Below the pieces are notes generated by a model. That model saw nothing but the letters and a program-made list of their open reading frames with translations, made no database searches and was not told the origin of the DNA. DNA of 59,615 nucleotides from an uncultured Bacteroidales bacterium (GTDB lineage Bacteria > Bacteroidota > Bacteroidia > Bacteroidales > UBA932). This document shows positions 1 through 59,615 of this stretch, one piece after another; positions within the stretch are counted from its first letter, which is position 1; every line of letters starts with the position of its first letter. The DNA is taken from assembly GCA_900318955.1 (NCBI GenBank), contig ONMJ01000021.1, positions 1-59,615 of the forward strand. The letters run 5' to 3'. The translations under genes were made by a program, and so were the position numbers.

Positions 1-1
1 C

Positions 2-889
2 GACAAACCAATCATCGGGCGGTATGCCCGAATCATCATGGACGACTGGTTCAAGAGGACATTCGGGACGGAGCCGAACAAGGGCCTTCTGATTATGCTT
101 CTTAAGGAGCTGATTCCGGAGCATGACATCAAGGACCTTACCTATGTGCAGCAGGAGCACATCAACCCCTTTCCGGGTAAGAAGGACGCACTGATAGACG
201 TAGAATGCGTCGACACAGACGGGACGAGATTCATCGTGGAGATGCAGGTTGCAAGGCAGAGGTTCTTCTACGAGCGGTCGCTTTTCTATTCCACTTTCGG
301 GATTCAGCAGCAAGTGGAGAAGAGCAGCTCGATGGACTATGAGTTCCCGCCGGTATATTTCGTCGGTTTCATGGACTTTTCCCTTCATGAAGGATCGGAC
401 AGAGTCCTTTACCGGTACTCGCTGCGGGAAAATGAAACAGGAGAAGAGATGACGGGGAGTCTCCAGTTCGTCTTCCTTGAACTGACTAATTGCCGGAAAG
501 CCCTGACTCCGGAAGCGACGCTCCTAGACAACTTCTGCTATGCCCTTCACAACATGGAGCACCTGACGGACCGCCCCGAGGAGCTGAAGGAGGAGATCTT
601 CAAACGCTTGTTCAAGACAGCGGAAATTGCTACCTTTACACCCGAAGAACGGATCAAATACGAAAATGACATGACAACGGAGCGAGACATACAGAACTAT
701 ATTTCCTACGCGCGGGAGAAGGGGCTTGAGGAAGGAAGAGCGGAAGGTATTATGGAAGGAATGGAGAAAGGACGAAAAGAAGGACGCGTTGAGGCCGCTA
801 GAAACATGTTGGCGGATGAAATCAGTATAGATCTTGTTGCGAAATACACAGGTCTTTCAATAGAGCAAGTCAAAGAACTTAAACTATAG
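2..889 (+). CDS. Rpn-type PD-(D/E)XK nuclease/putative transposase, 5' end cut off
   Basis: The protein belongs to the Rpn / PDDEXK_2 family of recombination-promoting nucleases, often annotated as putative transposases. The frame is open to the window edge. The residues before the first ATG (position 38) read as the normal family N-terminus ahead of FKRTFG, so the true start probably lies just upstream. The catalytic core is visible as D...FIVEMQ (D-x(n)-E-x-Q), at about residues 55-70 counted from position 38. The C-terminus carries the usual low-complexity Glu/Gly/Lys tract (EGRAEGIMEGMEKG) and a small helix-turn-helix-like tail (LVAKYTGLSIEQVKEL). Related to the gene at 23839-24774. The family is assigned with confidence; the biological role is not known. 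Confidence 0.85.
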   Translation, partial: DKPIIGRYARIIMDDWFKRTFGTEPNKGLLIMLLKELIPEHDIKDLTYVQQEHINPFPGKKDALIDVECVDTDGTRFIVEMQVARQRFFYERSLFYSTFGIQQQVEKSSSMDYEFPPVYFVGFMDFSLHEGSDRVLYRYSLRENETGEEMTGSLQFVFLELTNCRKALTPEATLLDNFCYALHNMEHLTDRPEELKEEIFKRLFKTAEIATFTPEERIKYENDMTTERDIQNYISYAREKGLEEGRAEGIMEGMEKGRKEGRVEAARNMLADEISIDLVAKYTGLSIEQVKELKL

Positions 890-908
890 AATAATTTCTG
901 CAAGAAGC

Positions 909-1045
909 ATGGCGCAGGTGCTTTTTTCTCAAGCCGACCTGCGCCATACTTTTATTATAAATACCGCATAATAAGATATTTGCATTTCTATCGCGGCGCA
1001 GGTCCTGAGCATTTTTTCGCACCTGCGCCATTCGACCTGCGCCAT
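909..1045. repeat. GCGCAGGT-box inverted repeats (short copy)
   Basis: The gap 890-1355 has no credible gene. Just after the Rpn stop, ATGGCGCAGGT at 909-919 pairs with ACCTGCGCCAT at 937-947, forming a strong hairpin that could also end transcription. A second pair lies at 995-1003 (GGCGCAGGT) and 1021-1030 (ACCTGCGCCA), followed by one more ACCTGCGCCAT at 1035-1045. The same boxes build the longer repeats near 31.0, 32.5, 32.9 and 35.1 kb, so this is a reduced member of that dispersed family. Confidence 0.75.
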
Positions 1046-1218
1046 TTACAGAGAAAGCATAGGCAAGTAGGCAAGAGGGTAGTTTTTCCGGGAGCACAGG
1101 AACAGCCCCCGCCGCCCTAGGGAAAAAGTCACTTGTCGCTGATTGGCAGCGAGATACATGGCAGGAGACGCACACGTGCAGAATCGCAGTGAAACGCTGT
1201 TTGTCATTTTCAAGTCGA

Positions 1219-1255
1219 AAAATGTAAGGTTCACGGGCTAAAATGTAAGGTTCAC
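1219..1255 (+). promoter_or_regulatory. Candidate operator: 16-nt direct repeat with 21-nt period
   Basis: AAAATGTAAGGTTCAC occurs at 1219-1234 and identically at 1240-1255. The 21-nt spacing is two helical turns, which suits a dimeric regulator binding one face of the DNA. It lies about 100 nt before the TonB receptor start. Which regulator binds, if any, cannot be read from this window. Confidence 0.4.
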
Positions 1256-1355
1256 CGGATTTCATTTTTATTTTTCATTATTTAAGGCCACCTTTGCGGC
1301 CCTTTTAAAGGAAGAGAATCCTTTTTCTCTTTTTTCTTTAGTGAGCAAAAAAAGC

Positions 1356-3710
1356 ATGAAAACAATAGTTAAAAATGCGCTGATTGCGTTACTTTTGTTC
1401 GGAGTCTCAGGAGAACTATGTGCTCAGGCGATACGCGTGAGTGGATATGTGGCGGATTCCCGTACAGGAGAAACGTTGATTGGTGCTGGTGTACAGAGTG
1501 AAAAGGCAGGGACGATAACGAACAATCATGGATTTTTCTCAATCCCTTTAACAGCAGGAAAAGACGGAGCAATTTCTTTCTCTTATGTGGGTTATGAAAC
1601 CCAGAGAATGGTGATAAAGGCAAAAAGGGACACTCTTTTTACAGTCTTTCTCAATCCGGATGCATCAATCAAGGAATCCGTGGTGACAGCAGAGAGAAAT
1701 CCATCCACGGGGGCCGCCCTCATGGAGGTTATGGATATTCCTGTTGAAATTCTCAAAACAACGCCCTTTGTCCTTGGGGAACCGGACGTCCTGAAGACCG
1801 TTCAGATGATGCCGGGTGTTCAATTCGGAAATGAGGGTTTCACGGGCTTGTTCATACGCGGAGGCGGTTCGGATGAATGCCTCTATCTCATGGATGGAGT
1901 ACCCATGTATAATGTATCCCACGCGTTGGGCCTGTTCTCTGCATTTACTCCCGAGGCAGTCAAGAAGGTCACTCTCTATAAAGGAGGTTTCCCTGCCAGG
2001 TTTGGAGGTCGCACGTCAGGAGTTCTTGATGTGAGGATGAACGATGGAAATGTTCACGAGCACCACGGTTCTTTCAGTGTGGGAATGCTCACTGAGAGAG
2101 TTCATCTCGAGGGGCCAATCATAGAAAATAAGCTTTCTTATTCGTTGTCTTTGAGGGGTTTACATACAATTATCCTTACTCCTGTCATTAAACTGGCCGG
2201 AGGAAACATGAATTATTACTATTACGATGTTAATGGTAAATTGACATGGACGCCGACGGAAAGGGATAAGATTTTTCTGTCACTTTATACGGGAAAGGAT
2301 TATCTTGATTACCGAGGGATTATGGAAATGACTAAAGAAAAGACGGAGGAGAAGGTTAATCTTGGTTGGGGAAATACTGTCGGTGCGCTTCGCTGGTCAA
2401 GAGCGATCTCCAGTAAGGTTTTTTCCGAAATTCAAGCCTCGTACAACCGCTATGACATGAATTCAGCATATAAACACTGGTCTTTGACAAACAATCAGTC
2501 TTACGAGGCAGAGACAGGGTCGCTTATTGGAGATTTCAACGTCTCCGGAGATTTTGATTTTCATGCCTCTGACCGTCATCTCCTAAAGGCGGGAGCCATG
2601 ATGACTCAACACCAGTTTGCTCCGAGAACCTCCTTTTACGTTAAAGAAGAAGCAGAGGGAGGAGAAGAAAAACATGCAGATGTTTTTAACAAGATTCCAG
2701 GGAAAGAGGCCTCCTTGTACTTTGAGGACGAATTCAGTGTCTCTGATAGACTGAAACTGGATTACGGCATACGGGGAACTTGGATGAACTCAGAAGAAAA
2801 CTATTATTCAATTGAGCCGCGAGTCTCTGTAAGGGCAGATATTCTTGAATCTCTTTCAGCAAAACTCTCATATACGAGAATGAGTCAGTATGTCCACCTT
2901 TTGACATCTTCTCTTCTTGCAATGCCTACAGATCTTTGGGTCCCGATAACGAAAGATATACCACCGATTATTTCCGACCAAATCGGCGCGGGTGTGCTCT
3001 ATAACGGGATTAAGGGGTGGGAATTCTCTGTTGAATCCTTCTATAAAAAGTCTTCCAATGTAATCGATTATAAAGATGGTGCGAGCTATTTTGCAACTAC
3101 ACGTGGATGGGAAGATATTGTTTCGGTAGGTAACGCCAGATCCAAGGGAGTAGAATTCTATGCCCATAAAAAAGAAGGCAAGCTGACAGGCTGGCTCAGT
3201 TATACTCTATCTCGTTCAGACAGGCAATATCCGGACGGAAGCATCAATAATGGTAATTGGTTCCCTTACAAGTATGACAGGCGCCATAATTTCGTGATTG
3301 CTACAACTTATAAAGTTAGTCCTAAATGTGACTTGTCTGCGACGTGGTCCTATACAAGCGGAGTTGTTACAACGGCTCCGGAAGGCGTTTATGAAGTGAT
3401 GATTGGAGACGAGGGAAATATTTGGAATTCTATTATCCCTTATACATCTTCAAGGAATAATTATCGCCTCCCCGGAAGCCACAGGCTGAATATAAGTGCT
3501 AATTTCTCGAGACAATTCAAAAAAGGATCAAGGGTCTTGACTGTCGGAGTCTATAACCTTTACAATGCTATGAATCCTAATATTGTATTTGTTTTTGACA
3601 ACCGGGAAATTGATGCTCCACAATCTGAAAGGGGCAAGGTCGACTTTTTATTAAAAAAACTGACATTCCTTCCTATTTTACCCTCAATTAGCTATACTTA
3701 TTCTTTCTGA
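1356..3710 (+). CDS. TonB-dependent receptor with carboxypeptidase-like N-terminal domain
   Basis: Outer-membrane active transporter for an unidentified ligand. From the ATG at 1356 it has a signal peptide ending near LCAQA and a CarboxypepD_reg-like domain (about residues 27-110, with SYVGYE). A plug domain follows (about 120-230, with VQMMPGVQFG and FIRGGGSDECLYLMDGVP), then a beta-barrel ending in the terminal aromatic residue (YTYSF). A GTG at 1341 in frame is possible, but the ATG gives a cleaner signal peptide. There is no SusD partner. Instead a DUF4249 lipoprotein follows after 1 nt, a pairing well known in Bacteroidota, so this is not a typical glycan SusC. Length (784 aa) is normal for such receptors. 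Confidence 0.92.
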   Translation: MKTIVKNALIALLLFGVSGELCAQAIRVSGYVADSRTGETLIGAGVQSEKAGTITNNHGFFSIPLTAGKDGAISFSYVGYETQRMVIKAKRDTLFTVFLNPDASIKESVVTAERNPSTGAALMEVMDIPVEILKTTPFVLGEPDVLKTVQMMPGVQFGNEGFTGLFIRGGGSDECLYLMDGVPMYNVSHALGLFSAFTPEAVKKVTLYKGGFPARFGGRTSGVLDVRMNDGNVHEHHGSFSVGMLTERVHLEGPIIENKLSYSLSLRGLHTIILTPVIKLAGGNMNYYYYDVNGKLTWTPTERDKIFLSLYTGKDYLDYRGIMEMTKEKTEEKVNLGWGNTVGALRWSRAISSKVFSEIQASYNRYDMNSAYKHWSLTNNQSYEAETGSLIGDFNVSGDFDFHASDRHLLKAGAMMTQHQFAPRTSFYVKEEAEGGEEKHADVFNKIPGKEASLYFEDEFSVSDRLKLDYGIRGTWMNSEENYYSIEPRVSVRADILESLSAKLSYTRMSQYVHLLTSSLLAMPTDLWVPITKDIPPIISDQIGAGVLYNGIKGWEFSVESFYKKSSNVIDYKDGASYFATTRGWEDIVSVGNARSKGVEFYAHKKEGKLTGWLSYTLSRSDRQYPDGSINNGNWFPYKYDRRHNFVIATTYKVSPKCDLSATWSYTSGVVTTAPEGVYEVMIGDEGNIWNSIIPYTSSRNNYRLPGSHRLNISANFSRQFKKGSRVLTVGVYNLYNAMNPNIVFVFDNREIDAPQSERGKVDFLLKKLTFLPILPSISYTYSF

Positions 3711-3711
3711 T

Positions 3712-4719
3712 ATGAAGCGTTTTATATTATTATTGATAGCCTCGTTCTGGATAGTGGCATGTCAGAATGATATTCCTTTTGAGATGCCTGATAAAGATAA
3801 TCTTATTGTGAACGCATGCTTTTATACGAACGATGATATACATTCTGTGAGGGTGAGCGTTGCAGATGACAAGAGAGTGGCTCCATTATCCCAAGAAGCA
3901 TCTGTCAAGATGTTTATCGGAGATGATCTGGTTGCACAATCAGACTCGGTAGTCAAAGATGTGACATCAGAAACGTATTATCTTCGTGCTCAAATAAAGC
4001 CCGAGGATAGAGTAAAAATTACAGTTGATTCTGGAGATTTCCATGCGGAGGCAACCGCAGAGGCTCCCAAAGCACCGAAGTTCTCAATAGATACCGTCCA
4101 TGTATCTAAATATAAACACATATATCTTATTGAACCGACAATCGTTGTGGAAAGCCAGGAAAAGAAGAGTTTTTATATTGCGACCAAAGGAGGTTTAAGA
4201 TTGGTTTTTCGTAATAACGAAACAGGAGAGGAATACGAAAAGAGCGATAGAGAATCAGTGTGGATAAACACAAAAGATCCGATTTTCAAAAATCAGACTA
4301 TGGCTTTTTCAAGTACCTTATCTTCAGATTTAGGATTAGCCCTTACCGGTTTGAATTATTGGCTTGTTTTTTCTGATGAACTGTTCGATAATAATCAATA
4401 TAGATTCAGGTGTAAAAATATAAACGGTCGCGATTTTGAGAAAGAAGAATGGGCCGCCACAATGAAAAAAGGATTTGAGGTTGATAGAGGGTATGTCGTG
4501 ATGACTCTTGGGTCTTTGACGGAATCCTTTTTCAGATATTGCCGGTCAGTCGATGACTATTTCGCTGTTTCCGGAGACCCTTTCAGGGAACCGCTGATTG
4601 TGCCAAGTAATGTTAAAGGGGGGCTGGGATATTTTGGAATCGTCTCCGTTTCCGAAGAATCTTTTGAATTTCCTGATGTTGCCGAGGCTACAAGTTGGAC
4701 ATATAAAAATAGATACTAG
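3712..4719 (+). CDS. DUF4249 lipoprotein, partner of the TonB receptor
   Basis: The N-terminus is a lipoprotein signal (MKRFILLLIASFWIVACQ) with the lipobox cysteine at residue 17. The mature part shows DUF4249 features: an early LIVNACFYTNDD strand, a DDLVAQSDS segment, and a late region around VSGDPFREPLIVPSNVKGG and GYFGIVSVS. Such proteins are encoded next to TonB receptors and are presumed to sit on the outer membrane as a receptor-associated subunit; their substrates are unknown. It begins 1 nt after the receptor stop, so the two are surely cotranscribed. DUF4249 is assigned from sequence pattern, without a profile search. Confidence 0.8.
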   Translation: MKRFILLLIASFWIVACQNDIPFEMPDKDNLIVNACFYTNDDIHSVRVSVADDKRVAPLSQEASVKMFIGDDLVAQSDSVVKDVTSETYYLRAQIKPEDRVKITVDSGDFHAEATAEAPKAPKFSIDTVHVSKYKHIYLIEPTIVVESQEKKSFYIATKGGLRLVFRNNETGEEYEKSDRESVWINTKDPIFKNQTMAFSSTLSSDLGLALTGLNYWLVFSDELFDNNQYRFRCKNINGRDFEKEEWAATMKKGFEVDRGYVVMTLGSLTESFFRYCRSVDDYFAVSGDPFREPLIVPSNVKGGLGYFGIVSVSEESFEFPDVAEATSWTYKNRY

Positions 4720-4724
4720 TAAAA

Positions 4725-5336
4725 ATGAAAAAAAATCAATTAATTGCCTTAGGTATAATGCTTCTAGGAGCGTTTTGTTGTACAAAACCGATAGAAGAAG
4801 AGGATAAGTCAGAAGAGACTATCTCTGCTCTCAAAGGAGAGTATCAACTTATAGGGATGATATGGGAAAAAGAGCCGGAAAGAGAATTTGATTTTGATAA
4901 AGATGGAAAAACTTCGACTCTTTACGAAGAACTAAGTGCTCTTTACGGATTTGGCTTTGAAAAATTAGTCGTTTGGACAGGTCCACAAGGGACCATAAAA
5001 AATTATAAGATATACGCAACGATCGACTACCCGATACAGGATGTATCAATCAGCGAAGAAACGGCAGGGACTCCGGTAACCCATGTTGGAGGAGTTACCC
5101 AATGGCCAATAAACATAGTAGGCGAGGTCAAGAAAACAGGTGAAATCGACTGGGCAGAAACCGTTATAAAGTATACTTCCGGAAGGGGGCTCGGCACAAT
5201 ACTATGGGGAGGGAAAGGATTAATAAAGAGCTATTCTCCCGAAATAATTGAAGCGGAAATAGATTATAAGATTTACCTCCCGGAAAGAGATATTTTCATA
5301 ACCGGCCCTGTCCTTCTGACTTTTAGTAAGAGGTAA
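4725..5336 (+). CDS. Hypothetical lipoprotein, third gene of the TonB operon
   Basis: 203 aa with a lipoprotein-type N-terminus (MKKNQLIALGIMLLGAFCCTK). The cysteine pair at residues 18-19 would carry the lipid, with an acidic stretch behind it. The mature part is predicted mostly beta and holds no catalytic motif I recognise. It starts 5 nt after the DUF4249 gene and is followed directly by a terminator, which defines a three-gene operon 1356-5336. Probably another surface or periplasmic accessory of the same uptake system; that is inference from position only. Confidence 0.75.
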   Translation: MKKNQLIALGIMLLGAFCCTKPIEEEDKSEETISALKGEYQLIGMIWEKEPEREFDFDKDGKTSTLYEELSALYGFGFEKLVVWTGPQGTIKNYKIYATIDYPIQDVSISEETAGTPVTHVGGVTQWPINIVGEVKKTGEIDWAETVIKYTSGRGLGTILWGGKGLIKSYSPEIIEAEIDYKIYLPERDIFITGPVLLTFSKR

Positions 5337-5375
5337 AAACAACACCTTTTCAAATAATTAGAAGGTGTTGTTTTT
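5335..5375 (+). terminator. Intrinsic terminator of the TonB receptor operon
   Basis: A 14-nt arm overlapping the stop codon (AAAAACAACACCTT, 5335-5348) pairs perfectly with 5362-5375 (AAGGTGTTGTTTTT), leaving a 13-nt loop and ending in a T-run. Confidence 0.85.
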
Positions 5376-5422
5376 ATGTTTTTGATCTTTTCGTGTTGCA
5401 AAAAGGGTTTTCTTTGCAGCAT

Positions 5423-6412
5423 ATGAGATCAGTGTTTTGCATCCTCATAGTTATGTTTTGCTCCTCACCCCTTGCGGAGGCCTCTGCAGGGGGTGATTCT
5501 ACCCTTGTGATGTTCTGGAATCTCGAGAACTTCTTTGACTCTAAGGACGACGGCCATGATGGCGTCCATCAGGAGTTTTCCCCGGCAGGGGAGCGCCGGT
5601 GGAGCGCGAAGAGGTTCTATTCAAAGTGCCGCGCAATCGGGAAATCGATTCTCTATATCGGCTCGGAAGAGGGTCGGCTGCCGGATGTGGTCGGTGTAGC
5701 AGAGGTCGAGAATTCATATGTCCTCCATTCTCTTATACGCACGGCTCCTCTCCGAAAAACCGATTATGCCATAGTTCATTACGATTCTCCGGATCCTCGC
5801 GGAATTGATGTCGGACTTTTGTATCGAAAAAGTGTTTTTTCTCTCGAGCGCTCCGCCGCAATCCGCATCCCGGGCTTTCCGACGAGGGATATTTTATTGG
5901 TGGATCTTAGACGTTGTGACCGGAGCATGCATTTTCTTGTCTGTCACCTTCCCTCAAAGTATGGAGGCGAGAAAGAATCCTTTCCGAAACGCCAGGCTGC
6001 GGTCGCTCGCCTTTGCGAGGTAATAGATTCTTTATCAATTGCTTCCTCGGCGCCAATAGTCGTTATGGGGGATTTCAATGACACCCCGTCCAGCTCGGCG
6101 CTCTCTCCGCTGACTGAAAGTCCGGGGAAGGATGATAATCTGCCGCGACTTGTCAATATGGCCTCCGACTTTCGTGGCGAGGGAACCATTCGCTATGAGG
6201 GCAAATGGGAGCTCATCGACATGTTCTTCGTCTCTCCTTCGCTAGCTCCTACGGCAGTGATGAAAATCCGCCGCCTTCCTTTTCTTATGACGAGAGACCG
6301 CACCCATGGCGGCGAAAAACCTCTACGGACCTATGTCGGCCCTCGCTATGCAGGAGGTGTTTCCGACCACTGCCCGATAACCATTTGGATAACCTTTCCG
6401 ATGCGATTATAG
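5423..6412 (+). CDS. Secreted endonuclease/exonuclease/phosphatase-family protein
   Basis: EEP-fold (DNase I-like) metal-dependent phosphodiesterase. The blocks are in order: FWNLENFFD (metal/Asn block), GVAEVEN (catalytic Glu), CHLPSK, GDFNDTPSS (Asp/Asn pair) and GVSDHCPI (C-terminal SDH). The ATG at 5423 gives a hydrophobic leader ending near AEASA and is preferred to a GTG at 5393, which sits in the terminator trail. Likely periplasmic or secreted; the substrate (nucleic acid, phospholipid head group or inositol phosphate) cannot be told from motifs. Converges with the nuclease at 6423 with a 10-nt gap. Confidence 0.85.
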   Translation: MRSVFCILIVMFCSSPLAEASAGGDSTLVMFWNLENFFDSKDDGHDGVHQEFSPAGERRWSAKRFYSKCRAIGKSILYIGSEEGRLPDVVGVAEVENSYVLHSLIRTAPLRKTDYAIVHYDSPDPRGIDVGLLYRKSVFSLERSAAIRIPGFPTRDILLVDLRRCDRSMHFLVCHLPSKYGGEKESFPKRQAAVARLCEVIDSLSIASSAPIVVMGDFNDTPSSSALSPLTESPGKDDNLPRLVNMASDFRGEGTIRYEGKWELIDMFFVSPSLAPTAVMKIRRLPFLMTRDRTHGGEKPLRTYVGPRYAGGVSDHCPITIWITFPMRL

Positions 6413-6422
6413 CTATATCCAG

Positions 6423-7184
6423 TTATTTTATCCCCCAGACTGAAAGGGTATAGGTATTCTCTGCAATATCCTCGATTTCGTCCGGAAGGGCGACATAGAA
6501 GTCAATCCCCGTAATATTCTCGAGGTCGTCGACTGTCATAGCGCAATCGGCGAGGAAATACCGTTTCTCGTCATTACCCATCACAAAAGCGATGGACTCG
6601 TACCGGGAGCCCGTATAGACAAGGCAAGCCTTGAAGAAGGCGTCAGGAACGACAACGTTGCGCTCGCCGATGGTCCCATATATATTCTTGCCGATTATAG
6701 GGCCCGTGATAACCCATACCTTCCCATACCGCCTTGCCCATGAGCGGACCTGCTTCTCGAGATACTGCCAGTCTTTTTTATTTAGATATTCTTTTTGGGG
6801 ACATACATTCATGAAATAGAAAGATTCGTCCATGGCCTTCTCGTCCCAAGCCAAATCGGCAGCAGGAGCCATGTGCCCCTTGGTCCATCCGGAGTCATAA
6901 TAGTCCTCTCTCATCGCCTGTCTTCCCTTGAAATTACGGTCCATGCTGAACATCCTGTCATCTCTAGAGAGGGTCCCTTCAGTCTCTTCGGCGGTCAGCT
7001 CGTATGCCACCCAATCGGGAATCAGAGTCTCTGTGTTGTATGAGGAGACATATCCTGTATACTCGACAATCCTGTCGGTCGGGTTGAGTTCCGGAAGCTC
7101 CAGGGCTCCTTCAGCCTCGGGCTGGAATACGCACGAGAATAAAGCCGGAAGGAATAATAAAGAAGCAAGAGGCGTTATTTTCAT
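6423..7184 (-). CDS. DNA/RNA non-specific endonuclease, lipoprotein
   Basis: NUC1-family beta-beta-alpha-metal nuclease. The motif usually written DRGH appears as TKGHMAPAADLAW (catalytic His in KGH), followed by NVCPQKEYLNKKDW, which supplies the metal-binding Asn and a downstream Asn/Glu. Start at 7184 (MKITPLASLLFL) gives a lipoprotein-like leader with Cys in ALFSC; the longer frame back to 7259 reaches the galK promoter region and is rejected. Likely exported, for degrading extracellular DNA or RNA as nutrient. 253 aa is normal for this family. Confidence 0.85.
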   Translation of the reverse strand: MKITPLASLLFLPALFSCVFQPEAEGALELPELNPTDRIVEYTGYVSSYNTETLIPDWVAYELTAEETEGTLSRDDRMFSMDRNFKGRQAMREDYYDSGWTKGHMAPAADLAWDEKAMDESFYFMNVCPQKEYLNKKDWQYLEKQVRSWARRYGKVWVITGPIIGKNIYGTIGERNVVVPDAFFKACLVYTGSRYESIAFVMGNDEKRYFLADCAMTVDDLENITGIDFYVALPDEIEDIAENTYTLSVWGIK

Positions 7185-7219
7185 ATCTTTATCGATTTCT
7201 TCTCCAAAGTTAGTTAATC

Positions 7220-7251
7220 TTTGCATCAGAAAGAACAATTTACTATTTTTG
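7220..7251 (+). promoter_or_regulatory. Promoter of galK (TTTG / TATTTTTG)
   Basis: TTTG at 7220-7223 and TATTTTTG at 7244-7251, 20 nt apart, match the Bacteroidota -33/-7 consensus. The galK ATG is at 7274. Confidence 0.6.
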
Positions 7252-7273
7252 TAGGACAATAAAACTCATAATT

Positions 7274-8428
7274 ATGGACATGAAAACTCAAATCCAGGAA
7301 AAATTCCGGACCTTGTTCTCAGAAGAAGGCGACCTTTATGCTTCTGCGGGCCGAATCAATCTGATAGGCGAACATACAGACTATAACGGAGGATATGTAT
7401 TCCCCGGAGCAATCGACTGCGGAATCATTGCCGCAATCAAGCCAAACGGCATGCAGAAAGTCCACGCTTTCTCCATCGATTATGATGAATTTGTCGAATT
7501 TGGCCTTGAAGAGCAGGATATTCCCGAGCAGCAGTGGGCTCGCTATATCTTTGGCGTTTGCCGCGAAACTATTAAAAGAGGTGGCAAGGTAGAAGGGTTC
7601 AACGTAGTCTTCGCAGGAGACGTCCCTCTCGGAGCAGGACTTTCCTCTTCAGCAGCACTAGAGAGCACCTTCGCTTTTGCTATCAACGATCTGTTCCACA
7701 ATGGGATCGACAAGTTCGATCTAGCAAAGATCGGCCAGGCTACGGAGCACAACTACTGCGGAGTCAAGTGCGGCATCATGGACCAGTTTGCTTCCGTTTT
7801 CGGAAAGAAGGGCTCGCTCATTCGCCTCAACTGCAAGACCCTGGAATACAAGTATTTCCCGTTCGATCCTAAGGGATATAAGCTCGTTCTCATCGACTCC
7901 TGCGTCAAGCACGAGCTCGCTTCCAGCGCCTACAACAAGCGTCGCGCTTCCTGTGAGAACGCCGCCGCGGCGATAAGGAAGAACCATCCTGAGGTAGAAT
8001 TCCTCAGCGATGCCAAGAGAGTTTGGCTGGACGAGGTCCGCGCAGAGATTCCCGAAGAAGACTTCCTCAGGGCTGAGTATGTTATCGGAGAGGTTCAGAG
8101 GGTCCTCGACGTCTGCGACGCCCTTGAAAGAGGCGACTACGAGACCGTCGGAGAGATGATGTATCAGACCCATTTCGGCCTTTCTAGGCTCTACGAAGTC
8201 AGCTGCGAAGAGCTTGACTTCCTCAATAAGCTTGCCCGCAAGATGGATGTAACCGGCTCAAGGGTTATGGGCGGCGGATTCGGAGGCTGCACCATCAACC
8301 TCGTCAAGGACGAACTGTACGACGGCTTCATTGCTGCAGCTAAGGAACAATTCGAAGCGAAGTTCGGTCACGCCCCGAAGGTCTATGACGTCCGTATCAG
8401 CGACGGCGCCAGGAAGCTTCAGGACTAA
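7274..8428 (+). CDS. galK: Galactokinase
   Basis: Phosphorylates alpha-D-galactose at C1 with ATP, the first committed Leloir step, in the cytoplasm. The galactokinase signature GRINLIGEHTDYNGGYVFPG (about residues 27-46) is intact. So are the GHMP ATP-binding loop PLGAGLSSSAALE (about 120-132) and the C-terminal GHMP motif VMGGGFGGCTIN. Length 384 aa is canonical. An alternative start at MKTQ (7280) is possible. Followed after 6 nt by the CpXC gene, probably cotranscribed. galM lies 12 kb away at 20596 on the same strand; galT and galE are not in the window. Confidence 0.97.
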   Translation: MDMKTQIQEKFRTLFSEEGDLYASAGRINLIGEHTDYNGGYVFPGAIDCGIIAAIKPNGMQKVHAFSIDYDEFVEFGLEEQDIPEQQWARYIFGVCRETIKRGGKVEGFNVVFAGDVPLGAGLSSSAALESTFAFAINDLFHNGIDKFDLAKIGQATEHNYCGVKCGIMDQFASVFGKKGSLIRLNCKTLEYKYFPFDPKGYKLVLIDSCVKHELASSAYNKRRASCENAAAAIRKNHPEVEFLSDAKRVWLDEVRAEIPEEDFLRAEYVIGEVQRVLDVCDALERGDYETVGEMMYQTHFGLSRLYEVSCEELDFLNKLARKMDVTGSRVMGGGFGGCTINLVKDELYDGFIAAAKEQFEAKFGHAPKVYDVRISDGARKLQD

Positions 8429-8434
8429 TATTCT

Positions 8435-9085
8435 ATGACAACAACAATGACTATGACGTGCTCCCACTGCGGTGCGGAGCACGTTGTCGAAATAATCGCC
8501 GGAGTCAACGCATCCACAGAACCGGAGCTCAAGGCCCGGATAAAGGACGGCTCCGCTTTTGTCGCCGAGTGCCCATACTGCGGCTACCGCTCGCTCGTCG
8601 GTGGGCAGATGCTGTACCATGACCCATCCGAGAGGGTGATGGTCTGGCTGCTTCCGGACGGGATGCCGCTTTCCGAGCAGCAGCGGGGAATCATATCCTC
8701 AGGCATTCCGGGATTAGAAGGCTATACCCTTCGCAGAGTTCTCTCCGCCGGAGACATGATAGAAAAGGTCAATATCTTCGATGCCGGCCTAGATGACAGG
8801 GTAATGGAGCTTTGTAAACATGTCACAAGAATGGAACTCGCCGAGAATGGGCAGGGCGGCCCTGTCAATGCCGAAATCGGGGCTGATATGAAGTTTTTCC
8901 GGATGGACGGAGCTGACAATACTATTACATTCTCTTTCCCCCAAGACGGGAAAATGCAACTTGCTGAGGTCGGCTTCAATGTCTATGAAGACTGTCGCGG
9001 TATCCTTGGCCGCAATCCTTCGGTCAAAGAAGACCCAGGCTTCGCTATTGTAGATGCTTCTTGGGTTTCCCGTTTCTTCCGGTAG
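8435..9085 (+). CDS. CpXC-domain protein
   Basis: 216 aa. The N-terminal CpXC domain is recognisable by two Cys pairs, CSHCGAEH near residue 9 and CPYCGYRS near residue 48, predicted to bind zinc as a ribbon. The rest resembles the CpXC family C-terminal region (VMVWLLPDG, then a leucine-rich amphipathic stretch). Cytoplasmic, with no signal peptide. The function of the family is unknown. It follows galK by 6 nt, and its stop directly touches the stop of the convergent gene at 9086, leaving no room for a terminator. Confidence 0.75.
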   Translation: MTTTMTMTCSHCGAEHVVEIIAGVNASTEPELKARIKDGSAFVAECPYCGYRSLVGGQMLYHDPSERVMVWLLPDGMPLSEQQRGIISSGIPGLEGYTLRRVLSAGDMIEKVNIFDAGLDDRVMELCKHVTRMELAENGQGGPVNAEIGADMKFFRMDGADNTITFSFPQDGKMQLAEVGFNVYEDCRGILGRNPSVKEDPGFAIVDASWVSRFFR

Positions 9086-12000
9086 CTAGATATCCATACT
9101 GAAGATTAAGCCAAATGAGAGTCGGTCATTCGTCTCTTTAATCTCCTTGAAATAGGATCCGCCGTTGAGGTCCACCGAGAACCCGACTGATCCGTCGAAG
9201 GGGAACCAGAGGAGATTGGAGAGTTCGAAGGAGAAATCGCATCCGAGGGTAAAGAGGAATCCGCGCCCGAAGCCCGTCAGGTCGAAATGGGGGATCATCA
9301 GGAAATGATTTATATACGCAATCGGTGAGAGGGCGGAGATGTCGCCGAAGTATAGCGGGAGGGCGTAGTCGGCCGTGACCCTGAAGAAATTATTTCCAGG
9401 AATATTGGCGATGATTCCTCGGGGGCAGATGTCAATCCTGTTTTCCTTAAACGCCGCCTCTGAGTAAGTATAATGCCTTGTCCTCGCGGTCAGTTTCCAA
9501 CCCTGCGCTTCTGCAAAGCCCGGGAGGTAACCGTAGACGTAGGTATAAATTTCCGGGGAGAAAAGATTTCCTAGAGTAAGCCTTCCTACGTACCCGGCTT
9601 CCGCTCCTATTCCATACCGCGGATAAGTCTCGCTATCGGCACGAGCGAGCATGGAATAACCTCTGAGAGAAAGGGTTACGGAGCCAAGTCCGGTAAGTTC
9701 TCCGGGGGTGTAGCCGCTAAAGAAAGAGACCTTGGAAGGGGAGATAATGGAAACAGGTCTGTCGCGGCGGATTACACCGGTGTCATACTTGTCGTTGCTT
9801 AAGCCGAGAGAGACCTTTGGAACGAGCCCTCTGAGTATTCCGCCCTTAGAAAAGTTCAAGGGGACATAAGCGCTCAGCGACCCGGAAAGAGAATTTCCTC
9901 CGAGTGGGATAGCCGAATTGAATTGATCTTTATCTTTCCCCGTCAGGGTCTCGTTGTAATGGTATCTGAGGACAGATCTGGAGTTGACGTCCACAGACGC
10001 CTCGATAACAGGGTAAAGACCTGTATATGTGATTTTTCCATGAAGTGAATTCTTCCACTTCTTATTGTTGTAAGGATCTTTGTGGAGGGAATAACCAACT
10101 GAACCGGAGGATGTCCCTAAATCGTTCTGGAAAAATGCCGTAGCGCCGATTGAGGCTTCTTCGTAGCTTATATCCATAGTAAGCGAAGATATGGCCTCAT
10201 AATCGGCATAAAGGGGAAGCCATGAATGAAAACGGGCGATATGGCTGAGTTTGCTGTACGGCTTAGGAGAAGCAGAAGGAATATCTACTTCCAAAGGAGT
10301 CGGAAGAATTGCGCCGAGGGCCCTTTCCTGAGCGGAAAGTTTCTCTGCAACGGGGTAATAATGAACTGCTTCCGGATTGACTCCGACAGGGGAAAGCTCC
10401 TTTAGCGGAGTCCTGAAAATACCCATTCCGCTCTCTGTCATCGACGAATAATAAAGGACATCGTCGTCGGAGACGGCAAAGTCTGTCCCTCCGTAATGAA
10501 GGTTAGTCATCCTCCGGGTCTCTCCGCTTTCCGGATAGAAGAAGTAAAGCTCGTTATATCCGTTCAGGTCTGCGACATATTCGATATAATCATCCCCTGA
10601 TCCGAGATTGCACATCGCCTTTGAGGAAGAAGGAGAGGCGACTGACCATGAATCTCCGTCATATTTCCATAGGCCGAAACCTCCATTATCGAGACCGATG
10701 AAATAGATATCTTCTCCATACCAAGCCGACTCAGTAAGCTGCACCCCTTCCGGAGCGGGGACAGAGAGGACCCTGTGTCCGCTCTTGGCGTCGATAATTA
10801 CAAGGGAAGACCCTCCTTCTACAGGGTATTCTATTACAGAGAGGGCGTTCCCGTCCGGCGACGGCTGGGGATTGTATAGAAGGCCGTTATTTGTAAGATC
10901 ATGCGGGATAAAGTCATCGACGGAAAGGTATCTTATAATAGACTTTCCTCCGAGATTCCAGCGAAGGTCCCCGACTGTTTCCGACCAATACATCCTCTTG
11001 GTCTCAGGGTCGTAGAAAAGGGAACTCGTATGGTCTGCAAAAGGTCCCAGATCTGTTTCCCTACCGTTTTCATCCATAAGTATAAGTCTCTTGGACCTCG
11101 TCTTTCCCTCCTTGAAAAGGATATGTTTTCCTTCTGCAAAGATGCTGCAGGTATAGTCTGTTGCGAAGTCCGTCGGAGAGGTGACCCTTTCAGATGGCAT
11201 AAAAGGGAATCTCGCCTCGTCTTCGGCCTTCCAAATCTCGTGGAAGCTGTTTTCAATCTCGCGGAATGTTGCCTTAAATGTCTTTCCGGAGGCATTCCCG
11301 GCTTCCCTTTGGAGGTTGAATAAGCCGAAAGGCTTCCTTGCGGTACCCTGAAGGTAATTAGCCATGAAAAGAGGCTGGTCATAAAAAGCCCTGAGTCCAC
11401 CTACGGTCAAATATCCGACCGCGTAGTAATCGGGAGCGTATTTCTTAAAGGAGCCGTATTGCCATTTGTAATAATCCCTGAAATCCCCCCGGTCGAAAGC
11501 GAGGTGGAAGTAATTGAGAAAGTCGCTGTTACGCCCTCTTCCTGTCTCTGTAAGCGCCGTCTCGGCGACAACTGCATCCCCTTCGAGTAGCACCCTGTTG
11601 GGGTAGAGGGCGGAGACAACGCCGACCCAGCTTTCTCCGAAAAGATAATTGCCGAATTTGAGAATGCCGTCATAGGCCTGCTGCATCTGGGCGACATGGC
11701 GGGATTCATGGATTGCAAGCTGCTGCGACCAGGGCTGGGGTATCGATCCGTACGGATCAGGATGGGTATAAATATCCATCCTTTTCGGAGCCCATGCGAC
11801 CATTCCGTTGGAATATGGATAGGCCTGATGGAGAATTACAGGAAGTTTTCCCCAATGGAAGACTCCGGGGGTATATCCGGCGGATTTTCCGACATAAGGA
11901 CGGACAGCCTCCAGCTCTCTGGCGTATTCAAGATAAAGGTTTGATTGAATGGTCCTTCCGGGGTAGATAATCCGGTAGTTTTCGGTTTCAAATTCGTTCC

Positions 12001-12106
12001 AACGATATCTTCCGGGGTCTCCGCCGCCGACTTCGAACTGGGCTAGAGCGTTGACCCCTGCAAAGATGGATAAGAAGAGCAGGATGAGTCGTTTCAGGTG
12101 ATTCAT
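9086..12106 (-). CDS. Secreted HExxH metalloprotease-like, propeller and outer-membrane barrel protein
   Basis: 1006 aa with a signal peptide (cleavage near NALAQ). The N-terminal 300 residues contain AIHESRHVAQ, a perfect HExxH zinc motif at about H133-H137, with a candidate third ligand in EGDAVVAE. This fits a peptidase MA-like gluzincin. About residues 310-620 look like a WD40/TolB-type beta-propeller (repeated YYSS, IYFIGLDNG and ILFKEGK-like strands). The last 350 residues alternate in the manner of an outer-membrane beta-barrel and end in FSMDI. I know this layout from uncharacterised Bacteroidales proteins. Protease activity is inferred from the motif only. The divergent promoter lies at 12112-12119. 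Confidence 0.7.
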   Translation of the reverse strand: MNHLKRLILLFLSIFAGVNALAQFEVGGGDPGRYRWNEFETENYRIIYPGRTIQSNLYLEYARELEAVRPYVGKSAGYTPGVFHWGKLPVILHQAYPYSNGMVAWAPKRMDIYTHPDPYGSIPQPWSQQLAIHESRHVAQMQQAYDGILKFGNYLFGESWVGVVSALYPNRVLLEGDAVVAETALTETGRGRNSDFLNYFHLAFDRGDFRDYYKWQYGSFKKYAPDYYAVGYLTVGGLRAFYDQPLFMANYLQGTARKPFGLFNLQREAGNASGKTFKATFREIENSFHEIWKAEDEARFPFMPSERVTSPTDFATDYTCSIFAEGKHILFKEGKTRSKRLILMDENGRETDLGPFADHTSSLFYDPETKRMYWSETVGDLRWNLGGKSIIRYLSVDDFIPHDLTNNGLLYNPQPSPDGNALSVIEYPVEGGSSLVIIDAKSGHRVLSVPAPEGVQLTESAWYGEDIYFIGLDNGGFGLWKYDGDSWSVASPSSSKAMCNLGSGDDYIEYVADLNGYNELYFFYPESGETRRMTNLHYGGTDFAVSDDDVLYYSSMTESGMGIFRTPLKELSPVGVNPEAVHYYPVAEKLSAQERALGAILPTPLEVDIPSASPKPYSKLSHIARFHSWLPLYADYEAISSLTMDISYEEASIGATAFFQNDLGTSSGSVGYSLHKDPYNNKKWKNSLHGKITYTGLYPVIEASVDVNSRSVLRYHYNETLTGKDKDQFNSAIPLGGNSLSGSLSAYVPLNFSKGGILRGLVPKVSLGLSNDKYDTGVIRRDRPVSIISPSKVSFFSGYTPGELTGLGSVTLSLRGYSMLARADSETYPRYGIGAEAGYVGRLTLGNLFSPEIYTYVYGYLPGFAEAQGWKLTARTRHYTYSEAAFKENRIDICPRGIIANIPGNNFFRVTADYALPLYFGDISALSPIAYINHFLMIPHFDLTGFGRGFLFTLGCDFSFELSNLLWFPFDGSVGFSVDLNGGSYFKEIKETNDRLSFGLIFSMDI

Positions 12107-12111
12107 GCCTA

Positions 12112-12139
12112 CAAAATTAATATAAAATGATTAATTTTG
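12112..12139. promoter_or_regulatory. Divergent -7 elements between the 9086 and 12167 genes
   Basis: CAAAATTA at 12112-12119 reads TAATTTTG on the minus strand for the large gene. TAATTTTG at 12132-12139 serves the plus-strand gene at 12167. The plus-strand element lies inside the upstream extension of that ORF, which supports the ATG at 12167. Confidence 0.45.
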
Positions 12140-12166
12140 TCCGATAGAGGGAATAAAACGCTGAAA

Positions 12167-13114
12167 ATGAAAAAGAACATAATAATTCATCTGCTCCTTG
12201 CGATAGTATTGATGCTAAGCCTTTTCTCTTGCGGGAGAAAGGCGTCAGCCCCTCCCCGCTCTTCGCTGAGGGCGTTTCCTAGGGTAGAGGTCCCCTCAAT
12301 GTATGAAAGCGAGAGCGATAGGATGAATTATTTTGTACAGAGGTATTGGGACCGCTTCACCGATACTTCCGAGGTTTTCTTCTGCGACTCTACGACAGTC
12401 AACGGAGTGTCTCTTGACGGCCTAGAAGAGGCGATGGGTATGTATGTGACCCTCCTGGAGAAGACATCCGGGGATGTTGCAGAGCAATCTCTGTCACGAC
12501 TCTGCGACCGCCTTCTTGCCTTTGAAAAGAAGGATTCGTCCTCCAATGTGTTGGAAGAGATCCTCAGCCTTACCGAAAAGTACCTCTATGATCCCCAAAG
12601 CCCCGTTCGGGATGAGGATAAGTTCGAGGTCGTGGCCTCACGCTTTTCGGAGGGAAATCCCAGATACTCATTCATCGCAAGGATGAGCTCCCTCAACCGA
12701 GTAGGGACGCCGGCTACGGATTTTGAATTCACTGATACAAAGGGGCGTCTAAGGACCCTCTATAGCATAAAAGCGGATTATACGCTCCTGATTTTCGGTA
12801 ATCCGGACTGCACTGCCTGCAAGAATCTGACGGTCGCGATGTCCGGAGACCCTCGAATCAACTCTCTTATCTCGTCCGGACGTCTGAAAGTGGTGGACAT
12901 CTATATTGACCGCGAAGTCGATCTCTGGAAGTCTAAGGTGGACGAGTATCCTTCAGAATGGATCAACGGATATGACCATAAATTCAAGATCCGAGAGGAT
13001 TTGATATATCATGTGCGAGCTATCCCATCGATGTATCTTCTTGACAAAAGCAAGATCGTCTTGATGAAGGATGCGCCCGAAAATAAACTCCTTCAGTATC
13101 TTTCTTCATTATGA
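12167..13114 (+). CDS. Thioredoxin-fold lipoprotein (DUF5106-like)
   Basis: Lipoprotein signal MKKNIIIHLLLAIVLMLSLF followed by SCGRK. The N-terminal half (WDRFTDTSEVFF...) resembles the DUF5106 helical domain often found before thioredoxin-like domains in Bacteroidales. The C-terminal half is a thioredoxin-like fold: DFEFTDTKGRLRTLY, then LLIFGNPDCTACKNL with a CTAC redox pair, and a cis-proline loop AIPSMYLLD. Expected periplasmic, membrane-anchored disulfide or thiol chemistry, though partner proteins are unknown. Overlaps the next gene by 4 nt (ATGA), so the two are translationally coupled. Confidence 0.78.
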   Translation: MKKNIIIHLLLAIVLMLSLFSCGRKASAPPRSSLRAFPRVEVPSMYESESDRMNYFVQRYWDRFTDTSEVFFCDSTTVNGVSLDGLEEAMGMYVTLLEKTSGDVAEQSLSRLCDRLLAFEKKDSSSNVLEEILSLTEKYLYDPQSPVRDEDKFEVVASRFSEGNPRYSFIARMSSLNRVGTPATDFEFTDTKGRLRTLYSIKADYTLLIFGNPDCTACKNLTVAMSGDPRINSLISSGRLKVVDIYIDREVDLWKSKVDEYPSEWINGYDHKFKIREDLIYHVRAIPSMYLLDKSKIVLMKDAPENKLLQYLSSL

Positions 13115-13551
13115 AAAAGTTCATTCTCCCTCTGATTCTTTGCCTTCTCGCCTCTGCTTCATGCAAAAAGGAGGACACCTATATCGATCCGATTCTGAAA
13201 GAAGTCGAATATACCGAATACATTCCCCAAGCCGGCCTGACATTCATGATTCCTTTCGGCTATAAGAGCGTCACAAAGGCCGGGACTTTTTTCAAGGGCT
13301 ACCGCTATAGGGTGATAACCGGAGCTTCAATCGGTCCCACAACTCTCGGAACGCCGATTTATTCAATCTCCGGGAAGAAGTATTTCCAGGAAATAACTGT
13401 CCCTGAGAACAATACGCCGGCGGTAAGGACTGTAACTGTCGATTTCGCCCTTGAAAACGGATATACGGAAGAAGGCGGGACCTACGGGGCCGAAGGTTGG
13501 GGCCCATGGGTCACCGTCTTCTCTACTATTCAAGAAGGGAAAGCCGAATAA
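13111..13551 (+). CDS. Small lipoprotein of unknown function
   Basis: 146 aa. The lipobox is in CLLASASCKK, with Cys at residue 19. The mature part is beta-rich with many aromatic and glycine residues (GYRYRVITGASIGP, GTYGAEGWGPW). It resembles small DUF4847-type Bacteroidales lipoproteins, but I would not assign a family without a profile search. Translationally coupled to the thioredoxin-like gene. Its stop is immediately followed by the stop of the convergent gene at 13552. Confidence 0.65.
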   Translation: MKKFILPLILCLLASASCKKEDTYIDPILKEVEYTEYIPQAGLTFMIPFGYKSVTKAGTFFKGYRYRVITGASIGPTTLGTPIYSISGKKYFQEITVPENNTPAVRTVTVDFALENGYTEEGGTYGAEGWGPWVTVFSTIQEGKAE

Positions 13552-14223
13552 TTATCTCAAAACCTTTAGTACTGCCTCTTCCATTATCTTATATCCCTCG
13601 AGAGTAGGGTGGACAGTGTCTTTGGAAAGAGCTTCGGGAAGGGATCCGTTCCCGTCATCCATCAGAGGGTAATAGTCAAGGTAGACAATCTTGTTCTTTT
13701 TTGCGTAGTCTTTAAGCAAAGCATTGAGGGTCCTTACGCGGTCGGGAGCATCTGTGATTTCTTTTCTCCAGCGGAATTGTCCGGCGGGGAGGGCAGAGCA
13801 AAGAATAGGTTTTATTTTATGGAGCTTTGCAAGTTCGCACATAGAGATAATGTTGCCTAGAGTATTCTCTGGGGTGATTTTCCCGTTGTTCTCTGCCGCA
13901 TCATTTGTCCCCGCAAGGATAACTACGTATTTTGGATGGAAGTCAAGAACATCTCTGCGGAAGCGGACGAGCATCTCTGAAGAGGTCTGACCTGAAATTC
14001 CACGTCCTAGAAAATTATTCGAGGTAAAGAAATCAGGGTCCAGGCGGAACCATCCCTCTGTAATCGAGTCGCCCATGAATACGGCCTTGGGCTTAGCCGT
14101 AACGGTTGTGTTGGCCTGTTCATACTTATAGAACTGTGCCCAGTCGGTCTTCTTGTCCTGGGCGGAGCAGATGCTAAATGTGACAGCTAAAGCTGCAAAG
14201 GCGATAAAGATATTCTTTTTCAT
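13552..14223 (-). CDS. Secreted SGNH/GDSL hydrolase
   Basis: Signal peptide ending near SICSAQ. SGNH blocks are all present: FMGDSITEGW (block I, nucleophile Ser), GRGISGQTS (block II Gly), AGTNDAAEN (block III Asn) and DTVHPTLEGY (block V Asp/His). Such proteins are esterases of the acetyl-hydrolase/lysophospholipase group (GDSL_2). 223 aa is normal. Periplasmic or secreted; deacetylation of a glycan is the commonest role in this phylum, but the substrate is not indicated here. Starts 12 nt after the YfhO gene on the same strand, so the two may be cotranscribed. Confidence 0.88.
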   Translation of the reverse strand: MKKNIFIAFAALAVTFSICSAQDKKTDWAQFYKYEQANTTVTAKPKAVFMGDSITEGWFRLDPDFFTSNNFLGRGISGQTSSEMLVRFRRDVLDFHPKYVVILAGTNDAAENNGKITPENTLGNIISMCELAKLHKIKPILCSALPAGQFRWRKEITDAPDRVRTLNALLKDYAKKNKIVYLDYYPLMDDGNGSLPEALSKDTVHPTLEGYKIMEEAVLKVLR

Positions 14224-14235
14224 AATCTGGTGATA

Positions 14236-16815
14236 TTACTGGCGTTTTTTCATTTTTGGCACCGCCATGCCGCAGAGGGCAAGCAGGGTGAGTATGATCA
14301 GGGCGATAGAAGAGGCCTTCGAAACGTTTGCCCCTACGCGGTATGAGTCCGGAAGGAATCTCATAACTATTTCATGTTCCCCTGCAGGAAGGACAGCTCC
14401 TCTAAGGGTCCAATCTGTACGAATCACAGGAATCTCTTCCTTTGGAGAGGCTCCGTCAAAGGAGATAATCTTCCATCCTGGGTAATATATTTCGCTGAAT
14501 ACTGCAAGTCGGTCCTTAGAAGAAGAGTAGCGGTAGCGAAGCTCGTTAGGGGCATAGGAGACTAGCTCTATCGAGGAAGAATCCTCTGACTCGGCCGTGC
14601 TCAGATTGATTGGCTGGAAATCTTTTCCTATAACCGCAGTAGAAGTAAGGTCTGCCGAGCCGATAAGGGCTATTTCTTCGTCCGGAGTCGCTGCGGGGGC
14701 AACAGAGGATACGAACCAGGCCGGTCCGAGGGCGTTCTTGTTGACTAGAGGAGGGTTCTCGCCGCCGACAATGATGTATTTATTGTTGAGGGCGTTGAGG
14801 ATAGGAGTATCAGGCAGGGCCGCTTCGGCCTCCTCAATGGTTCCAGCACCCTGGAGAGCCTTGTAGACGCTATTGATTTCTCCGCTGAGGTATTTTTCAA
14901 TGAGGTCCTGGTAGCGCTGGAGCTTTGCCGGAGAATAACCGCCGATGCTCTTGTGGTGGTAGCTCGGGACGGATGAATTGAAGACGTTGACAGTAAGGTC
15001 CAAGACCCTGTACGACTGTGACGGATCTTCTTTAATCATCTTATCCACCGGCCTTTCGGCGAACTGGCGTGTGAAATTCTTCGGGGTGGTGAAGTGGTCG
15101 GAGTTGAGGTATCGCTTGCCGACTGCGAACATGTTGATAAGTACAAGAACGCAGATGGTGACCCCTGCGATAACCCTTCTTCCTGCGCCTGCAAAGGCTT
15201 TAGCATGCTCTGTCTGTCCCTTCGGGGAGAAGGCCCAGAGAAGGAGAAGGAAGGAAAGCGCAATGAAAACAAGGGAGGTGATGGCATCCTGGCGAAGCAG
15301 CATTTTCCTATCGGCGACGAAGGCATCAACGAGGACATCCGGCTGCCCCGCATCGACCGCTCCGGTAAAGCTTCCCGCGAGGGAAGGGATGAGAGCCAGG
15401 GCAAGGCAGAAGCCTCCCGTGAGGCAGAAGGCGATGAGCCCGCCCTTCATGAATTCTTTCTTGGAATAATCTCCCTTGACAATCCTGTCGAGTACCAGGA
15501 ACCCCAGAACCGGCAGGGTAACCTGCAGGATAATAAGGGCCATCGATACCGTCCTGAACTTATTGTAGAGAGGGAGAATATTGAAGCAGAGCTTGGTGAA
15601 AGCCATAAAATGGCTGCCGACAGCAAGAAGGATGGCAAGGATGGTAGCGATAAGAAGCCACCATTTTTCTTTTCCCTTGTACAGGCAGAGACCGAGAATG
15701 AAAAGGAAGATGGTAATAGCTCCCATATACATAGGCCCTGCCGTGAAGGGCTGGGGGCCCCAGTACATCGGAAGATGTTTCGCGGTCTCCCGAAGATTCC
15801 CCTGGCCTGCTTTCTTTAGAAGGGCGATTGTCTCGGATTTGTCAGGGTTGACAGCGCCTGAGGAAGCGCCACCGTTGAAGTTTGGAATCATCATGTTGGG
15901 AAGTTCTTCCCATCCGTATGACCAAGCGGTTGCATATTCGAGGTCGAGGCCTTTCCCTTGTCCGGATGATTGGCCCCCGGAAAGTTCGGACCCTCCTCTC
16001 ATTGTGTGTGGAGTGTATTTATAGAGAGGGAGAAGCTTGTTGACATTAGTCGCTATTCCAACCCCTCCGATAAAAAGCAGAAGCAGCGAAGCTACGACAA
16101 AGCGGGAAAATTTCTCCTTATGTTTCCATAGAATATCGACAAGAAGGACAAGTGCGTATATCAAGATTATGAGGGCAAGATAATAAGTCACCTGCTGGTG
16201 ATTGGCCTTTATCTGCATGCTGACGGCAAGGGCGAATAGAACCGATCCCAGCACTGTCTTTGAGAGATAACCCTTGCTGTCTTTATCGGAAGAAAGCTTG
16301 CCTAGGGCTGATCTATACGTGAAGACCATTGCCGCCAAGGCCCATGGCATGAAGGCAATAGCCTGCATCTTGGTATTGTGGCCGACCTGGATAATCTGGA
16401 AGTTGTATGAACAAAAAGCTATTGCTACGGCACCTCCAATGGCTATTTTCCAGTCGATCCCGAGGGAGAGCATCAGGAGAAAGGCTCCGAGAAGGGCGAT
16501 GAACAGATATGTTGCCGGCCGCTTTCCGGTAAGGAGCAGATCATAGAGGCCTTGGGTAAGGTCGCCGGTATTGCGGGTGGAAATTGCCGTTGTCGGCATA
16601 CCCCCGAACATCGAATCTGTCCAGTAGGTAGGGTCGTCAGGGTGGGCATTGTTCCACTCGGTCATCTCTCTTGACATCCCGATATAACCGGAGATGTCGC
16701 TCTGGTCGACTATCTGCCCCTGCAGAACCTTCGGGACGAACCCGTATGAAAGCGCGAGGAAAAACGCTACTGCGCCAAGGGCGATTCCTATTTTCTTCAA
16801 AATTGTTTTGTCCAT
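14236..16815 (-). CDS. YfhO-family polytopic membrane protein
   Basis: About 859 aa. The N-terminal two thirds hold a dozen or so hydrophobic segments, beginning with IGIALGAVAFFLALSYGFV. A C-terminal globular part follows (about residues 560-820), with a last membrane helix (ASSIALIILTLLALCGMAV). The pattern, including MFGGMPTTAISTRN near the start and YYPGWKI near the end, fits YfhO-family proteins, thought to act in lipid-linked glycosylation. Start taken at 16815 (MDKT). A likely -7 element, CAAAAGTA at 16819-16826 (TACTTTTG on the minus strand), lies only 3 nt before it, suggesting a very short or absent leader. Confidence 0.85.
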   Translation of the reverse strand: MDKTILKKIGIALGAVAFFLALSYGFVPKVLQGQIVDQSDISGYIGMSREMTEWNNAHPDDPTYWTDSMFGGMPTTAISTRNTGDLTQGLYDLLLTGKRPATYLFIALLGAFLLMLSLGIDWKIAIGGAVAIAFCSYNFQIIQVGHNTKMQAIAFMPWALAAMVFTYRSALGKLSSDKDSKGYLSKTVLGSVLFALAVSMQIKANHQQVTYYLALIILIYALVLLVDILWKHKEKFSRFVVASLLLLFIGGVGIATNVNKLLPLYKYTPHTMRGGSELSGGQSSGQGKGLDLEYATAWSYGWEELPNMMIPNFNGGASSGAVNPDKSETIALLKKAGQGNLRETAKHLPMYWGPQPFTAGPMYMGAITIFLFILGLCLYKGKEKWWLLIATILAILLAVGSHFMAFTKLCFNILPLYNKFRTVSMALIILQVTLPVLGFLVLDRIVKGDYSKKEFMKGGLIAFCLTGGFCLALALIPSLAGSFTGAVDAGQPDVLVDAFVADRKMLLRQDAITSLVFIALSFLLLLWAFSPKGQTEHAKAFAGAGRRVIAGVTICVLVLINMFAVGKRYLNSDHFTTPKNFTRQFAERPVDKMIKEDPSQSYRVLDLTVNVFNSSVPSYHHKSIGGYSPAKLQRYQDLIEKYLSGEINSVYKALQGAGTIEEAEAALPDTPILNALNNKYIIVGGENPPLVNKNALGPAWFVSSVAPAATPDEEIALIGSADLTSTAVIGKDFQPINLSTAESEDSSSIELVSYAPNELRYRYSSSKDRLAVFSEIYYPGWKIISFDGASPKEEIPVIRTDWTLRGAVLPAGEHEIVMRFLPDSYRVGANVSKASSIALIILTLLALCGMAVPKMKKRQ

Positions 16816-16870
16816 GCACAAAAGTACCTCTTTTTAATGAAATAGCAAAGGACGAATAGTCAATCCCTGT

Positions 16871-16901
16871 TTTGAAATAATGCCAAAAAAGGTTACATTT
16901 G
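16871..16901 (+). promoter_or_regulatory. Promoter of mutS (TTTG / TACATTTG)
   Basis: TTTG at 16871-16874 and TACATTTG at 16894-16901, 19 nt apart. The pair overlaps the 5' extension of the mutS frame and so supports the internal ATG at 16937 as the real start. Confidence 0.6.
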
Positions 16902-16936
16902 TCTTTACGGCCAAAATAGACGGTCGCAAAAGAAAG

Positions 16937-19573
16937 ATGGCAAAACCGGCGGAAGATACTCCTCTAATCAAACAATTCTTCGAAGTAAAGGCACAGCATC
17001 CTGAGGCCCTGCTACTGTACAGGGTCGGGGATTTTTATGAATCCTACTCAGATGACGCAGTGACTGCTTCTAAAGTGTTGGGACTGGTCCTGACGAAAAA
17101 GTCAAACGGGGACAAAGGGCCTGTTGCCATGGCCGGATTCCCCCATCATGCCATCGACTCTTACCTTCCAAAGCTTGTCAGAGCCGGCTACAAGGTCGCA
17201 GTCTGCGACCAGCTTGAGGATCCCAAATTTGCGAAAAAGCTCGTTAAAAGGGGAGTGACCGAGATTGTCACCCCTGGTATTTCCCTTGGCGAGAATATGC
17301 TCGAGCAGAAAGAGAATAACTTCCTTGCCGGCCTTACTTTCGAAAAAAATGACTGCGGAGCGGCCTTTCTGGATGTCTCGACCGGGCAGTTTCTACTGGC
17401 CCAAGGGTCCCTTGATTATATCGCAACCCTTCTTTCCTCTCTTAACCCTCGGGAGCTGGTGGTTCAGCGCGGCTACGAGAAAGGGGTCAAAGAGCGTTTC
17501 GGGAACTTCTATACGACCTCTATTGACGAGTGGGCTTTCGTCTACGATTCGGCTGTCATAAAGCTCTGCAAGCAGCTGAATGTTCAGAGTCTCAAGGGTT
17601 TCGCAATCGACTCCTTCCCTCTTGGAATCTGCTCCGCAGGAGCCCTGATGGTCTATTTGGAGCAGACCCAGCATACGGGTCTTAAGAATATCTGCTCGAT
17701 CGGTAGGATTGATGAAGGAAAATTCGTCTGGATGGACCGGTTCACAATGAGAAACCTCGAGGTTTTTGCTCCGGCCTCCGGAGCGGAAGGGTCCTCCCTT
17801 CTCGGGACCATCGACAAGTGCTCTTCTCCTATGGGGGCGAGACTCCTTCGTCAGTGGCTGGCGATGCCGATAATGGATATTAAGGAACTTGATTCCCGCT
17901 ACGATATCGTTCAGCATTTTCTTGATAATGAGGAGCTTCTGGAAAAGGTCACGACCTCACTAGGAAACATTGGCGACCTTGAAAGGATTCTCTCGAGGGT
18001 GGCTACAGGGAGGGTAGGACCTCGGGAGACCATGCAGCTTGCAAGGGGCCTTGGGGAGATGGCTCCTCTAAAGCAGATGTGCTCGGAAGGAGGGTGCGCT
18101 CCTCTTGATGCCTTGATGAGAGGCCTCAAAGACTGCGAAGACTCCCTCAAGAGGATAAGGGAGACTCTTGCAGACGAACCGGCGGCCCAGATTGGTAAAG
18201 GGCCGGTGATCCGCCGCGGTTTTGACAGCGAACTCGATGAGTACAGGGATATCTCCTCCGGTGGAAAAGACATCCTTCTTGAAATGCAGCGCCGAGAGGC
18301 GGAAAGGACAGGTATCAGCTCGCTCAAGATAGGATTCAATAATGTGTTCGGCTATTATATAGAAGTCCGAAACACGTTCAAAGATAAAGTCCCCTCCGAG
18401 TGGGTCAGAAAGCAGACTCTCGTGAATGCAGAACGATATATTACAGAGGAGCTTAAAGAATACGAGGAGAAGATTGTAAGTGCTGAGGATAAGATCTATG
18501 AGATTGAAACGAGGATCTACTCTTCGCTTGTCCTCTTCCTTCAGGGAAAGATAGCGGACATACAGAAAAACTGCCGCATCATAGCAAAGCTCGACGTTCT
18601 CTCATCTTTTGCCGTCCAGGCGGCGACCATGAATTATTGCCGTCCCGAGATGAATAGCTCATATGAACTCGACATCAAGGCCGGTCGTCATCCTGTCATC
18701 GAGACGCTGATGGGCCCTGGAGAGGAGTATATCCCCAATGATGTCCATCTCGATAGGGAGAAGCAGCAGATTATCATTCTGACCGGTCCCAATATGGCCG
18801 GAAAATCGGCCCTCCTTCGCCAGACGGCCCTTATCGTTCTGATGGCCCAGATAGGATCGTTCGTCCCTGCTCGGGAAGCCCATATCGGATATTTCGATAA
18901 GATCTTCACCCGCGTCGGGGCGACAGACAACATTTCCCGCGGGGAATCGACATTCATGGTCGAGATGCTCGAAACGTCAATGATTCTCCATAACCTCTCC
19001 TCCCGCTCGCTGGTGCTTCTCGATGAAATCGGCCGCGGGACCTCGACTTTCGATGGCATGTCGATTGCGCGGTCGATAGTAGAGTATATCCATGAGTACG
19101 GAAAGGGAGCGAAAACTCTCTTTGCAACCCACTACCATGAACTCAATGATCTCGAGGGTCTCTATCCGAGAGTCAAGAACTTCCATGTGACGGTCAAAGA
19201 GGTTGGAAAAGAGGTGATTTTCCTTCGCAAGATAAAGGAGGGCGGGTCTGCCCACAGTTTCGGAATCCATGTCGCCAGAATGGCCGGAATGCCGAAGGAG
19301 GTGCTGGAAATGGCTGAAAAGACCCTTAAGGCGCTGGAAAATAGCGAAGCGTTGGAAAAGGCCGCGATGCTTGCTGAAAAGCCCATAACGCCCCATATGA
19401 CCAAAGAAGGAAAGGTCGAGAAGGACGGCTCGCTCCAGCTTTCCCTCTTCCAGCTTGACGACCCGATGCTGGAAGCCCTTCGCGACCGTCTTAAGGCGGC
19501 GGATCTAAACAATATGACCCCCATGCAGGCATTCGACCTGCTGAGGGCCATGAAAGCTGAACTCGGAATCTAG
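16937..19573 (+). CDS. mutS: DNA mismatch repair protein MutS
   Basis: Recognises mismatches and small loops and starts repair with MutL. The mismatch-reading Phe-x-Glu is seen in RVGDFYESY near residue 35. The core, clamp (LKIGFNNVFGYYIEVRN) and ATPase follow: Walker A TGPNMAGKSALLRQ, Walker B region LVLLDEIGRGTSTFDG, and the His switch ATHYHEL. The C-terminus carries a QLSLFQ beta-clamp-type motif. 878 aa is canonical for MutS1. The ATG at 16937 (MAKPAEDTPL) is chosen because the track-length frame from 16880 overlaps the promoter. The stop overlaps the convergent gene at 19570 by 4 nt. Confidence 0.96.
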   Translation: MAKPAEDTPLIKQFFEVKAQHPEALLLYRVGDFYESYSDDAVTASKVLGLVLTKKSNGDKGPVAMAGFPHHAIDSYLPKLVRAGYKVAVCDQLEDPKFAKKLVKRGVTEIVTPGISLGENMLEQKENNFLAGLTFEKNDCGAAFLDVSTGQFLLAQGSLDYIATLLSSLNPRELVVQRGYEKGVKERFGNFYTTSIDEWAFVYDSAVIKLCKQLNVQSLKGFAIDSFPLGICSAGALMVYLEQTQHTGLKNICSIGRIDEGKFVWMDRFTMRNLEVFAPASGAEGSSLLGTIDKCSSPMGARLLRQWLAMPIMDIKELDSRYDIVQHFLDNEELLEKVTTSLGNIGDLERILSRVATGRVGPRETMQLARGLGEMAPLKQMCSEGGCAPLDALMRGLKDCEDSLKRIRETLADEPAAQIGKGPVIRRGFDSELDEYRDISSGGKDILLEMQRREAERTGISSLKIGFNNVFGYYIEVRNTFKDKVPSEWVRKQTLVNAERYITEELKEYEEKIVSAEDKIYEIETRIYSSLVLFLQGKIADIQKNCRIIAKLDVLSSFAVQAATMNYCRPEMNSSYELDIKAGRHPVIETLMGPGEEYIPNDVHLDREKQQIIILTGPNMAGKSALLRQTALIVLMAQIGSFVPAREAHIGYFDKIFTRVGATDNISRGESTFMVEMLETSMILHNLSSRSLVLLDEIGRGTSTFDGMSIARSIVEYIHEYGKGAKTLFATHYHELNDLEGLYPRVKNFHVTVKEVGKEVIFLRKIKEGGSAHSFGIHVARMAGMPKEVLEMAEKTLKALENSEALEKAAMLAEKPITPHMTKEGKVEKDGSLQLSLFQLDDPMLEALRDRLKAADLNNMTPMQAFDLLRAMKAELGI

Positions 19574-20504
19574 AACTCCATGTCCACAACGACCGGATAA
19601 TGGTCGGAAGGATGGCAGAAATTACGGAAAGTCGTGTCTCTGTGGGACTCGGCATACCCGTCGCGGATTATCCGTGCGGCTTTGACGGTCTTGAAAAGGG
19701 GCTCGGTCATGTAGACCATGTCAATCCTTCGGCCTGACTGCGTTGAGGGCTGGAAATCTCCGGGATAGAACTTCTCGATAACGTCGATATAAGGGGTGTT
19801 GTTCCTTACATAGTTATGGACAAGGAACTGCTTGTCGTCTTCAGCGATACCATAGTGGAAGTTATCGATGCTGGAGATAGCATTGAAATCGCCGAGCATT
19901 ATCCAGTTGTTCTTTGCTGCATCTTTATCTTGAAGGATGGTCTCCTCGCAGATGTATTTCATCTCTACGCTTCTGAAGACGTCGCCTCCCTGTTCTGCCT
20001 TACTCGCTTCCTGATCCTCTGCGAGATAAGCGTATTTCTGGGGCCATGTATGGAGTGTCACCAGATTGAGAGTCTTGTCTCCTATCTCGACTTCGACCTG
20101 TCCTGCGCCATGAACGACAATTATGTCATCCCCGTTTCCATTGATGCGCTTGACGGTTTTGAGGGGATATTTTGAGGTTACAACCTGGGGGAAAGTATCT
20201 CTCTTTCCGGCGAGAACCATATAATTGTGTCCATATCTTCTAGCCAGGAGATCCCAATTATAAGGAAGGTATGCTTCTTCGCAGCCGGCCATCTTTGTAG
20301 CCGTATAACTGCGATATCGTGACTCGGCTTCGCACCAGACGCAGATGTCCGGATCCTGCTCTTTTACGAATTGGACAAAATTGTCGTAATTGTTGTCCTG
20401 ATCGTGCCACATGCCGTTCTGGATATTCCAACTTCCTGTTTTTCCTTTCCGCAGGCTGTGAGCAGAAGAGCCGCAGAAGCGATGAGGTAGAGAATTTTCT
20501 TCAT
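19570..20504 (-). pseudogene. Endonuclease/exonuclease/phosphatase-family lipoprotein, frameshifted near N-terminus
   Basis: The long frame (19570-20412) holds an EEP fold: VWCEAES, TLHTWPQ, GDFNAISS and PSDHYPVV. It lacks the usual leader and first strand. On the minus strand from the ATG at 20504, another frame encodes a textbook lipoprotein signal (MKKILYLIASAALLLTAC) followed by GKEKQEV. The domain frame then resumes as WNIQNG at 20430. The family normally reads V-x-x-x-x-WNIQNG here, so a loss of 13 nt at about 20430/20431 restores both frame and expected residues. Either a recent mutation or an assembly error. Without the first part the product would be cytoplasmic and probably dead. 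Confidence 0.75.
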
Positions 20505-20543
20505 TGTGTTATCGGTTATTACGTGAGACAAAAATAACACTTT

Positions 20544-20576
20544 TTTGTGTCTTTCTGTGCTTTCTTGTTATATTTG
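20544..20576 (+). promoter_or_regulatory. Promoter of galM (TTTG / TATATTTG)
   Basis: TTTG at 20544-20547 and TATATTTG at 20569-20576, 21 nt apart. The galM start is 19 nt beyond. Confidence 0.6.
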
Positions 20577-20595
20577 CCGTAAATAACACTGAATC

Positions 20596-21639
20596 ATGGA
20601 AATCACAAAAGAACTATTTGGAAAAACGGCAGGCGGTGAGGATATTTTCCGCTATACAATCAAGAATAATAGTGGAGCTTACGTACAGCTCTCTCCCGTA
20701 GGCGCCGGAATAGTCGGAATCGGCGTTCCGGACCGCGAGGGAAAGATAGAGAATGTAGTTCTCGGATACGGGAAAGGCGAGGATTATTTTGCCGACGGGC
20801 CCTGCGCCGGAAAGATTCCCGGCAGGTATGCCAACCGCATTGCCAAAGGCAAGTTTACTCTTGATGGAAAAGAATATACGCTTCCTGTCAATAATGGTCC
20901 GAATCATCTTCATGGCGGGCCGGATGGTTTCCAGAACAAGTTGTGGGAGAGCAGGATAGAAGGAGAAGCCGTTGAATTCATGTACTTCTCTGAGGACGGA
21001 GAGGCCGGCTATCCCGGCAATCTTAAGGTAGTGGCTCATTACGAGTGGAGCGAGGAAAACGAGCTTAAACTTACATTGACTGCCGAGACGGACGCACCGA
21101 CCGTCATCAATCTTACCAACCATGTTTATTTCAACCTCAGAGGTTCGGGCTCATGTCTTGATCATATTCTCCGTCTGAATGCATCAGAATTTCTCCCTAC
21201 GGACGAGACTCTTATTCCTACCGGAGAAGTGGCTCCCGTTGCAGGGACGCCGATGGACTTCGTGATTCCGAAGGAGATCGGGGAGGAGATCAAGGCCGAT
21301 TTCCCGGCTTTGAATTACGGTAAGGGATATGACAACTGCTACCTCATCGACGGGGCGCAGCCTGGTCAGCTCAGCGAGGCCGCGGAGCTTTATGAGGACG
21401 AGTCCGGACGCTGTCTCAATGTATATACCACTCAGCCTGCAGTCCAGATATATACCGGAAACTGGCTTTCCGGCTGCCCCGAAGGCAGGAATGGTGAAAA
21501 GTACGAAGACTATGATGCTGTTGCCATAGAGTGCCAGCATTGCCCGGATTCCCCGAACCGTCCGGAATTTCCGACGACGGTTCTAAGACCTGGCGAGGTC
21601 TTTGAGGAGGCCATTATTTGGGCCTTCTCGGTAAAATAA
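20596..21639 (+). CDS. galM: Aldose 1-epimerase (galactose mutarotase)
   Basis: Interconverts alpha and beta anomers of galactose or glucose, supplying alpha-galactose to galactokinase. Family features: VVLGYGKGEDYF, GRYANRIAKGKFTLDGKEY near residue 75, NGPNHLHGGPDGFQNKLW (substrate-binding His), VINLTNHVYFNLRG (catalytic His), and YTGNWLSG with a late Glu in AIECQHCPDSPNRPEFP. No signal peptide, so cytoplasmic. 347 aa is normal. Followed after 19 nt by the broken BNR gene, possibly one transcript. Confidence 0.95.
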   Translation: MEITKELFGKTAGGEDIFRYTIKNNSGAYVQLSPVGAGIVGIGVPDREGKIENVVLGYGKGEDYFADGPCAGKIPGRYANRIAKGKFTLDGKEYTLPVNNGPNHLHGGPDGFQNKLWESRIEGEAVEFMYFSEDGEAGYPGNLKVVAHYEWSEENELKLTLTAETDAPTVINLTNHVYFNLRGSGSCLDHILRLNASEFLPTDETLIPTGEVAPVAGTPMDFVIPKEIGEEIKADFPALNYGKGYDNCYLIDGAQPGQLSEAAELYEDESGRCLNVYTTQPAVQIYTGNWLSGCPEGRNGEKYEDYDAVAIECQHCPDSPNRPEFPTTVLRPGEVFEEAIIWAFSVK

Positions 21640-21658
21640 AAAAAGAGTATATCTCTAA

Positions 21659-23028
21659 ATGAAAAAAGTATTGGCAATCCTTACCGCATCGATCCTCGCG
21701 GCCCATTTTGCCGGAGCGCAGCCTCTAAATAATACCAGAGTCGACGGGTATAGGGGAATCTGGTTAAGCATATTCCCCTCGCCATATATTCTCCGGAGAC
21801 GGACAAGACATTTTTTGTCTATGGCGGAACGACCGATAAAGGGGACAGGCACCTGCTATGCATGGCTGGCTGCTTCGATCATAAAACCGGCCTTCTGCAG
21901 AAGCCCACGGTAGTTTTCGATAAGGAATCTGTCAATGATCCCCATGACAATCCGTCCCTCCAGATAGATAAAGACGGTTATCTTTGGGTTTTCGTCAGCG
22001 GCCGTTCCAAAAAGCGCCCCGGCCATATCTACAAGAGCGACAAGCCCTTTGATATCACTTCTTTCCACCATATCAAGTCCTGGGAGATGACATATCCCCA
22101 GCCTATTTATGATCCTAAGAGGGGTTTTTTTCTCAATTTTACCCAGTATACCGGCGTCAGAAGGCTTTATTGGTCGACATCAAAGGATGGGACCGAATGG
22201 TCGGAAATAAAGAATCTTGCCAATATAATCACCCCGGGGGATACTAAAAGCGGTCATTATGAGATAACCGGTTATGACCCGGTGACGGGGAAGATAGTCG
22301 TGACCTTCAATCGCCATAAAAACGGAGACTGCGATACCAGAACTAATATATATTATCTTGAGTCTTCAGACTGGGGGAAAACATGGAAGACTGCCTCCGG
22401 AAAGAAGGTTGAGACACCCGTCACGACACTGGATTCGCCAGCTCTTATTCTCGATGCCCAGTCGAAAGGACAGAATGTATATATCAAAGATGTAAATTTT
22501 GACAGCAAGGGACGTGCAGTTGTTCTTTTCGTTACTTCTTATGGCCATAAGCCGGGGCCCAAATATGGCCCGAGACAGTGGTCTGTGGCTCGCTGGACCG
22601 GGAAGGAATGGGAATTCCATGACATAACGACTTCTACCCACAACTATGACAGCGGAAGCATCTGGGTGGAGGATGGCGAATGGACTGTAATCGCTCCGAC
22701 AGGGAAAGGGCCTCAGCTCTGGCAGACCGGGGGAGAGGTCGAGATGTGGAAGAGTTATGACAAGGGGGCGACTTGGACAAAGATCAAAGAGTTGACTGAG
22801 GATAGCCGGTACAATATGGGCTATTGCCGCCGTCCCCTGCACGCGGCGGATGACTTCTACTGCTTCTGGTCTGACGGCAATCCCGAGCGCCTCACCCAGT
22901 CCCATCTCTACTTCTGCGACAGGGAAGGTAATGTCTTCATAATGCCGTATAACTTCTCGGATGAATGGACGCACCCAATCCCTCTTGCGGAAGCCGGAAA
23001 AGAATTCGCTGTTTATAATAAGAAATAA
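21659..23028 (+). pseudogene. BNR-repeat (BNR_4-like) secreted protein, deletion-frameshifted
   Basis: The N-terminus in one frame gives a signal peptide (MKKVLAILTASILAAHFAGA) and then RVDGYRGIW. From 21766 another frame continues with KHIPLAIYSPETDKTFFVYG and runs through the whole beta-propeller to 23028 (DNPSLQIDKDGYLWVFVSGR; Asp-box-like SKDGTEW, SDWGKTW and YDKGATWTK). In related proteins about 22 residues separate GYRGIW from the KHIP segment. A loss of about 64 nt at 21764-21766 explains both the gap and the frame change. An internal ATG at 21862 opens the remaining 388 codons but would give a protein without its first blade or signal. Family members act on polysaccharides or are uncharacterised; the substrate is unknown. 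Confidence 0.75.
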
Positions 23029-23034
23029 GCCAGT

Positions 23035-23829
23035 CTATACCGCGACCGGGGCCTTTATAGTTGGCCAGGGGTCGTACCCTTCGAGGGTGAAATCCTCATA
23101 TTTGAAATCAAAGATGCTCTTGACCTCCGGGTTCAGGAGCATTTTTGGAAGAGGTCTAGGCTCACGGCTTAGCTGGAGGGCGACCTGGTCGAAGTGGTTG
23201 CGGTAGATGTGGGTATCGCCGGTAGTATGGATAAATTCGCCACATTCGAGACCGCAGACCTGGGCGATCATCATCGTCAGAAGGGCGTAGGAGGCTATAT
23301 TGAACGGCACTCCGAGGAAGACATCGGCGCTTCTTTGATATAGCTGACAAGAGAGCTTCCCGTTAGCCACATAGAACTGGAAAAGGCAGTGGCAAGGAGG
23401 GAGGGCCATCTTATCGACCTCTCCCGGATTCCATGCACATACGAGCATTCTCCGGCTGTCAGGGTTTCGCTTTATTGTATTGATGACTTCCGAAAGCTGA
23501 TCGATTGACCTTCCGTCCGGAGCCGGCCATGAACGCCACTGATGGCCATATACGGGCCCTAAATCGCCGTTTTCATCGGCCCACTCATCCCATATCGAGA
23601 CTCCATGCTCCTTGAGATACTTGATATTGGTGTCTCCAGCGATGAACCAGAGAAGTTCGTAAATAATCGATTTGAGATGGACTTTCTTAGTCGTCAAGAG
23701 CGGAAATCCTTCCGAAAGGTCAAACCTCATCTGATAGCCGAAGACGCTCTGCGTTCCAACGCCGGTGCGGTCTTCCTTCATCACTCCGTTCTCTCTTATA
23801 TGCCGTAAAAGGTCTAGGTACTGTTTCAT
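23035..23829 (-). CDS. thyA: Thymidylate synthase
   Basis: Converts dUMP to dTMP with methylene-tetrahydrofolate, giving dihydrofolate for FolA. 264 aa, canonical length. The nucleophile is in [13 protein letters not shown]; dUMP-binding [14 protein letters not shown] and GDTHIYRNH are intact; the N-terminal Arg loop is [11 protein letters not shown]. No -7 element is seen in the 9 nt before it. The Rpn gene ends just upstream on the same strand, so transcription probably reads through from there. folA lies 1.6 kb away on the other strand. Confidence 0.97.
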
Positions 23830-23838
23830 GTTATATGA

Positions 23839-24774
23839 TTATTTCGTCAGGCTTTTGATTTCTGACGCTGAAAGCCCAGTGCTCTGTTCTATGGTTTCTT
23901 CTGAAAGACCAAGTTCCATCATCCTGGTTGCTATAATGGCCGCCTGTTCTCTAGCCCCTTCAGCTCTTCCTTCAGCTCTTCCTTCCGCTAGTCCTTTTTC
24001 TCTTCCCTCCGCTAGTCCTTTTTCTCTTCCTTCTTTTAATCCTTCGGCAAGTCCTTCTTCCCGAGCGATCCTTTTAGCTCGTCTGTCTGCATTGTAGTTG
24101 TCTTGTCTGATTCTCCACCAGCTCATATAATCCTCCTGTTGTTTTCTTGTCATGCCAGCGAAGGCCGCTGCATTGAATAAAGTATCATACATTTTCAGCA
24201 TCATGGATGTGGGTCTGTGTTCCAAAAATGCTGCATTTTTCATAAAAAAAGCCATCCGGTCTTCTTTCGTTGACAACTCTTCGTCATTCTTGTTGAATTT
24301 GCCAAGTTCCACATAAACAAAGCGGATGTTATCCGTCAAAAGTTGCCCACTTTTTTCTTCGCGTAATTCGAATCGGTGTAGCCATTGGTCCGGAGGAGTC
24401 CCGGGAAGATCGAATGGCGTCAACGCCAAAAAGTAAACCGGCTTCATCCTGTTATCCCAATCTTTGCCAGGCTTAGTTTGCTGTTGAAGGCAGGAAGAGA
24501 CATAGTAGATAGAACGGTTGATGAAGTTATCAACTTCTTTATACTGTACTTCGACAATGAATTTCTTTCCGTTCTCATCTTCGCAGTGAAGGTCATAAAT
24601 TGATCTTCTGCTATTTTTAAACAGTCCGAATTTCTCTTTGTCCAGGTACTTTACTTTTCGGATTTTCCTGTCTTGGAATGCGGCTTCCAGCAGCAAAATC
24701 ATATTCTCCTCCACGCCAAAAACTCGCTTAAACCCCTCATCCGACATTACGTCGACAAATTTAATGTTTGTCAT
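23839..24774 (-). CDS. Rpn-type PD-(D/E)XK nuclease/putative transposase
   Basis: Start at 24774 gives MTNIKFVDVMSDEGFKRVFG, the typical family N-terminus; the frame to 24819 is unneeded. The catalytic core is SIYDLHCEDENGKKFIVEVQ (Asp then E-x-Q). The middle domain includes FVYVELGKFNK and MMLKMYDTLFNAAAFAGMT. The C-terminus holds a tandem Glu/Gly/Lys/Arg tract (REKGLAEGREKGLAEGRAEG) encoded by imperfect 12- and 24-nt DNA repeats (about 23940-24070), followed by a small helix-turn-helix-like end. It lies 9 nt upstream of thyA. These genes are numerous and mobile-looking in Bacteroidales; in E. coli the Rpn proteins promote RecA-independent recombination. Confidence 0.88.
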   Translation of the reverse strand: MTNIKFVDVMSDEGFKRVFGVEENMILLLEAAFQDRKIRKVKYLDKEKFGLFKNSRRSIYDLHCEDENGKKFIVEVQYKEVDNFINRSIYYVSSCLQQQTKPGKDWDNRMKPVYFLALTPFDLPGTPPDQWLHRFELREEKSGQLLTDNIRFVYVELGKFNKNDEELSTKEDRMAFFMKNAAFLEHRPTSMMLKMYDTLFNAAAFAGMTRKQQEDYMSWWRIRQDNYNADRRAKRIAREEGLAEGLKEGREKGLAEGREKGLAEGRAEGRAEGAREQAAIIATRMMELGLSEETIEQSTGLSASEIKSLTK

Positions 24775-25045
24775 TTTCCAGGATATTATGTGAGAAACAT
24801 AGGTACCCTGTATGTGCAAAGATGCTGATTATTCTACAGAATACCAAGAATTCCGACCGGAATTCCCGATGCAATGTTACTTAATTCCATCATTAGGGAG
24901 GATAAAAAACGTAAAAAAGAAATGTCTCTTTTTGTTGTTCCATAAAAAGAGGATCTGTTTCCCCAACAGAAAACCGGTTATAACGCATGAGATCCAGTTC
25001 CTTATCCACTATGCATGAAGCGGTCAGGGAAATAGCAGTGAGAAC
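24775..25045. other. Intergenic stretch without recognised content
   Basis: A/T-rich gap between the Rpn start and the terminator of the GlsB gene. A plus-strand frame here (24812-25018) has no start context or recognisable composition. I see no repeat or RNA structure. Confidence 0.5.
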
Positions 25046-25079
25046 AAAAAAAGGCCGACACCATTATTGGGAGTCGGCC
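25046..25079 (-). terminator. Intrinsic terminator of the GlsB-like gene
   Basis: GGCCGAC at 25053-25059 pairs with GTCGGCC at 25073-25079. On the minus strand the stem is followed by a run of seven T, 22 nt after the stop at 25101. Confidence 0.8.
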
Positions 25080-25100
25080 CTAGATCATTAGGAGAAATGC

Positions 25101-25352
25101 CTATTTCTTCCTGATAAGATTCCAGATCCAAAGCAGAACGACAGAGCCGATGAGGGCACTGACAATCTGTCCATACCACTGTGACCAGAAAGAGCCGTCA
25201 GCTCCGATAAGACCAAGAAGCCATCCGCCTACAACTCCGCCGAGGAGGCCGATGATGATGTTCCAGAGGAGGCCGCCCTTGTCCTTGAAGACAAAGAACC
25301 CTGCCAGCCAACCGGCAACAGCGCCGATGAGAAGGGTAATAAGAATGTTCAT
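25101..25352 (-). CDS. GlsB/YeaQ/YmgE-family membrane protein
   Basis: 83 aa, three hydrophobic segments rich in glycine (LLIGAVAGWLAGFFV, IIIGLLGGVVGGWLLGLIG, IVSALIGSVVLLWIWNLI). This is the family's transglycosylase-associated pattern, with the conserved KGG between helices 1 and 2. Small inner-membrane protein, in other bacteria induced by stress; molecular function unknown. Single-gene transcript with its own terminator. It is divergent from folA, with about 110 nt between them. Confidence 0.88.
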   Translation of the reverse strand: MNILITLLIGAVAGWLAGFFVFKDKGGLLWNIIIGLLGGVVGGWLLGLIGADGSFWSQWYGQIVSALIGSVVLLWIWNLIRKK

Positions 25353-25448
25353 AATCTTTTGGTTTTAGTTAACTGATTGTGTAATAATAATATTACGCCT
25401 ACTAAGCTACAAAATTAGTCTGGAATGACAAAAAATAGCCGTAAAATA

Positions 25449-25456
25449 TTATATTT
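25449..25456 (+). promoter_or_regulatory. -7 element of folA (TATATTTG)
   Basis: TATATTTG 7 nt before the folA start implies a leader of a few nucleotides. No clear -33 TTTG is seen at the expected distance. Confidence 0.4.
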
Positions 25457-25463
25457 GTAGTCA

Positions 25464-26003
25464 ATGATGGAAAAGTGTATTATCGTAGCCGTAGCGGACA
25501 ATTACGCGATCGGAAAAAAGAACCAGCTGCTTTGGAATCTCCCGGGAGACATGCGCTACTTCCGTGAGACAACAACCGGCAGCACGGTTATTATGGGCTG
25601 GATGACTTTCCAGTCTATAGGGCGCGCTCTCCCCAAGCGCCATAATATCGTCATCTCCGAGTTCCCTTGGCCCGATGCCCCTTCGACGGTCGATGTGGTA
25701 GCCTCTCTCCCCGAGGCGTTCGATCTGGCCGCAAAAGATAAGGGCCGCTGCTTTGTCATTGGCGGGGCCTATACATATAGGCAGGCGATGGAAACGGCTG
25801 ATACTCTTTTTATTACTCATGTCCACGATACCGTCCTCGACGCAGATGCGTTCTTCCCCGAGATTGATCCGGCACTTTGGTTGGAGGTCTCACGCACCGA
25901 GCCTAGAAGGGACGAAGCAAGCGGCATAGAGTACGCATTCTCAATCTACAAACGAACCAGAACAAACGGCGGATGGAAAGAGAAAAATTCGGAGGAAGAT
26001 TAG
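25464..26003 (+). CDS. folA: Dihydrofolate reductase
   Basis: Regenerates tetrahydrofolate with NADPH after thymidylate synthase. Family features: IIVAVADNYAIGKKNQLLWN (substrate loop), PGDMRYFRETT (catalytic Asp, then Phe), TVIMGWMTFQSIGRALPKR and CFVIGGAYTYRQAM. Odd point: the residue after MG, usually Arg in MGRxTxxS and in E. coli DHFR a contact to the NADPH 2'-phosphate, is Trp here. Length (179 aa) is normal to slightly long. The last 31 nt overlap the start of the symporter gene, so the two are cotranscribed. Confidence 0.93.
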   Translation: MMEKCIIVAVADNYAIGKKNQLLWNLPGDMRYFRETTTGSTVIMGWMTFQSIGRALPKRHNIVISEFPWPDAPSTVDVVASLPEAFDLAAKDKGRCFVIGGAYTYRQAMETADTLFITHVHDTVLDADAFFPEIDPALWLEVSRTEPRRDEASGIEYAFSIYKRTRTNGGWKEKNSEED

Positions 26004-27328
26004 GCGCCATCCTCGCCCTTGCCGGCTCGGCGATAGGACTTGGCAATATATGGCGGTTCCCCTACATGGTAGGAGAAAACGGTGGCGCGGTTTTCATTAT
26101 CATCTACATCGCAGCGACACTCTTACTGTCGCTGCCTATCTTTTTTGCCGAGTTCATAATTGGCCGCCGCACCCAGTCCAACTGCATCGGAGCGATGAAA
26201 AAACTTGCTCCCGGGACTGCGTGGAAGTGGTTCGGGGCTCTCAGTATCTTCATCCCTCTTTTCATTCTTTCATATTACAGTGTTGTCGGAGGATGGTCTC
26301 TCGAGTACCTCGTCCAGGCCTGCTCGCTGACCTTTACCAATGCTGACGCTGTTGAGGTGAGGGGCCTCTTCGGAGAATTCATAACGGGGACATGGGGACC
26401 GCTTGTGTTCTTTACAATATATCTTCTCCTCGTTCTCGGTGTCATTCTCGGCGGAGTCCGAAAAGGAATCGAGAAGTTCAGCAAGCTGACCATTCCTCTC
26501 CTTTTTATCCTTGTTGTCATTATCGCCGTCTATTCGGTTTCCCTTCCGGGATCCTCGGCGGGAATAGCATACCTTGTCCGTCCCGATTGGAGCAAAGTAA
26601 CTCCGGCGACACTAGTCAATGCCCTTGGTCAGTCATTCTATTCAATGTCCCTTGGGATGGGCATCATTATCACCTATTCCTCATATATCAAGAAGCAGGA
26701 GAATCCGGTTGTAACAGGCTTTGCTACAGGTGTTTCTGATTTTCTTTTCGCCATTATTGCAAGCTTTGCCATTATTCCAGCCGTATTCTCGGCCGGAATA
26801 GAACCAGGTGCGGGTCCGGGACTTATCTTCGAAACGCTCCCGTTTATTTTCACCTCGCTAAGCGAGACAATGCCTGTTTTGAGTTCCATAATCGCCATCC
26901 TCTTTTTCCTCACAATACTCATCGCCGCCCTGACATCATCGGTGTCCCTTATGGAAGTCGGCGTTGCCTATTTCGTCGATGAAAAGAAGATGAAACGATC
27001 ATCCGCCAGCCTTCTAGTCTTTACTATGGTTTGGATTGCAGGAGCTGTCTGTTCGCTATCATTTGGGCCGTTAAAAGGAATTACCCTCTTAGGTAACAAT
27101 ATCTTCGATATCTTCGATAAATTCGCGTCCAACTTCCTCCTTCTTATAGGGGGTATGCTGACGCTAGTATTCGTTGGATGGAAGATGGATAAAGAGGCTG
27201 TACGCGACGAGTTTACATCTTCCGGGAAGGCAAGAGGTTCCCGAAGGCTCTTTGAGTCGACATATTTTCTTATTAAATATGTGGCGCCGGTGCTCCTCGG
27301 GATAGTATTCATAGCAAATTTCCTCTAG
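25973..27328 (+). CDS. Sodium-dependent neurotransmitter/amino-acid symporter (NSS family)
   Basis: Inner-membrane Na+ symporter of the LeuT/NSS fold, 451 aa with about 11-12 hydrophobic segments. The signature GSAIGLGNIWRFPYMVGENG (TM1, Na+ and substrate site) is intact. Also present: GRRTQSNCIGAMKKLAPG, TM3 with SYYSVVGGWSLEYL, TM6 with LGQSFYSMSLGMGIIITYSSY, and TM8-like FFLTILIAALTSSVSLMEV. The substrate is likely an amino acid but cannot be fixed. Overlaps folA by 31 nt. The following gene is a tandem paralogue. Confidence 0.92.
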   Translation: MEREKFGGRLGAILALAGSAIGLGNIWRFPYMVGENGGAVFIIIYIAATLLLSLPIFFAEFIIGRRTQSNCIGAMKKLAPGTAWKWFGALSIFIPLFILSYYSVVGGWSLEYLVQACSLTFTNADAVEVRGLFGEFITGTWGPLVFFTIYLLLVLGVILGGVRKGIEKFSKLTIPLLFILVVIIAVYSVSLPGSSAGIAYLVRPDWSKVTPATLVNALGQSFYSMSLGMGIIITYSSYIKKQENPVVTGFATGVSDFLFAIIASFAIIPAVFSAGIEPGAGPGLIFETLPFIFTSLSETMPVLSSIIAILFFLTILIAALTSSVSLMEVGVAYFVDEKKMKRSSASLLVFTMVWIAGAVCSLSFGPLKGITLLGNNIFDIFDKFASNFLLLIGGMLTLVFVGWKMDKEAVRDEFTSSGKARGSRRLFESTYFLIKYVAPVLLGIVFIANFL

Positions 27329-27329
27329 T

Positions 27330-28681
27330 ATGGACCCCTCTAGAGAGCATTTCTCCTCACGCTTTGCTGTGATAATGGCAATGGCGGGCTCGGCAATATA
27401 TGGAGATTCCCCTATATGGTCGGGCAGTATGGAGGGGCGGCATTCATCATTGTCTATATTCTATGCTGCTTCCTGCTTTCCCTGCCGATATTTCTCTCAG
27501 AATCGATAATCGGGCGCCGCGGAGGATCTGATATCTATGGGGCCATGAAAAAGTTGGCCCCGGGCTCCAAATGGAAATGGGCAGGCCTTATAACGATAAT
27601 CTCTCCGGTTCTGATTCTTTCCTACTACAGCGTCGTCGGAGGTTGGTCGGTAGAGTATCTCTTCAAGTCCCTGGCCTTTGAATTCAACAACACTCCTTCG
27701 GATAGGATTCCCTCCCTTTTCTCCATGTTCATATCTTCGACTTGGGAACCGATAATCATGCATACGCTTTTCCTCGGGGCCACGGCCGGGGTCATTATAG
27801 GAGGGGTCAAAAAAGGGATCGAGCGATTTACAAAGATCACCATTCCGCTCCTTTTCTTCCTGATCCTCATTATACTTGTATATTCCGTGAGCCTTCCGGG
27901 AGCATCGAAGGGGATCGATTATCTCATCAAGCCTGATTTTTCAAAGCTGACAGCGGAAGCGGTTGCTGCAGCGATGGGGCAGTCCTTCTTCTCCATGTCT
28001 CTCGGGGTCGGGACCATTCTGATATATTCTTCATATATAAGCAAGAAGGAGAATTTACTTGCTTCAGGGGTGGGAACCGCTGTTTCCGACCTTATCTTCG
28101 CCCTCCTTGCCGGCTTCGCGATAATGCCTGCCGTCTTTGCTTCCGGGGTAGAGCCGGATGCTGGCCCGGGACTTGTGTTTCAGACGCTTCCGTTTATTTT
28201 CAACAAGATGGGAGCCGGGATTCCATGGGTGAGCGCAGTGATTGCGATAGTCTTTTTCATAACAATTCTCGTCGCGGCACTGACATCGTCAATCTCAATG
28301 ATGGAGGCGTCAGTGGCCTATCTTGTGGATGAGAAGAAATTCAATCGCAAGAAGGCTACAGCGGTCATTTTCATAGCGACATGGGCGATAGGAGTTCTGT
28401 GCTCTCTATCTTTCGGCCCGCTTTCGGGAGTAAAACTCCTTGGGGAGACCATATTCAATTTCCTGGACAAGCTGGTATCCAATTATTTAATGACAATCGG
28501 AGGCCTTATCTTTACAATCTTTGTCGGCTGGGCGATGGATAAAGGCGCAGTTCGTGATGAGCTGCTGTCCGGAGGGGCGTCGCCTTCCAACCGCCCCTAT
28601 ATTGGACCGGTCTATTTCCTTATTCGGTATGTAGCACCGATAGCGATTGTGGTCATCTTTGTGACCAACCTCTTGATTTAG
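27330..28681 (+). pseudogene. Second NSS-family symporter, 13-nt deletion in TM1
   Basis: Tandem paralogue of the gene before it, starting 1 nt after its stop: MDPSREHFSSRFAVIMAMAG, then GSAIYGDSPIWSG out of frame. From 27393 the other frame reads NIWRFPYMVGQYGG and continues to a full symporter end at 28681. Aligning the DNA with the first copy (GGCTCGGCGATAGGACTTGG followed by CAATATATGG) shows 13 nt missing here, between two GGC triplets. This removes IGLG and shifts frame. An ATG at 27416 would start after TM1's first half and could not form the sodium site. Probably non-functional unless the deletion is an assembly error. Confidence 0.85.
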
Positions 28682-29295
28682 TAGAATTTAACTACTTTTT
28701 CGACAGCTGGTCTCTCTGCGAAGCGGGGTTCGGATGCCCTTACTCCAACAGCAATTGCCGTCATTATTTCTTCTGTCTCAGGGATTCCGAGTAGGGAGCG
28801 AAGCCCCTCGGCGTCGCGGCCGCCCATTATGAGGGTGTCAAATCCGGCAGCTCGGGCGGCAAGGACAAAATATGAGTTCGCGAGACCGCAATCATAAGCT
28901 CCCCATCCATTGCCTAGGGCATCGACAGGTTCGCCATTGTCTCTGAACCCGGAAAGACCTTTTACAAAGGTGGTTACAACTATTGCAGCAGCGCCACTGA
29001 CTCTTTCTGCATTGCCCATAAGAAGAGCTTTTGCCGCAGGCAGTTTTTCCTCAGAAAGAACTGCGTGGTAGCGGGCAGGCTCGAGGTTTCTCCAAGAGGG
29101 TGCGTTCTGGGCGACGGCGATGATTTCGCTGATCTGTTCGGCCGATATCTTTGCCGAAGGATCAAAGTCGCGGGTGCTCCTTCTCTGAGACACAACCGTC
29201 TCAAAATCAATTTTTTCCTCTGTTACGACCGGCTTCTTTTCGGCGCAGGCGGCAAGGAGGACTCCAGCAGCCAGAATCAGGATATACTTTTTCAT
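28678..29295 (-). CDS. Nitroreductase-family lipoprotein
   Basis: FMN-dependent nitroreductase fold: FETVVSQRRSTRDFDPSAKI (phosphate-binding Arg/Ser), AQNAPSWRNLEPARYH, and a late ETEEIMTAIAVGVRA strand. The leader MKKYILILAAGVLLAACAEK is a lipoprotein signal, so the enzyme would be anchored outside the cytoplasm. That is unusual for a flavin enzyme but recurrent in Bacteroidales. 205 aa, normal. Starts 6 nt before the end of the acid-phosphatase gene upstream on the same strand, so a shared transcript with 29302-30147 is likely. The stop overlaps the convergent symporter stop by 4 nt. Confidence 0.85.
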   Translation of the reverse strand: MKKYILILAAGVLLAACAEKKPVVTEEKIDFETVVSQRRSTRDFDPSAKISAEQISEIIAVAQNAPSWRNLEPARYHAVLSEEKLPAAKALLMGNAERVSGAAAIVVTTFVKGLSGFRDNGEPVDALGNGWGAYDCGLANSYFVLAARAAGFDTLIMGGRDAEGLRSLLGIPETEEIMTAIAVGVRASEPRFAERPAVEKVVKFY

Positions 29296-29301
29296 AATCT
29301 T

Positions 29302-30147
29302 TTAATTAGTTATTCTTTGATAATACGATTGCCCGCAGCAGCAAGTGCATTTTTCCTCAGGGAAAGGTTTTCCTGTCAGGGCCTCATAGCGGCGGCGTGC
29401 AATCTCTCCAAGGTCGGAATCTTTCTTTCCGCTCAGGAGGGCAAATTCCCGCTTCGCTTTGTCCAGATCTTCTAGGAAGATCTCGTTTGTGTGAAGATGG
29501 GCAAGGGCTGCGCTTGCAAGAAGTCTTGAGGCGTCAACATCGCTCTGCCAGTGATAGTTCCCGATAACCCTGCTTTCACCCCATTCATAGCCAAATCTGA
29601 GGAGGGTGTCCTGGGCTGCCGGGTTGATCTCCGAAAGGATCAGGGCCATGCCCCATCCCCTTAGCGAATGGCCGGAAGGGTAGGATCCGGACTTTCCGAG
29701 GTCCTCATCTTCTTCGGGGGTGATTGTTGATTCATTGAAGACAACGAACGGGCGTTTTCTCATGTAATGGGCCTTCGGCTGGGTCGCGGAAAGTCTCATG
29801 GTAACAACCCCTCTTTCGAGCACGTGATAGATTGCCGGAGTCTTTTCCGGTGTTATCTCCATTCCGAACGCTCCGCTGAAGAGGGCGGCCATTTTCGCGA
29901 TATTAGTTGTAGTCTCTCTCAGAGCTCTAGCTTCTCTTTCTGTTCCTCTGAACGTTTTGGCCCATTCATGCCGTTTTAGATCATACTCATAAAGAGGGGA
30001 GCCTTCCTGAGGCGGCGGGGGCAGGAAATGAGTCCCGTCCGGAGACTCTGATTCAGGGAAATAGTATATATCATCGTACTTGGATTGCGCCGAAACGGCT
30101 AAAGAGACTATAAGTCCCAGAGAGAGAAGGAAGAGTTTTTTTCTCAT
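29302..30147 (-). CDS. Class A acid phosphatase (PAP2 superfamily), secreted
   Basis: Signal peptide ending near AVSAQ. The three PAP2 motifs are intact: KAHYMRKRP (K-x6-RP), GSYPSGHSLRG (PSGH) and ESRVIGNYHWQSDVD (SR-x5-H-x3-D). FRGTEREARALRE is an upstream helical segment typical of class A non-specific acid phosphatases. Removes phosphate from diverse monoesters in the periplasm. Odd: the C-terminus extends past the catalytic domain with a CTCCCGQ cysteine cluster. A paralogue without that tail is at 52850-53575. Confidence 0.93.
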   Translation of the reverse strand: MRKKLFLLSLGLIVSLAVSAQSKYDDIYYFPESESPDGTHFLPPPPQEGSPLYEYDLKRHEWAKTFRGTEREARALRETTTNIAKMAALFSGAFGMEITPEKTPAIYHVLERGVVTMRLSATQPKAHYMRKRPFVVFNESTITPEEDEDLGKSGSYPSGHSLRGWGMALILSEINPAAQDTLLRFGYEWGESRVIGNYHWQSDVDASRLLASAALAHLHTNEIFLEDLDKAKREFALLSGKKDSDLGEIARRRYEALTGKPFPEEKCTCCCGQSYYQRITN

Positions 30148-30173
30148 TGTCAGAATCAGTGTTTGATGCTAAG

Positions 30174-30860
30174 TTAGCGATTTTTTGTGGATTTCATGAC
30201 TGCGGGCTTCAAATAAGCCCCTGCTCTTTCGAAGGAATCTCTCTCTGCAACCCATGATTCACTGATAAATACAGTATCCGCCCTGTCGATATAGAGGGTC
30301 GCATCGAGATGGTCGCACTCATGCTGGAAGATGATAGCGGTGTATCCGGAGATGGTGTCTCTTGCTGGCTCAAGAGTGGAAGGATCTGTATATGAGATAA
30401 TTACTGATGAATATCTAGGGACGAGACCTCTTTTGGGAGGTACCGATAAGCAGCCTTCCGGTCCATGCGTAATCTCTCCGAATCGGCTCTCAATGACTAG
30501 GTTGGGGAAGAGCTCAAACGGTTTTCCCTCCTTGTCATACCTCATGACCCATGCAAGCCTGCGGTTGATTCCGACCTGGGGCGCCGCAATCCCGACTCCG
30601 TCCTGGGAGGGGTCATTCACTGTTATGAGCATCTTTTCGGCAAGAGCCTTGAACTCAGGACTTTCGAGCATCTTTTTCGTTAGCGGAAGAGAAGGAGTCC
30701 GGAGTATGACACTGTCCTCGGGGTCATTAATCACGGTAACATACATCGGCCCTTCCTGCCCGTTTATGATTTCTTTTTCCCTCTCAGTGAAGCCCTCTTT
30801 GCTTCCGCATGAGACCGCCGCTGCGATAATTGCTGCGAGAATGACTACTTGCTTTTTCAT
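30174..30860 (-). CDS. Peptide deformylase-family lipoprotein
   Basis: All three deformylase motifs are present: GVGIAAPQVG (motif 1), EGCLSVP (motif 2, Cys metal ligand) and QHECDHLD (motif 3, HExxH). The start at 30860 (MKKQVVILAAIIAAAVSCGS) gives a lipoprotein signal with Cys at residue 18; the frame back to 30986 runs through the promoter and a repeat, so it is rejected. A deformylase outside the cytoplasm cannot serve ribosomes. It may act on secreted formyl-peptides, or the fold may be reused. Motifs observed; role inferred. 229 aa including the signal. Confidence 0.88.
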   Translation of the reverse strand: MKKQVVILAAIIAAAVSCGSKEGFTEREKEIINGQEGPMYVTVINDPEDSVILRTPSLPLTKKMLESPEFKALAEKMLITVNDPSQDGVGIAAPQVGINRRLAWVMRYDKEGKPFELFPNLVIESRFGEITHGPEGCLSVPPKRGLVPRYSSVIISYTDPSTLEPARDTISGYTAIIFQHECDHLDATLYIDRADTVFISESWVAERDSFERAGAYLKPAVMKSTKNR

Positions 30861-30880
30861 GATATCTCTTTTAAAACAAT

Positions 30881-30888
30881 CAAAGATA
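30881..30888 (-). promoter_or_regulatory. -7 element of the deformylase gene
   Basis: CAAAGATA reads TATCTTTG on the minus strand, 20 nt before the ATG at 30860. Confidence 0.4.
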
Positions 30889-30947
30889 ATAAAAGCGTGG
30901 CGAAAACCCATTGTTTTGCCCCCAAAAGCTTGTTTCTGTTGCGCGGC

Positions 30948-31092
30948 ATGGCGCAGGTGCGGAAAAATACCCGGGACCTGCACCATGGTGAATTATTAAC
31001 AAATTGAATATCAGAAACTTATCATTGAAAAGCGGCGCAGGTCATCACGAAAAAATCGCACCTGCGCCACAGGGGATGCGCACCTGCGCCAC
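30948..31092. repeat. GCGCAGGT compound repeat, copy A
   Basis: Inverted repeat 1 (ATGGCGCAGG at 30948-30957 with a partly decayed partner at 30976-30986) is followed by an A/T-rich core (about 30989-31033, starting TGAATTATTAACAAATTG). Inverted repeat 2 follows (GGCGCAGGT at 31034-31042 with ACCTGCGCC at 31060-31068), then one further CACCTGCGCCAC box at 31081-31092. Same architecture as copies B and C. It sits between two same-strand genes. Confidence 0.8.
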
Positions 31093-31140
31093 AAGGAGGT
31101 ACACCTTAAGTAGAAAAACAGACAGATTAGAGAAAAAGGT

Positions 31141-31620
31141 TTATAATAGCATTGTGCTATGCCAGATGGCGACAAACTCGATGAGGGTAAGGTTGCCGTC
31201 ATAGGAGAACAGGATGTCGGAATTATAGTTGGATGTGCCGGAGAATACCTTGCCGTCCCTGACGTTGGCAATGATATCTGAGTTGTAGTTGGATGTCCCC
31301 TTGAAAATCTTCCCGTCCCGTATTGTCATGAGGATGTCGGAATTGTAATTGCTGTTCCCCTTGAATACCTTGCCGTCCCTGACCGTATATAGAACGTCGC
31401 TGGAGTATGATCCAGAGCCTTTGTAGATCTTTTCGCCGCGAACCGTGCAGATGATGTCGCTGGAGTACGTGGAAAAGTTCTTGTAGACTTTCGAGTCCCT
31501 CACTGAACAGATAACATCACTGTTGTAGCGGCTCGTACCCTTGAAAATTCTCACCTCACGGCTGGATCCAACGGAGAAAAGAGAGGAAATGATCGCGAAA
31601 GATAAAAGGATTGATTTCAT
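31141..31620 (-). CDS. Exported 20-residue tandem-repeat protein
   Basis: 159 aa: a signal peptide (about residues 1-20), then six consecutive 20-residue repeats (residues 20-139) of consensus VRDGKVFKGTSNYNSDIIxx, then a 20-residue tail (YDGNLTLIEFVAIW...) that looks like a degenerate seventh unit. The DNA repeats with a 60-nt period. Alternating hydrophobic residues and a conserved Gly/Asn-Tyr-x-Ser-Asp suggest a regular beta-structure such as a solenoid or propeller-like ring. I do not recognise a named family. It starts 6 nt before the end of the upstream lipoprotein gene at 31627, so they are probably cotranscribed. Confidence 0.75.
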   Translation of the reverse strand: MKSILLSFAIISSLFSVGSSREVRIFKGTSRYNSDVICSVRDSKVYKNFSTYSSDIICTVRGEKIYKGSGSYSSDVLYTVRDGKVFKGNSNYNSDILMTIRDGKIFKGTSNYNSDIIANVRDGKVFSGTSNYNSDILFSYDGNLTLIEFVAIWHSTMLL

Positions 31621-31626
31621 CGGTAT

Positions 31627-32385
31627 CTACATGATTTCGAGTCTTGGTTTGACTGGGTCTGTCAGGTGGGTAATCCTGTCTCGCTCTACGGAGACGACGC
31701 CCTTGACATTTTTGAAATAGGATATTGCCCTACGGATATCTGTCCCCTCGGGGATGCGGATGGCCATGCCGGGGATAATGCTATAGTCATAGATGATTTC
31801 GGCTCCATAAGAGCTGACGGCTTTTGCAAGAGGCGCTTTCCCAATTTCAGCATCATACATGATGATGAGCGTGTTGGGACTGAACATCTCTTCCTCGAAG
31901 GATTTAGTGAGGAAAGACGACTCGTCGAAGCGGGTAAAATAGTTTATGACGTAGCTGCTAGACGATACTTTTTCCTCTGAAGAGATAGTGTTTTCATCCA
32001 CCACATGGAAATAGTAGGTCTTGCCTTGTTCATACTGGCTGTCGTCTTCCCCGAGCCCACGGTTGTTCTCCCATTCCGCGTTGGTGAAGATGGTGACAGC
32101 AGCACGGAAGGTCTCGTAGTGCCAGCTGTCAATGATCTCTCCGGCCATGTCCCGTGTATATCCGATGCCTTTTGGAGAGAACTCCATGATGGATTCAGGG
32201 GTGCATGGGTGGGATTGAGTGACTCCGGCGGTCTTGTACAGGACCTCCGTAAGGACCCAGCAACCGAGGAGGTTGATCTTCGCCCCCGAGAAATCCCTAT
32301 AGTCTCCCGGCTCCATCTTTTCGCACGTGGAGGCGGAGAAGACCACAGAGGCGATTGCCAATAGGAAGGAAATATATTTTTTCAT
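31627..32385 (-). CDS. Lipoprotein with I9/subtilisin-propeptide-like C-terminus
   Basis: 252 aa from the ATG at 32385 (MKKYISFLLAIASVVFSAST, then Cys-Glu). The first 150 residues look like a lipocalin-like Bacteroidales lipoprotein domain (LLGCWVLTEVLYK, GKTYYFHVVDENTIS). From about residue 165 the pattern changes: NTLIIMYDAEIGKAPLAKAV, YGAEIIYDYSIIPGMAIRIP, FKNVKGVVSVERDR. This is the beta-alpha-beta pattern of inhibitor I9 / subtilase propeptides, ending in the V-x-x-V-E-x-D signature, but no protease follows. A free-standing protease inhibitor or chaperone domain is a reasonable guess, no more. The longer frame to 32496 runs into repeat DNA. Confidence 0.65.
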   Translation of the reverse strand: MKKYISFLLAIASVVFSASTCEKMEPGDYRDFSGAKINLLGCWVLTEVLYKTAGVTQSHPCTPESIMEFSPKGIGYTRDMAGEIIDSWHYETFRAAVTIFTNAEWENNRGLGEDDSQYEQGKTYYFHVVDENTISSEEKVSSSSYVINYFTRFDESSFLTKSFEEEMFSPNTLIIMYDAEIGKAPLAKAVSSYGAEIIYDYSIIPGMAIRIPEGTDIRRAISYFKNVKGVVSVERDRITHLTDPVKPRLEIM

Positions 32386-32453
32386 GGCGTCAACAGTTTT
32401 TCCCGGATGTTTTGCAAAAAAACTGCCAGAAAGTTTACCTGCCGCTTCGCACG

Positions 32454-32516
32454 GCATGGAGCAGGAGACCACGACAAAACCGCACCTGCGCCACAAGGAG
32501 GGATACCTGCGCCATC
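32454..32516. repeat. GCGCAGGT repeat, deleted copy D
   Basis: CATGG + GCAGGAGACCACGAC leads directly into CGCACCTGCGCCAC and ACCTGCGCCAT. It looks like a copy that lost inverted repeat 1's partner and the A/T core. It lies about 70 nt upstream of the lipoprotein start at 32385. Confidence 0.6.
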
Positions 32517-32663
32517 AGGAAATCCGGTTTGTTTTTGAGCCCTAAATCACGCCCAAAACAGCGTGAGCTATAAGAAGCTGATATACAGGAATTTATGTAT
32601 ATTAAGGTCTTATGTGGCCTGAGTTTAAATTAAATTAACTCTTGTCTATCAGAATGTTACAAC

Positions 32664-32825
32664 TCACGGCATGGATCAGGAACAACTTCCCGTGTACTGA
32701 ATGCCCTTTCTGGTAGCACGGAGGCAGCGAAAACAGGGTCCCATTCCACGGAAGGCCTTTTCCGTCACGCGACATCGAGGTGAAACATCTTCCTGTCCCA
32801 CGAAAGGCCTTTTTGGTCGCGCGGC
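32664..32825. repeat. Degenerate tandem repeat, period about 52 nt
   Basis: Four diverged units begin near 32664, 32715, 32765 and 32818. The best-kept segment is CACGGAAGGCCTTTTCCGTC at 32748, matched by CACGAAAGGCCTTTTTGGTC at 32799. The last unit runs into compound repeat B. No gene is supported in 32386-33382. Confidence 0.55.
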
Positions 32826-32970
32826 ATGGCGCAGGTGCGGAAAAATGCTGGTCTCCTGCGCCATGGTGAATTATTAACAAATTGAATATCAGAAACTTAT
32901 AATTGACAAGCGGCGCAGGTCGCCACGAAAAAATCGCACCTGCGCCACTCGGGCGGTCCACCTGCGCCAC
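32826..32970. repeat. GCGCAGGT compound repeat, copy B
   Basis: ATGGCGCAGG...CCTGCGCCAT (inverted repeat 1) is followed by an A/T core matching copy C exactly. GGCGCAGGT...ACCTGCGCC (inverted repeat 2) follows, then one extra CACCTGCGCCAC box after the linker CGGGCGGTC. It is followed at once by a hairpin-module repeat. Confidence 0.8.
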
Positions 32971-32980
32971 AGGGTTCTCC

Positions 32981-33192
32981 GGAGGCCATCGGCCGACGGA
33001 AGGGTTTTGGGGAGAACTCTTCCCAATGAATAGACAGCCCTGGGGCCACACGCGGAACGCCCCCAGGGAAGGGTGGCGTTCTATTAGCGCTCGGAGGCCA
33101 TCGGCCGACGGAAGGGGTTTGGGGAGTCCTCTCCCCAATGAATAGACAACCATGGGGCCACACGCGGAACGCCACCCAGGAAAGAGTGGCTG
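32981..33192. repeat. Hairpin-module repeat, two tandem copies (E1, E2)
   Basis: E1 (32981-33089) and E2 (33093-33192) share GGAGGCCATCGGCCGACGG, a TTGGGGAG...CTCCCCAA hairpin, AATGAATAGACA, CACACGCGGAACGCC and a CCC...GGG stem before CTATTAGCG (E2 lacks the very end). A third copy is at 35211-35320. On the minus strand each copy has an open frame beginning AFRVWP, which explains overlapping spurious ORFs there. 33193-33382 holds nothing I recognise. Confidence 0.8.
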
Positions 33193-33382
33193 CTTTTTGT
33201 AGGTTTGGGAAACAATACAATTATAAGAATGACGACATTCTTTAGGATAGTATCCCCAAAAGTGTGTATTTATGCTTGAGTCTAATAACTTCTATGTTAA
33301 ACAGAGCAAATGGAGAACAATCTCGGATTCAAGATGCTCCGAGGAAGCTGACTTCTATCTTTCATGTCCCAAGATAAGGAAA

Positions 33383-34039
33383 TCAATAGCTATGAATCTT
33401 CCCCTTCCCATGGCAGGACTGGCACCTTCCAGAACCATGACAAATGATACAATCTTGGACAGTATCTTCTATTATTTTCCACCCTCGCCCCCCACAATAA
33501 GAGCATTTGCCACTGCCATAACATGCCTTGCATTCTAGGTCGTGTGAAGAATGAGAACTCTTTGTGCTTGATGGATTGTTAATAATCTGATTATTTGAAG
33601 GATCTGTTGTAGGAGCAGCCACTTCCTTTGGTGCATATAAGCAGACGATGTTCCCATAAAATGAATTTGATGTACCGGAAGATGGAGTTTCTCTATTATA
33701 AATATAAACCTTTCTTTCAGAATTCCAGATGTTTATTAGATCCTTATTCTTTGAAACGACATAATCAGCATTTCCAAAAAAACAGTAGCCGCTATACTTA
33801 ATCGATTGATTATTCTCCGCCACTCGATGCAACGTTCCCATCCCGTTAGAATATCCATCTTTATCCGAATCGTAACAGACGTTCTTGTTAAAAGTGACAA
33901 ACAATCCGGATGAAGTCCCCGGATTCCTTTTCGTCCCATCAATAACAACACCGGTTAAACGATAATAATACGTCTCTTGAGCTTGGATAGCCGAGAGATG
34001 AAGAATGATGAACAGCAGAATAAACGGAATGCGCTTCAT
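33383..34039 (-). CDS. Secreted protein with DnaJ-type zinc-ribbon repeats
   Basis: 218 aa with a signal peptide (cleavage near AIQAQ). The N-terminal 130 residues (ETYYYRLTGVVIDGT, FVTFNKNVCYDSDKDGYSNG) match the whole of the neighbouring protein at 34053. The C-terminal 50 residues contain four Cys-x-x-Cys knuckles: CKACYGSGKC, CSYCGGRG, CIICHGSGRC, CQSCHGKG. These form the CxxCxGxG pattern of the DnaJ central domain, here after a Ser/Asn-rich linker. It is normally cytoplasmic, so an exported copy is unusual. A lower-GC stretch than its surroundings suggests foreign origin. Follows 34053 by 13 nt. Confidence 0.72.
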   Translation of the reverse strand: MKRIPFILLFIILHLSAIQAQETYYYRLTGVVIDGTKRNPGTSSGLFVTFNKNVCYDSDKDGYSNGMGTLHRVAENNQSIKYSGYCFFGNADYVVSKNKDLINIWNSERKVYIYNRETPSSGTSNSFYGNIVCLYAPKEVAAPTTDPSNNQIINNPSSTKSSHSSHDLECKACYGSGKCSYCGGRGWKIIEDTVQDCIICHGSGRCQSCHGKGKIHSY

Positions 34040-34052
34040 GGGATTCTTGAAA

Positions 34053-34493
34053 TCATCTAATTAGGCCAGGTATCTGGTCTCTGTCTGCTTCGGACTGCCT
34101 ATGGTATACAATAGTATAATGATTAGTTTTTGTATAATGATTCATGACAGAGTAATCAGGAGATACTATTATCCCAGAACTCCTATCGGGTTTTCCGCTA
34201 AATGGGCTCACGTAATAATAATACATATTACCGTCAATCGTCTCAAATAAATAAGCTACTGGAGCTTTCCCTATTAAGGGTGATGTTGCTAAATTTCCGT
34301 CTTCATCGGACTGATAAAGAGCATTACCAGAGAAAGTAAAAAACAAGGAATAGTTCAACTTTTCAGCGACGCCATCATCACTTACTTTTTTTACGGCTTG
34401 ATACCGATATGTCTGTTGAGCGTAGGAGACCTGCGCAATGAAAAAGAGCGATAAAAACAAAAATAGCAATGTTAGAATCCTTGATTTCATCAT
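34053..34493 (-). CDS. Small secreted protein, paralogue of the neighbouring zinc-ribbon protein's N-terminus
   Basis: 147 aa from the ATG at 34493 (MMKSRILTLLFLFLSLFFIA, cleavage near SYAQQ). Mature sequence TYRYQAVKKVSDDG, FFTFSGNALYQSDEDGNL and YYYYVSPFSGKPDRSSGIIV parallels the first domain of the 33383 product, but it ends before the zinc knuckles. No family recognised. The two genes form an A/T-rich two-gene unit with its own promoter (34525-34555). Confidence 0.65.
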   Translation of the reverse strand: MMKSRILTLLFLFLSLFFIAQVSYAQQTYRYQAVKKVSDDGVAEKLNYSLFFTFSGNALYQSDEDGNLATSPLIGKAPVAYLFETIDGNMYYYYVSPFSGKPDRSSGIIVSPDYSVMNHYTKTNHYTIVYHRQSEADRDQIPGLIR

Positions 34494-34524
34494 GTTTGTC
34501 AAATCTTTAAGATAGTGATTATAA

Positions 34525-34555
34525 CAAAGGTATCAAACAAATTCTTATAATACAA
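34525..34555 (-). promoter_or_regulatory. Promoter of the 34053/33383 pair
   Basis: CAAAGGTA at 34525-34532 reads TACCTTTG on the minus strand; CAA at 34553-34555 supplies the -33 TTG, 20 nt away. The start codon follows after 31 nt. Confidence 0.5.
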
Positions 34556-34886
34556 GAAAAATCAAAATATTGGTCTTCCCTTTACAACTATCCTAAGGAT
34601 GCTCAACTGTCTTTCTGATTTCTGATTCTTAATCACAATGCTTCGAAGAGAAAAGAACGTCCTTCCACATCCGCAATCCTATTACATCCTCACTTCCTTA
34701 AAAAAGCAACAAGGCCCGATCGCTCTCAGGAATCCGTATGCTATACTCGTAACTCATAATCTAATTCAACCATAACTTGGCTGCTCCACCTGCAAATATA
34801 AAAAAACCATACAAATCAGGCCATCTTTCTGTTTCATTTAGAGTCTTTGACGAACATTAGGCGAACATTCTCGCCACGGTCGCAAT
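34556..34886. other. A/T-rich intergenic DNA without gene
   Basis: No open frame of interest and no clear repeat. A lone TATATTTG-like element reads on the minus strand at 34793-34800, with nothing obvious to serve. Confidence 0.4.
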
Positions 34887-34973
34887 CTCATCCATGAAAA
34901 CATGGCTTTTTCATGGACGAACCGGCAAAAACACAATTTCATCCATGCAAATCGGCCTTTTCCATGGACGAAA
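34887..34973. repeat. Two tandem CATCCATG/CATGGACG hairpins
   Basis: TCATCCATGAAAA (34888-34900) pairs with TTTTCATGGACGA (34908-34920). A second, TTTCATCCATG (34937-34947), pairs with CATGGACGAAA (34963-34973). Period about 50 nt. They directly precede compound repeat C. Confidence 0.6.
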
Positions 34974-34994
34974 CCACCCTCCCGGTCGCACGGC

Positions 34995-35161
34995 GTGGCG
35001 CAGGTGCGGAAAAATGCTGGTCTCCTGCGCCATGGTGAATTATTAACAAATTGAATATCAGAAACTTATAATTGACAAGCGGCGCAGGTCACCACGAAAA
35101 AATCGCACCTGCGCCACCCAGGCGGTCCACCTGCGCCATTCAGGCGGTCCACCTGCGCCAC
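34995..35161. repeat. GCGCAGGT compound repeat, copy C
   Basis: Same order as copy B: inverted repeat 1, A/T core (same sequence as B), inverted repeat 2. Then two extra CACCTGCGCCA boxes spaced 22 nt apart by AGGCGGTC linkers, so the number of terminal boxes varies between copies (1 in A, 1 in B, 2 in C). Confidence 0.8.
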
Positions 35162-35210
35162 TCGCGCTTTCAGGCAATGATTGCAGCCACTAAAAAAAGC
35201 CCTGTTCTTC

Positions 35211-35320
35211 GGAGGCCATCGGCCGACGGGAGGGGTTTGGGGAGTCCTCTCCCCAATGAATAGACAACCCTGGGGCCACACGCGGAACGCCACCCGGGAA
35301 AGGGTGGCGTTCTATTAGCG
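35211..35320. repeat. Hairpin-module repeat copy E3, next to tRNA
   Basis: Full-length module: GGCCATCGGCC, TTGGGGAG...CTCCCCAA and CGCCACCC...GGGTGGCG hairpins, ending TTCTATTAGCG. It stops 2 nt from the 3' end of the tRNA gene. Confidence 0.8.
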
Positions 35321-35322
35321 TG

Positions 35323-35396
35323 TGGTCCCAGTAGGGCATGATCCTACGACCCCCTGATTATGAGTCAGATGCTCTAACCAACTGAGCTATGGGACC
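35323..35396 (-). tRNA. tRNA with anticodon CAT (probably elongator Met)
   Basis: 74 nt folding as a cloverleaf on the minus strand: acceptor GGTCCCA / TGGGACC, D-stem GCTC / GAGC with loop AGTTGGTTA, anticodon stem TCTGA / TCAGG around CTCATAA, T-stem GTAGG / CCTAC. No encoded CCA. The T-loop reads ATCATGC rather than the usual TTCRANN. The Met assignment rests on the anticodon and overall resemblance; a lysidine-modified tRNA-Ile cannot be excluded. A -7 element at 35448-35455 suggests its own transcription. Confidence 0.9.
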
Positions 35397-35447
35397 GGAT
35401 TGCGGAGCCGCCGCTTCTGAGTCATAAAACCCGGATAGGCGGTCCTA

Positions 35448-35455
35448 CAAATATA
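35448..35455 (-). promoter_or_regulatory. -7 element for the tRNA gene
   Basis: CAAATATA reads TATATTTG on the minus strand, about 50 nt before the mature tRNA 5' end. Confidence 0.35.
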
Positions 35456-35476
35456 AGAATAATTTCTTAATTATCC

Positions 35477-35782
35477 TCAGACTTTGATTTCGACTTCAAC
35501 TCCCGAAGGAAGTTCGAGCTTCATCAGAGCGTCGACGGTCTTTGCGTTGGAGTCGTCGATGTCGAGAAGACGAACATAGGAGTCGAGCTCGAACTGCTCG
35601 CGGGCCTTCTTGTTAACGAAGGTGGAGCGGTTTACGGTGAAGATTTTCTTGTGCGTGGGAAGAGGAATAGGACCATTGACCTTTGCACCGGTAGACTTCA
35701 CTGTATCAACGATCTTAGCTGCTGACTTGTCAACAAGGGTATGATCGAATGACTTGAGTTTGATTCTAATTTTCTGGCTCAT
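35477..35782 (-). CDS. rpsJ: Ribosomal protein uS10
   Basis: 101 aa, the full length of S10: [20 protein letters not shown], then [20 protein letters not shown] and the C-terminal [11 protein letters not shown]. 30S head protein, also NusE in antitermination. Lies 27 nt downstream of fusA in the same operon, as in other Bacteroidota. Unusually it is not followed by rplC and the rest of the S10 operon but by a tRNA and repeats. Confidence 0.97.
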
Positions 35783-35809
35783 ATCAATAACTTTTAAAAT
35801 TTCTTCTTT

Positions 35810-37930
35810 TTATTCGTCGTCGAAGTGCATCCTGCTGTAGCCGCTCTTTTCGATGATATCCTTGGCAATCGCCGCAGGAACTTCGGCATAGTGGTCGAAG
35901 CTCATCGTGCTGGTCGCGCGTCCTGAAGAGAGCGTCCTCAAAACGGTGACGTAACCGAACTGCTCAGCAAGAGGAACGTATGCCTTGACGATTCGTGCGC
36001 CATTGGCTGTCGAATCCATCGCAACGATTTGGCCTCTCCTGCGGTTGAGGTCTCCTACGATGTCGCCCATATAGTCTTCGGGAGTCACGACTTCGAGGGT
36101 CATGATAGGCTCGAGAAGGATAGGGTGGCACTTCACACAGCCATGGCGGAAAGCCATGCGGGCTGCGATTTCGAAGGAGAGCTGGTCTGAATCCACCGGG
36201 TGGAAGCTTCCGTCGAGGAGGGTGACTTTGATGGACGGAACCTCGAATCCTGCAAGGACTCCGTTGGACATTGCCGACTCGAAACCCTTCTGGACGCTAG
36301 GTATGTACTCTTTCGGTACATTTCCTCCCTTGACTTCGTTGACGAATTGGAGACCGGTAACGCCTTCGTCGGCCGGAGCGATCTCTACTATGATGTCTGC
36401 AAACTTACCCCTACCGCCGGTCTGTTTCTTGAAGACTTCGCGGAGCTGTGTCGTACCCGTAATGGTCTCCTTGTAGTTGACCTGCGGGGCTCCCTGGTTG
36501 ATATCGACGCCGAACTCCCTGCGGAGACGGTCGACGATGATGTCCAGATGGAGCTCGCCCATACCGCTGATGATGGTCTGTCCTGTCTCATTGTCGGCCT
36601 TGACCGTGAAGGTCGGGTCCTCTTCGGCGAGTTTGCCGAGGGCGATGCCGAGCTTGTCAAGATCCTGCTGGGTCTTTGGCTCGACGGCGATACCGATGAC
36701 GGGATCAGGGAATTCCATCGACTCGAGGGTGATAGGGTGCTCCTCTACACAGACGGTGTCGCCAGTGCGGAGGTCCTTGAAGCCGACTGCTGCGCAGATG
36801 TCACCAGCCTCCACAAACTCGATAGGGTTCTGGTGGTTGGAATGCATCTGGTACAATCTGGCTACCCTTTCCTTCTTGCCGGTACGGGTATTATAGACAT
36901 AGGAGCCGGCATCGAGATGGCCTGAATAGGCCCTCATGAACGCCAGACGCCCGACGTACGGGTCGGTGGCAATCTTGAATACAAGCGCGCAGAACGGCTC
37001 TTTATTGTCCGGCTTACGCTCAATCTCTTGTCCGGTTTTGGGGTGAGTCCCTTTGACTGCTCCCTTGTCGAGAGGGGACGGGAGATATCTCATGACGCTG
37101 TCGAGGAGGTACTGAACTCCCTTGTTCTTGAATGAAGATCCGCAGCAGGCAGGGACAATCTTCATAGAGATTGTGCCCTTGCGAAGAGCTGCTACTATTT
37201 CATCCTCTGTAAGGGAATCGGGATCCTCAAAGAACTTGTCCATGAGGGAGTCGTCGCACTCGGCGGCTGTCTCAAGGAGCTTTTCTCTCCACTGACGGGC
37301 TTCTTCTATCATGTTTGCCGGAATGTCCTTGATCTCGTAGTTGACGAGTTCTTCGCCGGAATCATAATAGATAGCCTTCATAGTGATAAGGTCAACGATA
37401 CCTTCGAATTGGTCCTCTGCTCCGATAGGGAGGCATACGGGAACTGCATTGGCACCGAGTTTAGCCTTGATTTCATCCACGCAGGAGAGGAAATCAGCTC
37501 CGACCCGGTCCATTTTGTTTACATAGGCAATCTTTGGAACACCATACTTGTCCGCCTGTCTCCACACGGTCTCGGACTGGGGCTGTACGCGGCCGACTGC
37601 GCAGAATGTCGCAATCGTCCCGTCCAGTACTCTCAGCGAGCGTTCGACCTCGACGGTGAAATCAACATGTCCCGGAGTGTCTATCAGGTTGATCTGATAG
37701 GTGTCTCCATGGAAATGCCAGAATGCGGTGGTAGCAGCGGAGGTAATAGTGATACCACGCTCCTGCTCCTGCACCATCCAGTCCATTGTGGCGGCTCCTT
37801 CATGGACTTCGCCGATCTTGTGGGTCTTACCGGTGTAGAAAAGGATACGTTCGGACGTAGTGGTCTTACCGGCATCAATGTGTGCCATGATACCGATATT
37901 CCTGGTGTATTTGAGATCCCTGTTGGCCAC
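35810..37930 (-). CDS. fusA: Elongation factor G
   Basis: Ribosomal translocase GTPase, 706 aa. G1 [20 protein letters not shown]2 region [11 protein letters not shown]3 DTPGHVDFT and G4 NKMDR are intact; domains II-V follow in order (domain [20 protein letters not shown]). Part of the rpsL-rpsG-fusA-rpsJ operon, 12 nt after rpsG. No tuf follows, as is usual for the phylum. Confidence 0.98.
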
Positions 37931-37942
37931 TTGACTTGCGGT

Positions 37943-38419
37943 TTAGAAACGGAAGTGGGCAAATGCCTTGTTGGCCTCTGCCATCCTGTGCATGTCCTCT
38001 TTACGCTTGAACGCGCCACCTTCGTTGTTGTAAGCAGCAACGATTTCAGCAGCGAGTTTTTCTGCCATAGAGTGTCCTGAGCGCTTGCGGGCGAAAGAAA
38101 TCATGTTCTTCATGGAGACTGAGACTTTCCTTTCAGGACGGAGCTCTGTAGGCACCTGGAAGTTGGCACCACCGATACGACGGGACTTAACCTCGATCTG
38201 AGGAGTCACGTTCTCGAGCGCCTTTTTCCAAATATCTATAGGAGCCTTGTCAGAATCTTTCATCTTCTCGCCTACCATGTCGATGGCATCGTAAAAAATA
38301 GAATACGCGATACTCTTCTTCCCCTGCAACATAAGATTGTTCACGAAACGTGTAACTTCCACGTCGTGGAACTTGGGATCCGGAAGTAGAATCCTCTTTT
38401 TAGGCTTCGCTTTTCTCAT
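37943..38419 (-). CDS. rpsG: Ribosomal protein uS7
   Basis: 158 aa. Typical S7: [16 protein letters not shown], the [18 protein letters not shown] helix, [16 protein letters not shown] and [20 protein letters not shown]. Primary 16S 3'-domain binder. Sits 27 nt after rpsL. Confidence 0.97.
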
Positions 38420-38446
38420 TTTGAAAAAGAATTAATAGGTGAATAA

Positions 38447-38830
38447 TTACTTCTTAGATTTCTTTGGCCTCTTGGCTCCATAGAGCGAACGGGACTGGGT
38501 CCTGCCGTCTACACCAGCTGTATCCAAAGCTCCTCTAAGGATGTGGTAACGTACACCCGGAAGGTCCTTTACACGGCCTCCGCGAACAAGCACGATTGAG
38601 TGCTCCTGGAGGTTGTGGCCCTCGCCCGGGATGTAGGCATTGACCTCTTTGGCGTTAGAAAGACGTACACGGGCAACCTTACGCATTGCTGAGTTAGGTT
38701 TCTTAGGGGTTGTTGTATAGACCCTAAGGCATACGCCACGCTTCTGAGGGCAAGCATCCAACGCACGAGACTTGCTTTTTACTTCAAGGGTCTCGCGTCC
38801 TTTGCGAACAAGTTGTTGAATTGTTGGCAT
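38447..38830 (-). CDS. rpsL: Ribosomal protein uS12
   Basis: 127 aa. Decoding-centre protein with [18 protein letters not shown] and [20 protein letters not shown], including the lysines linked to streptomycin response in other species (PKKPNS). First gene of the str operon. A GTCCCAAA...TTGGGGC hairpin lies in its leader near 38865-38882 (minus strand), perhaps regulatory. Confidence 0.97.
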
Positions 38831-38882
38831 AAATAATTGTAAATCTTTAATTTATGTTATTTGCCCCAAAAATTTGGGACGG

Positions 38883-38914
38883 CAAAGATAAGAAAATAAT
38901 TCGTAATTAACAAA
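38883..38914 (-). promoter_or_regulatory. str operon promoter
   Basis: CAAAGATA (38883-38890) reads TATCTTTG on the minus strand, and CAAA (38911-38914) reads TTTG, 20 nt apart; canonical -7/-33 pair about 50 nt before rpsL. Confidence 0.65.
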
Positions 38915-38954
38915 GTTTTCAACAGCTTATCTTCTTCTGCAAGGCGATTTTAAC

Positions 38955-38962
38955 TATATTTG
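38955..38962 (+). promoter_or_regulatory. -7 element of the glycerate kinase gene
   Basis: TATATTTG 6 nt before the ATG at 38969, implying a leaderless or near-leaderless mRNA. The track-length frame from 38960 lies inside this element. Confidence 0.45.
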
Positions 38963-38968
38963 TGGGGT

Positions 38969-40102
38969 ATGAAAGCGGTTATTGTAATAGATTCATTCAA
39001 GGGTTGCCTTTCATCCAGAGAGGCCGGCGACGCCGTGGAAAAAGGCATTTTAAGAGCGATCCCGGAGGCGGAAACTGTAAAAATACCGGTCGCGGACGGC
39101 GGAGAAGGTACCGTTGAGGCTCTTGTAGATGCTCTTGGGGGCGTTTTTGAAGAGGTTGAAGTCCATGGCCCTCTGGGGGAACCTGTTCTGGCGAAATATG
39201 GGATTGCGGATGTGGATAATAAGAAGTGCGCTATCATCGAGTCTGCTGCGGCAATCGGACTTCCCCTCGTTCCAGAAAGGCTTCGGAATCCGATGAAGAC
39301 CAGTTCCTTCGGTCTGGGAGAGCTCCTTCTTGCGGCTATCTCCAAGGGATGCCGGAGGCTGATAATCGGCCTTGGAGGAAGTTCCACCGTTGATGGCGGC
39401 ATCGGAATGCTCTCGGCCCTCGGTTACCGCTTCTTCGATGGGGAAGGGGCACTCTTGTGTCCATGCTCCGGAGAGACCATTCCCCTTGTAGCATCCATCG
39501 ATTCTTCTCAAGCAGACCCGAGGCTGAAGGAGGTGGAATTCATGGTAGCCTGCGATGTGAGTACCGTTTTCGCCGATGCTCCCTCTGTCTTCGGGCCGCA
39601 AAAGGGAGCGACTCCTGAGATGGTAAAGACCCTTACCGAAGGGATGCTGTCTCTTTCCTCTGTAATTAAAAGGGACATAGGGGTAGATATCTCCAAAAAC
39701 CCAGGCGGAGGAGCCGCAGGCGGGCTGGGAGCTGCCTTTTCGGCGTTCTTGAAAGGCAAACTTCGCCCCGGGACAGAGCTTGTCCTCGACTCTGTCGGTT
39801 TTGATTCTTTTTTGGACGGAGCGGACATCGTCATTACCGGAGAAGGGCGGATAGATACCCAGACGGCCCTCGGCAAGACCCCCTCGGGTATAATAAAAAG
39901 AGTGGAAGCCGCATCCGGCGGAGAGAATCCTATCCCGATAATAGCCTTTTGCGGAAGTTGTGCTCTCGGAGAATATCCTTTTTCCGAGGTAATCCCGATT
40001 ACTCCTCCCGGAATGCCGCTTTCCGTCGCGATGGATCCTCTTGTCGCTTCGCGGAACCTCTCTGAAGCAGCATTTAATTATTTCCGTTTATATCAAAAAT
40101 AA
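38969..40102 (+). CDS. Glycerate kinase
   Basis: Phosphorylates D-glycerate (to 2- or 3-phosphoglycerate). The GarK/GlxK-type fold shows IDSFKGCLSSREAGDAVEKG at the N-terminus, PVADGGEGTVEALV, GLGGSSTVDGGIGMLSALG (glycine-rich loop), NPGGGAAGGLGAAF and ITGEGRIDTQTALGKTP. 377 aa is canonical. Start at the ATG 38969 (MKAVIVIDSF). Cytoplasmic. Divergent from rpsL; a TATATTTG follows at once for the next gene, so it is probably transcribed alone. Confidence 0.93.
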   Translation: MKAVIVIDSFKGCLSSREAGDAVEKGILRAIPEAETVKIPVADGGEGTVEALVDALGGVFEEVEVHGPLGEPVLAKYGIADVDNKKCAIIESAAAIGLPLVPERLRNPMKTSSFGLGELLLAAISKGCRRLIIGLGGSSTVDGGIGMLSALGYRFFDGEGALLCPCSGETIPLVASIDSSQADPRLKEVEFMVACDVSTVFADAPSVFGPQKGATPEMVKTLTEGMLSLSSVIKRDIGVDISKNPGGGAAGGLGAAFSAFLKGKLRPGTELVLDSVGFDSFLDGADIVITGEGRIDTQTALGKTPSGIIKRVEAASGGENPIPIIAFCGSCALGEYPFSEVIPITPPGMPLSVAMDPLVASRNLSEAAFNYFRLYQK

Positions 40103-40103
40103 G

Positions 40104-40111
40104 TATATTTG
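40104..40111 (+). promoter_or_regulatory. -7 element of the 40160 gene
   Basis: TATATTTG immediately after the glycerate kinase stop, 48 nt before the next start. Confidence 0.45.
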
Positions 40112-40159
40112 CACAGATAACAACTAAGGACCAGATAAACCAAAAGAACATCTTCCTAT

Positions 40160-40999
40160 ATGAAAAAAGTATTGATTTTTGCCGCAGCTCTTTCGCTGCT
40201 CATTCCGCTGACATCATGCAAGAAACAGGCAGAGGTCTCTCTCGATGTCATGTCCTATAACATCCGCCTTGGTGTCGCCAATGACGGAGACAATTCGTGG
40301 GATATCCGTAAGATAGCGACTCCCGCGATGCTCCAGGCCAATGCTCCGGACATCTTCGGAGTGCAGGAGGCGTATGATTTCCAGGTCGCATATATTGCCG
40401 AGCAGTGCCCTCAATATGTTCCCCTCGGTGTCGGAAGGGAGGATGGAGTGGCAAAAGGTGAGCATATGTCCATATTCTACAACAAGGAGAAGATTGATGT
40501 CGTCGAATGGGGTACATACTGGCTCTCCGAGACCCCGGATGTTCCTTCAAAGGGTTGGGATGCCGCCTGCTACCGTACGGCGACATGGGCCCTTCTCAAG
40601 CTTAAAGACAGCGGCAAGCAGTTCTATTATGTCAATACTCACCTTGACCACAAGGGCGTCGAAGCACGTGCAAAGGGTCTTGCCCTGATTGCCGACAAGA
40701 TTGCCGCCATGAATCCCAAGGGTTATCCTATGGTCCTTACAGGAGATTTCAATGTATATCCTGACAATCCAGGCCTCGAAGGCATCAATGCCCAGATGAA
40801 AGACGCCCGCGTAACGGCTGAGAACTCCGATGACCGCGGTTCATTCAACGGCTGGGGACAGTCCGAGGGTAAGGTTATCGACTATATCTACTATGCCGGA
40901 TTTGCAAAATGCACCGATTTCAAAGTCGTTACCGATACCTACGAGAATATCCCTTATATCTCCGACCATTATCCTGTAAAAGCCCATCTCGTTTTTTAA
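40160..40999 (+). CDS. Endonuclease/exonuclease/phosphatase-family lipoprotein
   Basis: 279 aa. Lipoprotein signal with Cys in LIPLTSCKK. All EEP blocks are in order: VMSYNIRLG, IFGVQEAYDFQ (catalytic Glu), YVNTHLDHKGVEAR, LTGDFNVYPDN and YISDHYPVKAHL. Such periplasmic members are usually annotated as phosphodiesterases or sphingomyelinase-like proteins; substrate unknown. Three nt before the next gene, so cotranscribed with the coiled-coil protein. Confidence 0.9.
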   Translation: MKKVLIFAAALSLLIPLTSCKKQAEVSLDVMSYNIRLGVANDGDNSWDIRKIATPAMLQANAPDIFGVQEAYDFQVAYIAEQCPQYVPLGVGREDGVAKGEHMSIFYNKEKIDVVEWGTYWLSETPDVPSKGWDAACYRTATWALLKLKDSGKQFYYVNTHLDHKGVEARAKGLALIADKIAAMNPKGYPMVLTGDFNVYPDNPGLEGINAQMKDARVTAENSDDRGSFNGWGQSEGKVIDYIYYAGFAKCTDFKVVTDTYENIPYISDHYPVKAHLVF

Positions 41000-41002
41000 G
41001 AT

Positions 41003-41665
41003 ATGAAAAAGATTACTTTAATAGTTTCTGCGCTCACTCTCCTGATTTCGTACAATGCCTTCTCTCAGGAGATCACAACAGATATTTCGAAGACTGTCGA
41101 GCAGCAGAAAGAGGCTGTCCGTAACGCCGAGGCTGCGAAAAAAGATATAGAGAGGCAGTCGAGGAAAGAGATTGCCCGTTATAAGGACGGTATCTCAAGG
41201 TCCGAAGACCAGCTCAAGGATCTCAAAGCCCGAAAGAAGAAAATAAAGGAAGAGATCAAGCCGGAGAAAGATCTTCTCAAGCTCAAAGAATCCGCCCTGA
41301 AGGCCACCAAGAAGGCAGCCAGAGCTGACGGACTCAGCGATGCGGATAAAGCCGTACTGAAGGAAATGAAGGCGGAGAACGAGTCCATAAAGCGCAGCAT
41401 CAAGCTGAAAGAAGCCAGCATCAAGGATATCGACCGCAGTATCAAGAAGGTCAACAAAGAGATCTCTGCAGGCAAGAAGGCCGTTCGTGCGAGCAAGAAA
41501 GAAGTCTCAGCCGCTAGTAAAGAGCTGAGGAGCGCAAAGAAGGACCTCAAGCACAGCCAGAAGATTGAAAAGGATGTCCGAAAGGCGGAAGCTGCCGTTC
41601 AGGCCGCAGCAGAAGCTGAGGCTGTAGCCGCAGTCGACACCGTCGTCAACGCAGTGATTCAGTGA
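41003..41665 (+). CDS. Exported coiled-coil protein
   Basis: 220 aa. Signal peptide (cleavage near NAFSQ), then almost entirely charged heptads (KKDIERQSRKEIARYKDGIS, DLKARKKKIKEEIKPEKDLL, KEASIKDIDRSIKKVNKEI) ending in an Ala-rich segment. A long periplasmic coiled coil with Lys/Glu alternation; no catalytic or binding motif. Function unknown. Ends before a strong hairpin at 41694. Confidence 0.75.
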   Translation: MKKITLIVSALTLLISYNAFSQEITTDISKTVEQQKEAVRNAEAAKKDIERQSRKEIARYKDGISRSEDQLKDLKARKKKIKEEIKPEKDLLKLKESALKATKKAARADGLSDADKAVLKEMKAENESIKRSIKLKEASIKDIDRSIKKVNKEISAGKKAVRASKKEVSAASKELRSAKKDLKHSQKIEKDVRKAEAAVQAAAEAEAVAAVDTVVNAVIQ

Positions 41666-41693
41666 TTACCATTTAGCCTGGCCTCAAAATATA

Positions 41694-41731
41694 ATGATGG
41701 CTAATAAGTAGTCTCACTTATTAGCCATCAT
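41694..41731. terminator. Perfect 16-bp hairpin between convergent genes
   Basis: ATGATGGCTAATAAGT (41694-41709) pairs exactly with 41716-41731, with a 6-nt loop. It lacks a long T-run on either side (minus side TATATTTT), but its place between converging genes suggests a bidirectional terminator. Confidence 0.65.
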
Positions 41732-41766
41732 GTTATAAATGAGCAGTTTCCTGCTGGATTTGCATT

Positions 41767-42249
41767 TTATTTCTTCCTGCCGAGGAGACCGCCAAGGATA
41801 CTTGTAGCTGCGCCAAGGAGGCCGCCGCCGGAAGTCTTGGATGCAGAAGCGTTGCCTTTACCGGTGAGGGCGAGGATAATATCATTGAAATCAACGTCGC
41901 CGTCTCCGTCCTGATCCTTGAGGAGGTTGCCAAGCTTTCCTGCAACAACGGGAACGAGGCCTACGAGAGCGCCCTTGAGAACTTTGTCGAGGTTGAGCTT
42001 CGAGAGAATATTGGTATTGAAAAGATTGGTTGCGAGCGAAGTTACGGGGCTTGTAGCCGCATCAGCCTTGCCGGTAAGAAGGTTTTTGATGATATCGATA
42101 CCGCCGGGGACCGTTGCGGTTTTTTTGAGACTGCCGAGGAAAGAGTCAGCGAGTCCGCCAAGTACTTGATCCTTGATGTTGGAAGGGATCTGAACAGAAG
42201 AAGCAGAATTGACTACCTGCTTGAGAATCATGTCGCTAAGAGATGCCAT
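41767..42249 (-). CDS. Small EF-hand-containing protein, YidB/DUF937-like
   Basis: 160 aa, no signal peptide. The N-terminal two thirds are helical and rich in Leu/Gly/Ser (MILKQVVNSA, IKDQVLGGLADSFLGSL). Residues near 112-124 form a canonical EF-hand loop, DQDGDGDVDFND, followed by a Gly-rich tail (GGGLLGAATSILGGLLG). It resembles small Bacteroidota proteins loosely compared with YidB/DUF937. Calcium binding is plausible from the loop; the role is unknown. Confidence 0.65.
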   Translation of the reverse strand: MASLSDMILKQVVNSASSVQIPSNIKDQVLGGLADSFLGSLKKTATVPGGIDIIKNLLTGKADAATSPVTSLATNLFNTNILSKLNLDKVLKGALVGLVPVVAGKLGNLLKDQDGDGDVDFNDIILALTGKGNASASKTSGGGLLGAATSILGGLLGRKK

Positions 42250-42332
42250 GTTAAATTAGTTTTAGAGTGAAATGTTTCGTCAAATATAAGAAAAAATTCG
42301 TCCTTTTAACAAATTATAGAAAAAAAGGTTTG

Positions 42333-43334
42333 TCAAAACATTAGGCCGATTGTGAATCTGGTATCCCAGACCATCTGGGCGTAGGAGAACCGGAGATCTT
42401 TAAGAGCGAGGAGACCGATGCCGTACGCGCTGATATTAAAGAATAGATGGTCATTAGCCAGATACTTTACAACGGAAAAACGCTGGGTGAGAATAGCGTT
42501 CAAATATGGCCTCCGGTTGGTTTCAACATCGTCAAGAGTGCTCCCCGTCACGCTGAGGACTGAAACAGCAGGGATGCTGGATAAGTGAATCAGCCAGTTG
42601 TGGGGCGTTACAAAGTTGTACCCGTATCCGGCGCCTACGCAAAAGGTCAATAGCTTTGATTCTGTATAATGGGAGTCCAAAGCTTCCCAGGGATTGATAT
42701 TGAATCTATTTCGACAAAAGAGCATTATCGCGAGAGGACTTCCGGCACTCCTTTTTTGGATAAAGCCCTGGTTGAAAGCCGCAGGATAGGAGAACTGTTT
42801 GTTGTTGAAGATATAGTAACTTGAAATAAGTAAGCTCTTCTGTTCCAGTATGTTCTCTGGGAGCGAAGTCCATTCTCCGTTCATTTTCAGAGTCCCTGCA
42901 ATTGACGGGGAATAATTGTACATCGCATCGATACAGAAGCGATTGGTGTAATAGTTCAGATTGAAAACCTTCTCGTTGAATTTCTTATTCTGAAAAACCT
43001 TCTGCGGGTTGAATCCGACCTCGAGACCAAAGCCCTTGTAAGAAGCGTTGACCCCTGAGAAATAACGGGTTCTAGAGGACCGGAAGCTCTGGTAACCGAT
43101 TCCCGACAGGGTGTTGCTGTTGTATACGTCAAACCCGGTGGATTGGACGAAAGGGGCTACCATCCAAGGCCTTGCAGGAGGAGCTATATAGGTTGTATCG
43201 TATCCTGTCGATCCCGTAATCCGACTGAAAGTGGATATGGCTTTCTCTATGAAAACATTTAGCTGCGCACTGCTCTTTTCCGCATGGAAAACAAGCGGGA
43301 AAAAGATTAAAGCGAAGTAGAGTAATCTTTTCAT
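42333..43334 (-). CDS. DUF4421-family outer-membrane beta protein
   Basis: 333 aa from the ATG at 43334 (MKRLLYFALIFFPLVFHA); the frame back to 43796 overlaps the divergent gene and is rejected. After the signal comes YDTTYIAPPARPWMVAPFVQ, then GVNASYKGFGLEVGFNP and many alternating aromatic strands (NLNYYTNRFCIDAMYNY), ending ...DTRFTIGLMF with a terminal Phe. This is the DUF4421 layout, a predicted outer-membrane barrel of unknown role. Divergent from the DUF4251 gene. Confidence 0.8.
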   Translation of the reverse strand: MKRLLYFALIFFPLVFHAEKSSAQLNVFIEKAISTFSRITGSTGYDTTYIAPPARPWMVAPFVQSTGFDVYNSNTLSGIGYQSFRSSRTRYFSGVNASYKGFGLEVGFNPQKVFQNKKFNEKVFNLNYYTNRFCIDAMYNYSPSIAGTLKMNGEWTSLPENILEQKSLLISSYYIFNNKQFSYPAAFNQGFIQKRSAGSPLAIMLFCRNRFNINPWEALDSHYTESKLLTFCVGAGYGYNFVTPHNWLIHLSSIPAVSVLSVTGSTLDDVETNRRPYLNAILTQRFSVVKYLANDHLFFNISAYGIGLLALKDLRFSYAQMVWDTRFTIGLMF

Positions 43335-43362
43335 CTTGACAAATATAAACATAAGTTTTTTA

Positions 43363-43370
43363 TCTTTGTG
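43363..43370 (+). promoter_or_regulatory. -7 element of the 43395 gene
   Basis: TATCTTTG 24 nt before the ATG at 43395. It lies at the very start of the longer frame, which supports the internal start. Confidence 0.45.
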
Positions 43371-43394
43371 GAAACTAATAATCCTTTCAGAGTC

Positions 43395-43901
43395 ATGAAA
43401 GCAAGATTGATAACATTTATCGTTTTTTTGGCTTCCGTCGTCTCTTTTTCCGCATGCGGAATCCTGAACCGTGCGCAGTCTCCGGACGAGATTGCGGGTT
43501 TTGTGTTGGAAGCAATTGATTCCCGGTCTTTTACTGTGGATGTTGACCATATTATCCCCCTTCGTGGACCGTCCCGTCATGATTTCGGGTACTCTGTAAG
43601 GGTAGACGGAGAGGACGTATTTTCCCATCTTCCTTTTTTCGGAGTGTCCAGCGTCTCTACCTACAACGAGGGCAATCCGCTTAGTTTTGAGGGGAAAATC
43701 CAGCAGTACAACTGCTATCAGGACAAAAAAGGTGCTTTTGTCATCGATTTCGTTACTGTCAACCCGGTCAATATCCAGGTCCCGATCTACTACCACCTGA
43801 CCATCTGGGGTAACGGAAGTACCTATATTACAGTCAATTCTCCCGGGCGCGACTCGATGTCCTACTCGGGTAATCTTGTAGAACCAAAAGACGCAGAATA
43901 A
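43395..43901 (+). CDS. DUF4251-family lipoprotein
   Basis: 168 aa. Lipoprotein leader MKARLITFIVFLASVVSFSA followed by Cys. The mature part fits DUF4251: RSFTVDVDHIIPLRG, YSVRVDGEDVFSHLPFFG, LSFEGKIQQYN, then a late NGSTYITVNS and SMSYSGNL. Periplasmic, function unknown. The next gene begins 2 nt after the stop, so the two form an operon. Confidence 0.8.
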   Translation: MKARLITFIVFLASVVSFSACGILNRAQSPDEIAGFVLEAIDSRSFTVDVDHIIPLRGPSRHDFGYSVRVDGEDVFSHLPFFGVSSVSTYNEGNPLSFEGKIQQYNCYQDKKGAFVIDFVTVNPVNIQVPIYYHLTIWGNGSTYITVNSPGRDSMSYSGNLVEPKDAE

Positions 43902-43903
43902 GT

Positions 43904-44806
43904 ATGAAAAAAATTCTATTACTCATCGCTACCGCTGTCTTTTCCTCGGCTTCTCTTTTAGCGCAGGCTCCGTCTGAGGCTCCAAAACCAGACAGCCGGG
44001 TTGAGGAGGTTACTATCAAGAGCTCAATCCTTGGTGTAGAAAAGACTTATTGTGTCTATCTCCCTGCCGGATATGACCGCAATCCTGACCGTCGTTATCC
44101 TATACTTTATCTTCTTCATGGAGCGAGCGGATGGTACGGGACCTGGACGAAGAGTTACAATATGAAGACCATCACCGACTGGCGAATCTCTTCAGGCTTT
44201 TCTGTTCCGATGATTATAGTCATGCCGGATGCGGCAGGTACGGGCGAGAGGAATACCGGACCTCATATGGGCTATTTCAATTTCAGCGACTGGCGCTACG
44301 AAGACTTTTTCTTCCAGGAATTCATCCCTGAGGTTGAAAGCCGCTACAGGGTTATAGGCGATCGTGCCCATAGAGCCATTGCGGGCCTTTCAATGGGCGG
44401 AGACGGCACGATTTGCTATGCCATGACCCATCCCGAGATGTTCTCCTCGGCATGTCCCCTCAGCGCCCGTGCGGAGTTCCTTCCCACCGGGTATGACCGT
44501 CCTCTTTATGCAGAATATCTCGAGGTGTGCAAACAATATAACTGGGTGGAGATTCTTCGTAATGCTTCGCCGGAGAAGCAGGCGGAAATCAAGTCTGTAC
44601 GCTGGTATATTGACTGCGGAGACGATGACTATCTCTTCGAGGGGAATGCCCACCTCTATCTTCTCATGAGGGAGCTTCGTTTCCCTTGCGCCCAGTACCG
44701 TGTCCGCGAAGGAACGCACCAGCAGGAATACTGGAGAACAGCCCTTCCGGATGTATTGACCTTCGTCTCAATCGGTTTCAGCGAGGCTTCAGCGGAACAT
44801 AGGTAG
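43904..44806 (+). CDS. Secreted esterase (esterase D / PF00756-type)
   Basis: 300 aa. Signal peptide ending near SLLAQ. Alpha/beta-hydrolase: oxyanion region LLHGASGWYGTW, nucleophile elbow AGLSMGGDG, acid DCGDDDYL, His in EGTHQQEYW. Relatives include feruloyl and acetyl-xylan esterases and siderophore esterases; the substrate is not settled here. Starts 2 nt after the DUF4251 gene. Its end overlaps the convergent SDR gene by 18 nt. Confidence 0.88.
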   Translation: MKKILLLIATAVFSSASLLAQAPSEAPKPDSRVEEVTIKSSILGVEKTYCVYLPAGYDRNPDRRYPILYLLHGASGWYGTWTKSYNMKTITDWRISSGFSVPMIIVMPDAAGTGERNTGPHMGYFNFSDWRYEDFFFQEFIPEVESRYRVIGDRAHRAIAGLSMGGDGTICYAMTHPEMFSSACPLSARAEFLPTGYDRPLYAEYLEVCKQYNWVEILRNASPEKQAEIKSVRWYIDCGDDDYLFEGNAHLYLLMRELRFPCAQYRVREGTHQQEYWRTALPDVLTFVSIGFSEASAEHR

Positions 44807-45565
44807 ACGTTTCATTATCCTTCCGACAAGACTGTCTGGAAGTAAGCGAAGAAGGGGGAGGAGCAGGTGATTGACTACTCCCGGCATGCAGGTTTTCTTC
44901 CCTGCAAACATAGCTTTCAAAGCCTTTCGTGCGAGTTTTTCGGGCGGAAGGCTTATTTGCCATCTGACGAGTTTCCTGCGAATCTTTTCCGAGAGGCCGT
45001 AGAGCGGAGTGTCGACGGCTCCGGGGGTAGCAACAGTGACGCTGACGCCGTTTTGCCGCATTTCATGCCTGATGCCCTTCGAAAAGCTCAGAAGGTAATT
45101 TTTCGTGGATTCATACATCTGGAGGCCGGGGAAGGTCATCCATGCGCATACAGAGGACATGTTGAGGATATATCCATTTCCTCTCCTGCACATGTCAGCT
45201 CCGAAGAGACGGCATAGGCGGGTCGGAGTTGACATATGAAGGGCCATTATTCCGTCAATCCGAGAGGGGTCGACATCTATAAATTTGTCGAAGAAGAAAA
45301 CGCCGGCATTGTTGATGAGAATATCGATCTCAAGAGACCTTTCGGCAGCGAAGGAATAGACCGTCTCTGCGGCTTCATCTCCGGTCAGGTCGATGCAGAG
45401 GGCATCAACCTTGACACCATAGCTGTCTCGCAGAAAGTCAGCTGTTTCTTGGAGCTCTTTCTCCTGGTTGGAAACAAGCAGAAGATCGGCATTCCACTCC
45501 TTGGCAAGAAGTGTAGCATACTGCAGCCCGATTCCGCTGCTTGCTCCAGTAATAAGCGCTGTCAA
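44789..45565 (-). CDS. Short-chain dehydrogenase/reductase
   Basis: 258 aa classical SDR. Cofactor loop TGASSGIGLQ, then NNAGVFFFD, the catalytic Ser in ILNMSSVCAW and Tyr/Lys in YESTKNYLL, and PGAVDTPL. The basic residues for NADPH are not obvious, so the cofactor is open. A hydrophobic C-terminus (LLLPLLRLLPDSLVG) may touch the membrane. Overlaps the upstream histidine phosphatase by 4 nt (ATGA), hence cotranscribed with it and with the hydrolase at 46844. Substrate unknown. Confidence 0.9.
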   Translation of the reverse strand: MTALITGASSGIGLQYATLLAKEWNADLLLVSNQEKELQETADFLRDSYGVKVDALCIDLTGDEAAETVYSFAAERSLEIDILINNAGVFFFDKFIDVDPSRIDGIMALHMSTPTRLCRLFGADMCRRGNGYILNMSSVCAWMTFPGLQMYESTKNYLLSFSKGIRHEMRQNGVSVTVATPGAVDTPLYGLSEKIRRKLVRWQISLPPEKLARKALKAMFAGKKTCMPGVVNHLLLPLLRLLPDSLVGRIMKRLPMFR

Positions 45566-46851
45566 TCCTCTTTCGGTATTTCCGGATAATCCCGTATTAT
45601 CTTCTCCGCAAAAGAGTGGAAGTCGCTCCAGCGGTAATAAGGACCGGAAACGGGTTCAAGGTCAGGGAAGGCGGCCTCTTTTCCGTTCCATAAAAACTTG
45701 AAAAGGATATCTGAGGGATGGCGGGGGGAGCGATAAAGAACAAACATTATTGTCGCCGCCATGGGGACCCTATAGCTTTGGAACCAGTATTTCACATCGT
45801 CCGCCTTTTGAGGGACAGTTCCGTATCCGTCAGTATTGATAAGGCAGTTGAAAGCCTCCATGACAAAATCGTGACCGAAACGCAGATCGGCTGCAATCCC
45901 GTTGCCTTCAATTGCTCCATCCGCTTTTGAAACAAAGTCCTCGAGGAGGGGAATCATGTTGAACCTGCCAGCCTTGTTTGCCAAAAACAGGGAATAGTTG
46001 AATACTTCCCACAGACCGGCATGCTGCTCCGGCGTCAGAAGATCACTGAAAAGGGCGGGGTCGGAGTAGTTGGGATAACTGCCGATGAAATAATAGAGCT
46101 TTTCAAGGAAAAAGGTCTCTCCTCCGTCATAGTTCTTGAGGAAGGAGGGGTCTTTAAAGAGCTTGCCGAGGATCCCCTGATAGTCGGCAACCCTGTGGGA
46201 GAATGAAGACAGGCTCTCCATCTCCGGATAGTCAGCACCCTTGAAAGTGCGCTTATATGCAGAGGGGGCACTTGTCGGGACCAGCTCTCTCATCCCCATA
46301 TGATTGGAGCTGAATGATATGGAAATGCCGGGATTCTGCTTTTGGAGGGAGGTGCAGAAGGCTGCCATGCTGATGCCGCACCGGGCGGTGGTTGAGGACC
46401 TCGCGTCGACCTTGCAAGATCCCTTGAACACCTTCGGGAAGGCCTCATACATCTCTTTTGCAAGCCTCTCATGCTGCTCGGCTCCGAGGGGAACGAGATC
46501 TCCGGTGTTCTCAAGAGGAATAGGCGAGAAAGCCTCCAATCTGGAGAGAAAGTCCTCACCGTACGCCGTCAGATTGTCCGCCTTCTTCGCGTCATTAAGG
46601 GCGGTCAGAAGAGTTGTATAGGTCTTTGTGGTCCATGAATACCGGCTGCCGTGACGGCCATAATGGCTAATATAGAAAGGCTTGTAGCCCTTTGGGGAAG
46701 GGGTCAGAGCCGTGGTTTCGAAAATGTAGGGCCCCTCTATGCCGGCTGCTTTTCGGGCATCGGTGCGAACTTCGTCAAGGACGCTGTAATTCTGAGCGGC
46801 TGCCGTGAGGGTAAGGAGAACGGCCGCGGCGGTAAGGATTCTTTTATTCAT
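45562..46851 (-). CDS. Secreted histidine acid phosphatase (MINPP/phytase-like)
   Basis: 429 aa. Signal peptide (TLTAAAQ). Branch-2 histidine phosphatase: YGRHGSRYSW (RHG, phospho-His), Arg later in DARSSTTARCGISM, and the C-terminal RFGHDFVM (HD acid). Similar Bacteroides enzymes hydrolyse inositol phosphates, so phytate or a related organic phosphate is a good guess, not shown. Middle gene of a tight trio: it overlaps the hydrolase by 8 nt and the SDR by 4 nt. Confidence 0.9.
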   Translation of the reverse strand: MNKRILTAAAVLLTLTAAAQNYSVLDEVRTDARKAAGIEGPYIFETTALTPSPKGYKPFYISHYGRHGSRYSWTTKTYTTLLTALNDAKKADNLTAYGEDFLSRLEAFSPIPLENTGDLVPLGAEQHERLAKEMYEAFPKVFKGSCKVDARSSTTARCGISMAAFCTSLQKQNPGISISFSSNHMGMRELVPTSAPSAYKRTFKGADYPEMESLSSFSHRVADYQGILGKLFKDPSFLKNYDGGETFFLEKLYYFIGSYPNYSDPALFSDLLTPEQHAGLWEVFNYSLFLANKAGRFNMIPLLEDFVSKADGAIEGNGIAADLRFGHDFVMEAFNCLINTDGYGTVPQKADDVKYWFQSYRVPMAATIMFVLYRSPRHPSDILFKFLWNGKEAAFPDLEPVSGPYYRWSDFHSFAEKIIRDYPEIPKED

Positions 46852-47875
46852 TATTCAAATCTTCAAGCCATCTTTCAAGAGCCTTCTCGAATTCAGGACG
46901 GTAATGGGAGAATTTGTCTTTTCCTTTTCCCTTGTACTCTTCGGAAGAGAAACCCCAGCCATGGCCTCCGGTGGGATAGACATGGAGCTCAACGGGGACG
47001 TTGTTCTCAATCAGGCGTGTATAATATGGGATGAAATTGGTGGCAGGAACGCTCTTGTCGTTGGAAGAAAGGACAAAGAAGGTAGGAGGGGTGTTTTCGT
47101 TCACATAAGTATTCGGAGAACACTCTTCAAGAAGCTTCAGATGGGCCTCGATATTATTGTCCCAGGCTTCGTCTTTTCCTACGAGGTTCTCTTTGGTGTT
47201 GCACTCTTCATTGTGGCGAAGGGTGATTCTGGGATATAGCAGGATTGCAAAATCAGGCCTTGTGATATTGTCCTTATACATGACCGATGTGAAAGAAGCG
47301 AGATGCCCACCGGCTGAGCTTCCCTCGATTCCTATCTTATTGACGCCCCATTCTGCCGCGTGGTGGCGGCAATAGCGGAAGGCGTTCTGTGCATCATCCA
47401 GAGGCACGCTTTTGTGTCCGTTGGGCATACGATACTTGAGTACGCAGGCTGTAATTCCATGATCGACCATCCATTTTGCAACATAGACGCCCTCATTAAA
47501 GGTCGAAATGAATGAGTAGCCTCCGCCGGGAGCTATTATCACCATAAGCCCGTTGGGCTTTTCCGGGAAGTAAAGGTCCATTCTCGCATCGTCGCCGACG
47601 TTCCTTCTGTTGCCGCTTTTATTGCATATCTCTTCTCCTCGAAGACCGTTGTCCTCGGTAGGGCCGAAGGTAATCTCGACCCCGTCTTCGACGATTCCCT
47701 TGCCTGCGGCCTGTCCCTCGGGATAGAGAAGGACAACCTTGTCGGGGCGAAGGTCTGTTTTAGGCTGGAACTCGGGATGCGACTCTTTATAAGGGACAGA
47801 ATTACGGTCCTGGGCGCCCAGGGAGATCCCGAGGAAAACAATCAGAGACAGGGTGGATAGTAATCTGGTTTTCAT
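46844..47875 (-). CDS. Secreted alpha/beta hydrolase (BD-FAE-like)
   Basis: 343 aa. Signal peptide ending at LGAQ. APGGGYSFIST (oxyanion), nucleophile EGSSAGGHLAS, acid SSNDKSVPA, His in TGGHGWGF. It fits Bacteroidetes dual feruloyl/acetyl esterases and related xylanase-associated hydrolases. Promoter not resolved. First of the three-gene operon with the histidine phosphatase and SDR. Confidence 0.88.
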   Translation of the reverse strand: MKTRLLSTLSLIVFLGISLGAQDRNSVPYKESHPEFQPKTDLRPDKVVLLYPEGQAAGKGIVEDGVEITFGPTEDNGLRGEEICNKSGNRRNVGDDARMDLYFPEKPNGLMVIIAPGGGYSFISTFNEGVYVAKWMVDHGITACVLKYRMPNGHKSVPLDDAQNAFRYCRHHAAEWGVNKIGIEGSSAGGHLASFTSVMYKDNITRPDFAILLYPRITLRHNEECNTKENLVGKDEAWDNNIEAHLKLLEECSPNTYVNENTPPTFFVLSSNDKSVPATNFIPYYTRLIENNVPVELHVYPTGGHGWGFSSEEYKGKGKDKFSHYRPEFEKALERWLEDLNNE

Positions 47876-47927
47876 TTTATATGATTTATTGGTCTATGCA
47901 AAGATAATGGAATTCGTAAATAGTTGC

Positions 47928-47935
47928 TATATTTG
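47928..47935 (+). promoter_or_regulatory. -7 element of the nanE operon
   Basis: TATATTTG 21 nt before the nanE start. Confidence 0.45.
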
Positions 47936-47956
47936 TTACACTGACGAAAACACAAA

Positions 47957-48658
47957 ATGAACCCTTTATTCGATACAATCAAAGGCGGACTCACCGTCTC
48001 ATGCCAGGCAGAGGGCGAGTCGCCGTTTAACACTCCGGAAGGGGTCTGCAACTTTGCAAGGACGGCTCTTATGGGAGGAGCGGTCGCTATTCGCTCTTGC
48101 GGGATAGAGAAACTCCGGTGCATAAAAAAGAATATCGATCTGCCCCTTATCGGGCTTACGAAAAGTGAATTTCCGGACGGTACAGTCAGAATTACAGGTT
48201 CCTTCGAAGAGGCAGAGGCTGTGATTTCAACAGGTGCCGAGATTGTAGCAGTGGATGCTACTTTCCGCCTTCGGGAGAACGGCCTTACCGGTCCTGAGTT
48301 TATTTCAGAGCTCAAAAAGCGCCATCCCAAGATGCTAATTATGGGGGACATTTCCACCGTCGAAGAGGCCGTCGCTGCGGCTGGCGCAGGGGCCGATTGC
48401 GTATCTACCACCCTCGCCGGTTATACCCCGGAAACGGCTTCCAAGGCCCTTGAAGGCCCGTCTTTGGATACCCTTTCTCTCTGCGTAGAGGCTCTCCCTC
48501 ATTTCCCTGTCTTCGCTGAGGGGCGCTACAATACCCCGGCAGAGGCAGCGAAAGGAATTGCAGCAGGGGCATGGAGCGTCGTTGTCGGGAGCGCCATTAC
48601 CCGGCCCCATCTTATCACCCACTGGTTTGTGGAAGCAATTACTGAAGCAGGACGATAA
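47957..48658 (+). CDS. nanE: N-acetylmannosamine-6-phosphate 2-epimerase
   Basis: Converts ManNAc-6-P to GlcNAc-6-P in sialic acid use. 233 aa TIM barrel: GLTVSCQAEGESPFN, LIGLTKSEF, VAVDATFR, LIMGDISTVEEAVAA, ADCVSTTLAGYTPET, VFAEGRYNTPAEA and VVGSAITRP. These are the expected NanE blocks, with the catalytic Lys in GLTKSEF. nanA, nanK and nagB are not in the window. Starts a run nanE-transporter-phosphomutase-hydrolase-acid phosphatase with gaps of about 2-12 nt. Confidence 0.95.
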   Translation: MNPLFDTIKGGLTVSCQAEGESPFNTPEGVCNFARTALMGGAVAIRSCGIEKLRCIKKNIDLPLIGLTKSEFPDGTVRITGSFEEAEAVISTGAEIVAVDATFRLRENGLTGPEFISELKKRHPKMLIMGDISTVEEAVAAAGAGADCVSTTLAGYTPETASKALEGPSLDTLSLCVEALPHFPVFAEGRYNTPAEAAKGIAAGAWSVVVGSAITRPHLITHWFVEAITEAGR

Positions 48659-48670
48659 CCTACTTTGCCT

Positions 48671-50092
48671 ATGGCTAGTAAATTCGTAGATTTTTATTCG
48701 AAAAGCCGCCCTTCGGCGACAGTTCTACCTGAGGAAAAGGTTCATAAGACCTATATGAGGCACAGACTTCAAGTGCTTGCGGCCATTACTTTCGGATATG
48801 CGCTTTATTATGTCTGCCGAACGTCCCTCAATGTTGTCAAGGGGCCGATTCTGGACTCCGGCCTTCTGACAGCCTCTCAGCTGGGCACAATCGGATCCTT
48901 CCTCTTTTTCGCTTATGCAATCGGGAAGTTTTTCTCCGGATTCCTTGCGGATTATTCCAATACCAAAAGGTTCATGGCAACCGGCCTTCTAATCTCTACT
49001 ATCGCCAATTTCCTCCTCGGAGCCCTTGGTTTCTTGGCAGAGAGCGCGGCGGTCACTAATCTTTTCCTTTTCATCAGTTTCTGCATTCTATGGTGCATTA
49101 ACGGACTTTCTCAGTCGATGGGGGCCGCCCCTTCGGTAGTCGCCCTGTCAAGGTGGTATCCGCTTAGGATAAGGGGAACCTACTACGGTTTTTTCAGCGC
49201 CAGCCATAATTTCGGAGAGTGGCTTTCGTTCCTGTTTGTCGGCCTCATTGTCTCCGCTTTCGGATGGAAGTGGGGCTTTTTCGGGGCAGCTCTTGCCGGT
49301 GTTCTCGGCATCGTCATTATCCTTCTTTGGCTCCATGATACTCCAGAGTCAGAGGGGCTTCCGCCCGTTGAGGTGCTCTCCAAGGAGAAGACAGCGGAAG
49401 AGCTTGCTGCGGAAAATGCCGCCAAGGAAGCTTCTGCGGAGGCGGACCGGAGAGAGACGGCCCGTATCCAAAGAGCAGTTCTCCGTAACCCGGGAGTGTG
49501 GATTCTCGCCCTCTCCTCAGCCTTCATGTATATGAGCCGCTATGCCATCAATAGCTGGGGAATCGTCTTCCTCCAGAAGGCTCGCGGAATCGCCCTTGCC
49601 GAGGCGACTTTCATCATATCGATAAATGCCATCCTGGGCATCATCGGTACTGTTTTTTCCGGCTGGCTCTCCGATACAGTATTCAAGGGCGACCGCAAGA
49701 TACCGGCCCTTGCCGCCGGGATCCTAGAGACAGTAGCTCTCGTTCTTTTCCTCTTTGGCGGCTCCAGCCGCTGGGTCCTCTATCTTTCCATGGTCCTTTT
49801 CGGTATCTCGATAGGGGTTCTTATCAGTTTCCTCTGCGGGCTGATGGCGATAGATCTCGTTCCTCGCAACGCATGCGGGGCGGCGGTAGGCATTACCGGA
49901 TTGGCTTCTTATGCCGCAGCCGGCCTTCAGGACATAGTCAGCGGCCTTCTTATAGATGGTCAGGCGACAGTCGATGCGGCGGGGGAGACTGTCTATAACT
50001 TTACAGCTGTTTCATGGTTCTGGGTGGCTGCAGCAGCGATTTCATTCCTTCTTCCGCTTCTGAACTGGAACCGAAAACAACAGGAGATTTAA
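48671..50092 (+). CDS. Organophosphate:phosphate antiporter-type MFS transporter (GlpT/UhpT-like)
   Basis: 474 aa from the ATG at 48671, 12 hydrophobic segments with a charged central loop (EELAAENAAKEASAEADRRE). GYALYYVCRTSLNVVKG near residue 45 matches the OPA-family TM1 with its phosphate-binding Arg; GLSQSMGAAPSVVALSRWYP and RGTYYGFFSASHNFGEWLS are family segments. It likely exchanges a sugar phosphate for Pi. Beside nanE, an imported amino-sugar phosphate is an attractive idea; the substrate is not proven. Confidence 0.85.
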   Translation: MASKFVDFYSKSRPSATVLPEEKVHKTYMRHRLQVLAAITFGYALYYVCRTSLNVVKGPILDSGLLTASQLGTIGSFLFFAYAIGKFFSGFLADYSNTKRFMATGLLISTIANFLLGALGFLAESAAVTNLFLFISFCILWCINGLSQSMGAAPSVVALSRWYPLRIRGTYYGFFSASHNFGEWLSFLFVGLIVSAFGWKWGFFGAALAGVLGIVIILLWLHDTPESEGLPPVEVLSKEKTAEELAAENAAKEASAEADRRETARIQRAVLRNPGVWILALSSAFMYMSRYAINSWGIVFLQKARGIALAEATFIISINAILGIIGTVFSGWLSDTVFKGDRKIPALAAGILETVALVLFLFGGSSRWVLYLSMVLFGISIGVLISFLCGLMAIDLVPRNACGAAVGITGLASYAAAGLQDIVSGLLIDGQATVDAAGETVYNFTAVSWFWVAAAAISFLLPLLNWNRKQQEI

Positions 50093-50094
50093 GC

Positions 50095-51534
50095 ATGCAG
50101 AAGATTTTTTTCGGGACTGACGGCTGGAGGGCCCTTATAGGAAGCGAGATTTCCGAGGAGACTGTCGCTGTTGTAGCCCAGGCCTTTTCGGACTATATCA
50201 ATTCATTGGACGGGAAGTCTGAGAGGGCAGTGGCGGTCTCGTATGATACTAGGCGTTATTCAGAGGTCTTCGCTTCTATTTTTGCTGAAGTTTTATCTGG
50301 GAACGGAATCAAAGCTCTTCTCTCCGAAGGAATCACACCGACTCCGGTCCTTACCTTTGTGACAAAGGAGCTCGGCTGTGCGGCGGGAGTAATGATAACG
50401 GCCTCCCATAATCCTCCGGTGTATAATGGAATCAAATTCAAATCCTCTCTCGGTGGCCCGTTCTCGCTGGAGATGACAGCGGCGGTGGAAAAAAACCTCT
50501 ACGCCTCACCGATTCGGCGAAGCAAGGATCTTGTTGTCATTACCGATTTTGTGGCGCCCTATATCGAGAGAATAGAGTCTATAATCGATTTTGCTGCTAT
50601 CAGGGAGAGCGGAATCTCCGTCTTGATCGACAGTGTCGGCGGAGCCGGGATGACTCTTGCCAGGGACATCCTCCGAAAGAACGGGTGCCTGGCGGATTCA
50701 ATTTTCTCCGAGCCCTCAGAGGACTTTTACTCTCGCCTGCCGGAGCCTATAGAGCAGAATCTTGGGCCTCTTATGGAAGCACTTTCCGGGACGCCTTATG
50801 CCTTCGGGGCGGCGACTGACGGTGATGCGGACAGGATGGGAGTTTGCCTGGACGGCGGCCGCTGGTTCCCCGCGCAGGAGACAATCCTACTTCTTGTTGA
50901 CTATTTAAAACGAGTCAGACGGGAGAAAGGCGGAATTGTGAAAACAAGCTCCGTAACCGACCGAATCCGTCGCTTCGAGTCAGAGGAATGCCCCGTGTAC
51001 GATGTCCAGGTAGGGTTTAAGTATGTTGCCGATATCATGTACGAGCGTCCCATAGCATTCGGAGGCGAAGAAAGCGGAGGCTTCGGCTATGGGATCCATA
51101 TTCCAGAGCGCGACGGCATATTCTCCATAATGCTCATGGCGGAAATGATAGCCAGGTCCTCCTATCGCCGTCTTTCCGAATATGCTGCCGACCGCCTCAA
51201 GGACCTTGGCCCTATCCATTACCGCCGAATCGATGCTCATTATGACGCTCCGGACCGCCTTTCTTTGCTCCCTTCCCTGGCTTCGACGCTCCAGCGGAAG
51301 ATTGAAGAGGGGGATTGCTCCCTTGGAGGGTTTAAGGTGCGGGAAATGAAGACTTTCCTAAGCAGTCGCGGCATCGTTAATGGGATTAAGCTCTTCTTTG
51401 AAGGGGAGTGCCGCTGGCTTCTTATTCGCGCCTCTGAGACTGAAAATATAGTTCGTTTCTATGCCGAGGGCCTCTCTGATGACGAAGTGGATACTATTCT
51501 TTCCGGAGGGACGGCCATTCTACAAAAAAACTAA
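50095..51534 (+). CDS. Phosphohexomutase (phosphogluco/phosphomanno-mutase family)
   Basis: 479 aa from the ATG at 50095 (MQKIFFGTDGWRALIG); the longer frame overlaps the transporter. All four family motifs: phosphoserine loop TASHNPPVYNG, metal loop TDGDADRMG, sugar-binding GGEESGGFGY, and phosphate loop near RASETENIVRFYAE. Moves phosphate between C1 and C6 of a hexose or hexosamine phosphate. In this context GlcNAc-P or Glc-P is likely, but the family motifs do not decide. Two nt after the transporter. Confidence 0.92.
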   Translation: MQKIFFGTDGWRALIGSEISEETVAVVAQAFSDYINSLDGKSERAVAVSYDTRRYSEVFASIFAEVLSGNGIKALLSEGITPTPVLTFVTKELGCAAGVMITASHNPPVYNGIKFKSSLGGPFSLEMTAAVEKNLYASPIRRSKDLVVITDFVAPYIERIESIIDFAAIRESGISVLIDSVGGAGMTLARDILRKNGCLADSIFSEPSEDFYSRLPEPIEQNLGPLMEALSGTPYAFGAATDGDADRMGVCLDGGRWFPAQETILLLVDYLKRVRREKGGIVKTSSVTDRIRRFESEECPVYDVQVGFKYVADIMYERPIAFGGEESGGFGYGIHIPERDGIFSIMLMAEMIARSSYRRLSEYAADRLKDLGPIHYRRIDAHYDAPDRLSLLPSLASTLQRKIEEGDCSLGGFKVREMKTFLSSRGIVNGIKLFFEGECRWLLIRASETENIVRFYAEGLSDDEVDTILSGGTAILQKN

Positions 51535-51545
51535 AGAAGGATAAT

Positions 51546-52838
51546 ATGGATAGAAGAAAATTCATAGAGACAACAGCTCTTGCAGGAGCGGGGTTGTTTA
51601 TGGACTGGGAAAAAGCATTCGCTCTCGGAGCCTCCGACAAGGAAGCCGGAAAGAAATGGAAAGGATGGAAAAAGGGCCATTTTCAGGTTCATTTCATCTA
51701 CACAGGGGTTGCGGAGTCGATGTTTATGATTTTCCCGGACGGGACAACGATGCTCCTTGATTGCGGCGACCATAATGCCATCGGCCGCGGCGAGAAGGCG
51801 GTCCCGGTCCTTCCGGATGCGTCGAGGCATGCCGGGGAATGGATCGCCCGATATATCCAGAGGGTCAATCCCAATGGGGATGATGTCGATTATATGATGC
51901 TTTCTCATTACCATAATGACCATGGCGGCGACGAGCGTTTCTATTCAAAAAAACTCGTCCGAGGCGGCGTGGATTATTTCCTCAGTGGTTTCTCCGAGGC
52001 CGCAGAGTACCTCAGTTTCAGAAAGGCAATCGACAGGTGTTACCCTGCCTATGATGATCCGATACCCCTCATTGACGATAGCGCTTCGCAAAAGACCCAT
52101 ATGAAGAAGTTCTATGATTATATGCACGCGGAAAGGGGACTCGAGATTGAGAAATTCTCTCTTGGAGCAATAGATCAGGTAAAGCTCCTTCGGCGCCGCG
52201 ACCGCTATCCGGATTTCTCTGTAAGGAACATCACGGCCAACGGCCGCATTGTCGATAAGGAAGGCCGTATAATTGATTTGTATGAAGACCGGAAGAAACT
52301 GAACCCCAAGAAGTTGAATGAAAATGGGATGAGCCTTGGGATGATTTTCCGCTACGGAGATTTCAGCTTCTATACGGCAGGAGATTTCTCTGATAAATGG
52401 AAAAACGAGGATGGTAGTCTCCACTATATAGAAGACGATCTCGCGGCAGTGTGCCCGAGGGTCAATGTCGCAAAAATCAACCATCACGGGCATCACTCTA
52501 TGCCTCCCAAACTTGTAGCGGCCCTTCGCGCTCAGGTCTACATCAGTTGCGTCTGGGATCAGCTGCATAATACTGCCGACACGATGGAGCATATCGCCGA
52601 CCGCTCACTCTACCCGGAGGACAGGATCGTCTGTCCAGGCATAATGCCGGAAAAGCGACGCCGGGAGGATGCGGGCAGTGAGTGGTTAAAAGATGTGGCG
52701 GAGGCTTCTTATGAAGGCGGTCATGTGATTCTGGATGTGCCTCAGGGAGGAAAAAATTTCACGGTGACTTATTTGACAGCCGCAGATGAAAGTATGTTGG
52801 TAAGAAGTGTACTTCACTTTAATACAAGAGTAGAATAA
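51546..52838 (+). CDS. Tat-exported metallo-beta-lactamase-fold hydrolase
   Basis: 430 aa. Begins MDRRKFIETTALAGAGLFM, a twin-arginine signal (RRKFI). Metal motif SHYHNDHGGDE (HxHxDH) after MLLDCGDHN, then YTAGDFSDKW (Asp bridge) and KINHHGHHSMPP. It resembles the ComEC C-terminal-type beta-lactamase domains seen as single proteins in Bacteroidota. The Tat route suggests folding with metal before export. Substrate unknown; a phosphodiester is one option. Cotranscribed with the nanE run (11-nt gap). Confidence 0.85.
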   Translation: MDRRKFIETTALAGAGLFMDWEKAFALGASDKEAGKKWKGWKKGHFQVHFIYTGVAESMFMIFPDGTTMLLDCGDHNAIGRGEKAVPVLPDASRHAGEWIARYIQRVNPNGDDVDYMMLSHYHNDHGGDERFYSKKLVRGGVDYFLSGFSEAAEYLSFRKAIDRCYPAYDDPIPLIDDSASQKTHMKKFYDYMHAERGLEIEKFSLGAIDQVKLLRRRDRYPDFSVRNITANGRIVDKEGRIIDLYEDRKKLNPKKLNENGMSLGMIFRYGDFSFYTAGDFSDKWKNEDGSLHYIEDDLAAVCPRVNVAKINHHGHHSMPPKLVAALRAQVYISCVWDQLHNTADTMEHIADRSLYPEDRIVCPGIMPEKRRREDAGSEWLKDVAEASYEGGHVILDVPQGGKNFTVTYLTAADESMLVRSVLHFNTRVE

Positions 52839-52849
52839 AATGTAAACAA

Positions 52850-53575
52850 ATGAATAAAAAGCTTTTACTACTTATCGCCGTATTCGCCGTCGGAGTGTGC
52901 CTTCGTAGCGAGGCGCAGACACGTTATTTCACCCAGGACCAGATGCCGGATCTTGTAAAGTGCCTCCCGGCCCCTCCTGATACCATAGGGTCTGATTTCG
53001 ATCATGATGTCCTTCGTTACATGTGGGGTAAGAAAATGAGGAATAATCCCGAAAGGGCGGCAATCGCGAGGAGAGATGCTTGCTGGGTTATGGATACTCT
53101 GGCGGCCATTTTCAGCGTTCCTTTCGGACTGAAGATTTCCGAGAAAGAGACCCCTGAGATATATAGGGCGTTTATGGACGGGATAGGAACAATTGAGCAG
53201 ATAAGGGTAGCCCCGAAGGCCCATTATATGCGTCTTCGTCCGTTTGTCGTCTTTAATGAGCCGTCCCTCAATCCCGACGAGGATGAAGAACTTTCCGGCG
53301 AGGGTTCATATCCTTCCGGTCATACTATCCGCGGATGGAGTGCCGCCCTCATTCTTTCGGAAATCAATCCGGATGCAGCCGAGGCCCTTTACGAGAGGGG
53401 GTGGGATTATGGTGAGAGCCGCGTCATTTCCGGCGCCCACTGGCAAAGCGACGTCGATATGAGCCGTGCTGCAGCAAGCATCGGCTATTCATTCATCCAG
53501 ACCAGCCCGGCCTTCCGTCTCCAGATGGAAAAGGCCAAGGCCGAGTTCCGTAGGGTTACCAGAAAGGATCGATAA
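52850..53575 (+). CDS. Class A acid phosphatase (PAP2 superfamily), secreted
   Basis: 241 aa. Signal peptide ending near RSEAQ. KAHYMRLRP, GSYPSGHTIRG and ESRVISGAHWQSDVD give the full PAP2 triad; ARRDACWVMDTLAAIF matches the upstream helices. It shares these blocks and the VVFNEP/NPDEDEEL spacing with the protein at 29302 but lacks its Cys tail. Likely periplasmic non-specific phosphomonoesterase. Last gene of the run begun by nanE; converges with 53581, gap 5 nt. Confidence 0.93.
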   Translation: MNKKLLLLIAVFAVGVCLRSEAQTRYFTQDQMPDLVKCLPAPPDTIGSDFDHDVLRYMWGKKMRNNPERAAIARRDACWVMDTLAAIFSVPFGLKISEKETPEIYRAFMDGIGTIEQIRVAPKAHYMRLRPFVVFNEPSLNPDEDEELSGEGSYPSGHTIRGWSAALILSEINPDAAEALYERGWDYGESRVISGAHWQSDVDMSRAAASIGYSFIQTSPAFRLQMEKAKAEFRRVTRKDR

Positions 53576-53580
53576 AGTCC

Positions 53581-54678
53581 TTATAATTCAAATACTTCTG
53601 CTCTTACGCGGACATCGGAGTCCTCCTTCGCACGAATGAGGATAGAAGGAGTTTCTTTGTAGAGACGGAGACCGAAGTAATCAGTTCCTTTCTCTTCTCT
53701 TTTGATGGAGTAACTCCGTCCGTTGATCTCTACATCAAGGGCCCCGCAGTATGTGATATCGAGGGTATAGGCGATAAATTCTCCTGCAGAAATAGGCTTC
53801 GAAGGCCATGAGAGCTCTTCTCCCGAGGTCATCTTCTCGTGGTCTTTCCATGAAGCGATCTTCTTTCCGACACCATTTGCCCTTTGCCAATAGAAATCGG
53901 TTAGCTGGATAGTAACTCCGTCTCTGACAGCCTGGAGCTCGTGGGGAGTCTTGAATATCGAAGCCTGAACTTCGTAGCCGGCCCCTTTCACAGCTGCGAC
54001 GTAAGCCGAATCCAGCATGTCGAATTTCATTGTGCTCATGCCTATGCGTCCGCCGACAGCCTCAAGCTTTCCAATAGTCTCTTCGGCAGGGACGCGGCCG
54101 GGGTCGATAAGGACAAGGCAATCTGATATTTTACGGGCTTCAGGTACCTTATCTCCTGACCCGAAAGCTACCCATTTGTCTTGGAAGAACTTGGTAGCCA
54201 GTTCATAAGACTCGACGATGTTGCTATGAAGCATAGGCATTACACCGGCATCACGGCACGCCTCCAGCTCCTCTTCGAGAGTAGGAATAGGGGTTCTAAG
54301 GCTGGGATCAGTCGAAGCCAGTACGTATTTTGTCCTGAGCTCTTCGAAAGGAGTATCGACAACTTTGACCGGCTCCGGAATCTCGGCATACCCGTCTTTC
54401 AGGCGCATAGTCCTGTTGATTGTCGCATCGTGCATGATTACCATCACGCTGTCGAGGGTATATTTCACATCTATCTCAACCGCTGGATAACCATACCTTG
54501 CTGCCATCCATACTCCGGCAGGGCAATTTTCAGGGATATAAAAGTCCTTTCCGTCTTTGAGATGACAGCCCCTGTGGGCTACTACAGTAGGGATTTGTTC
54601 CGCTCTGTCGTCATTGCCTGTACCGGTACAGCCGATGGCCATAATAACCGCCACGGCAGCAAGAAACAATTTTTTCAT
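53581..54678 (-). CDS. Glycerophosphodiester phosphodiesterase-family lipoprotein
   Basis: 365 aa. Lipoprotein leader (VAVIMAIGCTG, Cys at 17). GDPD motifs: VVAHRGCH (HR, catalytic His), ENCPAGVWMAARYG, VEIDVKYTLDSVMVIMHDAT (E-x-D, then HD). A C-terminal beta-sandwich-like extension follows (ISAGEFIAYTLDI, RSYSIKREEKGTDYFGLRLY), seen in Bacteroidales members. Would release glycerol-3-phosphate from phospholipid head groups outside the inner membrane. The next genes upstream on this strand are 13 and 22 nt apart. Confidence 0.9.
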   Translation of the reverse strand: MKKLFLAAVAVIMAIGCTGTGNDDRAEQIPTVVAHRGCHLKDGKDFYIPENCPAGVWMAARYGYPAVEIDVKYTLDSVMVIMHDATINRTMRLKDGYAEIPEPVKVVDTPFEELRTKYVLASTDPSLRTPIPTLEEELEACRDAGVMPMLHSNIVESYELATKFFQDKWVAFGSGDKVPEARKISDCLVLIDPGRVPAEETIGKLEAVGGRIGMSTMKFDMLDSAYVAAVKGAGYEVQASIFKTPHELQAVRDGVTIQLTDFYWQRANGVGKKIASWKDHEKMTSGEELSWPSKPISAGEFIAYTLDITYCGALDVEINGRSYSIKREEKGTDYFGLRLYKETPSILIRAKEDSDVRVRAEVFEL

Positions 54679-54690
54679 ATTGTTCTTATG

Positions 54691-54885
54691 TTATTTTTCG
54701 GATTTCGGATTAATTGAGGTCTTGGCTTTTGAAGATGCCGGGGATTCTACCTTGGGGGCGGACTCGGCTTCTTTACTTGCAGTGCTTTCCGCTTCATTTT
54801 TTGCGACATTTTCCGCAGTTCCGGCAATAGGCGGGCGAGGGATGATAATTACCTTTGAAGGGTCGATAGCTTCGGGCTTTTTCAT
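54691..54885 (-). CDS. Small Ala/Glu/Lys/Ser-rich protein
   Basis: 64 aa: KPEAIDPSKVIIIPRPPIAG, then a low-complexity tail (AKNEAESTASKEAESAPKVE). No signal and no domain. It lies between two same-strand genes with 12- and 22-nt gaps, which argues for a real short gene. It could still be a chance frame. Confidence 0.45.
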   Translation of the reverse strand: MKKPEAIDPSKVIIIPRPPIAGTAENVAKNEAESTASKEAESAPKVESPASSKAKTSINPKSEK

Positions 54886-54907
54886 ATCTGTTGGGTTTTA
54901 AAGTTGA

Positions 54908-55561
54908 TCAATGGGTGTGGGAATTAATGGCTTCAATGGCGGCGTTTATGTCCGAAACGTCAACATACTGTGAAGGATCGGGCTGATTGGCAACCCATTG
55001 GACGGAATAGGCGCCATAAGGAGAACTGATAAATTTCCTGATATTTATATTGCTTCCCGTGATTAGCTGTTTGGCCGTTTCGTTATTGATGGCTTTGTCG
55101 AAACGGTTGTTCCGGTCCTCCAGATGGCGATTCATGCTGGAAGCGATGGCTCCGCAAGTGTCATAGGCACGGATGATTTTCATTGAAAGATCTTTGTCTC
55201 CGATTTTCTGGAAAAGGGATGAACTTTTCAGAAGTTCCAGTGCATCGCTGCTGACCGAAATGGCCGCATCGGCGAAAAGAAGATTTCCATTATAGCTGAT
55301 GGAATCCTCCGGACATTTTTTTAGCGAAAACCGGTTGTCGAGGAAGAAATCAGCTGCTTTTTTTTCTTGACGAAGATAGTCTGACATCACATTGATGTCC
55401 TCAATATTCGCCAATAGCTCCGTCCTTACCAGATCCAGAGCAGAGGCGACCTCTTTACTTTCATGAATGCGGTCGATTTTCCCCTGGACGGCAAAAGTAA
55501 TGACTATGCCGAGGACAACGGAAATCATGTTGCTGAAAAAATCAATTATCTTGTCTTTCAT
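54908..55561 (-). CDS. Membrane-anchored hypothetical protein
   Basis: 217 aa. One N-terminal membrane segment (FSNMISVVLGIVITFAVQG), then a soluble mostly helical domain (SALDLVRTELLANIEDINVM, IISAYDTCGAI-like helices, HLEDRNNRFDKAINNE). This fits the DUF6090-like Bacteroidota pattern of short membrane-anchored proteins, but the assignment is weak. Probably cotranscribed with the small gene and the GDPD gene downstream. Confidence 0.65.
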   Translation of the reverse strand: MKDKIIDFFSNMISVVLGIVITFAVQGKIDRIHESKEVASALDLVRTELLANIEDINVMSDYLRQEKKAADFFLDNRFSLKKCPEDSISYNGNLLFADAAISVSSDALELLKSSSLFQKIGDKDLSMKIIRAYDTCGAIASSMNRHLEDRNNRFDKAINNETAKQLITGSNINIRKFISSPYGAYSVQWVANQPDPSQYVDVSDINAAIEAINSHTH

Positions 55562-55634
55562 AAGGAGTGCTTTTATGGCTTAGGCATTAAAGATAGTAAA
55601 TAATTCTGGCAATAAGTAATTATCTCCACGTCTC

Positions 55635-56639
55635 TTATGGTTCAGAGAGAATACGAATTATCTCATCGACAGACCATTTTACTTCTTTCAGGGGGAACAG
55701 AGGAAATTCATGGACCATTTCAGGAGCGACATAGGTAAAGACATCGACACCGCTGTCGCGAAGTTTTTTATCGAATAAGAGAATGTCCGGATAAAAAATT
55801 TCATGGGTCCCGACGAATATCCTGACATTCTTCATTACCGAAACGTCTCCTCGCAAAGGGCTGATTTGCCACTCCCATAATTTGCTGTTATCCGGCACCT
55901 TTTCAAGAATGGCGGAATAATCCTCTCCTGCCCAGGCGATGGCTGCCATGAATGCGTTTTTCGGTAGCATAGGATCAACTTTTTCTATCTCAGAAATGCT
56001 GCTATTGGTCATTGTCGCATCTACCCACGGAGAGAGCAAAATGGTCTTGTATGGCTGCGGAAGGCCTTTTTTTGCAAAATCCTGACAGAGTGCCGCGGCT
56101 AAGCCGCCCCCGGCGGAGTCTCCGACCAGTATGATATTATCAGCGCCGTATTTTGTCAAAAGATCTCTATATAGAGCATCCAGGAGGATAAAGGTCTCTA
56201 TATAAGTGTGGACAGGGGCTGTTGGATATGAAGCCAGAAAGACGGTTCTTCCTGAGCCGAGCGCAATCTTGTCTGCGAATCTCCAATGTGGAGACATGGC
56301 CTTTTCGACATATCCGCCTCCGGGGAGATACAGAACTACCTTGGAGGACTCTTCTCCGATCTGGAAAAGCTGCATGGAATAGTCGCCAGCCATGAAAACG
56401 GATTCCTTTACAATAGATTTAAGCTTCGGAGGGGAGATGGACTTCGAGTCTTTGGAGATAAGCTTTCTGATGTATTTTTGATAGGCTTTGTCGTTTTTCA
56501 GATATTTCTTGAAGCTTACTGTATACTGAATAATCTTCTCAGTAATGCCCATTAGAGCTGTTTTGTGCTCCGGAGGGGAAACCTGAGTCTCGCTTTGAGG
56601 GACGGCGAGAAGAAAAATACAGATAATCAAACTTAACAT
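55635..56639 (-). CDS. Secreted alpha/beta hydrolase (HSL-like)
   Basis: 334 aa with a short leader (LIICIFLLAVPQSE). Oxyanion YLPGGGYVEKA (the usual HGGG His is Pro here), nucleophile VGDSAGGGLAA, and a C-terminal VHEFPLFP that probably carries the catalytic His. HSL/BD-FAE-type esterases use such motifs. Substrate unknown. Divergent from the metallophosphoesterase gene. Confidence 0.82.
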   Translation of the reverse strand: MLSLIICIFLLAVPQSETQVSPPEHKTALMGITEKIIQYTVSFKKYLKNDKAYQKYIRKLISKDSKSISPPKLKSIVKESVFMAGDYSMQLFQIGEESSKVVLYLPGGGYVEKAMSPHWRFADKIALGSGRTVFLASYPTAPVHTYIETFILLDALYRDLLTKYGADNIILVGDSAGGGLAAALCQDFAKKGLPQPYKTILLSPWVDATMTNSSISEIEKVDPMLPKNAFMAAIAWAGEDYSAILEKVPDNSKLWEWQISPLRGDVSVMKNVRIFVGTHEIFYPDILLFDKKLRDSGVDVFTYVAPEMVHEFPLFPLKEVKWSVDEIIRILSEP

Positions 56640-56670
56640 ATTGCAAATTTAATTATTATCTTTGAATGTT

Positions 56671-57804
56671 ATGAAAAGAAGAGAATTTATAGGTCTATCG
56701 GCCGCAGGAGTGCTCGGACTTTGCCTGGAGGATAAATTGACAGTAGCAGAGGCGTGCTCAAAAAGAGGCAGCGGAGATTATTCCGTTGTAATACTTGGCG
56801 ACACCCATTTTGACACGGAGCCGGCAAGCGTGTATCATTCCAATTACAACGAAAAGGTAGAGTGGCTCAACCGCGTCCAGCGGGCAGAGTTCGCAAGAAA
56901 CGGAGAGATGTGGAGGGAACGCTGCCCGAAGCTTCTCAAACGCGCGGCTTGCCTGATTTCTGAAGACACCAAAATGGCCTTCCAGATGGGAGACCTTATC
57001 CAGGGAGACTGCGGGAGCGGCGAGGTCCATAAAAAGATGCTTACCGATGTCATGGACAGTTTCAAATCCGAGTTCGGAGGCCTTCCTTTCGTGACGGTCG
57101 TCGGAAACCATGATATCAGGGGAGTGGACGCCAAGGCGGCTTATCATGAGATGATGCCTAAAAGAATGTCCGCGGAGCTAGGAAAGGAGATTACAAAGAC
57201 AACCTTCGATTTCAATATCGGAAATGACGCTTTTATCGTGATTGATTTCAACCATCCCGATGATGACGAGGTCGAGAAGCTCCTTAAAGATACCAAGGGC
57301 GCAAGGCATACATTTGTCATCGTCCATGGTCCTCTCTTCCCTTATGACGCCAATAGCTGCAGATGGTTCTATCATGGAAAGGACACGCCGGAGCATACCG
57401 AGGCGAGGCTTCATTTCCGCAGGGAATTCGCCCGCCGAAATGTTATCGCCCTCTGCGGCCATACCCACAAGACAGAGTTTGCCGACTGGTGGGGAGATGG
57501 AGGCAGGATTACCCAGATGACGATGAATAGCGTCTGGGCTAAGCCGGAATTTGGAAAATACGAGGTTGAGGCTCAAGGTGCCGCCGAGTATGGGGAGATC
57601 AGAAAGAGGAATCCGTTCATGGATAACGGCGACCCGATAAAGGACGAGACGGCAATATTTGACGAATACCGTTCCGGCCTGCGGTCCTACACATGGTCCA
57701 GGGCCGCCGGCTCATACAAACTCCTTGTGTCCCGAAAACACGTCTACGTCGACTTCTACGCCGGCGACTCCACCTTCCTCAGCCAACGGTTTGTCCTAAG
57801 GTAA
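56671..57804 (+). CDS. Tat-exported metallophosphoesterase
   Basis: 377 aa from the ATG at 56671 (MKRREFIGLSAAGVLGLC), a twin-arginine signal. Calcineurin-type motifs: ILGDTHFD, QMGDLIQGD, VVGNHDIRG, VHGPLFP and LCGHTHKT supply the two-metal site. Like many Bacteroidetes Tat phosphatases it has a long C-terminal region (AVWAKPEF-like, RSGLRSYTW). Substrate unknown. A TATCTTTG lies at 56657-56664. Confidence 0.9.
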   Translation: MKRREFIGLSAAGVLGLCLEDKLTVAEACSKRGSGDYSVVILGDTHFDTEPASVYHSNYNEKVEWLNRVQRAEFARNGEMWRERCPKLLKRAACLISEDTKMAFQMGDLIQGDCGSGEVHKKMLTDVMDSFKSEFGGLPFVTVVGNHDIRGVDAKAAYHEMMPKRMSAELGKEITKTTFDFNIGNDAFIVIDFNHPDDDEVEKLLKDTKGARHTFVIVHGPLFPYDANSCRWFYHGKDTPEHTEARLHFRREFARRNVIALCGHTHKTEFADWWGDGGRITQMTMNSVWAKPEFGKYEVEAQGAAEYGEIRKRNPFMDNGDPIKDETAIFDEYRSGLRSYTWSRAAGSYKLLVSRKHVYVDFYAGDSTFLSQRFVLR

Positions 57805-58000
57805 AAGTAAACCCCTTCCTCGCCAGTCCTTACTACCACCGTCTTAATATAAACACCTTCTCCCCGTCCTGGCAACCACACATTACTTCGTGCTGTCAGC
57901 CTGTTTCGCTCTGCTAGCCTATTTTGCTCTGCCGGAGGTGACCAAACAATCGACCGATGTCGGTTCAATCTCGATTTAGCCTCCCGTTTTTGCCTGATAT
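57805..58000. other. Intergenic DNA before the REP array
   Basis: Contains a short tandem near-repeat CTGTCAGCCTGTTTCGCTCT / CTGCTAGCCTATTTTGCTCT at about 57893-57935. No gene. Confidence 0.4.
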
Positions 58001-58142
58001 CGTGGGGTTATTGTCCTTCCCGTCCCGTTTACCCCACGTTTTGGCGTGTATTTGTGGGATTATTGGACCTTCGGGACCGTTTACCCCACGAATTGATGGG
58101 TTTTCGTGGGATTATTGGACCTTCGGGTCCGTTTACCCCACG
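58001..58142 (+). repeat. REP-like palindrome array, left side (3 units)
   Basis: 38-nt palindromes begin at 58001, 58053 and 58105, exactly 52 nt apart. The best unit pairs CGTGGG with CCCACG and GGACC with GGTCC around a C(TTCG)G loop, with an internal ATTATT / GTTTAC mismatch as in classical REPs. Linkers are 14 nt (such as TTTTGGCGTGTATT). A decayed fourth unit starts near 58157. Confidence 0.88.
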
Positions 58143-58379
58143 TTTCGCCAGATATTTGCGGGACAATTCGTCATCACGGATTAATGTGGTTTTTTTTGTT
58201 TGGTTATGTTGATTTAGTAAGGTTAGATTGTGCCCTGTCTGGTGAAAGGGAAGCGATTTTTCTGCTTTTTTTGAGCAAAGTGGCCGACGAAAATGGCCAT
58301 AGACATGCGTGAAACGGCGTTTTTTCAATTAAAGGTGTGATAATTTTTTTAAACGGATAAGTTCTTCAATCTTTGCGGT

Positions 58380-59321
58380 ATGGAAAAGAAGAGAAGAAAA
58401 AAGAAAGATTGTGATTCCTTGGGTATGGGGTATTATCACTTTTGCACGGATGGGCTTAAGGCTGGATGCCTTTTTTATAATCAAAGTCAATATGCCTTCG
58501 GGATGACATTGATTGCGACAATAACCCTCCTTTTCAATATCAAGATATATGCATTTGTTCTAATGCCTAATCATATACATATTATCTTAAGCGGGAAAGG
58601 AGAGGATTGCTATCAGGCATTTAAATATTTGAAGCGTAGAATCTCTGCGCGCCTTGTAAAGGATGGGTATCCGCCGCTGCCGGAACAATATGATTTTAAG
58701 CTGGTTCCGATTGATAATATGAACCAGATGAAAAGCAATATCATATACGTTGTCAGGAATCCTTATGAAAAGGGGCTCTCTCTTCCAGGAGGATATCCCT
58801 GGGGTTCTGGTTACTTGTATTATTCGACGATGCATAGTTTCATTGATGGAGTTCCGGCAGACCGTCTTTCGGCCAGAGCGATAGAGCAAATGACAGGGAG
58901 GCGACTTAAGTTTCCTAATACATGGAAATATCACCAAGTGTTAGGGATACTACCATCTTCTTTTGTGGACATAAGTATGGTAAAGCGTCTTTTTCATGGC
59001 CACAAGGAGTATATGACCTCAATCATCAAGGACTATGAGTCTTTAGTGAATATCGCGGACAGTCTTGAAGAGGATCTGCCGGAGTTTGATTTCAAGGAGA
59101 TAAGGGACATTGTAATAAAGGTTTCCAATGAAATGTTCAAGGGTAAAGACGTCAATACAATGAGTACAGAAGAAAAATACCGACTAGCCGCACACTTGTA
59201 TGAAAAATACCGTTTAAGTATAGACGCCATAGCCAAAGTTACATCCATGACCCCATCGCTTTTGAAACAAGTACTTAGGTCAAAAGATTATGGAATAAAA
59301 GGCTTCGTCGAGCCCCAATAA
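58380..59321 (+). CDS. REP-associated tyrosine transposase (Y1/HUH, RAYT-like)
   Basis: 313 aa single-strand transposase of the Y1_Tnp/TnpA-REP family. HUH is in VLMPNHIHIILSG (H65, H67). The likely nucleophile is Tyr123 in NIIYVVRNPYEKG, in the place where RAYTs have YxxxNP. A GGYPWGSGYLYYS block follows, matching the family's YpWSSy. The C-terminus (YEKYRLSIDAIAKVTSMTPS) is an HTH-like domain. N-terminus KKRRKKK is basic. No terminal repeats of an IS; instead inverted REP arrays flank it at both ends. The ATG is preceded only by A/T-rich DNA. Confidence 0.88.
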   Translation: MEKKRRKKKDCDSLGMGYYHFCTDGLKAGCLFYNQSQYAFGMTLIATITLLFNIKIYAFVLMPNHIHIILSGKGEDCYQAFKYLKRRISARLVKDGYPPLPEQYDFKLVPIDNMNQMKSNIIYVVRNPYEKGLSLPGGYPWGSGYLYYSTMHSFIDGVPADRLSARAIEQMTGRRLKFPNTWKYHQVLGILPSSFVDISMVKRLFHGHKEYMTSIIKDYESLVNIADSLEEDLPEFDFKEIRDIVIKVSNEMFKGKDVNTMSTEEKYRLAAHLYEKYRLSIDAIAKVTSMTPSLLKQVLRSKDYGIKGFVEPQ

Positions 59322-59330
59322 ATCCAAAGA

Positions 59331-59521
59331 TCCCACGAAAACCCATCAATTCGTGTGGTAAACAGCCCGGAAGTACAAAAACCCCACGAAAACACGTCAA
59401 ATCGCGGGGTAAACGGACCCGGAAGGACAAAAGCCCCACGAAAACACGCCAAATAGTGGGGCAAACGGACCCGATGGTCCAATAATCCCACGAAAACACG
59501 TCAAATCGTGGGGTAATGTCG
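59331..59521 (-). repeat. REP-like palindrome array, right side, inverted
   Basis: The same palindrome, reversed. A degenerate unit ends at 59337; clear units are at 59352-59388, 59403-59440 and 59455-59492, and a partial one begins at 59507. Period is 51-52 nt with 14-nt linkers (AAAACACGTCAAAT). In order the linker reads as the complement of the left-side linkers. 59522-59615 holds nothing I recognise. Confidence 0.88.
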
Positions 59522-59615
59522 TTTCCTGATTTTGGTTGACTCGGGTTTATAGATTATTACTGGTAAAAGTTGACCATTCGTCGTTATCCCTAAGATGGGT
59601 TTACCATCCGAGTCT

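Follow-up and report, generated by a model that had tools for sequence, protein, structure and literature searches.

A transposase gene lies between two phased arrays of palindromes

The window is the full stretch of contig ONMJ01000021.1, 59,615 nt from an uncultured Bacteroidales bacterium. We found that a gene for an HUH Y1 transposase lies between two arrays of phased palindromic units. The features are listed below (coordinates, strand, description).

58380-59321, +: ORF for an HUH Y1 transposase, RAYT/TnpA-REP-like, 313 amino acids
58572..58580, +: HUH motif codons, H65-I-H67 (NHIH); H65 and H67 do not vary across the 52 sequences aligned (window protein plus 51 homologs)
58746..58748, +: codon for Y123 (YVVRNP), the presumed catalytic tyrosine, likewise without variation across these 52 sequences
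59091..59279, +: residues 238-300, a helical domain at the C-terminus that is probably helix-turn-helix (weak structural match)
57969..58176, +: left array; its four 52-nt hairpin units start at 57969, 58021, 58073 and 58125
Starts at 57987, 58039, 58091 and 58143, +: left-array cores
59318..59524, -: right array, opposite in orientation to the left one; four hairpin units (59473-59524, 59421-59472, 59369-59420, 59318-59369)
Starts at 59506, 59454, 59402 and 59351, -: right-array cores
58091..58104, +: variant core AATTGATGGGTTTT; a mirror copy lies at 59338-59351 in the right array
59517..59615, +: 99-nt repeat end, not part of the system; identical at the contig ends of C48 of the same genome and of G300:C93

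The original prediction of a Y1/HUH transposase with an intact HxH motif and a candidate tyrosine was borne out by the alignment of the 52 sequences. The protein has a TnpA-REP-like fold, as judged by structure comparison, and its sequence has the HUH histidines and the tyrosine in a Y...NP motif that mark RAYT/TnpA-REP proteins; catalysis is putative, and the role of Y123 is presumed from the family. The protein matches Y1_Tnp but scores below the cut-off of the NCBIfam RAYT model NF047646 (28.2 vs 80 bits). Among 52 family members, 22 matched NF047646 and 10 matched Y1_Tnp (E<=0.001). None of 44 family members matched PADLOC at 0.01, and a search of PDB sequences with the family profile gave no matches at 0.01.

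The position of the gene between two phased arrays was confirmed. The self-match score at lag 52 was 65 on each side of the gene, compared to 11 for the gene body and no more than 16 in 84 shuffles of downstream flanks. The two arrays are in opposite orientation, as predicted: the upstream flank scored 142 against the reverse complement of the downstream flank and 24 when both were read directly, and cross-controls involving other loci averaged 20.6 (maximum 27). Within each array, the cores share one orientation. The copies are spaced 52 and 52 nt apart in the left array and 51, 52 and 52 nt apart in the right. The period had been described as exactly 52 nt, which fails because one step is 51 nt. 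The count of three units on the left and about four on the right holds for half-shifted palindromes; counted by core, there are four and four. Of six full tips read, two had the exact C(TTCG)G. Some of the outer units are degenerate, and the innermost unit of the right array overlaps the stop codon of the transposase. The variant core is in the gene-adjacent unit on the right and one unit off on the left.

The repeated unit is best seen as a hairpin around a 14-nt core

We aligned 56 non-redundant units from 93 arrays by expectation-maximisation. The common core is about TTTTnGGCCnTTTT. The 20-nt motif, near cACG.TtTgGGcCgtTTTtG, had 12.8 bits compared to 6.9-7.5 for four shuffled sets, which were given fewer restarts. 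The motif was also scored on held-out units in five splits; in each, 19-23 of 28 outscored 95% of shuffled versions of themselves. An A-rich variant of the core emerged in two of the splits; the strand of the core is therefore weakly marked, and orientation calls carry error. The arms paired across the core at 49% of positions in the right register and at 23-28% when slid by 1-2 nt, and the arms of one unit scored 0.59 with each other vs 0.41 against the arms of other units.

The ends of the arrays point to the same unit. Ends were called in 58 arrays, leaving out those with a score <22 or an unclear strand. At the 5' side, 40 of 58 ends were at phases 36-51 and 3 were in the core (phases 4-17); at the 3' side, 45 of 58 were at phases 23-40 and 4 were in the core. 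That is, array ends avoid the core, which favors an arm-core-arm unit. This evidence is supporting rather than decisive, because ends are hard to call in the best conserved part. Taken together, the natural unit is best seen, from its sequence, as a hairpin with imperfect arms of ~18 nt around a core loop of 14 nt. The TTCG palindrome is the junction between neighboring units, a half-period-shifted reading of the same unit. Thus, the 38-nt palindrome of the original prediction is present, but the array is better phased on what had been called a 14-nt linker, and that is where the sequence shared across loci lies.

Some results count against the REPtron reading. In the 19 units from the window's own genome there was no excess of stem pairing (86.8% vs 86.5% in shuffles), and the covariation score of 0.119 (vs 0.097) was reached by 39 of 500 shuffles. 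In addition, of 93 array consensus units, only 29 were more palindromic than the 99% level of shuffled sequences. The palindromy test and the motif alignment used arrays with a score of at least 17. Arrays are also present downstream at L055, L056 and L150; these were left out of the palindromy, motif, held-out-unit, CRISPR, array-end, orientation, arm-pairing, unit-vs-protein and GT[AG]G analyses. A CRISPR-like reading was rejected: in 20 arrays inspected, the arms repeat and no variable spacers were seen.

Both the core-loop hairpin and the half-shifted hairpin can form when folds are computed as DNA. Stability was modest (four 52-nt units had z of -1.0 to -1.9, two 38-nt palindromes -0.9 and -3.1, and whole arrays -2.1 and -3.1). 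The two alternative foldings had been presented as a feature of the locus. They do exist, but they are not an independent feature, because tandem repetition of any palindromic unit creates another dyad at a half-period offset. Such folds, and the location of the arrays within untranslated flanks, would fit arrays that act as RNA (terminators, sRNA sponges or guides), with the gene merely adjoining. However, arrays occur on either side of the gene, in either orientation relative to it, and at distant places, and we consider a role as RNA very improbable.

Copies of the unit elsewhere in the genome and in the genus

According to the original prediction, the unit should also be found away from the gene, and it was: BLAST with this region found copies on other contigs of the same genome. 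A covariance model built from the 19 units, of which 11 lie outside the window and so match by construction, gave 33 matches at E<=0.001, of which 24 were outside the window, in ten places on nine contigs. Three of these 24 duplicate a counted place on its opposite strand, and the model did not contain the three strong minus-strand matches on C21.

Outside this genome the unit was rare. One of 399 other genomes of the genus (G300) had a match at E<=1e-5 in a search whose stricter filters lose weak matches, and a more sensitive search at 0.001 found the unit in none of 36 genomes of the genus. Arrays in strains never carrying the gene family had been named as a ground for refutation. An array without the gene was seen once among the 399, in G300, which has only distant homologs of the transposase (7 matches, the best 28% identical). 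The flanks of the G300 array are 97-98% identical to those of an array on C43 of the window's genome. The G300 array is shortened beside a long reading frame that we take for a putative ISL3-like transposase.

We did not find an empty site for the window locus: the query 54900-59615 matched G300 only at the 99-nt end and in array units. The window ends 91 nt past the right array. In both the window and C48, the 99-nt repeat joins an array unit at the same position, and it reads as IS-like, as if an IS favored these palindromes.

Two other observations concern shared or dispersed DNA. L012 and L187 have array-bearing DNA that is 97-98% identical and common to two genomes that otherwise, for the two stretches searched, have little matching DNA; transfer or a binning error is possible. 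There is also a second dispersed palindromic family, REPIN-like doublets of GGCGCAGGT...ACCTGCGCC with starts 84 nt apart and A/T-rich loops. Four are in the window (about 911-1043, 30950-31090, 32828-32970 and 34997-35160); others are at L011 and L012, and doublets adjoin 52-nt arrays on C23 and C43.

A period of 50-53 nt is a trait of the family

Homologs of the transposase (E<=0.001) were present in 31 of 36 genomes of the same genus and in none of 24 genomes that each represent another family of the order. A collection search yielded 77 loci, of which L159 and the partial matches L160-L185 were left out of further analysis. The 51 matches that span ~290 or more residues of the query were all, by title, from Bacteroidales or Bacteroidia MAGs, many of them from rumen, omasum or reticulum. 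On viral contigs, 94 pattern matches included none that encodes a relative.

We analyzed two sets of loci, which overlap in five. The wide family has 62 loci, including the window and C32; its homolog places are the 60 best-scoring of those listed. An array was present at a score of at least 17 in 34 of the 62 loci, with a period of 50-53 nt (or double) in 24 and only other periods in 10. The 28 loci without an array at this score, and the 10 with other periods alone, count against a REPtron. In the closer set of 50 loci, a lag of 50-53 nt reached a score of at least 18 in 24 of 50 upstream flanks and 34 of 49 downstream flanks, compared to 1 of 46 and 2 of 42 far-flank controls, which used uncorrected gene ends (a shift of at most 123 nt in the closer set). 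L133, L136, L138, L142 and L148 repeat L049-L053; they were counted in the closer-set flanks and left out of the palindromy, recA-locus and unit-vs-protein analyses. The best lags in the closer set were almost only 51-53 nt. That is, a period of 50-53 nt is a trait of the family, and the hairpin sequences differ between loci.

Flanking repeats with other periods were seen at L060 (77 nt), L065 (74), L079 (39), L091 (84), L094 (75), L096 (64), L097 (83), L100 (85), L105 (46) and C32 (= L017; 44).

Array orientation could be called at 21 loci (strand was unclear at 11 of the 32 with arrays on both sides). The flanking arrays were direct at 18 and inverted at 3, namely the window, L143 and L067. 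The inverted pair in the window is thus a minority form in the family.

Similarity of units tracked similarity of proteins. Mean unit identity was 0.86 for protein identity of at least 85% (10 pairs), 0.62 for 70-85% (10 pairs), and 0.42-0.46 for lower identity (1437 pairs; Mantel test, 0 of 1000 permutations). Arrays under score 20 were left out, and the window protein in these comparisons, as in those of the recA loci below, carried 44 residues past its stop. If the arrays were neutral minisatellites unrelated to the gene, this relationship would not be expected, nor would a core shared between loci; furthermore, the period is rare in far flanks, and none of the 62 gene bodies reached a score of 22 at any lag. 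The ten wide-family loci that have only other periods are in keeping with minisatellites, an explanation that we regard as remote.

It is also conceivable that the arrays work as double-stranded DNA, as operators or anchors. With a spacing of 52 nt, or about five helical turns, phased sites would face the same side of the DNA and be bound by the C-terminal domain; the gene would regulate itself or organize DNA, and the hairpins would be by-products of dyad symmetry. The almost invariant lags of the closer set, the helical C-terminal domain (a weak structural match) and the flanking of the gene by arrays all agree with this. However, the arms match across a 14-nt core, a spacing that we judge unusual for an operator, arrays are also found far from the gene, and other homologs have periods of 39-85 nt. 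We therefore consider operator sites unlikely.

Persistence and divergence of a locus behind recA

In several species, a transposase-array locus lies directly behind recA (L053, L122, L135, L144, L146, L150, L153, L155 and L157, the transposase of which is broken by a frameshift). RecA was identified in L153 (344 amino acids) with Pfam on one stretch, and at the other loci by reciprocal BLAST. Among the eight recA loci compared, RecA was 90-99% identical and the transposases were 48-84% identical. The stem by the core differs between species: AGTCACG/CGTGACT, TACCCTGG/TCAAGGTA, AAGCAG/CTGCTT and TTGACA/TGTCAA. The stems change on both arms and the tips are alike, a statement that rests on sequences read by eye and not on the stem count. 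That count, which required a core score, gave 0.82 for a unit's own arms, 0.81 within a locus and 0.63 between loci; it kept 24 units from six of the nine loci (L053, L135 and L155 gave none). It is possible that the stems changed rapidly in place, or that a relative replaced the locus.

We surveyed the DNA behind recA in the 30 best of 180 matches from 200 genomes. Four had a transposase (one on the other strand), three had only an array, and 23 had neither (two of these judged on ~500 nt). One array-only site, L248, aligns to L150, whose gene is intact (306 amino acids). L248 1-70 corresponds to 1-70 of the upstream side of L150 (98.6% identity), and L248 29-421 to 41-433 of its downstream side (92.1% identity). 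The overlap of the two alignments, 29-70, is one hairpin unit. L248 therefore lacks the gene and the remainder of the upstream array, and the gap runs from a point in one unit to the equivalent point in another. Its three stems keep an unbroken phase, with steps of 52 and 52 nt between their starts. Such a site can be the product of ordinary recombination between direct repeats, or the state before arrival of the gene, and we counted this against the REPtron reading. As to the suggestion that the transposase is domesticated, the locus persists beside recA in several species, yet gene-less versions exist.

At another site behind recA, L251, we saw by eye a short local-type array and after it one resembling the L124/L132 type, as if one array had landed in another.

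These loci bear on a further explanation, that the locus is an ordinary IS200-type mobile element, the ends of which are tandem repeats by chance, and that remnants of it without the gene make up the arrays elsewhere. Compatible with such an element are the Y1_Tnp match, the arrays that lack a gene, both in this genome and behind recA, and the direct orientation of the flanking arrays in most loci called. But there is no near-identical copy of the transposase in its own genome, as there would be for IS200/IS605; the only other Y1 gene, C32, is 22% identical. In addition, the same place is kept across species while the transposases have diverged. An ordinary IS200-like element thus seems to us a doubtful explanation.

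Comparison to known systems

The REPtron architecture of the original prediction fits in part: the TnpA-REP-like fold and the flanking and dispersed units are there, and the inverted flanks, although present in the window, are found in only 3 of 21 called loci. As in the REPtrons of E. coli, Stenotrophomonas and Marinomonas (PMC8266576, PMC2817692), an HUH Y1 nuclease with Y...NP and a TnpA-REP fold is encoded by a gene flanked by palindromic units of its own type, which also occur elsewhere. In contrast to those REPtrons, the units here are head-to-tail at a fixed 52-nt period and few in number, and the protein has an extra C-terminal domain. REPs are usually present in >100 copies with inverted flanking REPs as the rule (PMC2817692), unlike the 33 matches and mostly direct flanking arrays (18/21) found here. 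Conservation between loci is in the 14-nt loop, not in a GTAG foot. GTGG occurs three times in the left window array and CCAC four times in the right, but across the family GT[AG]G was found in 22 of 56 units, compared to 56% in shuffles. That is, there is no enrichment in the family, which may count against a REPtron. BIMEs and REPINs are likewise palindromic units thought to be moved by RAYTs; their units alternate in orientation (PMC2817692), whereas here there is one orientation within an array.

Systems of this type had been called rarely described in Bacteroidota. Bacteroidetes members are already in print, however, as TnpA-Y1 subclass 2.6, which is described as having 'atypical secondary structures' without GT[AG]G and copies elsewhere in the genome (PMC6006769). 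The words 'tandem' and 'array' are absent from the main text of that paper. Subclass 2.6 resembles the family in host group, NH[LIV]H motif, atypical structures and dispersed copies, but its proteins have a median of 179 amino acids and YIH[QN]NP, compared to 313 amino acids and YVVRNP in the window. Subclass 2.1/TIRYT also has long proteins with C-terminal domains that are partly HTH (PMC6006769, PMC3733652). It is described as lacking nearby REP-like sequences, whereas arrays are prominent here, and as having terminal inverted repeats with GGGG[AT][CG]A[CG] (PMC6006769). We recognized no description of a fixed-period hairpin-array family of this sort in the part of the literature covered.

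A model for the array and its transposase

The best reading of these sequences is a variant REPtron: a RAYT and a phased hairpin array that diverge together, with cleavage and function putative. The arrangement is more general than the window: there are many relatives, with different hairpin sequences. We think it probable, though by no means certain, that this is a REPtron-type system in which a RAYT-like HUH nuclease with a C-terminal helical domain uses phased hairpins of its own type as single-stranded substrate. The arms are specific to the locus, the core resembles that of other loci, and the units lie head-to-tail every 52 nt and are dispersed in the genome. The enzyme would bind the arms on single-stranded DNA, probably the lagging-strand template, Y123 would cut at or near the core, and equivalent points of two units would be rejoined. 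Whole units would thereby be deleted, added or released. Such events could keep arrays homogeneous, let the 52-nt phase outlast loss of the gene, and seed arrays elsewhere.

A bolder reading, which we hold to be improbable, is a recognition code on single-stranded DNA: a genus-wide set of HUH nucleases, each with a private array, in which the stems on either side of the gene would change together. If this were true, the array would mark self or sequester its own enzyme, divergence of enzyme and array would leave the systems of different species blind to one another, much as defence or selfish systems tell self from non-self, and the phase and the recA neighborhood would link the system to replication or repair.

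The role of RAYTs for their hosts and how they choose hairpins are open questions in the field. This family offers many natural enzyme-array pairs with fixed spacing, a candidate common core apart from variable arms, and orthologous loci with changed stems together with a gene-less sister site.
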